NCBI GenBank assembly: GCA_028696945.1
Contig: JAQVGD010000010.1
Location: 1 to 35,436, forward strand
Source of the DNA: Lutibacter sp.
GTDB taxonomy: Bacteria; Bacteroidota; Bacteroidia; Flavobacteriales; Flavobacteriaceae
Direction: 5' to 3'
Length of the DNA: 35,436 nt
Position 1 is the stretch's first letter. Each line of letters opens with the position of its first letter. Made by a program: the position numbers and the translations under genes. This document shows positions 1 to 35,436 of the stretch, piece after piece. The notes beneath the pieces are model-generated. The model saw only the letters and a list, made by a program, of their open reading frames with translations, made no database searches and was not told where the DNA came from.

Positions 1-1613
1 TCAAAACTACGAGAAATTTCGTGCCCAATTACTGCACCAATTCCACCATAATTAACAGCTTCATCGTCTAAATAATTGTAAAAAGGGGGTTGTAAAATAG
101 CTGCGGGAAACACAATTTCATTATTGGTAGCATTAAAATAAGCATTCACTGTTTGAGGGGACATTCCCCATTCTGTTCTGTCAACAGGATTTCCTAATTT
201 TGCAATATTTTTATCGAAATTCCATTTTCTGGCATTCATTGAATTTTGGAAATAGGAACCTCCATCTTTTACGCCAACAACCACAAGTGCCGAATAATCC
301 TTCCATTTATCGGGATAGGCAATTTTAACGGTTAATTTATGCAATTTTTCCAAGGCCTTTTGTTTTGTGTCTTCACTCATCCAAGGTAATTTTTTTATTC
401 TTACTTCATAACCAGCCATGACATTTTTTATCATTTCCATTGCTTTTGCTTTGGCTTCTGGCGGAAATTTTTTATCGACATATAATTTCCCCAACGCTTC
501 ACCAATTACCCTATTTATGGAAGCCAAAGCTCGTTCATCGCGAGGAAGTTGTTTCAATGCACCTGTCAATTCTTTGCCGTAAAATTCCCAGTTTGCAACT
601 TCAATGTCATCACTTAACATACTCGCAGCAGCATCTATCGCAGTCCATTTCAAATACAATTTAATATCGTCAATAGAACTTGCTTTGATGATGGAATCCA
701 TTGCTGCCATATATTTTGGTTGACTAACAACGACAGTATCTATTTTAGTGATACCAATACCCGTAAAATAATCATTCCAATGAATTGTTGAAGTAAGCGA
801 AGTTAATTCGTTGATGTTTTTTGGGTTGTATGATTTTCGGCGATCCCTTGATTCTTCTTTGGTCATTCTTGGTTTTGCCAAATTGTATTCATATTCGAAA
901 ATACGTTGTGCATTTTTGCTTGCAATTTCTTTTGAATCACCATAAAATTGAAGCATTTTGGCAATATGCGCAATATATTTTTCTCTTTTTAGCTTGGTGT
1001 TTTCATCTTGATCTACATAATAATCGCGCGACAAACCCAATCCTGCCGGCGAAACATACCCAACATATTGATTGCTATTTTTTAAATCATTATAGACATA
1101 AAAATTATAAAACCCAGCACCTCCATAAGGTGCAGTTTCAACCAAAAGACGATTCAAATCTTCCAAATTATTTACAGCATCAATTTTTGCCAAAAATGGC
1201 AGCACAGGGTTGACGCCTTGGCTGTTTCTTGAAACCGTATCCATAATAGATTCATAATAATTCACTGCTTTTTCCTGATCGGACATGGCTGTTGAATTTC
1301 CATGTGCTTCTTTTAATTTAGGGGCGTTTTTTTGTGCGATTGCTTCATTTAAGATTTCCAGCACATCAGCATCTGTTTCTTTCCTGAGTTCATTAAAACT
1401 TCCCCAAGAAGTTCTGTCGGCCGGAATTTCAGCATTCTCGAGCCAAGATCCATTTACATATCTAAAAAAATCATCAGCAGGACTTACGCTAGTGTCCATA
1501 TTTTTTATTTCCAATCCTGGTGTGCTTGTTTCTTTCATTTTTTCTTGTGCGCTAGAAGTATGGTTTATTGCCACGACCGCAATTAACAATAGTAATAGTT
1601 TATTTGTATTCAT
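1..1613 (-). CDS. M13 family metallopeptidase (neprilysin/PepO-like), C-terminus beyond window
   Basis: Exported zinc endopeptidase of the neprilysin/PepO family, expected to act on peptides in the periplasm or at the cell surface. Translation from the ATG at 1613-1611 gives a signal peptide (MNTNKLLLLLLIAVV, cleavage probably near SSAQ), the typical start of the mature domain (PADDFFRYVNGSWL) and the long helical N-terminal lobe. It reaches NYGGIGAVIGHEIS at about residues 521-534, where the window ends. The family's zinc site is HExxH, normally HEISHGFD. Here the codons read H531-E532-I-S-R535-S-F, so the second zinc ligand His is Arg and the following Gly is Ser. The third ligand (ExxxD motif) lies outside the window. 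The protein may be inactive, or this may be an assembly-edge error. Family assignment is firm; activity is uncertain. Confidence 0.9.
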   Translation of the reverse strand, partial: MNTNKLLLLLIAVVAINHTSSAQEKMKETSTPGLEIKNMDTSVSPADDFFRYVNGSWLENAEIPADRTSWGSFNELRKETDADVLEILNEAIAQKNAPKLKEAHGNSTAMSDQEKAVNYYESIMDTVSRNSQGVNPVLPFLAKIDAVNNLEDLNRLLVETAPYGGAGFYNFYVYNDLKNSNQYVGYVSPAGLGLSRDYYVDQDENTKLKREKYIAHIAKMLQFYGDSKEIASKNAQRIFEYEYNLAKPRMTKEESRDRRKSYNPKNINELTSLTSTIHWNDYFTGIGITKIDTVVVSQPKYMAAMDSIIKASSIDDIKLYLKWTAIDAAASMLSDDIEVANWEFYGKELTGALKQLPRDERALASINRVIGEALGKLYVDKKFPPEAKAKAMEMIKNVMAGYEVRIKKLPWMSEDTKQKALEKLHKLTVKIAYPDKWKDYSALVVVGVKDGGSYFQNSMNARKWNFDKNIAKLGNPVDRTEWGMSPQTVNAYFNATNNEIVFPAAILQPPFYNYLDDEAVNYGGIGAVIGHEISRSF

Positions 1614-1636
1614 AATTATATAATTAAGTTTAGGTT

Positions 1637-2023
1637 TTATTTTTCTAAAATTTCTAAGATATTCGGTTTAAAATAATTCGGGCCTTTCAACACTTTGCCG
1701 TCTTCTCTATAAATTGGCTTGCCGTTTTCGCCAAGTTTACTCATATTGCTGCGTTGAATTTCATTAAAAATTTCTTCAATTTTATATTGCATGCCGTGCT
1801 CTAAAATAGTGCCGCATAAAATATACAGCATATCACCCAAGGCATCAGCCACTTCAATCAAATCATTATTTTTGGCGGCTTCAAAATATTCGTTATTTTC
1901 TTCAGCCATTAAATCAAATCGCAATTTAAGTTTATTTTCTTCAAGTTTTGCTATTGGTTTATGCTGAATTTCCAACCCAAAGGATTTATGAAATTCCTGA
2001 ACGGCTTTCAGTTTATTAATCAT
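1637..2023 (-). CDS. MazG-like nucleoside triphosphate pyrophosphohydrolase
   Basis: Small all-alpha NTP pyrophosphohydrolase-type protein of 128 aa. This superfamily hydrolyses (d)NTPs or phosphoribosyl-ATP to the monophosphate and pyrophosphate, often to clean the nucleotide pool. The Mg-binding pattern is visible as E42-N-N-E45 followed by E57-V-A-D60 (EVADALGDMLYI), the ExxE...ExxD arrangement of MazG/HisE folds. The tail (GKPIYREDGKVLKGPNYFKP) is typical of the stand-alone phage and bacterial relatives. It lies 20 bp downstream of the SDR gene on the same strand and may be co-transcribed with it. The true substrate cannot be told from sequence, and HisE is unlikely because no his genes are nearby. 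Confidence 0.8.
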   Translation of the reverse strand: MINKLKAVQEFHKSFGLEIQHKPIAKLEENKLKLRFDLMAEENNEYFEAAKNNDLIEVADALGDMLYILCGTILEHGMQYKIEEIFNEIQRSNMSKLGENGKPIYREDGKVLKGPNYFKPNILEILEK

Positions 2024-2043
2024 TATAAAATTTTATTTTTTAG

Positions 2044-2760
2044 TTAGGTGAATTTAAACAATAATGAAGAAGGCGCATTTTTCAACACAAATACCACCAA
2101 TCGCCAACGTTTTGTGACATAAGCTTTTTTCTTTTTGGATTTTATTGCCATATAAATTTGTTTGGCGGCTTTTTCTGCGGAAGCCATCCAAAAGGTTTTG
2201 CCTAAGGCCATTGAAGTATTAACAAATCCTGGCTGAATATCGGTCACATAAATTTTAGCTTTGCTTCTTTTCCCTTTCATCCAAAGCGATTCCAAATAAT
2301 TTGCTTGAAATGCTTTTGAGGCAAAATATGCTGGTACATGTCTGTTTCCTCTAATGGAAGCAATGGAAGAAATTCCTACCAAATGCCCATACCCTTGTTT
2401 TCTGAAAAGATTGTAAGCAAGACCGTAAATTTTAACGGCAGCAATTACGTTGGTTTGTAAAGTAGGTAATTCCTTTTCCCAGGTCAAGTCATAATTCGGA
2501 TCGCCAACGCCAGAGCTGTAAACAATTAAATCGATGGTTTTAAATTCATTTTTAAGAGTTTCAAATAAAACATCACACGAATCTAAATCGGTTACATCAT
2601 GCACTTTAGCTTCAAATTTACTTGGGTTTGTCGCTTTAATTTCTTGCAATAAATTTTCTCTTCTTCCTGTGATGATAACCTTGTCATAATCCACCGCCAA
2701 TAATTTAGCGAGTTCTTTTCCAATTCCCGAAGTTGCTCCAATAATTAATGCAGTTTTCAT
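2044..2760 (-). CDS. SDR family NAD(P)-dependent oxidoreductase
   Basis: Classical short-chain dehydrogenase/reductase of 238 aa. The Rossmann cofactor site is IGATSGIGKEL (TGxxxGxG type, residues 7-17). It is followed by ITGRR at the end of strand 2, the active-site Ser in GISSIAS, and the catalytic pair Y145-x3-K149 in PAYFASKAF. RR after strand 2 suggests NADPH preference, which is inference. The C-terminus lacks a recognisable substrate signature and ends in a basic, hydrophobic stretch that could touch the membrane. The substrate is unknown. It is divergent from the small membrane protein gene at 2892 and sits directly upstream of the MazG-like gene on the same strand. Confidence 0.85.
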   Translation of the reverse strand: MKTALIIGATSGIGKELAKLLAVDYDKVIITGRRENLLQEIKATNPSKFEAKVHDVTDLDSCDVLFETLKNEFKTIDLIVYSSGVGDPNYDLTWEKELPTLQTNVIAAVKIYGLAYNLFRKQGYGHLVGISSIASIRGNRHVPAYFASKAFQANYLESLWMKGKRSKAKIYVTDIQPGFVNTSMALGKTFWMASAEKAAKQIYMAIKSKKKKAYVTKRWRLVVFVLKNAPSSLLFKFT

Positions 2761-2863
2761 ATGTAAATATTTATTGTTTTTTATTGGTCATATGTAATGC
2801 GCATATTTTCTTAGGTGATTGTATCGTGTTTGCGTTATGCACATTTCATATAAAAAATTTACG

Positions 2864-2871
2864 TATTTTTG
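2864..2871 (+). promoter_or_regulatory. Possible -7 element for the 2892 gene
   Basis: TATTTTTG matches the Bacteroidota -7 consensus TAnnTTTG and sits 21 bp before the ATG at 2892. No TTG is seen at the usual 17-20 bp upstream, so the call rests on one half of a promoter. Confidence 0.35.
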
Positions 2872-2891
2872 AGGTTCAATATACATTTAAT

Positions 2892-3077
2892 ATGTTTAGT
2901 AAAGGACAATTAATTTTTGCGGTAGTTTTTGTAATTGCTTTTATCATAGCGATGGTTTGGAGTTACAAAAAGGATATTAAAATTCATAAAAAATATTATA
3001 AAAACGCATTTCTTGTGCTTATTTCAGTTATTTTAATTATTATGATTTTTACCCTAATTACCTTCTCTTTACACTAA
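2892..3077 (+). CDS. Small two-helix membrane protein, unknown function
   Basis: 61-aa protein that I do not recognise by name. Two hydrophobic helices (about residues 7-24 and 40-59) are separated by a very basic loop (SYKKDIKIHKKYYKNA), so it is probably an inner-membrane hairpin with the loop in the cytoplasm. The start was set at the ATG at 2892 because it follows a TAnnTTTG promoter element and removes a Cys-rich, low-quality extension that would otherwise begin at 2748 and overlap the divergent SDR gene. A strong hairpin follows the stop. Confidence 0.65.
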   Translation: MFSKGQLIFAVVFVIAFIIAMVWSYKKDIKIHKKYYKNAFLVLISVILIIMIFTLITFSLH

Positions 3078-3078
3078 A

Positions 3079-3111
3079 AAAATCCGTTTCAATTTATAGA
3101 AACGGACTTTT
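3079..3111. terminator. Bidirectional intrinsic terminator
   Basis: Perfect stem TCCGTTTC (3083-3090) / GAAACGGA (3099-3106) with an 8-nt loop, A-rich on the left and T-rich on the right. It lies between the converging small membrane protein gene (+) and the M49 peptidase gene (-), so it can serve both. Confidence 0.85.
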
Positions 3112-3130
3112 ACAAAAATTCTTTTTAATC

Positions 3131-5164
3131 TTAATTTACATCTGGCAAAGTGGTATATCTTTTTGCATAATCCAACATTTGCTCAGCAAAACTGGTAGGT
3201 TGCACTATTTTTACATCAATAATATTTCCATCAGCATCTAATTCGGCTGTCAGCACAGGATTCACAAAACCGCTGTATGGTGCCGATTTAAATTTGCTGT
3301 TGCGATCCAACACTTCTTTATGAAGGGCCTGGTCAACTTTAATACCGTAAGTATCAACCAAAGCTTTTCCTGCTTTAAAATCCCCTTCCGATTTAATGCG
3401 TTGAATTTCGCTCAGCAATTCACCAAACAAAACTCTTAATTTTGCATAATCTCTTACCACAAAATACGTTTTATTGTCTTTTGTCACTTTTTCAATCACC
3501 TTGTCTTTTTTACCTTTTTCAAAAGCCCAAGCAGCCACCAATTGTCGGTTTCTCATATGTGATTCTTCAATATCATCGCCTAAATTTAGACGAATTAATT
3601 GGGTTATTAAACCGTTTCTGATATAATTGTCATAAGCTGCTTTTCCAATTCCTTGTGCATCAGGAGAAATTTTCATTTCAACCAATTTTACATCAGGTAA
3701 ATAATACAATCCAACCAAATCTGCACGCGCTTCTTCCAACGTTGAAGCATAATTTTTTAAGGTTTCTTTTGGTTGTCCAATACCATCATTTATTTGTCCG
3801 CTGGCGTGACCGATAACTTCGTGTAAAGCTGTATGCAATTTATCGGCTTCCTGTCCATATTTTATTTCAGTTTCAACTTCCGCATCATCAAAAGCAAATT
3901 CCTTTAATCGGTCGGTTCCTCCAGCCATATTGTAAGCTTCAATAATATTTCCAAGAGAAACAGATTTTGAGCCGTGTTGTTCGCGAATCCAGTTGTTATT
4001 TGGCAAGTTGATGCCAATTGGCGTTGAAGGTGAAGAATCTCCCGCTTCTGACGCCACATTTACTGTTTTATAGGAAACTCCCACCACGTTTTTCTTTTTA
4101 TGGGATTCTTGCAGGGTTGAATTGTCTTCAAACCACTGCGCATTTTCAGCCAAAACAGCCATTTTTTTAGACATGTCAAAATCTTTTATCTGAACAATTG
4201 ACTCAAACGAACCTCTGTGCGCAATTGGATCGTTATAAACTTCCACAAATCCGTTGATATAGTCGATATCGCCATCGGTGCTAGTTGCCCAAGCAATATT
4301 GTAAGCATCCCAAGTTTTTAAATCACCTGTTTTATAATAGTCAATCAGTAATTTTAGGGCATCAGCTTGCTTGGTGTTTTCTGCAACTTCCACCGCTTTT
4401 TCTAACCAACTTACCATCTTTTCTATGGATGCACTATACATGCCGCCAACTTTCCAAACTTTTTCTTCCAAAGAACCATTGGCATTTTTAACCAATTTCG
4501 AATTCAAACCGAACTCGATAGGCATTTTATCGTTTTTATTAATTTTTAAAGCATAAAATGTTTCTGCATCTTTTGCCGTTACATTGGGTGCATAAAAATT
4601 TGTGGCGGAACCTAATAACAAACCTTTGGTTTCGTCAAGATTTACTTTTTTTGCATCTTTTTCATTAAAAATAACCTCATAAGCCTCTCCTGAAAGGTCG
4701 GTTTTGGTTTCTTTTAATAACGTGTCGAAATATGCTGATGAAAATTCAGGCTTAAATTTATCATTTGAATAATGATGATGAATGCCATTAGAAAACCAAA
4801 TTCTTTTTAAATAAGTTTCGAAATTTTTCCAATCTGCCGTTGTTTTATCGCCAGCATAATTTTGATAAATGTTTTCTAAAGCACGTTTTATGGTTAAATT
4901 ATAGCGATAGTTCTGGTCGTAAATAATATCACGTCCTTCCATACCAGCTTGTGATAAATAATACACCAATTTTTTTTGATTTAATGTTAGGTTTTCGAAA
5001 CCTGGGATTTGATAACGCAGAATTTTCACATCTGCAAATTGTTCAACTTCATAATTAAATTCGGTTGAGACTTCTGTTTTCGGATTTTCTTCCTTTTTTT
5101 GATCGTTACAAGAAAATAAGATTGATGCCGTTAACAGCATCGGTAAAAAATATTTAATGCTCAT
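3131..5164 (-). CDS. Dipeptidyl-peptidase III family (M49) zinc peptidase, lipoprotein
   Basis: 677-aa metallopeptidase of family M49, whose members remove dipeptides from the N-termini of oligopeptides. The family's unusual HExxxH zinc motif is H448-EVIG-H453 (HEVIGHASG). The second motif EExxAD is E477-E478-A-R-A-D482, the same pair of motifs as in the Bacteroides and human enzymes. The N-terminus is a lipoprotein signal with lipobox Cys (LTASILFSC, C19), so the enzyme is probably anchored in an envelope membrane facing the periplasm or the outside. The human enzyme, by contrast, is cytosolic. Length fits the bacterial family. It ends at a shared terminator and has no operon partner on its strand. 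Such proteins are sometimes mislabelled in databases; the motifs here leave little doubt. Confidence 0.92.
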   Translation of the reverse strand: MSIKYFLPMLLTASILFSCNDQKKEENPKTEVSTEFNYEVEQFADVKILRYQIPGFENLTLNQKKLVYYLSQAGMEGRDIIYDQNYRYNLTIKRALENIYQNYAGDKTTADWKNFETYLKRIWFSNGIHHHYSNDKFKPEFSSAYFDTLLKETKTDLSGEAYEVIFNEKDAKKVNLDETKGLLLGSATNFYAPNVTAKDAETFYALKINKNDKMPIEFGLNSKLVKNANGSLEEKVWKVGGMYSASIEKMVSWLEKAVEVAENTKQADALKLLIDYYKTGDLKTWDAYNIAWATSTDGDIDYINGFVEVYNDPIAHRGSFESIVQIKDFDMSKKMAVLAENAQWFEDNSTLQESHKKKNVVGVSYKTVNVASEAGDSSPSTPIGINLPNNNWIREQHGSKSVSLGNIIEAYNMAGGTDRLKEFAFDDAEVETEIKYGQEADKLHTALHEVIGHASGQINDGIGQPKETLKNYASTLEEARADLVGLYYLPDVKLVEMKISPDAQGIGKAAYDNYIRNGLITQLIRLNLGDDIEESHMRNRQLVAAWAFEKGKKDKVIEKVTKDNKTYFVVRDYAKLRVLFGELLSEIQRIKSEGDFKAGKALVDTYGIKVDQALHKEVLDRNSKFKSAPYSGFVNPVLTAELDADGNIIDVKIVQPTSFAEQMLDYAKRYTTLPDVN

Positions 5165-5228
5165 TTTATGGTTAATTTAAAATTTATTAACAAATTTACT
5201 ATTTTAAACAGAATAAATCCTTAATTTA

Positions 5229-6266
5229 GTGATTAGTAATTCTAAATTTCCTCTTTTGAAATATTTAAAATACTTCGTTCTTTTTCTTCTTGTGGTAGTT
5301 ATTGCTTTGGCTATTTACGGTGCTGTTATTAAAAGTGATTACGATTTCAGTCGTTCCAAAATTATAAATGCTCCTGCGGAAGTAATTTTTGACAATGTTA
5401 ATGACTTTAAAACTTGGGAGAATTGGAGTCCGTGGCTTGAAAAAGATCCAACAATGGTAACTTCATTTAAAGATACTGCTTCGGATGTTGGGGCAACTTA
5501 TAACTGGAAGGGAAAAGATGGCAGCGGTTCTATAAAAACAATTTCCGCGACGCCATATAAAAAAATTATTCAACAAATTAATTTTGGCAAAGGGCATATT
5601 GCCGAAGTATATTGGAATTTTAATGAAGTTGATCTTGGCACAGAAGTTATTTGGGGAATGCGAGGTAAAAAATCATTTCTTGAGAAATTTTATTGGCTAT
5701 TTAAAGGAGGTATCGAAAAAAATATGATTCCAGTTTATGACAGAGGTTTGGAATTATTGGAAAAACATGTCTTTACAGCAATGGAAAAACATTCGTTTGA
5801 AACAATTGGAGCTGTTGATTATGGCGGCGGCTATTATTTATACCAAACTACTTCTTGTAAAATAGAAGATATTGAGAAAAAAATGAGTGAAATGTTTCCA
5901 GTTGTAATAAAATTTATGGCAGATAATAGCATTGAGTCTTCTGGAAAACCTTTTACGCTAAATCATAAATGGGACGAGGAAAATAATACGGCGATGTTTT
6001 CTGCCTGTATTCCTGTGAAAGAAAGGGTAATTACCACAGGCGATGTTTTAACGGGTTATTTAAAACCGCAAAAAACATTTAAAACTATTTTTAAAGGCGA
6101 TTATAAATTTGCCAACGATGCCTGGGAAGCCGCATATAATGGATTGGTTGCCCAAGGTTTTACCGAAATTGAAGGTGCAGAACCCTTTGAAGTTTATTCT
6201 GTTGGCCCAAGAGAAACTGCAAACCCAGCAAAATGGATTACGGAAATTTATATCCCTGTTAATTAG
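5229..6266 (+). CDS. Membrane-anchored SRPBCC domain fused to a GyrI-like effector-binding domain
   Basis: 345-aa protein with one N-terminal transmembrane helix (about residues 13-33). A polyketide-cyclase/SRPBCC domain follows (about 38-185; SRSKIINAPAEVIFDNVNDFKTWENWSPW is the typical first strand and helix). The C-terminal half (about 190-345) resembles the GyrI/AraC effector-binding fold, with the start FETIGAVDYGGGYYLYQ and the end EVYSVGPRETANPAKWITEIYIPV. Both halves are small-molecule-binding folds, and no DNA-binding domain is present, so this is likely a membrane-tethered ligand or lipid binder rather than a transcription factor. The start is a GTG at 5229, with no earlier ATG in frame. 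It is divergent from the M49 gene. Its stop codon is the left edge of the R-M island. Confidence 0.8.
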   Translation: MISNSKFPLLKYLKYFVLFLLVVVIALAIYGAVIKSDYDFSRSKIINAPAEVIFDNVNDFKTWENWSPWLEKDPTMVTSFKDTASDVGATYNWKGKDGSGSIKTISATPYKKIIQQINFGKGHIAEVYWNFNEVDLGTEVIWGMRGKKSFLEKFYWLFKGGIEKNMIPVYDRGLELLEKHVFTAMEKHSFETIGAVDYGGGYYLYQTTSCKIEDIEKKMSEMFPVVIKFMADNSIESSGKPFTLNHKWDEENNTAMFSACIPVKERVITTGDVLTGYLKPQKTFKTIFKGDYKFANDAWEAAYNGLVAQGFTEIEGAEPFEVYSVGPRETANPAKWITEIYIPVN

Positions 6267-6503
6267 TTGTGGGTTGTTGGCAACAAGCTGAGAAAAATCC
6301 GAACTATATTAAAAATTCGTCTGAAAAACGCCACGACACAAACTGCACATTTATTTTTTCCCAGCACACAAGCCCAAGCTTAAAAAAATAAAAGAGCTGT
6401 TTCTTTCCACCGCAAAAAAACATACAGACTTGATATAAAAATCGCAAATAATTAATACATTTGCTAAAAATAGGTCAAATCCTTTTTTGATAAAGCTGTA
6501 AAT
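6267..6503 (+). other. Left edge of R-M island: gene-free 237 bp
   Basis: No coding sequence seen. Ten bases after the SRPBCC stop there is a short palindrome, TTGTTGGCAACAA, containing GTTGGCAAC (6276-6284). The exact reverse complement of that 9-mer, GTTGCCAAC, recurs at 12857-12865 beyond the other end of the island. A CAGCACACAAGCC stretch resembles CCAACACACAAGCC near 12757. This may mark the insertion boundary. Confidence 0.4.
6456..6463 (+). promoter_or_regulatory. Candidate promoter (-7 element) of R-M operon 1
   Basis: TACATTTG matches TAnnTTTG and is followed by C, as in strong Bacteroidota promoters. A TTG lies at 6430-6432, 23 bp upstream, slightly too far. The first gene starts at 6504. 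Confidence 0.5.
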
Positions 6504-6827
6504 ATGGCAAGTTTCGGACATTTCATAAAAACGGAAAGAGAAAAAAGAGAATGGACACAAACCGAATTTGGAGCTAAAATCGGAATTAATTCAAGTGCTA
6601 TTAGTAGAATTGAAAACGGTACTCAAAAATTTAGCAAATCTAAACTCAAATCACTCGCTACTTTATTTGAATTAGAATTACAAAGAATAACGGATTTATT
6701 CTTCGCAGATAAATTTGCAAGGGAGGCATTTAAATACAAATGTTCGGATGCTGTTTTTTCAGTAGCTGAAGACACTGCAAACTATTTGAAAAATACAAAT
6801 GTTAAACAAACAAAATTAGATTTATGA
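6504..6827 (+). CDS. XRE-family helix-turn-helix regulator of R-M system 1
   Basis: 107-aa DNA-binding protein. The HTH spans about residues 5-62 (REWTQTEFGAKIGINSSAISRIENGTQKF), followed by a charged C-terminal extension of about 40 residues of unknown role. It is the first gene of an operon: its TGA stop overlaps the ATG of the cytosine methyltransferase (ATGA). That position fits a controller or repressor that times methylase and nuclease expression. It is longer than the minimal C proteins (about 75-80 aa), so a plain autorepressor is equally possible. Confidence 0.82.
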   Translation: MASFGHFIKTEREKREWTQTEFGAKIGINSSAISRIENGTQKFSKSKLKSLATLFELELQRITDLFFADKFAREAFKYKCSDAVFSVAEDTANYLKNTNVKQTKLDL

Positions 6828-7822
6828 AAACTAAACTAAAATATATAGACTTATTTTCTGGAGCTGGTGGCTTCTCTTTAGGTTTTGACAATATCGGTTT
6901 TCAAAATGTCTTTTCTGTTGATATTGAGCCAAGTTTTTGCGAAACATACAAACATAACTTTTCGAATCATCAACTTATCGAAAAAGACATTTGTGCATTA
7001 TCTGATTCTGAAATAAAATATCTTAAAGAATTTGACGACATAGATGTTGTAATTGGTGGACCACCTTGTCAAGGTTTTAGTATTGCAGGAAATATTGGCA
7101 GAAAATTTGTTGACGACCCACGAAATAGGTTATTTAAAGAATTTGTAAGAGTTGTAAAAGTTATAAAACCAAAATTCTTTGTAATGGAGAATGTTGCACG
7201 ACTATACAATCACAATAAAGGAGAAACAAGAAAGGAAATCATAAAGGATTTTGAAAAATTGGGTTACAAAGTAGATTGTAAGATTTTAAATTCAGCAGAT
7301 TATGGTGTTCCCCAAGTTAGAAAAAGAGTAATTTTCATCGGCTCTTCAACGAATCAAAAAATTGAATTTCCACCAAAAGAAATTGAAAAATATGTTTCTG
7401 TAAAAGAAGCATTATCAAAATATCCAAAATTAGAATCTGGAGAGGAATCTTCAATTCCTAACCATATTGCAATGTCGCATTCCGAACAAATGCTTACCAA
7501 AATGAGCTATATTTCTGATGGTGGAGACAGAAACGAAATTCCTGTTAAAATTAGACCAAAATCGGGTGATGTTAGAAAGTACATTAAATACGCAAGTGGC
7601 AAACCTTCTGTCTGTGTAACAGGTGATATGCGTAAAATTTTTCATTATGAACAAAACAGAGCATTAACAGTTCGTGAACTTGCAAAATTGCAATCATTTC
7701 CAGATGATTTTATATTTAAAGGAAATAGAATATCCCAACAACAACAGGTAGGAAATTCTGTTCCACCAAAAATGGCAGAAGCAATTGCAAAAGTAATTAT
7801 CAAAATGAGCGGAAATGTTTAA
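6824..7822 (+). CDS. DNA (cytosine-5) methyltransferase of R-M system 1
   Basis: 332-aa C5-cytosine methyltransferase with all diagnostic motifs in order: I DLFSGAGG (residues 9-16) for SAM binding, IV GGPPCQGFS with catalytic C82, VI MENV (E122-N123), VIII QVRKRVIFIG, a short target-recognition region, and IX-X RALTVRELAKLQSFP...QQVGNSVPP. It should methylate the carbon-5 of a cytosine in its target site. The next gene starts 8 bp before its stop, so the genes are translationally coupled. The pairing with an adenine methyltransferase suggests a non-palindromic target needing a different enzyme on each strand, as described for systems such as HphI. The recognition sequence cannot be read from the protein. 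Confidence 0.93.
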   Translation: MKTKLKYIDLFSGAGGFSLGFDNIGFQNVFSVDIEPSFCETYKHNFSNHQLIEKDICALSDSEIKYLKEFDDIDVVIGGPPCQGFSIAGNIGRKFVDDPRNRLFKEFVRVVKVIKPKFFVMENVARLYNHNKGETRKEIIKDFEKLGYKVDCKILNSADYGVPQVRKRVIFIGSSTNQKIEFPPKEIEKYVSVKEALSKYPKLESGEESSIPNHIAMSHSEQMLTKMSYISDGGDRNEIPVKIRPKSGDVRKYIKYASGKPSVCVTGDMRKIFHYEQNRALTVRELAKLQSFPDDFIFKGNRISQQQQVGNSVPPKMAEAIAKVIIKMSGNV

Positions 7823-8876
7823 ATATCCTAAAGTCAATTATATTGGCAATAAAGAAAAGATTGCACAATGGATTTGCGACCAATTTCCGCAAGATGCAGA
7901 AACACTTTTTGATGCTTTTTCTGGAGGTTGCTCTTTAAGCTATGAAGCTAAATTCCGAGGTTTAGAAGTTTACACTAATGATATTTTAGAAATAAATTAT
8001 CACATTGCTAACGCATTAATCGAAAACAACGAATCGCTTCTTAATAATGAAGATATTGATATCATATTTTCAGGGAAACCTTATGAGGGTTTTATGTTTA
8101 ACAATTATTCGGAAGTTTATTTTTTTCCTGAAGAATGTAAAGAACTTGATTTATATAGAAAAAATATTGAAAAGTTAGATTCAGAAGAAAAAAAATCTTT
8201 AGCTTTTACTTTAATAAGAAGAGCTATGATTAGAAAAATGCCATATTCTCGCTTTAATCTTAATTGGGATAAAATAGTTCAGTTAAGAGATGAAGAATAT
8301 AGTTATGAAAAGTACAAACGTAGAAGAGCCTATCACAACCAATCTTTCAAATTTCACTTTCTTAAAAATCTAGATGATTACAACAATGCTGTATTTAATA
8401 ATAATAAAGTAAACAAAGCTTATAATGATGATGTTTTTAATTTATTAGAAACAGTTACAGCGGATATTATTTATTTAGACCCACCATATACCGGCACAAT
8501 GAATAATTATTTTGGGTTTTATGGTTTAATAGACGATTTTATTACGTCCAAAAAAACGGAGCCATTTGAAAATAATTTCATAAATAAAAATACCGCAGTA
8601 GAACTTTTTGATAAATTATTTTCAAGTTTATCAAATTTCAAATATTGGTATTTAAGCTATAATAATTCATCTTATCCTTCAAAAGACGAACTTTTATATT
8701 TACTAAATAAATATTCGGATAATGTTCAAGTCATTGAGAGAAAACACGTTTATAAAATCACAGGAAAAGAAAAGAAAGAAAGAAATAAGGAGTTTTTATT
8801 CATAGTTGAAAATGATTGTTATGGTAAGGATAAAAGTAACCGAACAAGACAAGAAGTTTGCGAAGCAACAAATTGA
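7815..8876 (+). CDS. D12-class DNA adenine-N6 methyltransferase of R-M system 1
   Basis: 353-aa Dam-like (alpha/D12) N6-adenine methyltransferase. The N-terminus YPKVNYIGNKEKIAQWI is the family's K-G-(N)K substrate and SAM lead-in. Motif I is DAFSGGCSLSYEA (F35-S-G-G), and the catalytic motif IV is D222-PPY225 (IIYLDPPYTGTMNNYFGFY). The middle (about 70-200) is the target-recognition part and is long and charged. It overlaps the cytosine methyltransferase by 8 bp at its start and the putative nuclease gene at its end, so all three are probably made from one message. It is expected to protect the strand or half-site not covered by the C5 enzyme. Confidence 0.9.
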   Translation: MFKYPKVNYIGNKEKIAQWICDQFPQDAETLFDAFSGGCSLSYEAKFRGLEVYTNDILEINYHIANALIENNESLLNNEDIDIIFSGKPYEGFMFNNYSEVYFFPEECKELDLYRKNIEKLDSEEKKSLAFTLIRRAMIRKMPYSRFNLNWDKIVQLRDEEYSYEKYKRRRAYHNQSFKFHFLKNLDDYNNAVFNNNKVNKAYNDDVFNLLETVTADIIYLDPPYTGTMNNYFGFYGLIDDFITSKKTEPFENNFINKNTAVELFDKLFSSLSNFKYWYLSYNNSSYPSKDELLYLLNKYSDNVQVIERKHVYKITGKEKKERNKEFLFIVENDCYGKDKSNRTRQEVCEATN

Positions 8877-9315
8877 AGCCTTCAAAAAAATTGAAGCAGG
8901 TAATTGGCGTTATACTAATGTTGAAGCTTGGCGGGGCATAGTTTGCGAAATGCTTACCAGCAAATGGTTTGAACAAAATTTTAAAATTGAAAAACCAGCC
9001 AAAGGATTGGATGATTCCGGTATTGTTGATGATTGTGATATGATTATAAATACCAAAAAGGTTGAAATTAAATCGGCAACTAAAAATTACTTTAAGTATT
9101 TAATGCCAAAAATACACGATGTTAGAGACAAGCCAAAGGACATTTATATAGGTGTTAAATACAACGAAACCGTAGAACCAAACGAAATACAAATTTTGGG
9201 CTACATTAAATGTTCTGAAATTTTAGAATACCCTATAAAACAAAATAAGGGAGCACCCTATTATGAAGTGCCGTTGTCTAGATTATTGCCCATTGACCAA
9301 AATACTTTTGACTGA
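8812..9315 (+). CDS. Putative PD-(D/E)xK restriction endonuclease of R-M system 1
   Basis: 167-aa protein without a family name I recognise. A nuclease-like core is visible: DDCDMIINTKKVEIKSAT gives D76...E85-I-K87, the PD-(D/E)xK pattern with a hydrophobic strand before ExK. An upstream helix with Glu (WRGIVCEMLTSKWFE) precedes it, as in many type II nucleases. It overlaps the adenine methyltransferase gene by about 65 bp in another frame. The start is uncertain: TTG 8806, ATG 8812 or ATG 8821, and I chose the first ATG. Its place as last gene of a regulator-M-M operon is the main reason to call it the restriction subunit. At 167 aa it is short for an enzyme that also recognises DNA, so it may work as a dimer. 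Confidence 0.65.
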   Translation: MIVMVRIKVTEQDKKFAKQQIEAFKKIEAGNWRYTNVEAWRGIVCEMLTSKWFEQNFKIEKPAKGLDDSGIVDDCDMIINTKKVEIKSATKNYFKYLMPKIHDVRDKPKDIYIGVKYNETVEPNEIQILGYIKCSEILEYPIKQNKGAPYYEVPLSRLLPIDQNTFD

Positions 9316-9447
9316 TGGCAGAACGGAGCTATGAAGATTATTGGAAATAAACCAAATTTTAGCACTTTCGATTTTTGCCAACGCACAATTCCATTGCTCG
9401 AAAAACCAAAAGAGCTAAAATTTCCCAACGCTCAAATTATAGATGAG

Positions 9448-9472
9448 GACAATTGTCCGTTGTACAACTGTC
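9448..9472 (+). promoter_or_regulatory. Operator pair before the C-protein gene of R-M system 2
   Basis: Two perfect 10-bp palindromes, GACAATTGTC (9448-9457) and GTTGTACAAC (9459-9468), with centres 11 bp apart. Read another way, the stretch holds two ACA-N2-TGT sites, ACAATTGT (9449-9456) and ACAACTGT (9464-9471). The same ACA-N2-TGT unit occurs twice before the methyltransferase gene at 10710. It lies 23-47 bp upstream of the regulator's ATG and overlaps the likely -33 element, as expected for autoregulation by a controller protein. Confidence 0.7.
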
Positions 9473-9490
9473 TACATAATTTCATCTTTG
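9459..9490 (+). promoter_or_regulatory. Promoter of R-M system 2 regulator/nuclease
   Basis: GTTG at 9459-9462 and CATCTTTG at 9483-9490 (7 of 8 to TAnnTTTG) are separated by 20 bp and followed four bases later by the ATG at 9495. The message may therefore be nearly leaderless, a trait known for C-protein genes. Confidence 0.55.
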
Positions 9491-9494
9491 TAGA

Positions 9495-9725
9495 ATGAAT
9501 TTGCAAAGAAAATTTGGACTTGTACTAAAAGAACTTCGACTAGAAAAAGGACTTTCTCAAGAATCTTTAGCTAACCAATCTGATATTGACAGAACCTACA
9601 TAAGCGACATTGAAAAAGGAGAACGAAATATCTCTCTTAAAATAATTGAACGACTTTCCGAAACGCTTCAAATTTCTCTTTCAGAACTTTTTAAAAAAAT
9701 AGAGGAATATGGAAAGTACGAATGA
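9495..9725 (+). CDS. C-protein-like XRE controller of R-M system 2
   Basis: 76-aa single-domain HTH protein (LRLEKGLSQESLANQSDIDRTYISDIEKGERN...), the size and layout of R-M controller (C) proteins, which bind paired operators as dimers and delay nuclease expression until DNA is methylated. The nuclease gene starts inside it (ATG 9709, 17 bp overlap), the classic C-R coupling. Palindromic operators lie just upstream, and related ones lie before the methyltransferase gene. The inferred role is to activate or repress its own C-R message and to repress the methylase. Confidence 0.85.
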   Translation: MNLQRKFGLVLKELRLEKGLSQESLANQSDIDRTYISDIEKGERNISLKIIERLSETLQISLSELFKKIEEYGKYE

Positions 9726-10659
9726 TTATATCAAAAGAAAATTTGGAGTAGATGAACAAAAGTTTATCGAAGTGATGAAAATGAGTCCTGGAGCCGAAGG
9801 TTACATTCACGGTTCTTTAAGTGAATTATTATTTAAAGACTATATAGAATCTAAAGGATTTGAAACTTATCGAATCAAAGAAAAACCCGAAGGTGGTTAT
9901 AATGCTAAAAGTGATGATGCTAGAGGAGATTTTTATATTAGAAAAAAAGGCAGTACATCCGATGAATGGTATGTGATTGAAAACAAAGGAATCAAAACCA
10001 ACACAGAAAAACATCTTTTCACTTTAGACACAAAAGATAAACTTTATAAACATTTAAAAAGTCTTGCTTTTCCTAAAGCAGATTATCTTGAAAAAGCATA
10101 TCAAAATGGCTTTAACAGATACGCTAAAGCTAAAGAAAAATGGGAAGCCAAAAATGTTGGCAAGACGTATCCAGCCTTTAAATGGGATAAAAAAACTCCT
10201 GGAGCAAGAGCTTTTAATTTAGTAGGTTGTTGGAAAGACGAAAAAGATTTAAGAAAATGGGTTGATAATGTTGACGAGAAAACTTTAACCACAGAATCTT
10301 ACCTAAATCTGCAAGGTCCAATTAGAATGCTTGCTACTCACGCACCAAGTAACAGAGTTGCACCTTACACAAAAATTAAACAAGCTGCACCTTTAGTTAC
10401 AGAATTCAACATAATGTGTGTTGATTTATTTCAAAGAATAGGAGAGCATAAATTTGTGTTTATGAATCCAAATAATATTTCTCATTCACCAACAAGTCCA
10501 GAACATTTATATCAAAATTATCATATTGACTATATTATTCCGGGAGTAAAAGACGAGCTAAAACTACAGCATCCTTGGTATGATGACATAGAAGAGTGTA
10601 TAAAACAAACAAAACCTATTACAAGAAAAATCGATAAATCACAATTAGATTTAAGATAA
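9709..10659 (+). CDS. Putative type II restriction endonuclease (PD-(D/E)xK) of R-M system 2
   Basis: 316-aa protein placed between the C protein and the methyltransferase. The probable active site is D74 (ARGDFYIRKKGS) followed by E91-N-K93 (EWYVIENKG), a D...ExK arrangement, with an upstream conserved-looking Glu in GSLSELLFKDYIESKGF. The rest is basic and rich in aromatic residues, fitting DNA binding. It starts within the C-protein gene and its end is followed by the operator-promoter of the methylase. I do not recognise the specific family. The call rests on the motif and the C-R-M gene order. Confidence 0.72.
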   Translation: MESTNDYIKRKFGVDEQKFIEVMKMSPGAEGYIHGSLSELLFKDYIESKGFETYRIKEKPEGGYNAKSDDARGDFYIRKKGSTSDEWYVIENKGIKTNTEKHLFTLDTKDKLYKHLKSLAFPKADYLEKAYQNGFNRYAKAKEKWEAKNVGKTYPAFKWDKKTPGARAFNLVGCWKDEKDLRKWVDNVDEKTLTTESYLNLQGPIRMLATHAPSNRVAPYTKIKQAAPLVTEFNIMCVDLFQRIGEHKFVFMNPNNISHSPTSPEHLYQNYHIDYIIPGVKDELKLQHPWYDDIEECIKQTKPITRKIDKSQLDLR

Positions 10660-10692
10660 TTTGTTTATTTCGCACATTTGTGATTATATTTG
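10660..10692 (+). promoter_or_regulatory. Promoter of the M/S fusion gene
   Basis: TTTG at 10660-10663 and a perfect TATATTTG (TAnnTTTG) at 10685-10692, spacing 21 bp. The ATG at 10710 follows after 17 bp. The -7 element sits between the two operator half-elements described next. Confidence 0.7.
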
Positions 10693-10703
10693 TCACAAAT
10701 GTG
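10673..10703 (+). promoter_or_regulatory. Operator pair (11-bp perfect inverted repeat) before the methyltransferase
   Basis: CACATTTGTGA (10673-10683) and TCACAAATGTG (10693-10703) are exact reverse complements around a 9-bp spacer that contains most of the -7 element. Each arm is itself an ACA-N2-TGT site (10674-10681 and 10695-10702), centres 21 bp or two helical turns apart. This matches the unit found before the C-protein gene, so the same regulator probably controls both transcripts. Confidence 0.72.
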
Positions 10704-10709
10704 TGAACT

Positions 10710-12713
10710 ATGGAATTAAATTTAGATTTTGAACTAACAAAGACCGATAAACTATTAAGAAAGTTTGAAGAAATTCACAACTTCATTTATGCAAATGATG
10801 GTCTTTCTACTCAACAAACATTAGAAGAATTTATAAAAATTCTCTTCATAAAAGTAATTGACGAAAAGAAAAAAGAAAAACAATTCTATATTGATGATGT
10901 AGAATTTGAACAAATAAAAAGTTCAAAAAAATCAGAACAATTACTTCAAAGAATAAACAGTCTTTTTTCTAGTACAATACAGGAATACTCTGATTTATTT
11001 GATAAAGGCGATAGAATAAAATTAAGTCCATTATCATTAGCAAACACAGTTAATAAGTTACAAGATTTTTCATTAATTAATTCCTCAAATGACGCCAAAG
11101 GATTGGCATTTCAAAAATTCCTATCTCACCAAGAAAAAGATGGTAGAGGTCAATTTTTTACTCCAGAACCAATAATTGATTTTTGTGTTAGTATCATTCA
11201 GCCAAAACCAAACGAAACGATAATTGACCCAGCTTGTGGAAGTGGTGGTTTTCTAAACTCTTCGTTCAATTACATTTTAAAGAACAATAAAAATATCAAT
11301 GTAGAAAAAGTTGTTTCAGAGAATCTTTATGGTTTAGATATTAATAAAAGTATTGCACGAATTGCAAAAATGAAATTGCTACTTGAAGCAAATGTAGAGA
11401 CAAATGTAAAGTGTATTAACTCACTAACAGATTATGACGAAGTTTTGTTAAAAGTTAAAGTAGATAAAGCATCAAAAGGTTTTGATATTGTTTTAACAAA
11501 TCCTCCATTTGGTACAGCAGGAAAAATATCTGACAAAAAAATACTTTCCTCTTTTGATTTAGGCTACAAATGGAAAAAAGTAAATGATAATGAATTTATT
11601 AAGACAAATACACTTCACACAGGGCAAGTAGCAGAAATATTGTTTATTGAAAGGTGTCTTGATTTATTAAAAGAAGGCGGAAGAATGGGAATTGTATTAC
11701 CCAATGGTCATTTTGAAAATCCTTCATTGGAATATTTAAGGTATTATATTAAACAAAGAACAAAAATATTAGGAATTGTAAACTTACCACAAGAAACATT
11801 TATTCCTTATGGAACAGGTGTTAAAACTTCACTTCTTTTTGTTCAAAAAGACACTCCAAATATAGATAGAGAATATCCATTGTTCTTTAGCCAAATAAGA
11901 AAAATTGGTTATCAAGGAAATAAAAATGGAAGTCCTATTTATCAAAAAGATGATTATGGAAAAATTTTACGTGATTTAAATAAAAATCCAATTCTTGATG
12001 AAGACTTGTCTACCGTAATTGAAGATTACAAAAAGTTCCACAATGAAAAAAACATAGAAACTGAAAATTCATACTCTATTAAATACAATGAATTAAATGG
12101 TCGCTTTGATTATGATTTTTATTCACCACAGAACAGAAAATTAATTGAACTAATTGAAAAAAACAATGCTGTTCGATTATGTGATGTTGTTCAAGTTGTT
12201 AAAACAAAAAGTAAAAAATTAGCAAATAAAAATCTAACTGTAGAATACGTTGAATTATCAGATGTAAATACTCCATCTTTAGAAATTATAAACTCGACTG
12301 AAATGTCAGTTTATGAACTTCCAAGTAGAGCATCTTATGAAATAAAGCAAGGGGATATTATAACTGCTATTGCAGGAAATTCTATTGGTTCAAGAAAACA
12401 CGCAACTGCATTGGTCAATTCAGATTTTGATGGTGCAATTTGCACAAATGGTTTTAGAGTTTTACGAAATTTTAAAATCGACCCATATTATTTACTTTAC
12501 TATCTGAAATCTGAATATTTTCTTAATCAAATTTCAATGTTAAGAACAGGAGCTGCAATTCCAAATATTTCAGACAATGATTTCAAGAATCTATTAATTA
12601 GTATTCCAAGTGAAAAAGTAATTAAAGAAATAAGCGAAAAAGTGAAAAAATCATTTGAATTAAGAGAAAAGTCGAAAAGCGAACTTAATAGTATAGAATA
12701 TGAATTAGCGTAA
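10710..12713 (+). CDS. Type I-like adenine methyltransferase fused to a specificity domain (R-M system 2)
   Basis: 667-aa gamma-class N6-adenine methyltransferase. Residues about 1-120 form an HsdM-type helical N-domain. About 130-420 is the catalytic domain, with GQFFTP, motif I DPACGSGGF (from D173) and motif IV N264-PPF267. About 480-665 is a single HsdS-type target-recognition domain (VRLCDVVQVVKTKS...EIKQGDIITAIAGNSIGS...AAIPNISDNDFKNLLISIPS) ending in a helix. It is thus an M-S fusion with one half-site reader, unlike classical type I S subunits with two. A separate nuclease gene lies upstream, so the system behaves like a type II system built from type I parts. As a dimer it could read a bipartite palindrome. 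It is expressed from its own operator-controlled promoter. Confidence 0.9.
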   Translation: MELNLDFELTKTDKLLRKFEEIHNFIYANDGLSTQQTLEEFIKILFIKVIDEKKKEKQFYIDDVEFEQIKSSKKSEQLLQRINSLFSSTIQEYSDLFDKGDRIKLSPLSLANTVNKLQDFSLINSSNDAKGLAFQKFLSHQEKDGRGQFFTPEPIIDFCVSIIQPKPNETIIDPACGSGGFLNSSFNYILKNNKNINVEKVVSENLYGLDINKSIARIAKMKLLLEANVETNVKCINSLTDYDEVLLKVKVDKASKGFDIVLTNPPFGTAGKISDKKILSSFDLGYKWKKVNDNEFIKTNTLHTGQVAEILFIERCLDLLKEGGRMGIVLPNGHFENPSLEYLRYYIKQRTKILGIVNLPQETFIPYGTGVKTSLLFVQKDTPNIDREYPLFFSQIRKIGYQGNKNGSPIYQKDDYGKILRDLNKNPILDEDLSTVIEDYKKFHNEKNIETENSYSIKYNELNGRFDYDFYSPQNRKLIELIEKNNAVRLCDVVQVVKTKSKKLANKNLTVEYVELSDVNTPSLEIINSTEMSVYELPSRASYEIKQGDIITAIAGNSIGSRKHATALVNSDFDGAICTNGFRVLRNFKIDPYYLLYYLKSEYFLNQISMLRTGAAIPNISDNDFKNLLISIPSEKVIKEISEKVKKSFELREKSKSELNSIEYELA

Positions 12714-13035
12714 GCCAACGCTAAAAGCCATACACATTTGCAATTCGCTACAGCCAACACACAAGCCAAAAATTGCAAAAGAGTATGTCTTTGCCAACGC
12801 TCAATCCAAACTGACAAGAAAATATAGGAATTGAAAAGCAAAACGGAATAAAGCCAGTTGCCAACACTTCATGAAATTTATACTTACATTTAAACTAAAC
12901 AACAAACCGACAAACATTCAACAATAATATTGCTACGCTGGAAAAATCTCCGATTTTCCAGTCGCACAAATCTTATAAAATACCGTTGATTGTAAGCAAT
13001 AATTAAAATCCTCTATTCAATAACTTAACGCAACA
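12714..13035 (+). other. Right edge of R-M island 1: gene-free region with recurring short motifs
   Basis: No gene seen. The stretch 12714-12865 holds several GCCAACGC/GCCAACAC copies, among them GCCAACGCTAAAAG, GCCAACGCTCAA and GTTGCCAACAC. Similar GCCAACGCACAA and CCCAACGCTCAA occur in the gap at 9316-9494. The end of this stretch is the dispersed repeat described separately. Confidence 0.5.
12869..13010 (+). repeat. Dispersed intergenic repeat, copy A
   Basis: About 140 bp closely related to 22368-22500. The two share CATNAAATTTAT at the start, a 23-bp identical core (12903-12925 here), a central hairpin (CTGGAAAAATC / GATTTTCCAG in this copy), CACAAATC or TACAAATC, and AATTAAAATC at the end. 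No coding potential. It lies just downstream of R-M island 1. Confidence 0.75.
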
Positions 13036-13165
13036 AATCCAAAATGGTAAATTGTAAATCCAAAATACCGACAATCCTAAATACTAATAATCCAAAATCG
13101 TAAATCGTAAATCCAAAATACCGACAATCCTAAATACTAATAATCCAAAATCGTAAATCATAAAT
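13036..13165 (+). repeat. 53-bp tandem repeat, 2.4 copies
   Basis: Units start at 13036, 13089 and 13142, each beginning AATCCAAAAT(C/G)GTAAAT; the third is cut short by the tag stop codon. Copies 1 and 2 differ only at a few bases near their start. Inside each unit AATCCAAAAT occurs twice, so the unit itself grew from a shorter repeat. No spacers are present, so this is not a CRISPR. Confidence 0.85.
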
Positions 13166-13728
13166 TATACTTCTTGATATCTAAAACAATCAATAACATG
13201 GTCATTGATCATTCCGGTGGCTTGCATGTGTGCGTAAACTACGGTTGAACCCACAAATTTAAATCCGCGTTTTTTTAAATCTTTTGAAATAATATCCGAC
13301 AATTTAGTAGTTGCAGGAATTTCACTTAAATTTTTTCTGTTATTTTTGATGGGTTTTCCATTGGTAAAACTCCAAATATAGTTTGAAAAAGAGCCAAATT
13401 CTTGCTGAACTTCCATAAAGGAAACGGCATTTGAAATGGTTGCTTTAATTTTCAATCTGTTTCTGATAATTCCTGCATCAAGTAACAATTCTTCATATTT
13501 GGCTTCGGAATAATTAGCGATTTTTTTATAATCAAAATTATCAAAAGCCTTTCTGAAATTCTCTCTTTTCCGAAGAATGGTAATCCAGCTTAAACCCGCC
13601 TGAAAAGTTTCCAGAATTAAGAATTCAAATAATTTATTGTCCGCAAAAACAGGAACTCCCCACTCTGTATCGTGATAAGCCATATAAAGCGGATCATTTT
13701 TACACCAGCCACAACGTGTTTTATCCAT
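13165..13728 (-). CDS. tag: DNA-3-methyladenine glycosylase I
   Basis: 187-aa base-excision repair enzyme that removes 3-methyladenine from alkylated DNA. The Tag signature is complete: N-terminal CGWC followed by YHDTEWGVP (zinc ligands C6 and H19), the core ETFQAGLSWITILRKRENFRKAF that holds the base pocket, and the C-terminal HVIDCF that supplies the other His and Cys ligands of the structural zinc. Length is normal for the family. Its stop codon lies within the last partial copy of the 53-bp repeat. It stands alone on its strand, divergent from the lipoprotein gene at 13823. Confidence 0.96.
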   Translation of the reverse strand: MDKTRCGWCKNDPLYMAYHDTEWGVPVFADNKLFEFLILETFQAGLSWITILRKRENFRKAFDNFDYKKIANYSEAKYEELLLDAGIIRNRLKIKATISNAVSFMEVQQEFGSFSNYIWSFTNGKPIKNNRKNLSEIPATTKLSDIISKDLKKRGFKFVGSTVVYAHMQATGMINDHVIDCFRYQEV

Positions 13729-13822
13729 TTTACTTCAATTTAAAAGAAAAGCTAAATTAAAAATTTTAACATAAAAATTGATATTTTTTACGTAATTTTA
13801 AGAGATTTAAAACCAATTGATT

Positions 13823-14230
13823 ATGAAAACGTTATTTTATTATGTGGCCTTCGGTTTATTTATTGTTGGATGCTCTTCAACTACCACAACCACGAAAACA
13901 AGCGATAAAAATCTTCCTAAAGAGTCGGTTAAAATTACCAATGATAGTTTGGAATATGAAATAACTATTATAGATATTGGCTTTGAGACTTATTTAAATA
14001 CAATTGCCAAACCAATGAATTTTTATTCGAAGGAATTCTATGAAACAAAAAACAAATTTTATGTAACAGAATGGAATATAAGAGCTCGGAATCCGCTAAG
14101 ATATCGCAGCGATATTTATGAAAACCACATAGACTACGATTTTTATATTGATTATGGTTTAGAGGTAAATTACAAACTTTACAATTATTTTAAATTTGTT
14201 GAGTACAAGTACAAACAGCGATTTTTTTAA
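13823..14230 (+). CDS. Lipoprotein of unknown function (DUF6146-like)
   Basis: 135-aa protein with a lipoprotein signal (MKTLFYYVAFGLFIVGCSS; lipobox Cys 17) followed by a Thr-rich linker. The body ends in NPLRYRSDIYENHIDYDFYIDYGLEVNYKLYNYFKFVEYKYKQRFF, a pattern rich in Tyr and Asn that I associate with a conserved flavobacterial domain of unknown function. The name DUF6146 is from memory and should be checked. The ATG at 13823 was preferred to the TTG at 13817. It converges with nhaA, with 4 bp between the stop codons. Confidence 0.7.
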   Translation: MKTLFYYVAFGLFIVGCSSTTTTTKTSDKNLPKESVKITNDSLEYEITIIDIGFETYLNTIAKPMNFYSKEFYETKNKFYVTEWNIRARNPLRYRSDIYENHIDYDFYIDYGLEVNYKLYNYFKFVEYKYKQRFF

Positions 14231-14234
14231 AGCT

Positions 14235-15572
14235 TTACTTTTTGGGTTTCAGTTGAATTTTTAAAATCATATACCCTAAGATACCTGCCACTAAAGATCC
14301 TAAAATAATACCCATTTTTGCGGCTGAAATAAAACTTTCATCATCATAAGCAAGGTTGGTAATAAACAAAGACATGGTAAAACCGAGTCCGCCCAAAATA
14401 CTGGCACCCAACAATTGCTTAAATTTTACACCTTTTGGCAAATCGGCCAACTTTAATTTAATAGCTAAAAAAGAGAGCAGCATAATACCAATTGCATTTC
14501 CAAAAACCAATGCCATAGCAATATTTAAGCTAATATGGCCAGTGTTTTCCAAACCGCTAAAACTTAATGCCACACCCGCATTGGCCAGCGCAAAAATTGG
14601 CATGATAACATAAGAAACCCAACCATGAAGAGAATGCTCCAAATGTTGCAACGGAGATTGCACTTTGTTGGTAATAGTTTCAATCTCATCAACAATCTCC
14701 AGTTGTTTTTTGTTGAGCAATTGAAAGTTCTTGTATTTGCAACTTCTAAAAGTTTGAAGTTGGGTTGATAATTCATTCTCGTAATCACTTAAATTAATTT
14801 TCCGATACATGGGTATGGTAAATGCCATCAATATTCCTGCAATAGTTGGATGAATTCCCGATTTTAAGAATAATAACCAAACCACAAATCCCACTAAGAA
14901 AAAAATATATTTAGAGTACAAATGTTTATAGCTTAAAAACCCAAACACCCCAACAATTAGGATGGCATAAGTAATTAAATCCCATTGAATATTGGCACTA
15001 TAAAAAATAGCAATCACTAAAACTGCACCGATATCGTCAACAATGGCAAAAGCCGTTAAAAATATTTTCAACCCCAACGGCACGCGATTTCCCAATAATT
15101 TTAAAATCCCCAATGTAAACGCGATATCTGTTGCCATAGGAATTCCCCAACCTTCAACGCCAACTTTTCCTTGATTGAAAAATAGAAATATCATCACAGG
15201 AAACAACATTCCTCCAATTGCGGCAAAAATAGGAAGGGAAGCCTTTCTTAAAGTTGTTAGTTCTCCAGCTAAAATTTCGCGTTTAACTTCCAAACCAACT
15301 ACAAAGAAGAAAATGGCCATTAAGCCATCATTAATCCATAAAATAATCGATTTCTCCAAATAAAAATCCGTGTTTGCAAAGCCAATCGTGAACTTATAAC
15401 GCCATAATTCGTTATAAGTAGCTCCGAAAGGTGAATTTGCCCAGATTATGGCAAAAATTGAAAATGCAAACAACAACAAACTTGCTGTTGTTTCCAAGTG
15501 TATAAATTGATTTAAAGAACCGCCAACTGCTTTTATTTTTTTATTCATAATTCGTTGCGCAATATAACCCAT
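14235..15572 (-). CDS. nhaA: Na+/H+ antiporter NhaA
   Basis: Inner-membrane antiporter that expels Na+ in exchange for protons and so helps keep pH and salt balance. 445 aa with about a dozen hydrophobic helices. Family hallmarks are GWGIPMATDIAFTLGILKLLG (the TM4 Asp) and FAIVDDIGAVLVIAIFY (the paired Asp of TM5 that bind the ion). IMPIFALANAGV and LLGASILGGLGFTMSLFI follow in the second half. A longer cytosolic loop (about residues 255-300) than in the E. coli protein carries charged residues. The start may be the ATG at 15572 or the one at 15548 (MNKKIKAVGG), which fits the family better. Confidence 0.95.
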   Translation of the reverse strand: MGYIAQRIMNKKIKAVGGSLNQFIHLETTASLLLFAFSIFAIIWANSPFGATYNELWRYKFTIGFANTDFYLEKSIILWINDGLMAIFFFVVGLEVKREILAGELTTLRKASLPIFAAIGGMLFPVMIFLFFNQGKVGVEGWGIPMATDIAFTLGILKLLGNRVPLGLKIFLTAFAIVDDIGAVLVIAIFYSANIQWDLITYAILIVGVFGFLSYKHLYSKYIFFLVGFVVWLLFLKSGIHPTIAGILMAFTIPMYRKINLSDYENELSTQLQTFRSCKYKNFQLLNKKQLEIVDEIETITNKVQSPLQHLEHSLHGWVSYVIMPIFALANAGVALSFSGLENTGHISLNIAMALVFGNAIGIMLLSFLAIKLKLADLPKGVKFKQLLGASILGGLGFTMSLFITNLAYDDESFISAAKMGIILGSLVAGILGYMILKIQLKPKK

Positions 15573-15582
15573 TTTGAAATAA

Positions 15583-15610
15583 AAAAAAGCCTTCTAAAAA
15601 GAAGACTTTA
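15583..15610 (-). terminator. Intrinsic terminator of pckA
   Basis: On the minus strand AAAGTCTTCT and AGAAGGCTTT pair (9 of 10) around a 4-nt loop and run into a T tract. It lies 28 bp past the pckA stop codon and before the nhaA start, so the two genes are separate transcription units. Confidence 0.8.
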
Positions 15611-15636
15611 ATATTATCATAAATTTTGCTTATTTT

Positions 15637-17238
15637 TTAAAGTTGCGGACCAGCAATTACCAATGCTTTTCCATCTTCGGTATCTGTATATTTTTTAAAG
15701 TTTTCAATATACAGTTTAGCCAATTTTATCGCTTTTTCTTCCCATTCAGCAACATTGGAATACGTAACTCTAGGATCTAAAATATCACTTACTTTCTTTA
15801 AAGATTTTGGTGCTTTTAAATTTAAAAATGGAATATCAATTGTTTCGGCTTTATCGAGTGAACCGTCTAAAATGGCGTCTATAATGGCACGCGTGTCTTT
15901 TAGGGATATTCTTTTTCCTGTTCCATTCCAACCGGTATTTACAAGGTAAGCTTTGGCATTGTGCTCTTTCATTTTTGAAACCAATGTTTTAGAGTACATT
16001 GTTGGATGCAATGTTAAAAATGCTTCACCAAATGCTGGAGAAAAAGAGGGTTGTGGTTCTGTAATTCCTCTTTCAGTACCAGCTAATTTAGAGGTAAATC
16101 CACATAAAAAGTGGTATTGTGCTTGGGCATCGTCCAATATGGAAACTGGAGGCAAAACACCAAAAGCATCAGCAGAAAGATAAATTATTTTACTTGCATG
16201 TCCTGCTTTTGATGGCAATACAATTTTATTTATATGATAAATTGGATAAGAAACTCTTGAATTTTCTGTGATTGTGTGATCGTAAAAATCAACTTCGCCA
16301 TATTCATTAACAGCCACATTTTCCAGCAATGCGTCTCTTTTAATGGCTCTCCAAATATCCGGTTCATTTTTCTCACTCAAATCGATTACTTTGGCGTAAC
16401 ATCCACCTTCAAAATTAAATACGCCATTGTGATCCCAGCCATGCTCATCATCGCCAATTAAATAACGTTTTGGATCGGCGGAAAGTGTGGTTTTTCCAGT
16501 TCCGGATAATCCAAAGAATACAGCAACATCGCCTTTTTCGCCAACATTGGCAGAACAATGCATAGAAGCAATTCCGCGAAGCGGCAAATAGTAGTTCATG
16601 ATGGAAAACATACCTTTTTTCATTTCACCGCCATACCAGCTACCGCCAATTAATTGCACTTTTTCAGTAAGGTTAAACACAACAAAATTTTCAGAATTCA
16701 ATTTATGTTCTTTCCATTTCGGGTTTACAACTTTAGAGCCGTTTATCACAATAAAATCTGGTTCGCCAAAATTTTCCAATTCATAAAATGAGGGTCTGAT
16801 AAACATATTGGTAACAAAATGAGCCTGCCACGCAACTTCCATCACAAAACGCACTTTTAATCGTGTGTCTGGATTTGTACCACAAAAAGCATCAACCACA
16901 TATAATTTTTTTGAATTAGAAAGATGGTTCAGCACCAAAGATTTTAAATCGTTATAAACTTTTAAAGTAGTTGGGAAATTCACTTTATCATCCCAATAAA
17001 TGGTGTCTTTAGTAACATCATCTTTAACAATAAACCTATCTTTAGGAGAACGTCCAGTAAAAATACCAGTTTTTACGGCCACTGCACCACTATCTGTTAA
17101 TGCACCTTTTTCAAATCCAACCCGTTGGTGAGAAACTTCGGCTTGATACAATTCTTCGAAAGTAGGATTGTATGAAACTTCATGATACCCTGTAATTCCT
17201 AAATTGTGCAATTCCTGAATAACTTTAATATTTTTCAT
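15637..17238 (-). CDS. pckA: Phosphoenolpyruvate carboxykinase (ATP)
   Basis: 533-aa gluconeogenic enzyme converting oxaloacetate plus ATP to phosphoenolpyruvate, CO2 and ADP. Signatures are [15 protein letters not shown] near the N-terminus, the substrate-binding [32 protein letters not shown], the P-loop [14 protein letters not shown] and the metal-binding [10 protein letters not shown], then [20 protein letters not shown]. Length is standard for the ATP-dependent form. It is a single-gene unit ended by its own terminator. The 320-bp upstream region has two LacI-family-like operators, which suits carbon-source control of gluconeogenesis. Confidence 0.97.
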
Positions 17239-17560
17239 CTTTTCAGTATTATTTATGTTTTTTATTGTAATCTCATATCACTTATACTACAAATTTCGGA
17301 CTAACAAAAGGTTGCTTTAATGATATATATCAGTAAAATCGACTATCTACGATAACGTTTTCATTTTCATAACTATCTAATAACTTGCACTTTAACTATT
17401 CTTATAGCTGCCTCATTTTACACGAAATCGTTTTCGTTATTCGCGAAAAAAAATCTTTTTTCCTTCTATTTCTTTTAAAAAATATTTGGCAAAAATAGAT
17501 TTATTTGTTTAGTACAACAAAAAAAATGAAGATTTATAAATTAATTATCAAATCATTCAT
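17239..17560 (-). promoter_or_regulatory. pckA upstream region with two operator-like repeats
   Basis: No gene seen. Two copies of ACGAWAWCGTTTTC, at 17349-17362 and 17422-17435, match at 12 of 14 positions and are 73 bp apart. Their core (GAtAACGTTtTC in the first) is close to the palindromes bound by LacI/GalR-type repressors. The second copy is followed by CGTTATTCGCGAAAA, which adds dyad symmetry. pckA starts at 17238, so the sites lie about 110-200 bp upstream of it. Confidence 0.45.
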
Positions 17561-17929
17561 TTATGCTTTCTTAAAATAGGAAATTCCCATTTTTAACCAC
17601 CCCAAAATAAAAAGTAAACCACCCAATGGTGTTATAAACCAAATATTTTTTGGATTTACGCCTAAAGTTATGGCATATATAGACCCTGAAAAAAACAAAA
17701 TGCCCGCAAAAAACAAATAGCTTATGGTATTTTTAATTTTTAAGGAAAATCCTGAATAAGAATTGACAAAGAGCAATACAATAATATGGTACATTTGATA
17801 ACGCACCGCCGTTTCAAAACTTTTAAGTTCATTTAAGCTTAAAGTTTCTTCCAATGCATGCGCTCCAAAAGCACCCAGCACTATTGTTAATGCACCTAAT
17901 AAAGTGGTAATTCCCAAATTTTTTTTCAT
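17561..17929 (-). CDS. DUF423 family small membrane protein
   Basis: 122-aa integral membrane protein with four hydrophobic segments. The family signature is at the N-terminus, LGALTIVLGAFGAHAL, followed by the ETAVRYQMYHI segment and, near the end, TPLGGLLFILGWLKMG. Members of this family (YgdD in E. coli) have no established function. It is divergent from the DUF2007 gene and shares the short intergenic region 17930-18015 with it. Confidence 0.9.
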   Translation of the reverse strand: MKKNLGITTLLGALTIVLGAFGAHALEETLSLNELKSFETAVRYQMYHIIVLLFVNSYSGFSLKIKNTISYLFFAGILFFSGSIYAITLGVNPKNIWFITPLGGLLFILGWLKMGISYFKKA

Positions 17930-18015
17930 TGGTATTTATTGATTTTACTTGTAAAGATAAAATTTATCACGGTTTCAAAAACACATTTCGTATATTTAGG
18001 ATAAATTTAAGAAAT

Positions 18016-18249
18016 ATGAAAAGCAATTCAGACACTTTAGTCACTGTTTTAACTGCCAGTTTAATTCACGAAATTCATATCGCAAAAACATTATTATCAA
18101 GTTATGAAATTCATAGTTTTATTTTTGATGAAAATATCATGTCAACAATTGGAACCGCTTATGTGGAAGGCTACAAACTAAAAGTAAGCAGTTCAGATTA
18201 TGAGAAAGCAAAACAAATTTTATCATCAGTGGAAGACGAAAGCAATTAA
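18016..18249 (+). CDS. DUF2007-like small protein
   Basis: 77-aa soluble protein. Its pattern fits DUF2007, a putative signal-transducing fold: VTVLTASLIHEIHIAKTLLSSYEIHSFIFDENI, then YKLKVSSSDYEKAKQIL, meaning a beta strand, a helix that begins with a residue near HE, and a final KVxxxDxxKA helix. The start was set at ATG 18016. The longer frame from 17929 would overlap the divergent DUF423 start and encodes Cys- and Phe-rich nonsense. Function unknown. Confidence 0.78.
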   Translation: MKSNSDTLVTVLTASLIHEIHIAKTLLSSYEIHSFIFDENIMSTIGTAYVEGYKLKVSSSDYEKAKQILSSVEDESN

Positions 18250-18320
18250 TATGATAAATTCATAGATTTCCTTTAAAATTTGTATTTTCGTATTCTGATT
18301 TAATCATTAAAAATAACAGT

Positions 18321-19691
18321 ATGAGAAATATTTTGGTTATTGGTTCCGGCCAATCATCTTCTTCATTAATAACCTATTTATTAAAGAAATCATCTAGTGA
18401 AAACCTTCATGTTACGGTTGCCGATGTCTCATTGGAACTTGCCAAAAGCAAAGTAAAAAATCATGAAAATGGCACTGCGATAACACTTAACATTTTAAAT
18501 GAAGCTGAAAGAAAAGAAGCGATTAAAAATGCCAATATTGTGGTTTCAATGCTTCCGGCCCATTTACATATAAATGTAGCCAAAGATTGTCTGGAATTTG
18601 GAAAAAGTATGGTTACGGCCTCTTATATTTCAAATGAAATGATAGCACTGAATGAAGAAGCAATCAAAAAAAATCTGATTTTCATGAATGAAATTGGATT
18701 AGATCCTGGTGTTGACCATATGAGTGCGATGCAAGTTATAGACCGTATTCGAGAAAAAGGTGGTAAAATGTTGCTTTTTGAATCTTTTTGCGGTGGTTTG
18801 GTTGCGCCAGAAAGTGATGACAATTTGTGGAATTATAAGTTTACATGGAATCCGAGAAATGTGGTTTTGGCTGGACAAGGCGGTGCCGCAAAATTTTTGC
18901 AGGAAGGAACCTATAAATATATTCCTTATCAAAAATTATTTAGACGCACAGAAATCTTGAATATTGACGGCTATGGCAAATTTGAAGCTTATGCCAACAG
19001 AGATTCCCTAAAATATAGAAGCGTTTACGGCTTGGATAATATTTTAACTTTATACAGAGGAACCATTAGGCGTGTCGGTTTTTCCAGAGCTTGGAATGTT
19101 TTTGTTCAATTGGGAATGACCGATGACAGCTACACCATTGAAAATTCTGAAAATATGAGTTACCGCGCTTTTACCAACTCTTTTTTAGCCTACAATCCTT
19201 TTGACTCCGTTGAATTGAAATTACGTTATTATTTAAAAATTGACCAAGATGATATTGTTTGGGATAAATTAGCCGAATTGGATTTATTTAGTTCCACAAA
19301 AATGGTTGGGCTTAAAAATGCAACACCTGCACAAATTCTTGAAAAAATATTAAGAGACAGCTGGACATTAAATGAAAACGATAAAGATATGATTGTGATG
19401 CAGCATCTTTTTGGCTACGAATTAAATGGTAAAAAAGAGCAAATTGAAAGCAGTATGGTTTGTATTGGAGACAACCAGACTTATACCGCAATGGCAAAAA
19501 CAGTAGGATTGCCAGTTGCCATAGCCACTTTGAAAATACTAAATGGAGAAATTACAAAACCTGGAGTTCAAATGCCGATTAGCAAAGAAGTTTATGAACC
19601 AATTTTGAAAGAGCTGAAAGAAAATGGCATTGTATTTCATGAAAAAAGAGCACCTTATTTAGGTTATAATCCAGAACGCGTAACTGGATAA
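18321..19691 (+). CDS. Saccharopine dehydrogenase family protein
   Basis: 456-aa NAD(P)-dependent enzyme related to the glutamate-forming saccharopine dehydrogenase of lysine metabolism. The Rossmann start is ILVIGSGQSSSSLITYL with VADVS at strand 2. The catalytic and substrate region NEIGLDPGVDHMSAMQVID is the family hallmark and is followed by FESFCGGLVAPESDDNLWNYKFTWNPRNVVLAGQGGAAKFL. The C-terminal lobe carries GLPVAIATLKILNGEI and closes with APYLGYNPERV. No lysine-ketoglutarate reductase partner lies in the window, so whether it degrades lysine or reduces another imine is open. It converges with trmN6, with 3 bp between them. Confidence 0.9.
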   Translation: MRNILVIGSGQSSSSLITYLLKKSSSENLHVTVADVSLELAKSKVKNHENGTAITLNILNEAERKEAIKNANIVVSMLPAHLHINVAKDCLEFGKSMVTASYISNEMIALNEEAIKKNLIFMNEIGLDPGVDHMSAMQVIDRIREKGGKMLLFESFCGGLVAPESDDNLWNYKFTWNPRNVVLAGQGGAAKFLQEGTYKYIPYQKLFRRTEILNIDGYGKFEAYANRDSLKYRSVYGLDNILTLYRGTIRRVGFSRAWNVFVQLGMTDDSYTIENSENMSYRAFTNSFLAYNPFDSVELKLRYYLKIDQDDIVWDKLAELDLFSSTKMVGLKNATPAQILEKILRDSWTLNENDKDMIVMQHLFGYELNGKKEQIESSMVCIGDNQTYTAMAKTVGLPVAIATLKILNGEITKPGVQMPISKEVYEPILKELKENGIVFHEKRAPYLGYNPERVTG

Positions 19692-19694
19692 TCA

Positions 19695-20405
19695 TTACAA
19701 TTTTAGGTAAAAATCCTTGACTAGATTTTTATATTCCTCAGTGTAATTATGGCGCGACAATTCCAAAGTTAATTCACTGAGGTTTGTTTTGGTTTTCAAA
19801 AAAGAAAATTGGAGTAGGCTTCTTTTTACCGCTGTATTTATTGCGCCCTTAACTCTTGTAATTCTGTTCGGATAAAGCTTGTTTCTCTCGGCAATTTTAA
19901 TGAATTTCTCCTCTTCTTCAAAAGGAATAATAAACGCACAATTTCCGTTTTCCGACAATAATTTTGAAGAAGAATACAATAATTCTTCATAAGTTAAACT
20001 TTCTGAATGGCGTGCCATAGCCCTTTCTTCTGAAAGCTCTTTGTAGGTGGATGTATAAAAAGGCGGATTTGAAATGATAAAATCATATTTCTCGTCAATT
20101 TCATCGGTAAATTCCTGCAATAATGCGTGGTAACAAAACAACCTATCCGCCCAATTACTGTTTTCAAAATTTTCAACCGTTTGTTCATAAGCAGCATCAT
20201 TCAATTCAATGGCATCAATGGTTTCTGCATTACTTCTTTGCGCCATCATTAAAGCGATTAAACCCGTTCCGGCACCAATATCCAACATATTGTTGGGATA
20301 AAAATCCAAATTTGCCCAAGCTCCCAACAAAACTCCGTCAGTACCAACTTTCATTGCTGTTTTATCTTGTTGAATGGTAAATTGTTTGAATTGAAAAGGT
20401 TTCAT
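19695..20405 (-). CDS. trmN6: tRNA1(Val) (adenine-37-N6)-methyltransferase
   Basis: 236-aa SAM-dependent methyltransferase of the YfiC/TrmN6 type, which makes m6A37 in tRNA-Val. The order of motifs fits: N-terminal FKQFTIQQDKTAMKVGTDGVLLGAWAN, motif I LDIGAGTGLIALMMAQR, acidic motif II IELND, and the catalytic ISNPPFYTSTY followed by RAMARHSESLTYEELL. The NPPF plus RHSESL combination separates it from other small methyltransferases. It reads toward the saccharopine dehydrogenase gene. Upstream of its start a short direct repeat GGAAGTTAAAAAT occurs twice (20411-20446). Confidence 0.9.
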   Translation of the reverse strand: MKPFQFKQFTIQQDKTAMKVGTDGVLLGAWANLDFYPNNMLDIGAGTGLIALMMAQRSNAETIDAIELNDAAYEQTVENFENSNWADRLFCYHALLQEFTDEIDEKYDFIISNPPFYTSTYKELSEERAMARHSESLTYEELLYSSSKLLSENGNCAFIIPFEEEEKFIKIAERNKLYPNRITRVKGAINTAVKRSLLQFSFLKTKTNLSELTLELSRHNYTEEYKNLVKDFYLKL

Positions 20406-20555
20406 TTGGCTGGAAGTTAAAAATTGGAAGCTTTGGAAGTTAAAAATATGAAATTAAATCTATTTGAAAATAAAAAACAATCCAAACCTGAAATCTGTTC
20501 GAGAATATTCGTTAAACTGTATCATCTCAAAGATTATACGTAAAATCAACAACTT

Positions 20556-21055
20556 TTATTTAATCGTAAAAGCTTTGGTTTTCAATTCTTTCTCTGCCCA
20601 AGAAATGCCAATATTATTTGCAATTATTCTCTAATTGCTTACAGCTTCTTTTACTTCATTTATAATATTAAAGGCTTCTTCATTTTCAAATTTAAAATAA
20701 ATTGAAACTTCAAGTACCGAATTCAAATCTAAGGAATTATCATTTTCAGAAATGTTTAATTGCAATCCAGCTTTAGTTTCAGTAGGATTTATATCATATC
20801 TCGGAGAAAGCACTCATCCATTATCTGTAATATATCCAACCAATTCTGGGTAACTTTTTCATTAGTATAATTCAGCTCATCCAACAATTATATTATTAAT
20901 TGAGTGCCATAATTTAAATAATACATTAAACTACTTTTTGAAATTTTTCTCCGAAATAATTTAAACTTTGGGCATCAGCATCCAGAATAAGCATAAAAAT
21001 TCCCTAGATATTCTTTACATTCCTTTTCTTTAATAACAACCAAACTCTGAAACAT
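20556..21055 (-). pseudogene. Decayed gene of unknown family
   Basis: Minus-strand remnant of a protein of about 165 aa. From ATG 21055 it reads MFQSLVVIKEKECKEYLG. After a one-base shift it continues IFMLILDADAQSLNYFGEKF. A damaged middle gives DELNYTNEKVTQNWLDIL. Another frame then carries VGYITDNG-stop-VLSPRYDINPTETKAGLQLN and runs to VKEAVSN-stop-RIIANNIGISWAEKELKTKAFTIK. The two in-frame stops (TGA and TAG) each fit a former TGG codon. At least two frameshifts plus two stops make it non-functional. I do not recognise the family. It opens the accessory region after trmN6. Confidence 0.6.
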
Positions 21056-21257
21056 GGAATTAGTTTATTTTTTGAAGGCTAAAGTTAAGGTGTTGAATTT
21101 ATAAACTAAATAAATAATTTTTTATGAATTTTTATCGGACAGCAATGTTTATCAAATTTAAGTTTTATAAATTATTACTTTTTTATTAATATTTTATATA
21201 TTTATAAAAAAAATTAGGTGTTAGAAAGTAAAGAGTCCACGCGATTATGATGATTAT
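21056..21257 (+). other. AT-rich gap between pseudogene and hypothetical gene
   Basis: Very AT-rich, nothing recognised. The last codons before the ATG at 21258 (frame KVKSPRDYDDY) read smoothly into the gene but carry no start codon. This hints that the gene may have lost its original N-terminus. Confidence 0.35.
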
Positions 21258-21704
21258 ATGAATCAGCATGAATCTTATATTAGATTAATTGAGGAATATA
21301 GCCACACAGAAATATTTAAAGAAATTATTAGCTTTTTAAATATTAATTACCCTAAATGGTCTTCAAATCATTTTTTAGGATCGTACGCAGTTGAGTTTGT
21401 AGAAACAACAATTCAAAATTTAGATTCTCTGCAAGATAAAGAAGATCATACCAAATTGGAAATGATTAAAAATATTCGCGAAGAAATAGCTAGCCGTTTT
21501 AACGACACGTATTTCAATTATCAATTGATGTTTTCTGAACAACTTATAATTAATTTCGAATCTACTTTTGAAGAAGAATTGTATGATAATAGACATTTAC
21601 CTTATCAAGAATATTCAGATTTTTATGATAATCTATTTGATGCATTTGAAAAAAATGAAAAAGATAAGATTATTTATAATTTTAAAGATGAATTGGTTTA
21701 TTAA
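21258..21704 (+). CDS. Hypothetical acidic protein
   Basis: 148-aa acidic protein, mostly helical by composition, that I do not recognise. It has no signal peptide, membrane segment or obvious catalytic motif. Features are a YxxYxxFYDNLFDAFEKNEK-type C-terminal helix and many Glu, Asn and Tyr residues, a composition seen in immunity and other accessory proteins; that is only an impression. It lies between a pseudogene and a lipoprotein in the accessory region. The open frame extends 11 codons upstream of the ATG without a start codon. Confidence 0.55.
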   Translation: MNQHESYIRLIEEYSHTEIFKEIISFLNINYPKWSSNHFLGSYAVEFVETTIQNLDSLQDKEDHTKLEMIKNIREEIASRFNDTYFNYQLMFSEQLIINFESTFEEELYDNRHLPYQEYSDFYDNLFDAFEKNEKDKIIYNFKDELVY

Positions 21705-21812
21705 AGAGGTGTTGTTCCAGTTTTAAAAATTATAACTACTAATTAGATTGGTTTATCAAATATTGTGGGTAATTTAACTAAGCCTGAATATTAACATTTA
21801 AAAAAAAGAATT

Positions 21813-22328
21813 ATGAAAAAAATCTTACTATTACTAATCTCATTGATATTGATTTCGTGCAGTGATTCTGATAATTCAGATGAATTTACAGGATTAAATT
21901 TTGACCAAAATGCTTTTGAAAAAAATAGACAATTATGGACAGACAATGAAATTTCAAATTATACATTTTCCCAAGAATACTTTTCAAGCTCTGTTGGGCC
22001 TCAACCAAAATTAACTAGTATCGTAATAAACAGGGAGTTAGATGCAATATTTGTTCAATCTACAAATGAAACTAACATTTCTTTAGAAGAACTCACTTAT
22101 TACGAAACTATTGATAATGTTTATGATTTCATCAATTACATTGTAAATAGTTGTGAAGAACAAATTAATTCAAATCAAAGTCCTATGGAAGGAGCTAAAA
22201 TTGAAATAACTTATGATGACACTTTTCACTACCCTACTAAAATAATCTGTTCTGGATACTATTCAAACGTGATGTTAGGTGGGTTAAATATACAAATTAT
22301 AATTAGTGATTTTGAAGTTAATCAATAG
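21813..22328 (+). CDS. Lipoprotein, DUF6174-like
   Basis: 171-aa secreted lipoprotein. The signal is MKKILLLLISLILISCSDSD with lipobox Cys 16. The mature part has FEKNRQLWTDNEISNYTFSQEY, like the opening of DUF6174 proteins (W...I..Y.F), then a central EELTYYETIDNVYDFINYIV and a closing beta section ITYDDTFHYPTKI. The DUF number is from memory. Function unknown. Its gene ends 39 bp before copy B of the dispersed repeat. Confidence 0.65.
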   Translation: MKKILLLLISLILISCSDSDNSDEFTGLNFDQNAFEKNRQLWTDNEISNYTFSQEYFSSSVGPQPKLTSIVINRELDAIFVQSTNETNISLEELTYYETIDNVYDFINYIVNSCEEQINSNQSPMEGAKIEITYDDTFHYPTKIICSGYYSNVMLGGLNIQIIISDFEVNQ

Positions 22329-22629
22329 CAAGATACTAATTGAGATGGATTAACTACACACAACCTCTCATAAAATTTATGCTCAATTCGGATTTACTAC
22401 AAACCGACAAACATTCAACAAGCTATTTGTACCACTGAAAAATATCCGATTTTACAGTCATACAAATCATCATACAAAATCGTTGACAACAATTAAAATC
22501 GAATTCTAACACATCAAAAAACTACTCAATTACAATAATCTCTAATAATCTTATAAAAAATAAACATCCTAATTTTTCACCTTCATTTTAAATAACATTG
22601 GTAAATTTGAAAAAAACTAAAACAAAAAA
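22329..22629 (+). other. Gene-free gap upstream of the type I R-M remnant
   Basis: Holds copy B of the dispersed repeat (separate entry). A perfect -7 element TAAATTTG at 22602-22609, 21 bp before the hsdM remnant, is the only other signal seen; no clear TTG lies at the right distance. Confidence 0.5.
22368..22500 (+). repeat. Dispersed intergenic repeat, copy B
   Basis: Second copy of the element at 12869-13010. The 23-bp identical core is at 22412-22434, and the central hairpin is weaker here (CTGAAAAAT / GATTTTACAG). It again ends in AATTAAAATC. It stands directly before the type I R-M remnant, as copy A stands directly after R-M island 1. Confidence 0.72.
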
Positions 22630-23106
22630 ATGTTTCAACAAACTTTTAAAAACATAGACGACATACTGCACAAAGATGCTGGTTGCGGCAGTGAATTGGA
22701 TTATGTAGAGCAAACCTCTTGGGTATTGTTTTTAAAGTATTTAGACGATTTAGAAAAAGACAAAGCAACTGCTGCGGAATTGACAGGTAAAGCATATACA
22801 AACATTATAGCGCCAGAATTTCAATGGACTACTTGGACAACTCCTAAATTACCAGATGGGAAAATAGATCACAATGCACTAACTAGTGATGATTTGGCAG
22901 ATTTTGTAAATATAAAACTGTTTCCATATTTCAAAAAATTCAAAATATCTGCCTTAAGTCCTGACACCATTGAATATAAAATTGGAGAGATTTTCTCGGA
23001 ATTAAAAAACCGTATTCAAAGTGGTTACAATTTGCGTGAAGTGATTAATTATATAGATCAGCTTAGGTTTGAAACAAGAGCAGAATTAATTGACAGCAAA
23101 TTATAG
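22630..23106 (+). pseudogene. hsdM: hsdM remnant: N-terminal domain only, fused to an hsdR scrap
   Basis: Residues 1-147 are a clean HsdM N-terminal helical domain (ELDYVEQTSWVLFLKYLDDLEKDKA, then IEYKIGEIFSELKNRIQSGYNLREVINYIDQLRF). Intact HsdM continues from here into the SAM-binding and NPPF catalytic domain. Instead the frame switches to ETRAELIDSKL and stops. That tail copies residues 5-15 of the HsdR at 24556: 23 bases (23071-23093 and 24568-24590) are identical, and similarity continues past the stop to about 23125. The catalytic domain is therefore deleted and no methylation is possible. It may still fold as a small helical domain. Confidence 0.82.
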
Positions 23107-23196
23107 GTTTGTCATTGGGGAGTTGAAAACAGAAAAAGAAGTTGTTGTTTAAAAACCTGTTGTCGCAAATAGTGCGATAACTCAATATAAAATTTG

Positions 23197-24189
23197 ATGA
23201 GTGAAATAGAAATATATAAAAATCCAGATAATCAATCAAATATTGAAGTGAAATTTGAGCAGGATACTGTGTGGTTATCTCAAAGTCAAATTTCAGAGTT
23301 ATTTCAGCGCGATAGAACCGTAATTACAAGGCATATAAATAATGTTTTTAAAGAAGGTGAGTTAGAAAAAGAACTGGTATGTGCAAATTTTGCACTAACC
23401 ACTCAACACGGTGCTGTTAAAGGAAAAACACAAAAAACAAACGTTACGTTTTACAATTTAGATGTAATTATATCAGTTGGTTATAGAGTAAAATCTAAAA
23501 GCGGCACCAATTTTAGAATATGGGCAACAAATGTATTAAGAGAGCAGCTCATTAATTCAGTAAAAAAAGCTACAGTTCCTTTAAAAACAGAAGAAAAGTA
23601 TCTCCAACTTCTCAAAACAATTAATATAGCAGCAAATGCAGCTGCTTTTAATGAATTAAGTGCTTCTGAAGCAACGGGTATTTTAAAAGTATTGCAATAT
23701 TATGCATATGCACTTGAAACCTTAGATAAATATGATCATCAGCAACTGTTAATATCAAACATAACCATTGGTGAAGTCAAAGAATTAAGATATGAAGAAG
23801 GTAAACAATTGATTAAACAATGGTCTGAAATACAAAATACTGGTGAACTTTTTGGTAGAGAAAAAGATGCTTCCTTTAAAAGTTCATTAAGAAGCGTTTA
23901 TCAAACTTTTGACGGTAAGGATGTATATCCAAGTATTGAAGAAAAAGCAGCAAATTTATTGTATTTCATTGTTAAAAATCACTCATTTACCGATGGTAAT
24001 AAACGTATTGCAGCAGGTTTATTCGCCTACTTTTTAGATAAAAACAATATGCTTTTTAAAAATGATGGAAGTAAAATTATTGAAGACAACGCATTGGTAG
24101 CCATTACAATAATGATAGCCGAAAGTAGATCAGAAGATAAAGATATTATGGTTAAATTAGTCGTTAATTTAATCAACAGTAACAATTAA
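23197..24189 (+). CDS. RhuM-like N-domain fused to a Fic/Doc domain
   Basis: 330-aa protein often found inside type I R-M operons. Residues about 1-130 are the RhuM (virulence protein) domain: IEVKFEQDTVWLSQSQISELFQRDRTVITRHINNVF is a winged-helix-like start, then NVTFYNLDVIISVGYRVKSKSGTNFRIWA. Residues about 200-320 form a Fic/Doc domain with H262-SFTDGNKRIAAGLF, the HxFxDGNKR active-site loop that transfers a nucleotide or phosphate to a target protein. The ATG at 23197 was preferred to the TTG at 23194. No separate antitoxin is seen, so the N-domain may control it. It lies between the hsdM remnant and hsdR. Confidence 0.85.
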   Translation: MSEIEIYKNPDNQSNIEVKFEQDTVWLSQSQISELFQRDRTVITRHINNVFKEGELEKELVCANFALTTQHGAVKGKTQKTNVTFYNLDVIISVGYRVKSKSGTNFRIWATNVLREQLINSVKKATVPLKTEEKYLQLLKTINIAANAAAFNELSASEATGILKVLQYYAYALETLDKYDHQQLLISNITIGEVKELRYEEGKQLIKQWSEIQNTGELFGREKDASFKSSLRSVYQTFDGKDVYPSIEEKAANLLYFIVKNHSFTDGNKRIAAGLFAYFLDKNNMLFKNDGSKIIEDNALVAITIMIAESRSEDKDIMVKLVVNLINSNN

Positions 24190-24555
24190 ATCCAATGAAT
24201 GAAGCCTAAACTCCGAAAAATATGCATTTATCTACCATTTTGGGCGTAAAATCTTATTTGATGGTTATTTGATAGTTGTAGTTGTTAATGAGTGTAAGTT
24301 GTTGTAAATCAACAATTTTTTATTTGATTGTTATTTGATAAACTAAAGTAATGGTTGCTATGAATGAAGATGAAACTCCAGAAAATATGTAAGTTATTTA
24401 CCAATTTGGGCATAACTAAAAAAGTTCTTGATTGGGTTTTGTTTTTGAATAGTAAATAGTTTGTAGGTATTATGTAAATACCTGATAAATAAAGGTATGT
24501 GTATTTAATAGTTTCTTGATTGGGTTTTGATTAAGGTATTAAAAATTGGTATAAA
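24190..24555 (+). repeat. Gene-free gap with degenerate direct repeats where hsdS would be expected
   Basis: Two similar 55-bp stretches, 24195-24249 and 24360-24415, each begin ATGAATGAAG, continue (C)TNAAACTCC and end TTTGGGC(G/A)TAA. Shorter repeats surround them: TTGATTGGGTTTT twice (about 24428 and 24517) and TTATTTGAT several times. The real hsdR start at 24556 also begins ATGAATGAAG. No open frame is maintained and no HsdS sequence is recognisable. Confidence 0.6.
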
Positions 24556-27300
24556 ATGAATGAAGCAGAAACAAGAGCAGAATTAATTGATCCCAAGTTA
24601 AAAGCTTGTGGTTGGGGAGTTGTAGAAGGTTCTAAAATCCTTCGTGAGTACCAAATATCAAAAGGTAAAATACAATCAGGTGGCATTCGCTCAAAACGTT
24701 CAGCGGCTGATTATGTTTTGGTGTATAAAGGTTTAAAATTAGCCATTATTGAAGCAAAAAGCAATGAATTAGAAGTTGGTGAAGGTGTCATGCAAGCTAA
24801 ATTATATGCCGAAAAATTACAACTGGAAACAACGTACTCATCAAACGGAAAAGAGATTTATCAAATTTGTTTAAAAACAGGTGAGGAACAATTGGTTGTA
24901 AATTATTTGTCGCCAGAAGAATTATGGAATAAAACATTTGCTGTTCAAAACCAATGGCGAGAGAATTTTGCAACAATCCCATTTGAAGATAAAAGTGGCA
25001 CTTGGGAACTTCGTTTTTATCAGGAAATAGCCATAAACAAAACATTAGAAGCTATTGCCAACAACGAGCAACGAATATTGTTAACATTAGCCACGGGTAC
25101 TGGAAAAACTGCCATTGCATTTCAAGTTGCTTGGAAATTGTTTCAAACACGGTGGAATTTAAATCGTGATGGAAGTCGAAGACCACGTATCTTATTTTTA
25201 GCCGACAGAAATATCTTAGCCGATCAGGCATTCAATTCATTTTCAGCATTTCCAGAAGATGCCTTGGTACGCATAAAACCAAGTGAAATAAAAAAGAAAG
25301 GAAAAGTACCAACCAACGGCAGTATTTTCTTTACCATTTTTCAAACGTTTATGAGTGGGCCTTCGACAAGCTCGAGCACCAATCATATTGATGAGAAAAT
25401 AGATTTTAATGAAATAACCATAAGTGATGTTGCAAAAGGCTTTATGTATGTGCTTCAATGCAATGATGGCAGTTTTTATACAGGAAGCACAAATGATTTG
25501 GTAAAAAGAATTGCACAACATAAAAATGGTGAAGGTGCGGAATATACAAAATTATATTTACCTGTAAAATTGGTTTATTACGAAACATTTGATAGGGTTG
25601 ACCTCGCTTTTGAAAGAGAAAAACAAATTCAAAAATGGAGCAGGGCAAAGAAAATAGCTTTGATAAAAGGTGACATAAAATTGCTTAAAAAACTTTCCAA
25701 AAACAAATCAGAGCAACAAAAGGTTCCTGAGCCTGTCGAAGGATATTTTGGCGATTACCCAGAAGATTATTTTGATTTAATTATTATAGACGAATGCCAT
25801 AGAGGCGGCGCCAATGATGAAAGTAATTGGAGAGGTATTTTAGATTATTTTTCACCAGCAGTGCAATTAGGTTTAACAGCCACGCCAAAACGAAAAGACA
25901 ATGTTGATACCTACGCATATTTTGGTGAGCCAGTATATGTGTATTCATTAAAAGAAGGCATTAACGATGGTTTTTTAACACCGTTTAAAGTAAAGCGTAT
26001 TCAATCTACGCTAGATGAATATGTTTATTCCAGCGATGATGAAATTATTGAAGGTGTGGCTGAAGAAGGTAAAGTTTATAAAGAAGATGATTTCAATAGA
26101 AAAATTGAAATTATGGAACGTGAAGCAGATCGTGTAAAAATGTATATGAATATTGCCAATCAGAACGAAAAAGCAATCATTTTTTGTGCAACACAAGTAC
26201 ACGCAGCTGCGGTCAGAGATTTAATAAATCAGTTAAAAACAAGTGATCATATTAATTACTGTGTGAGAGTTACAGCCAATGATGGCGCAATTGGAGAACA
26301 GTTTTTACGAGAATTTCAAGACAATGAAAAATCAATTCCAACCATACTTACCACTTCACAAAAATTATCAACAGGTGTAGATGCTCGTAATATTCGCAAT
26401 ATTGTTTTAATGCGTTCAGTAAACTCAATGATTGAGTTTAAACAAATAGTTGGTAGAGGAACACGGTTATTTGATGGTAAAGACTTTTTTACTATTTACG
26501 ATTATGTAAATGCCTATCATCATTTTGCCGATCCAGAATGGGATGGAGAACCAATTGCAGAAGAGCCTTGTGAGGTGTGTAATCAAAACCCTTGTGTTTG
26601 TACGGAAGCAGAAAAAAAACCTTGTAAGATATGCGGTCAACGCCCTTGTATTTGTGAAAAGCCAGAACCAGAAGCTTGCAAAGATTGTGGGCAAAAACCT
26701 TGTGTTTGCAAAAAGAAAGTAAAAATTAAATTGCGTAACGGTAAAGAATTGGAAATTCAACATATGGTATCAACTATGTTTTGGCAAGGCAGCAAGCCTA
26801 TAACTGTTGAAGAGTTTTTAAATAATATATTTGGAGAATTACCCAAATTCTTTAAAAGTGAAACTGAACTAAGAGAATTATGGAGCAATCCGTTAACCAG
26901 AAGAACCTTGTTAGAAAAATTAGCCGAAGCTGGTTTTGGAAATGATGAATTAACAACACTTCAAAAACTAATTGATGCTGAGAAAAGTGATTTATTTGAT
27001 GTGTTAGAATTTGTTTTTAACAGCGATATAAAACCAATTACCAGAGAAGCCAGAGTTGCAGCAGCACAAGCAACTATTTTCACCTTGTTAAACGACAAAC
27101 AAAAAGAATTTATAGAATTTGTGTTGGCTAAATATGTAGAAACTGGAGTTGGAGAGTTAGACCAAGAAAAACTACCAGTTTTACTTACCAATAAATATCA
27201 ATCTTTTGAAGATGCAAAAGCTGTTTTAGGTGAAGTTGCAGATATTAAAACATTATTTATAGATTTTCAGAAGTATTTGTATCAACAAGTGGTTGCTTAA
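24556..27300 (+). CDS. hsdR: Type I restriction enzyme R subunit (EcoEI-like HsdR) with inserted GIY-YIG domain
   Basis: 914-aa translocase-nuclease subunit of a type I R-M system. The N-terminal nuclease shows D52...E66-A-K68 (DYVLVYKGLKLAIIEAKS). Helicase motifs are A179-TGTGKT (Walker A), LFLADRNILADQ, D412-ECH, LTATPKR, IIFCATQ and QIVGRGTRL. About residues 671-720 hold three 18-aa Cys repeats of the form CxxCxxxPCxC, then the EcoEI-type C-terminal domain. Between FFTIFQTFMSG and YFGDYPEDYFD, where relatives have only a short linker, about 128 residues are inserted (269-396) and contain a complete GIY-YIG nuclease. The frame stays open. With no hsdS and a broken hsdM nearby, it probably cannot restrict DNA unless partners are supplied from elsewhere. 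Confidence 0.93.
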   Translation: MNEAETRAELIDPKLKACGWGVVEGSKILREYQISKGKIQSGGIRSKRSAADYVLVYKGLKLAIIEAKSNELEVGEGVMQAKLYAEKLQLETTYSSNGKEIYQICLKTGEEQLVVNYLSPEELWNKTFAVQNQWRENFATIPFEDKSGTWELRFYQEIAINKTLEAIANNEQRILLTLATGTGKTAIAFQVAWKLFQTRWNLNRDGSRRPRILFLADRNILADQAFNSFSAFPEDALVRIKPSEIKKKGKVPTNGSIFFTIFQTFMSGPSTSSSTNHIDEKIDFNEITISDVAKGFMYVLQCNDGSFYTGSTNDLVKRIAQHKNGEGAEYTKLYLPVKLVYYETFDRVDLAFEREKQIQKWSRAKKIALIKGDIKLLKKLSKNKSEQQKVPEPVEGYFGDYPEDYFDLIIIDECHRGGANDESNWRGILDYFSPAVQLGLTATPKRKDNVDTYAYFGEPVYVYSLKEGINDGFLTPFKVKRIQSTLDEYVYSSDDEIIEGVAEEGKVYKEDDFNRKIEIMEREADRVKMYMNIANQNEKAIIFCATQVHAAAVRDLINQLKTSDHINYCVRVTANDGAIGEQFLREFQDNEKSIPTILTTSQKLSTGVDARNIRNIVLMRSVNSMIEFKQIVGRGTRLFDGKDFFTIYDYVNAYHHFADPEWDGEPIAEEPCEVCNQNPCVCTEAEKKPCKICGQRPCICEKPEPEACKDCGQKPCVCKKKVKIKLRNGKELEIQHMVSTMFWQGSKPITVEEFLNNIFGELPKFFKSETELRELWSNPLTRRTLLEKLAEAGFGNDELTTLQKLIDAEKSDLFDVLEFVFNSDIKPITREARVAAAQATIFTLLNDKQKEFIEFVLAKYVETGVGELDQEKLPVLLTNKYQSFEDAKAVLGEVADIKTLFIDFQKYLYQQVVA
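25360..25742 (+). mobile_element. Palindrome-flanked GIY-YIG unit inserted in frame in hsdR
   Basis: The 383-bp unit is bounded by CCTTCGACAAGCTC (25360-25373) and GAGCCTGTCGAAGG (25729-25742), inverted repeats matching at 13 of 14 positions. The ends are translated as PSTSSST and VPEPVEG. Inside, from about 25438, is a GIY-YIG nuclease: FMYVLQ (GIY), FYTGST (YIG), LVKRIAQH (catalytic Arg and His), GEGAEYTK, then FEREKQIQKWSRAKKIALI with the metal-binding Glu. This is the small UPF0213-like class, which in Bacteroidota often exists as a stand-alone gene. No intein splice motifs and no target duplication are visible. Similar palindromes recur in many genomes (from memory), so this is probably a small nuclease-bearing mobile element. 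Confidence 0.75.
26566..26721 (+). repeat. Three tandem Cys-motif repeats within hsdR
   Basis: 18-codon units starting at 26566, 26620 and 26674 encode PCEVCNQNPCVC, PCKICGQRPCIC and ACKDCGQKPCVC with charged linkers. Four Cys per unit suggest zinc binding. Similar segments occur in other EcoEI-type HsdR proteins (from memory), so this is probably a normal family feature. Confidence 0.8.
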
Positions 27301-27334
27301 AATTTTTAGAATTGAATAGGATTTCTAAAAATTT
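27300..27334 (+). terminator. Possible terminator of hsdR (12-bp perfect inverted repeat)
   Basis: AAATTTTTAGAA (27300-27311) and TTCTAAAAATTT (27323-27334) are exact reverse complements around an 11-nt loop, directly after the hsdR stop. The stem is AT-only apart from one pair and no T tract follows, so termination would be weak. Confidence 0.45.
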
Positions 27335-27444
27335 AATAACAGATCACAAGCTTCATCAATAACGTTGCAACCAAGTTCCTCTAAGTATAATTTTGTTGTA
27401 TTTGCATCTTGATGTCCCATAGACTCTTTAATCATAAATGCCTT
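27325..27444 (-). pseudogene. C-terminal remnant of a tyrosine recombinase/integrase
   Basis: The minus strand reads IYKAFMIKESMGHQDANTTK followed by LYLEELGCNVIDEACDLLLNF and a stop. The pattern S-MGHQDANTTKLYLE is the end of a tyrosine integrase: the LGH box with its conserved His, then TT..Y with the catalytic Tyr of KLYLE. A TGA in frame stands just before the fragment, and nothing of the N-terminal or Arg-containing parts is seen upstream. Only about 40 codons survive. It lies between the R-M remnant and the tRNA-derived repeat, as expected for the integrase of an island inserted at that tRNA. Confidence 0.72.
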
Positions 27445-27498
27445 GTATATTCAAAATCCTCTTATAAAAAAACATAATAAATTATAAATATAACATAT

Positions 27499-27529
27499 TT
27501 GTTATAAAAATGTTGTTTACTTATAACAA
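27499..27529 (+). promoter_or_regulatory. Operator before hicAB
   Basis: TTGTTATAA (27499-27507) and TTATAACAA (27521-27529) form a perfect 9-bp inverted repeat with a 13-bp spacer, centre to centre 22 bp. It overlaps the -33 TTG (27513-27515) of the promoter, so HicB or the HicAB complex could repress there. Confidence 0.65.
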
Positions 27530-27543
27530 AAGTAGTATATTTG
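27513..27543 (+). promoter_or_regulatory. hicAB promoter
   Basis: TTG (27513-27515), a 20-bp spacer and a perfect TATATTTG (27536-27543). The hicA start lies 135 bp further on, leaving a long leader with a short frame MEYKYQVL at 27562 and a stretch GGGGTGAAAGCTCG without a clear fold. Confidence 0.7.
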
Positions 27544-27678
27544 AAGTGTTGTTATCCAGTAATGGAATATAAATACCAAGTTCTTTGATTTATTAACCAT
27601 TATTACCCGTAGAGTACCAAGGGGTGAAAGCTCGTTTAAAAGGCGAATTCACTAAGTATCAATTTTAAATGTCAACTT

Positions 27679-27867
27679 ATGGCAACTAATAATGAAATCA
27701 TAAAGATTTTAAAAAAGGATGGTTGGTTTTTACATAAGCATGGGAAAAAACATGATTTATATCGGCATCCGACTAAAAAAGGTCAACTACCAATTCTCAG
27801 ACATGGGAGTAAAGAATTGGCTAAAGGTACTTTAGAAAGTATCTTAAAGGGAGCAGGACTTAAATAG
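27679..27867 (+). CDS. hicA: HicA family toxin (mRNA interferase)
   Basis: 62-aa toxin of the HicAB system, a double-stranded-RNA-binding-fold RNase that cleaves mRNA when not bound by HicB. The family pattern is complete: ILKKDGWFLHKHGKKHDLYRHP with the probable catalytic H25, then LPILRHGSKELAKGTLESILKGAGL at the C-terminus. Length is normal. Toxin-first gene order is typical. hicB follows 79 bp downstream. The promoter and operator lie far upstream, leaving an unusually long leader. Confidence 0.93.
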   Translation: MATNNEIIKILKKDGWFLHKHGKKHDLYRHPTKKGQLPILRHGSKELAKGTLESILKGAGLK

Positions 27868-27946
27868 CCCTCCCTTTTAATAAGGATAACAACACAACTA
27901 AACAATTAACAGGTAGAGAGAATATTAAATTAAAAAGTTACAAAAA

Positions 27947-28354
27947 ATGAAAAAAGTATTCACAGCAATAATCGAAAAGACCAACACAGGTTTTTCAGGT
28001 TATATAAAAGAGATTGACGGTATTGTCACTGCTGGAGATAGTATTAACGAAATGAAGGAAAATTTTAAAGAGGCTTTGACAGACTACTTTGAATATTTGA
28101 CGGAAAAAGAAATTGAAGCCCCTCATATCAATGATGTTGAAATTAATTTTACAGTTGATATGGAACAATTTTTTGAACACTACAATGTGATTAATAAATC
28201 TGCATTTGCTGAATATATTGGTCTTAATCCTAGTTTATTTAGACAATATATCAAAGGGTTAACAAAATTATCCGATAAAAAAATGTTGCAGATTACAAAT
28301 GGATTACATAAATTAGCCGACGATATAAGCGATATAGTTTTAGTTAATAATTAA
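27947..28354 (+). CDS. hicB: HicB family antitoxin with HTH
   Basis: 135-aa antitoxin. Residues about 1-65 form the partly degraded RNase H-like HicB fold (FTAIIEKTNTGFSGYIKEIDGIVTAGDSINEMKENFKEALTDYFEY) that binds and blocks HicA. About 85-130 is an XRE-like helix-turn-helix (NKSAFAEYIGLNPSLFRQYIKGLTKLSDKKMLQITNGLH) that would bind the operator. Both features fit the neighbouring hicA and the inverted repeat at 27499-27529. A strong terminator follows about 45 bp downstream. Confidence 0.9.
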   Translation: MKKVFTAIIEKTNTGFSGYIKEIDGIVTAGDSINEMKENFKEALTDYFEYLTEKEIEAPHINDVEINFTVDMEQFFEHYNVINKSAFAEYIGLNPSLFRQYIKGLTKLSDKKMLQITNGLHKLADDISDIVLVNN

Positions 28355-28398
28355 AATTAATACTTGTACTCTGCGGACACTATTAAAAAAACAACATC

Positions 28399-28427
28399 AA
28401 AAGCCTCTAATATTGAGGCTTTTTTTT
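28399..28427 (+). terminator. Intrinsic terminator of hicAB
   Basis: AAGCCTC (28401-28407) and GAGGCTT (28415-28421) form a perfect stem with a 7-nt loop, with A's before and a run of T's after. Confidence 0.9.
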
Positions 28428-28515
28428 GTTATAATGCTAAAAAAGCAAGGAAAAAAATAAAAAGGAATATTGCTAAGTATCGTTGTGACAAAAGTCTCAG
28501 TCTAATATTTTTTAC

Positions 28516-28606
28516 AACTCGGGATAAACTTCTCGCCTGGTTTTATTTCAAAAAAAAAGACCTACTATAAATGTAAATCTTCTTTAATATTGTGGTCTCA
28601 CTTGGG
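28516..28606 (+). repeat. 91-bp direct repeat, copy 1 (att-like)
   Basis: Differs from 28641-28731 by one base (T for C at the tRNA-derived end). Its last 14 bases, TGGTCTCACTTGGG, copy the 3' end of the tRNA gene at 28718-28791. The repeats are spaced 125 bp apart. Confidence 0.88.
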
Positions 28607-28640
28607 TTTCCCTCGACTTCGCCTGCCTAACGGACAGGCT
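28607..28640 (+). repeat. Short palindrome between the 91-bp repeats
   Basis: GCCTG (28621-28625) and CAGGC (28635-28639) pair around CCTAACGGA. Flanking TCCC (before) and GGGA (inside copy 2) extend the dyad. It looks like one of the short GC-richer palindromic repeats seen in Bacteroidota genomes. Confidence 0.5.
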
Positions 28641-28731
28641 AACTCGGGATAAACTTCTCGCCTGGTTTTATTTCAAAAAAAAAGACCTACTATAAATGTA
28701 AATCTTCTTTAATATTGTGGTCCCACTTGGG
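28641..28731 (+). repeat. 91-bp direct repeat, copy 2, overlapping the tRNA 3' end
   Basis: The copy next to the tRNA gene, including its final 14 bases (28718-28731). Together with copy 1 it gives the arrangement expected of attachment sites left by an element that integrates at a tRNA 3' end. A local tandem duplication would look the same. Confidence 0.88.
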
Positions 28732-28791
28732 CTCGAACCAAGGACACCCTGATTATGAGTCAGGTACTCTAACCAGCTGAGCTATGGGACC
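28718..28791 (-). tRNA. tRNA-Met(CAT), elongator type; tRNA-Ile2 not excluded
   Basis: 74-nt cloverleaf on the minus strand. The acceptor pairs GGTCCCA with TGGGACC, discriminator A, no encoded CCA. The D arm is GCTC AGCTGGTTA GAGT. The anticodon stem is CCTGA/TCAGG with loop CTCATAA (anticodon CAT). The T arm is CTTGG TTCGAGC CCAAG. The start is G-C paired, unlike initiator tRNA. CAT can mean Met, or Ile after lysidine modification; the two are hard to separate by eye. Confidence 0.9.
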
Positions 28792-28935
28792 TAAAAACTG
28801 GTTTGCAATATTACCACTATTTTCGTTTACGTACAATAATTTTTTGTGATTTTTAATTAATTGATTTAACATTTTTAAAAATTTCAAAAACTAACCTAAC
28901 CTCCTGAATATTAAATTATCACTGTTTTAATTGCA

Positions 28936-29292
28936 TTAAATTTTATCAAAATTATGTTTAAACCATACTTTTTGATATTCTCTTTTTAAAACCAAATAGG
29001 TTATTTCTTCAATATTGGTAGTTAAATTATCTTGTTTCAATTTGGCCAACTCACTTTCGGGCACATCTATTCTGTACAATAGGTTTAAATAATCATCATA
29101 TTGTTTGGTGATTAAATTTAGCAAAACTTCAAATAATTGCTTTTTTAGCTGAACAGGTAAAATTGCGATTTCAAAACTTACCGTTACGTTTGCCAATTGA
29201 AAATCTTTGTTTAGCTGCTCAATTAAGTGCTCGTACAAATTTTCACATTCAATTAAATGTAATAATTCCTCAGTATTTTTTGCGGGTAACAT
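28936..29292 (-). CDS. Conserved-looking hypothetical protein downstream of polyprenyl synthase
   Basis: 118-aa protein I cannot name. It reads as two or three amphipathic helices around a short beta part (TVSFEIAILPVQLKKQLFEVLLNLITKQYDDYLNLLYRIDVPESEL), without signal peptide or membrane span. The ATG shares its A with the TAA stop of the upstream prenyl synthase gene (TAATG, 1-bp overlap), so the two are translationally coupled. That coupling suggests a linked role, perhaps a partner or stability factor, but nothing in the sequence proves it. Confidence 0.75.
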   Translation of the reverse strand: MLPAKNTEELLHLIECENLYEHLIEQLNKDFQLANVTVSFEIAILPVQLKKQLFEVLLNLITKQYDDYLNLLYRIDVPESELAKLKQDNLTTNIEEITYLVLKREYQKVWFKHNFDKI

Positions 29293-30269
29293 TAAATGGT
29301 GCGTTTTATTAAACTGTTCCCGAAATTTTTTAGCATGGTTTTTTTCTCATCGGAAATCGATAATTTATCTAAAATTTCATAGGCCTTATTTGTATAACTT
29401 TCAATTTCCTGAATTGTGATTTCGGGGATGTTGTTCTTTTTAAAAATTTGGGTTGCTTCCTTTATTTTAAGCTCATTATTAGCAGTTGATTTGTATAATG
29501 CCATCAATTTTTCTTTATCCTTTATTTCGCAAACTTCAATGGCTTTCAAAAACAAAAATGTCTTTTTATTTTCAGAGATATCCCTTCCTATTTGTTTCCC
29601 AAATAGTGCTTCATCGCCAAAAGTATCTAAATAATCGTCCTGCAATTGGAAAGCAATACCGAGGTTTAATCCAAATTCATATATTTTTTCAGCCTCATTA
29701 TCATCGTTATTAACATTCGCTATTATGGCACCCATTTTCATGGCTGCTGCCACCAATACCGAAGTTTTATAAGTAATCATTTGTAAATACTCTTCAATGG
29801 TAACATCATTTCTACTTTCAAAATCGACATCCAATTGTTGTCCTTCACATACTTCTAAGGCCGTTTTGCTAAATAATTTCAACAACTTTTGATAAATAAC
29901 AGACTCATAATTTTCAAAACATTGATATGCAATAATCAGCATCGCATCGCCAGATAATATTCCAGTATTTATATTCCATTTTTTATGAACCGTTTCAAAT
30001 CCCCTTCTTATTGGCGCACTGTCCATAATATCATCATGCACCAAGGTAAAATTGTGAAAAATTTCTATAGCCAACGCAGCATCATAAGCCTCTTTTACCT
30101 GACCATTAAAAATTTCACAAGTCATTAAAGTTAAAACCGGGCGCAGGCGTTTTCCACCTATTTGAAGTATATAATGTATTGGTTTGTACAAATTAGCGGG
30201 CTCTTTTATGTTAATTTTTTCATTTAAATAGCCAATAAAATCTTCTTTATAAGTTTCAATACGCTTCAT
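29292..30269 (-). CDS. Polyprenyl (trans-isoprenyl) diphosphate synthase
   Basis: 325-aa head-to-tail prenyl chain elongation enzyme that condenses allylic diphosphates with isopentenyl diphosphate. Signatures are GGKRLRPVL for substrate binding, the first Asp-rich motif LVHDDIMDSAPIRRG, the GDAML/YKT core, the second Asp-rich motif FQLQDDYLDTFGD, and GKQIGRDISENKKTF. Residues before the first Asp motif (EIFHNFTLVHDD) include the bulky Phe that often limits product length to C15-C20, but product length cannot be settled by eye. Isoprenoids made would feed quinones, carotenoids or cell-wall carriers. Start ATG 30269. It is followed by the coupled 118-aa gene. Confidence 0.93.
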   Translation of the reverse strand: MKRIETYKEDFIGYLNEKINIKEPANLYKPIHYILQIGGKRLRPVLTLMTCEIFNGQVKEAYDAALAIEIFHNFTLVHDDIMDSAPIRRGFETVHKKWNINTGILSGDAMLIIAYQCFENYESVIYQKLLKLFSKTALEVCEGQQLDVDFESRNDVTIEEYLQMITYKTSVLVAAAMKMGAIIANVNNDDNEAEKIYEFGLNLGIAFQLQDDYLDTFGDEALFGKQIGRDISENKKTFLFLKAIEVCEIKDKEKLMALYKSTANNELKIKEATQIFKKNNIPEITIQEIESYTNKAYEILDKLSISDEKKTMLKNFGNSLIKRTI

Positions 30270-30359
30270 TTTGATTTGAAATTTGTTGTAAAAATACGCC
30301 TTTCAAAGCAAATTAAAAAAATGCCAAAAAGATATAATCAATTAATTTTAAAAAACTTT

Positions 30360-30387
30360 GGAAACTTCTATTGTTTTTAAAGTTTCC
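30360..30387 (+). promoter_or_regulatory. TetR operator before the efflux operon
   Basis: GGAAACTT (30360-30367) and AAGTTTCC (30380-30387) form a perfect 8-bp inverted repeat with a 12-bp spacer. The spacer contains the -33 TTG of the promoter, so binding would block transcription of the regulator and efflux genes. Confidence 0.75.
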
Positions 30388-30400
30388 GTTCGTATATTTG
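30371..30400 (+). promoter_or_regulatory. Promoter of the tetR-efflux operon
   Basis: TTG (30371-30373), 19-bp spacer, TATATTTG (30393-30400) followed by C: a textbook Bacteroidota promoter, 30 bp before the ATG at 30431. Confidence 0.85.
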
Positions 30401-30430
30401 CATTCTCAAATTAAAAATGAGGAATTTGAT

Positions 30431-31036
30431 ATGAAGGAAACTATTTTAAAAAAGGCCGGTGAAATATTTTTAAAATACGGTTTTAAAAGTGTTACAATGG
30501 ATGATATTGCCAGCGATTTAGGCATCTCAAAAAAAACAATTTACAAGTATTATAAAAATAAGGTTGAGCTTGTTGATGAAGCCGTTCATTATTTTCACGA
30601 CGGAATATACAAAACCATTACCAATATTTGTGCGCTAGGATACAATGCCATTCAGGAAAACTTTGAAATAAAAAAAGTTTTTAAAGAAATGTTTAAAAAT
30701 TCTGACGATTCCCCAATGTATCAGCTAGAAAAATACTATCCTAAAACCTATAAAAAAATAATTGACAGTGAATTTTTAGTTTTCAAAGAATGTATTGCCG
30801 ACAATTTAACAAAGGGAATAGAGGAAGGTCTTTACCGAAAAGATATCAACCTTGAACTTATAACAAAATTCTATTTTTCCCTGATGTTAAGTCTGCACAA
30901 TTCCAATTTACACACATATAACAAAAACACCTTGAGGGAATTAGAAACCAACGCTATTGAATATCATACAAGAGCCATTGCCACCTCAAAAGGATTAAAA
31001 ATTCTAGAAGAACAATTAGAAAAAAAGGAAATTTAA
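30431..31036 (+). CDS. TetR/AcrR family transcriptional regulator of the efflux operon
   Basis: 201-aa repressor. The N-terminal HTH (about residues 5-48) reads KKAGEIFLKYGFKSVTMDDIASDLGISKKTIYKYYKNK, a typical TetR domain. The rest is helical and ligand-binding by homology. It is the first gene of an operon with the TolC-like gene, starting 2 bp after its stop, and with the adaptor and pump. A perfect inverted repeat overlaps the promoter, so it probably represses itself and the pump until a ligand is bound. The ATG at 30431 was chosen because the longer frame from 30371 would overlap the promoter. Confidence 0.92.
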   Translation: MKETILKKAGEIFLKYGFKSVTMDDIASDLGISKKTIYKYYKNKVELVDEAVHYFHDGIYKTITNICALGYNAIQENFEIKKVFKEMFKNSDDSPMYQLEKYYPKTYKKIIDSEFLVFKECIADNLTKGIEEGLYRKDINLELITKFYFSLMLSLHNSNLHTYNKNTLRELETNAIEYHTRAIATSKGLKILEEQLEKKEI

Positions 31037-31038
31037 GC

Positions 31039-32382
31039 ATGAAAAAAATAATAGTTATAAGTATTGGAATACTCTTTAGTTTTCATATAAATGCTCAGGA
31101 AAGCATCTCATTATCATTGAAACAAGCGATAGATTATGCCTTAAAAAATAGTTATGCCTCGGTAAATGCAAATAGAGATGTTGAAATTGCAAAAAGGAAA
31201 AAATGGGAAACCACCACTATCGGACTGCCAGAAATTAATGCGAAAATAGATTATCAAAATTGGATGAAGCAACAGGTTTCCTTAATTCCAGCTGAATTTC
31301 TTGGCGGTAATCAGGGAGATTTTGAAGAGGTTTTCTTTGGAACGAAACACAGCGTGAATGCTTCTGCAACTTTAAACCAACTCATTTTTGATGGTTCGTA
31401 TTTGGTAGGTTTGCAATCGGCAAAAACGTATTTGAAAATTTCTGAAAATACCAAAGAAAAAACGGAACTTGGCATTAGAGAAGCGGTTATAAATGCCTAC
31501 GGAAATGTGCTTTTGAGTGAAGAAAGTATTTCTATATATGAAAAAAATATTAAATCTTTAGAAAAAAACTTGGCAGAAACCAACCAAATTTTTCTGAATG
31601 GTTTTATTGAAGAAGAAAATGTGGAGCAACTAAAAATTACATTATCCTCGGTTAAAAGCCAACTTTCCAAAACCAAAAATTTAAAAATAATTGCCTATAA
31701 AATGTTGAATATTACATTGGGATTGGACATTAATACTTCTGTAATATTAACAGATTCTTTAACAAATCTAACCAAAGAAAATATCAATTTAGAACTGCTT
31801 GGCTCCGATTTAATCGTTGAAAACCACATCGATTTTAAAATTGCAAAAAATACGGAAAAAGCAAATGAATTGTTAGTAAAACTTGAACGAAGCAAGGCAT
31901 TGCCCACCCTAAAAAGTTTTTTAAATTTCAATTATGCCGCTTATGAACAGACGTTTGACTTTTTAAAAAAGGAACAGGTATGGTTCGAGTCTTCCTTGCT
32001 AGGCGTTAGTTTAGACATTCCAATATTTAGCAGTTTGGCGCGAAGTTCCAGGACACAACAAGCTAAAATTGAACTCGAAAAATCGAAAACAAACCTAACA
32101 GAAACAGAACAAAAATTATATCTTTTGTTGGAATCTGCCAAAACAGATTACAATTTCAGCATGGAAGAATATGAAACATCCAAACAAAATTTAGCTTTGG
32201 CTGAACGCATTGAAAATAAACAGCAAATTAAATTTTTTGAAGGAATTTCAACAAGTTTTGAATTATTGGAAGCGCAAAGACAATTATACACCATGCAACA
32301 AAATTATTTACAGGCCATGCTTAATGTGATTGCCAATAAAGCAGCTTTAGACAACGCATTAAACACACCAATCAACAACTAG
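31039..32382 (+). CDS. TolC family outer membrane efflux protein
   Basis: 447-aa outer-membrane channel of an RND-type tripartite pump. The signal peptide is MKKIIVISIGILFSFHINAQ. The mature protein shows the duplicated TolC layout: SLSLKQAIDYALKNSYASVNANRDVEIAKRKKWETTTIGLPEI starts repeat 1, and the second repeat begins around residue 275 (KANELLVKLERSKALPTLKSFLNF). Coiled-coil helices carry E and K repeats. Gene order tetR-tolC-adaptor-RND with gaps of 2 and 3 bp makes co-transcription near certain. Confidence 0.93.
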   Translation: MKKIIVISIGILFSFHINAQESISLSLKQAIDYALKNSYASVNANRDVEIAKRKKWETTTIGLPEINAKIDYQNWMKQQVSLIPAEFLGGNQGDFEEVFFGTKHSVNASATLNQLIFDGSYLVGLQSAKTYLKISENTKEKTELGIREAVINAYGNVLLSEESISIYEKNIKSLEKNLAETNQIFLNGFIEEENVEQLKITLSSVKSQLSKTKNLKIIAYKMLNITLGLDINTSVILTDSLTNLTKENINLELLGSDLIVENHIDFKIAKNTEKANELLVKLERSKALPTLKSFLNFNYAAYEQTFDFLKKEQVWFESSLLGVSLDIPIFSSLARSSRTQQAKIELEKSKTNLTETEQKLYLLLESAKTDYNFSMEEYETSKQNLALAERIENKQQIKFFEGISTSFELLEAQRQLYTMQQNYLQAMLNVIANKAALDNALNTPINN

Positions 32383-32385
32383 AAA

Positions 32386-33528
32386 ATGAAACTCATGAAA
32401 AAAATATCACTACTTATTATTATTGCCACACTTGCCATCTCTTGTGGCAAAGAAGCCAAAAAATCTTCCTTAGAAGAATTAAATGCACAAAAAACAATAT
32501 TAACAGCCAAAATCGACAGTTTAAACACTTTATTAAAATCTGTTGAAATAAAAATCTCAAAATTAGATTCCGATAAAAATCTCCAAACCATTACCATAGT
32601 TCCAGTTAAGAATGGTGTTTTTAAACACTTTCTTGAAATTCAAGGAGTTGCTAAAGCCAACAAAAATATTGAAATCAGTCCTGAATTAGGAGGAACCGTT
32701 ACTGCTATTCCAGTAAAAGAAGGTCAGAAAGTGCAGTTGGGCCAACTCTTAATTCAATTGGATGATTCGTCAATAAAAAACAGCATCGATGAATTGAATA
32801 CCCAATTAAGTTTGGCAAAAACAACTTTTGAACGCCAGGAAAGACTCTGGAACCAAAAAATTGGTTCAGAAATGCAATACCTTCAGGCAAAAGCGCAAAA
32901 AGAAAGTTTAGAAAATAACTTATCATCTTTAAAAACCCAAGCAAGAAAAATGAGAATTACCGCACCTTTTAGTGGAATTGTAGATGAAATTTTTCCAAAA
33001 TTGGGAGAACTTACCAGTCCGCAAATGCCCGCTGTGAGATTGTTGAATTTAGACAATGTATATGTGGAAGCCGACGTAACAGAAACCTATTTGCCAATTA
33101 TTAAAAAAGGAACCGAAACTGTGGTGCACTTTACCTCAATAAACAAAGAAATAGATTCAAAAATATCGCAAGTTGGTAATTATATAAATCCGGCAAACCG
33201 AAGTTTTAAAATCAGGATTAACATCGACAATGAAGATCAAAGTATCAAGCCTAATTTATTGGCCGATATTAAAATAGTGGATTTTGAAACAACGGGAATC
33301 ACAATTCCCGCTACATTGGTGCAACAGGATCAAAATGGGAAAGATTATGTATTTACGCTTGTTACTGAAAATAATACGAAAAAGGTAATTAAAAATTTAA
33401 TTACTGTTGCTAATGAATACAACTTAGAAGTATATGTGAGTGCTGGTTTGAAGGAAACCGACACTTTGGTAAATGCAGGCGCAAGATTTGTAAAAGATGG
33501 AGATCACGTTAAAATAAGTAAAGAGTAA
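32386..33528 (+). CDS. RND efflux periplasmic adaptor (membrane fusion protein), lipoprotein
   Basis: 380-aa adaptor linking the inner-membrane pump to the TolC-like channel. The lipoprotein signal is MKLMKKISLLIIIATLAISC (lipobox Cys 20). An extra N-terminal coiled coil (LEELNAQKTILTAKIDSLNTLL) follows. Next are the first lipoyl half-motif (GTVTAIPVKEGQKVQLGQLLIQLDD), the alpha-hairpin (about 125-190), the second lipoyl half (KMRITAPFSGIVDEIFPKLGELTSP), and the beta-barrel and membrane-proximal domains. The leading coiled coil before the lipoyl part is a feature of many Bacteroidota adaptors. The ATG at 32395 (MKKISL) is an alternative start. Confidence 0.93.
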   Translation: MKLMKKISLLIIIATLAISCGKEAKKSSLEELNAQKTILTAKIDSLNTLLKSVEIKISKLDSDKNLQTITIVPVKNGVFKHFLEIQGVAKANKNIEISPELGGTVTAIPVKEGQKVQLGQLLIQLDDSSIKNSIDELNTQLSLAKTTFERQERLWNQKIGSEMQYLQAKAQKESLENNLSSLKTQARKMRITAPFSGIVDEIFPKLGELTSPQMPAVRLLNLDNVYVEADVTETYLPIIKKGTETVVHFTSINKEIDSKISQVGNYINPANRSFKIRINIDNEDQSIKPNLLADIKIVDFETTGITIPATLVQQDQNGKDYVFTLVTENNTKKVIKNLITVANEYNLEVYVSAGLKETDTLVNAGARFVKDGDHVKISKE

Positions 33529-33557
33529 TTCTGCCACAAACCTAGAAAACATCAAAA

Positions 33558-35436
33558 ATGAGTAAAGTAATAAAAGAATTCAAACTTTCAACTTGGTCAA
33601 TTAACAACAAAATGACCGTGTTTGTGATTATTGGAATGATTTTTTTGGCTGGAATTTTTTCTTATCAAAGCATGCCAAGGGAAGCTTTCCCCGAAATTGT
33701 TGTGCCAGAAATATATGTGACTACACCCTATCCTGGAAACTCCGCAATTGATATTGAAAAATTAATTACACGTCCGCTCGAAAAAGAAATAAATGGAATC
33801 TCTGGTGTTGATGAAATTACCTCCACTTCCATCGAAGGATTTTCATCTATAAAGGTAAAATTCGATTTTAGCGTTACGCCTACGGAAGCTTTGCGAAAAG
33901 TAAAGGACAAGGTTGATATCGCCAAATCCGATAAAGATTTTCCAAAGGATTTACCTGCCGATCCCAATGTGAAAGAATTAAATATCGCAGAATTAATGCC
34001 GATTATGAACATTAATTTATCGGGCGATTTTTCAATGGATGAACTTAAAGAATACGGCGAATATCTGGAAGATGAAATTGAGAAAGTTCCTGAAATTTCT
34101 ACCGTTGATATCCGTGGTATTCAAGACAAGGAGATGGAAATTAGCGTTGATTTATACAAAATGGAAATTTCCAAAATCAGCTTTAATGATATTGCTCAAG
34201 CCATCCAAAATGAAAATATGACGGTTTCAGGTGGCGATTTATTGGAAAATGGTTTGCGCAGAAATGTTCGTATTATAGGCGAATTTAAATCGGCAAATGA
34301 AATTGCTGACATTATTATAAAACAGGAAAACGAAGAAATTGTTTACTTGCGCGATATTGCAACCGTTACTTTTAAAGAACAGGAAAAACAAAGTTACGCC
34401 CGCGAATTTTCGCAACCTGTTGTAATGCTTGATGTTACCAAACGTGGCGGCGAAAATTTAATTATTGCTTCTACACAAATTGATGCCATTATTGCAAAAG
34501 CCAAAGAAAACTACTTTCCTTCCAATTTAAATATTTCTAAAACCAACGATCAAACTAACGATACCAAAACCATGGTCTCAGACTTGGAAAACAGCATTAT
34601 TCTGGGAATTATTTTGGTGGTGGTTGTGTTGCTTTTTTTCCTTGGAATAAGAAATGCCCTTTTTGTGGGAATCGCAATTCCATTGTCCATGTTTATATCA
34701 TTCATCGTATTGAATGCTTTGGGCGTTACCTTAAATACCATGGTGTTATTTTCTCTGGTAATTGCCTTGGGAATGTTGGTAGATAACGGAATTGTTGTTG
34801 TTGAAAATATATATCGCTTGTTAGACGAAGGTTACTCAAAAATTGATGCCGCAAAATATGGCGTTGGCGAAGTAGCTATGCCTATTATTGCTTCAACGGC
34901 AACAACGCTGGCAGCCTTTTTACCATTGGCATTTTGGCCAGGAATAATGGGTGAATTCATGCGTTATTTGCCCATTACTTTAATTATTGTATTGGTTTCA
35001 TCATTATTCGTAGCCTTGGTAATAAACCCCGTATTAACGTCGGTTTATATGAAAATAAAGGAAGATGAAGTTAATTTTAAAAAAATAGTGATTTATAGTT
35101 CCGCTTTGTTTTTTCTTGGGGTCGTTTTTATTATTGCAGGATTAATTTTAGGAATAAAAGCATTGAATGCCATCGGATTATTGTTGGCGTTTGCGGGATT
35201 GCTTCGCATTATAAACACAAAGTTTTTAACCCCAGGCACAAAATGGTTTCAATATAAATTTTTACCAAAATTAGAAAGCCTTTATGAACGCACTTTGCAA
35301 TATGCTTTGAGAGGGAAAAGAACAAAATGGTTTTTTTTGGGAACATTTGGCTTATTGCTATTTTCAATATTCCTTTTTGCTATGTTTCCACCAAAAATAC
35401 TTTTCTTTCCTATAACTCCACCAAAACAAGTATATG
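33558..35436 (+). CDS. RND family efflux transporter permease, truncated by window end
   Basis: Inner-membrane proton-driven pump. The first 626 codons are present from ATG 33558 and the frame is open to the last base. The family layout is clear: cytoplasmic start and TM1 (MTVFVIIGMIFLAGIFSYQSMPREAFPEIVVPEIYVTTPYPG), the periplasmic porter domain, then TM2 onward (ENSIILGIILVVVVLLFFLGIRNALFVGIAIPLSMFISFIVL). The proton-relay helix reads ALGMLVDNGIVVVENIYR; AcrB has a pair DD here, whereas this protein has D-N. That variant also occurs in other Bacteroidota pumps (from memory). An inserted pair of hydrophobic helices (about residues 510-550) follows the first bundle. The substrate is unknown. 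Confidence 0.94.
   Translation, partial: MSKVIKEFKLSTWSINNKMTVFVIIGMIFLAGIFSYQSMPREAFPEIVVPEIYVTTPYPGNSAIDIEKLITRPLEKEINGISGVDEITSTSIEGFSSIKVKFDFSVTPTEALRKVKDKVDIAKSDKDFPKDLPADPNVKELNIAELMPIMNINLSGDFSMDELKEYGEYLEDEIEKVPEISTVDIRGIQDKEMEISVDLYKMEISKISFNDIAQAIQNENMTVSGGDLLENGLRRNVRIIGEFKSANEIADIIIKQENEEIVYLRDIATVTFKEQEKQSYAREFSQPVVMLDVTKRGGENLIIASTQIDAIIAKAKENYFPSNLNISKTNDQTNDTKTMVSDLENSIILGIILVVVVLLFFLGIRNALFVGIAIPLSMFISFIVLNALGVTLNTMVLFSLVIALGMLVDNGIVVVENIYRLLDEGYSKIDAAKYGVGEVAMPIIASTATTLAAFLPLAFWPGIMGEFMRYLPITLIIVLVSSLFVALVINPVLTSVYMKIKEDEVNFKKIVIYSSALFFLGVVFIIAGLILGIKALNAIGLLLAFAGLLRIINTKFLTPGTKWFQYKFLPKLESLYERTLQYALRGKRTKWFFLGTFGLLLFSIFLFAMFPPKILFFPITPPKQVY

Follow-up and report, generated by a model that had tools for sequence, protein, structure and literature searches.

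Within a 35,436-nucleotide stretch of a Lutibacter sp. contig (JAQVGD010000010.1; this whole stretch is called the window), an hsdR gene carries a complete GIY-YIG nuclease domain between two inverted repeats. We consider it likely that this insert is a REP-bounded GIY-YIG module of a widespread class, which entered a loop of HsdR and was then kept by selection. Members of the class would consist of a gene for a GIY-YIG nuclease of ~90 aa with inverted short palindromic repeats on either side, the repeat family being matched to the nuclease clade. An HsdR of another genus, at a locus designated L221, has GIY-YIG fused at the same place, and is compared in the following features of the window.

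22630..23106, + strand: truncated hsdM, 158 aa, HsdM_N only (Pfam)
23194..24189, + strand: RhuM/Fic-domain gene, following the hsdM remnant and preceding hsdR
24556..27300, + strand: hsdR::GIY-YIG fusion gene, a single open frame of 914 aa (Pfam; NCBIfam NF046051)
24556..25359, + strand: HsdR N-terminal part, with D52, E66, K68 and Walker A TGTGKT (alignment A3)
25360..25380, + strand: left repeat arm CCTTCGACAAGCTCGAGCACC, coding for PSTSSST; the in-frame counterpart in L221 is PSTSSGT
25381..25434, + strand: linker on the N-terminal side of the insert, NHIDEKIDFNEITISDVA, with a similar one in L221; residues 268-279 have pLDDT <50
25435..25701, + strand: GIY-YIG domain, PF01541; model pLDDT 91.2
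25702..25721, + strand: C-terminal linker of the insert (NKSEQQ), mostly common to L221; residues 383-396 have pLDDT <50
25722..25742, - strand: right repeat arm, + strand GGTTCCTGAGCCTGTCGAAGG, translated VPEPVEG; identical peptide in L221
25743..27300, + strand: HsdR remainder, with DECH box, LTATP, QIVGRGTR and EcoEI_R_C domain

As the first-pass annotation had proposed, the insertion is in frame, one open frame (24556-27300) spanning HsdR and GIY-YIG, and it separates helicase motif I from the DECH box, with FFTIFQTFMSG preceding it and YFGDYP...DECH following. Pfam domains in the fusion are HSDR_N, ResIII, GIY-YIG, Helicase_C and EcoEI_R_C, and the whole is assigned to EcoAI/FtnUII family subunit R above the curated cut-off (766.6 bits vs 550, NCBIfam NF046051). 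The core nuclease and helicase motifs are intact and like those of other proteins of this type: among 29 HsdR (alignment A3), D52, E66 and K68, which we take to be the PD-(D/E)XK site, and Walker A TGTGKT are invariant or nearly so, and DECH, LTATP and RGTR are conserved. What sets the window protein apart from this type is its second nuclease domain. The PF01541 match covers aa 295-366 of the fusion (62.5 bits vs a cut-off of 22.6), and the Y, YxG, R and E expected of a GIY-YIG nuclease are all present; across 21 aligned relatives (alignment A5), the insert's Y6, Y16-T17-G18, R26, H30 and E63 do not vary. Structure modelling took alignment A4 as input, and the solved folds nearest to the insert model were UPF0213 GIY-YIG proteins (E 6.4e-06 and 2.4e-04); Slx1, which according to entry titles acts with Slx4 on branched DNA, shares the fold more weakly (from 2.9e-03). 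The linkers flanking the domain are predicted to be flexible, and the whole-fusion AlphaFold model was poor beyond the insert (mean pLDDT 61.9, pTM 0.29).

The inverted repeats reported around the insert, matching at 13 of 14 positions, were recovered as such for the 14-nt core, and the full 21-nt arms match at 17 of 21; core CTGAGCCTGTCGAAG of the right arm occupies 25727-25741. Allowing up to two mismatches, CCTTCGACANGCTC occurs at two places in the window, solely the two arms, where 0.15 would be expected, and the window's own repeat occurs at four places in its genome, two of which are the arms. By itself, this inverted repeat has only a moderately low probability of arising by chance (19 of 1899 random window positions of the same geometry score equally high), such that a chance origin, marginal by this measure, was dismissed on recurrence: the repeat is convincing because inverted repeats recur in L221, whose arms match at 19 of 21 positions (counted by eye), and around many free-standing relatives. 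Order-level loci of the window's clade were bounded by inverted repeats in seven of nine cases, and the CTGAGnnnnTCGAAG generic core, which was chosen after those loci had been viewed, was on both flanks of 3 of 13 in-family and 5 of 9 order-level genes of the clade, vs 0 of 846 controls. Against our reading, neither window arm by itself folds into a strong hairpin (z -1.18 and +0.43 in a folding test).

The first-pass annotation would have been refuted by a GIY-YIG domain carried, without inverted repeats, by most HsdR homologues, but the domain is not a usual part of HsdR: 28 of the 30 HsdR loci read were without it, and 21 further HsdR places outside these 30 have open frames of 566-829 aa. 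The annotation had also expected a short linker at the insertion site, and the site is indeed a variable loop, the distance from the FFTIFQ-type motif to DECH being 31 to 54 residues in the 28 domain-free loci and 154 and 158 in the two fusions. The insertion is not a recent hop: the fusion persists in both genera although their synonymous sites have diverged nearly to saturation. The GIY-YIG domains of the window and L221 are 75% identical, and pN/pS between the two loci is 0.23 in this domain and 0.21 in HsdR. Judged from these two sequences, the fused domain is under purifying selection, because pN/pS is 0.23 at near-saturated synonymous change, and such selection favours some retained function. 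In the tree without order-level relatives the fusion trait took two label changes, with one not excluded and a single origin not proven; FastTree trees were set aside because of rooting.

Passive tolerance, in which the module happened to enter a loop where it does no harm and persists there with no role for its domain in HsdR, draws on the natural variability of the loop in the domain-free loci, on the predicted flexibility of the linkers and on the broken restriction-modification operon of the window (below). We nonetheless think it rather unlikely, since neutral coding DNA would be expected to lose the open frame, the 75% identity and the low pN/pS at near-saturation, and the conserved GIY-YIG residues are intact. 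An artefact of assembly or contamination that joined a GIY-YIG gene into HsdR could be suspected from the source genome assembly, which is fragmented (310 contigs) with contamination of 6.91%, yet the same fusion, with diverged synonymous sites, is present in a second and independent genome from a different genus, leaving this explanation a negligible probability.

The window copy of the restriction-modification system may be dead, because hsdM is truncated and hsdS was not found: among the 33 ORFs of at least 100 aa in the window, the 20 scanned included no separate hsdS, and the other 13 were of at most 238 aa. The window HsdR therefore does not lie beside a cognate HsdM and HsdS. The end of the hsdM remnant (ETRAELIDSKL, about 23071-23106) resembles an hsdR-start scar. 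L221 is preceded by full-length hsdM and hsdS, both below the NCBIfam cut-off and above that of Pfam.

The inference that the insert belongs to a class of modules rests on two samples of GIY-YIG genes, and in both, repeats were common around such genes, as the first-pass annotation had anticipated. The family sample was of 80 stretches taken from the match list in roughly score order, omitting the genome that holds the window, several places and the end of the list; it contained 87 GIY-YIG domains, 86 with enough flank. Inverted flanking repeats with a score of at least 12 were found for 56 of 86 GIY-YIG genes, compared to 22 of 600 neighbouring genes (from the 846 control genes, all of at least 100 aa and not size-matched to GIY-YIG genes) and, among shuffled pairings, 48 of 425. 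The six repeat classes were drawn up once these same flanks had been viewed, and by this definition the two flanks agreed in class for 55 of 86 GIY-YIG genes vs 0 of the 846 neighbours scored for classes; the remaining 31 of 86 lacked such agreement. Related nucleases tend to have repeats of the same class: in 53 of 55 cases the class was common to the most similar nuclease of another locus, far above shuffled class labels (mean 12.8, maximum 25 in 2000 trials).

The named-genome set comprised the best 80 of 547 confirmed places (79 of the 80 with enough flank), and was scanned with class C fixed beforehand, although the query had been built from clades with C or W flank repeats. In this best 80 of 547, strong flanking inverted repeats were found at 65 of 79 loci (missing at 14) vs 14 of 302 controls, and CGTC-type REPs on both flanks at 48 of 79 vs 2 of 302. 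Shuffled pairings of these loci also score at least 12 in 163 of 390 cases, because the repeat family is shared. Restricting the best 80 of 547 to non-Bacteroidota left strong inverted repeats at 29 of 37 loci vs 4 of 122 controls and CGTC-type REPs on both flanks at 21 of 37 vs 0 of 122; L161 (a Nitrotoga MAG) was excluded from this count, its neighbours being common to a Flavobacteriaceae MAG. The pairing of nuclease and repeat thus recurs in bacteria of many phyla, with a median unit span of 408 bp (n = 102). Loci are related by descent, so that Fisher values overstate the evidence.

Small GIY-YIG genes might merely inhabit repeat-rich intergenic regions and collect repeats as any gene would; repeats can be numerous, and in the best 80 of 547 set a repeat class was present on one or both flanks of 53 of 302 controls. 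Controls with both flanks occupied were far scarcer, even if not size-matched (the 2 of 302 and 0 of 846 above), the nearest REP heads faced outward in 37 of 48 cases, and genome G763 (3.8 Mb) has just two copies of the 17-base motif, inverted and 357 bp apart, exactly the two ends around the L168 nuclease gene. Such coincidence of habitat is accordingly highly improbable.

Solo repeats were counted for 36 of the best 80 of 547 loci: exact 17-mer repeats were found in 33 of 36 genomes, and a reversed-pattern control in 0 of 36. With clade membership taken from retrieved loci only, at least five S repeats were present in 12 of 18 genomes with an S-clade nuclease vs 7 of 131 others, and the same comparison for the T clade gave 6 of 12 vs 4 of 137; genomes without the clade can therefore hold many repeats (the 7 of 131 for S), which counts against our explanation. 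So does the lack of any direct sight of movement. When 22 of 44 unit pairs were compared, 13 had one or more neighbouring proteins in common, so inheritance in place is frequent for these units; the other nine shared none and their similarity was confined to about the unit, a pattern that flank divergence could mimic. No target-site duplication was recognised at the units. The Arenibacter pair L156/L157, considered as an empty-site test, has both units at the same site.

GIY-YIG is a known homing endonuclease family. Our units resemble its free-standing genes in being small and mobile-looking, with a GIY-YIG domain, and could be classical members that cut specific targets and not the repeats, the repeats being mere ends or transcription terminators; NCBIfam scores that are weak, below cut-off, for group I intron endonucleases and the many units at the same site in related genomes agree with this. 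The units differ in being repeat-bounded, with clade-specific solo repeats and no intron noted. Under the homing model one would not expect repeats that are specific to a clade and scattered over the genome, whereas solo repeats are frequent (33 of 36 genomes vs 0 of 36 for the control) and repeat class follows nuclease relatedness, and we regard it as unlikely.

The units compare more closely with REP systems. CGTC REPs are described by Di Nocera 2013 from five phyla, also inside genes and including in-frame copies, with a GTC head, AT as first stem bases, an 8-bp stem, a 4-nt loop and a CCA tail (PMC3733652). In C-clade GIY-YIG flanks the stem, loop and tail fit this description, but the head is mostly TGTC and not CGTC: of 139 matches, GTC is preceded by T in 117 and by C in 18. 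That paper presents CGTC REPs as lacking a dedicated transposase, whereas in our C-clade loci repeats of this type enclose a GIY-YIG gene; it also identifies the CGTC repeats found inside R. conorii genes with RPE-4 and RPE-6 (PMC3733652). The first-pass likening of the insert to Rickettsia palindromic elements is consequently apt: CGTC-type REPs flank C-clade genes; the window arms, with their CTGAGnnnnTCGAAG core, are of a different family, without the CGTC-AT stem and CCA tail.

In RAYT/REP systems (REPtrons, REPINs) the gene is flanked by short palindromic repeats with solo copies elsewhere in the genome (in part after PMC3733652). GIY-YIG modules are likewise flanked, with solo copies: inverted repeats of one family bound the gene in the window and its relatives, and the clade-matched repeat has solo copies enriched in the same genomes. 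The enzyme differs, the domain being GIY-YIG and not the HUH tyrosine transposase of RAYT (TnpA-REP), and a GIY-YIG module is also found inside a host protein, under constraint. By this analogy the GIY-YIG nuclease is a strong candidate for the dedicated enzyme of CGTC REPs, and our results suggest that such nucleases supply the enzyme partner so far missing for a large bacterial repeat class; with a clade-matched partner at hand, the origin of CGTC REPs becomes directly testable.

For the preferred explanation, that of a REP-bounded module kept in HsdR, we envisage that the nuclease recognises hairpins or cruciforms of its repeats and cuts there, and that repair then copies the unit or bare repeats to new places, as a GIY-YIG counterpart of RAYT/REP. 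One module would have inserted, in frame, into the variable loop of an HsdR of EcoAI type, where repeats with no stop codons in the frame used made read-through possible; the domain, autonomously folded and on flexible linkers, would then have been kept by selection, either adding cutting or nicking beside the motor or preserving the insert. Mobilisation by the nuclease and a gained activity of the fused HsdR are the steps we infer. The fusion suggests that host proteins can receive a whole catalytic domain from a mobile module without splicing, the domain being kept thereafter by selection. With somewhat less assurance, though still leaning in its favour, we extend this to standalone GIY-YIG nucleases as dedicated enzymes of CGTC-type REPs and of several further Bacteroidota REP families, perhaps of RPE-4/RPE-6: a second, non-HUH class beside RAYT/REP, whose modules may enter proteins in frame and be adopted as new catalytic domains; in HsdR, a restriction motor would in this way have gained its second nuclease.

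Plasmid and phage searches returned relatives of <60% identity only. Among the GIY-YIG matches listed, only four had open frames >200 aa, three of them by read-through into the next gene. L058, L061, L106 and L175, considered as mid-protein insertions, were rejected: in these the nuclease frame runs through the repeat into the next gene.

In the window, a REP-bounded GIY-YIG module has been taken up by a restriction enzyme and retained, which is uncommon. The enzyme is an HsdR of the EcoAI/FtnUII family; its single 914-aa frame carries a complete GIY-YIG domain, placed in frame after helicase motif I and before the DECH box as the first-pass annotation had it. The features are as follows.

22630-23106: truncated hsdM, N-terminal HsdM_N only
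24556-27300: hsdR::GIY-YIG fusion, single open frame, 914 aa
25360-25380 and 25722-25742: inverted-repeat arms, ends of the GIY-YIG insert
25435-25701: complete GIY-YIG domain, between helicase motif I and the DECH box of HsdR

By alignment, the nuclease and helicase motifs of this HsdR are conserved. The arms match at 13 of 14 positions in their core and at 17 of 21 over their full length, and are translated within HsdR as PSTSSST (left) and VPEPVEG (right), in agreement with their first description. Taken alone, this inverted repeat is not very unlikely, with 19 of 1899 random positions scoring equally high.

A search for related HsdR in 397 genomes of the family gave 51 places in 47 genomes, and 30 HsdR loci, including that of the window, were read. 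Comparison of these loci, on the lines of the check first proposed, showed a short loop in 28 of the 30, with 31 to 54 residues from the FFTIFQ-type motif to DECH; the distance was 154 and 158 residues in the other two, namely the window and L221, a 904-codon frame from another genus. The 21 places outside the 30 had frames of 566–829 aa. At the thresholds used, no further fusion was found in 395 order-level genomes plus two genomes of L221's genus. Comparison with HsdR lacking the insert revealed no recognisable target-site duplication at the insert, where native loop residues of the window HsdR seem to have been replaced.

The HsdR::GIY-YIG fusion is old and constrained: across HsdR the window and L221 share 77% identity and within the GIY-YIG domain 75%, with synonymous change near saturation and pN/pS of 0.21 and 0.23, respectively, and identity in their insert linkers is 72%. 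Identical codons at conserved positions were more frequent in the arms than elsewhere (11 of 14 vs. 325 of 649, Fisher P = 0.03), a weak hint that the arms are constrained as DNA. In a 25-row tree the two fused domains were each other's nearest relatives, and the other 20 rows on their side were separated from them by a 96/98 branch, a topology that allows a single origin of both fusions without proving it. Modelled alone, the insert had a mean pLDDT of 91.2; in a model of the whole fusion, poor outside the insert, residues of about 281–380 had pLDDT 80–94 and the repeat-encoded ends (268–279 and 383–396) fell below 50. Among solved structures, the insert's fold comes closest to UPF0213 proteins and, with weaker similarity, to Slx1, a nuclease of branched DNA.

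The general association of GIY-YIG genes with repeats is strong. We took 80 stretches around GIY-YIG relatives from genomes of the family and measured inverted repeats between 250-bp flanks (ungapped +1/−2 score, threshold 12 or more). The first-pass annotation had also raised the matter of repeats around other GIY-YIG genes, and indeed 56 of 86 were so bounded, vs. 22 of 600 for a sample of neighbouring genes and 48 of 425 when the pairing of GIY-YIG flanks was shuffled. For the window's own clade the counts were 7 of 13 in the family and 7 of the nine scored loci at order level (a tenth was not located), with one order-level inverted repeat 34 nt long. Direct repeats (score at least 16) were likewise frequent, at 52 of 86 GIY-YIG genes vs. 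4 of 600 neighbours, because longer repeat blocks sit on both sides of the nuclease genes. With six repeat classes written as patterns from these same flanks, and thus defined on the data scored, the same class occupied both flanks of 55 of 86 GIY-YIG genes vs. 0 of 846 control genes. Of these 55, 53 had their class in common with the most similar nuclease at a different locus (shuffled labels: mean 12.8 matches, maximum 25 in 2000 trials).

Some loci had further peculiarities. In L055, from about 8541, copies of the repeat core (gacctattcgagagcctcagt) are arrayed in tandem downstream of the nuclease gene, and the unit (nuclease gene plus bounding repeats) at ∼8428–8840 in L054 is flanked by a 14-nt direct repeat, GTGAAGTTATGAGG, that overlaps the beginning of the nuclease gene and, apparently, of the next gene. 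In L058, L061, L106 and L175 the nuclease frame reads past the repeat and into the following gene, which in L175 Pfam identifies as a GHMP kinase. The L058 frame gives GIY-YIG alone by Pfam; we take the partners in L058, L061 and L106 to be kinase-like, RecQ-like and PLP-enzyme-like.

A second sample came from named genomes, scanned with an alignment built from C/W-clade nucleases; the best 80 loci were retained, and their record titles cover many phyla. Inverted repeats scoring at least 12 bounded 65 of the 79 usable loci among these vs. 14 of 302 control genes; shuffled pairings also scored high (163 of 390), so unrelated genomes share one repeat family. A CGTC-type pattern, GTCATTCCnGCG (at most one mismatch), was on both flanks of 48 of the 79 vs. 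2 of 302 controls, and GTC heads of the nearest repeats pointed outward in 37 of 48 cases. Outside Bacteroidota, the best-80 set gave 29 of 37 for inverted repeats (controls 4 of 122) and 21 of 37 for the CGTC-type pattern (controls 0 of 122). Fit to the published CGTC tag (PMC3733652) is not strict, because the base 5′ of GTC is mostly T (117 of 139 matches; C in 18). Over both samples (best 80 loci for the named genomes), inverted-repeat-bounded units spanned a median of 408 bp (n = 102). In one likely artefact, L161, on a Nitrotoga MAG contig, and L160, from a Flavobacteriaceae MAG, have neighbours in common at high identity, probably through mis-binning.

Repeat abundance also followed the nucleases genome-wide. 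Of 18 genomes with an S-clade nuclease, 12 contained at least five exact S-class repeats, vs. 7 of 131 others; for at least five exact T-class repeats the counts were 6 of 12 with a T-clade nuclease vs. 4 of 137 others. When the pairings were crossed, P was 0.16 for S repeats among T-only genomes and 0.017 for T repeats among S-only ones. Of 36 named genomes with units, 33 contained a 17-base motif, at up to 182 copies, whereas the reversed control was absent from all 36. The 3.8-Mb genome G763 has this motif only twice, inverted and 357 bp apart; the ends of its unit (L168) are likewise 357 bp apart, so the exact motif there occurs only at the nuclease-unit ends.

Di Nocera and others (2013, PMC3733652) described CGTC REPs from five phyla, some of them intragenic, equated intragenic R. 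conorii copies with RPE-4 and RPE-6, and reported no transposase dedicated to these repeats. Among the open-access matches listed (title and start of abstract), no publication linked GIY-YIG nucleases to REPs, the word GIY was absent from the text of the related papers searched for it, and the general association was not found in print in this search. The nuclease is a candidate for moving the repeats, and the GIY-YIG domain may have a function in HsdR.

Repeats also occur in frame without a nuclease. Allowing one mismatch, the window's genome contains CCTTCGACANGCTCNG four times: as both HsdR arms and as two nuclease-free copies, in frame inside genes for a UDP-GlcNAc 2-epimerase and a DNA methyltransferase (L010 and L012). 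The epimerase copy falls together with a 14-residue insertion relative to the two solved homologues in the alignment.

Units with 80% or more similarity formed 44 pairs, and neighbourhoods were compared for 22: 13 had at least one common neighbouring protein and nine had none (including L133/L141, L125/L130, L153/L155 and L134/L143), with similarity in these nine limited to about the unit. In the L128/L131 and L156/L157 pairs, both at shared sites, aligned similarity extends as far as the outer end of the downstream repeat and stops there. As indirect evidence, these comparisons fit occasional movement and long residence of units.

The two fusions differ in restriction-modification context. 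Upstream of the fusion, L221's genome has full-length hsdM (N6_Mtase + HsdM_N) and hsdS (Methylase_S), and a gene for an IS200-like transposase separates hsdS from hsdR. The window's truncated hsdM ends ETRAELIDSKL then stop, which looks like a remnant or scar of an hsdR start, so deletion may have collapsed an older hsdM-hsdS-hsdR order. No hsdS was found among the 20 of 33 window ORFs scanned, the rest being at most 238 aa; with hsdM cut short as well, this copy of the system may therefore be inactive. Judged by eye from the flanking sequence, free GIY-YIG units in L054 and L059 (∼8.4 kb) apparently sit at an hsdM/hsdS junction, so type I RM genes recur three times with the window's nuclease clade. 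At 27680–28354, a small gene that is HicA-like by eye adjoins hsdR, and the gene after it weakly resembles HicB (PF15919 at 23 bits, below the cut-off of 27). The contig is rich in modification genes, with tandem cytosine and adenine methyltransferases and a fusion of an N6 methyltransferase with a specificity domain (6824–8876 and 10710–12713).
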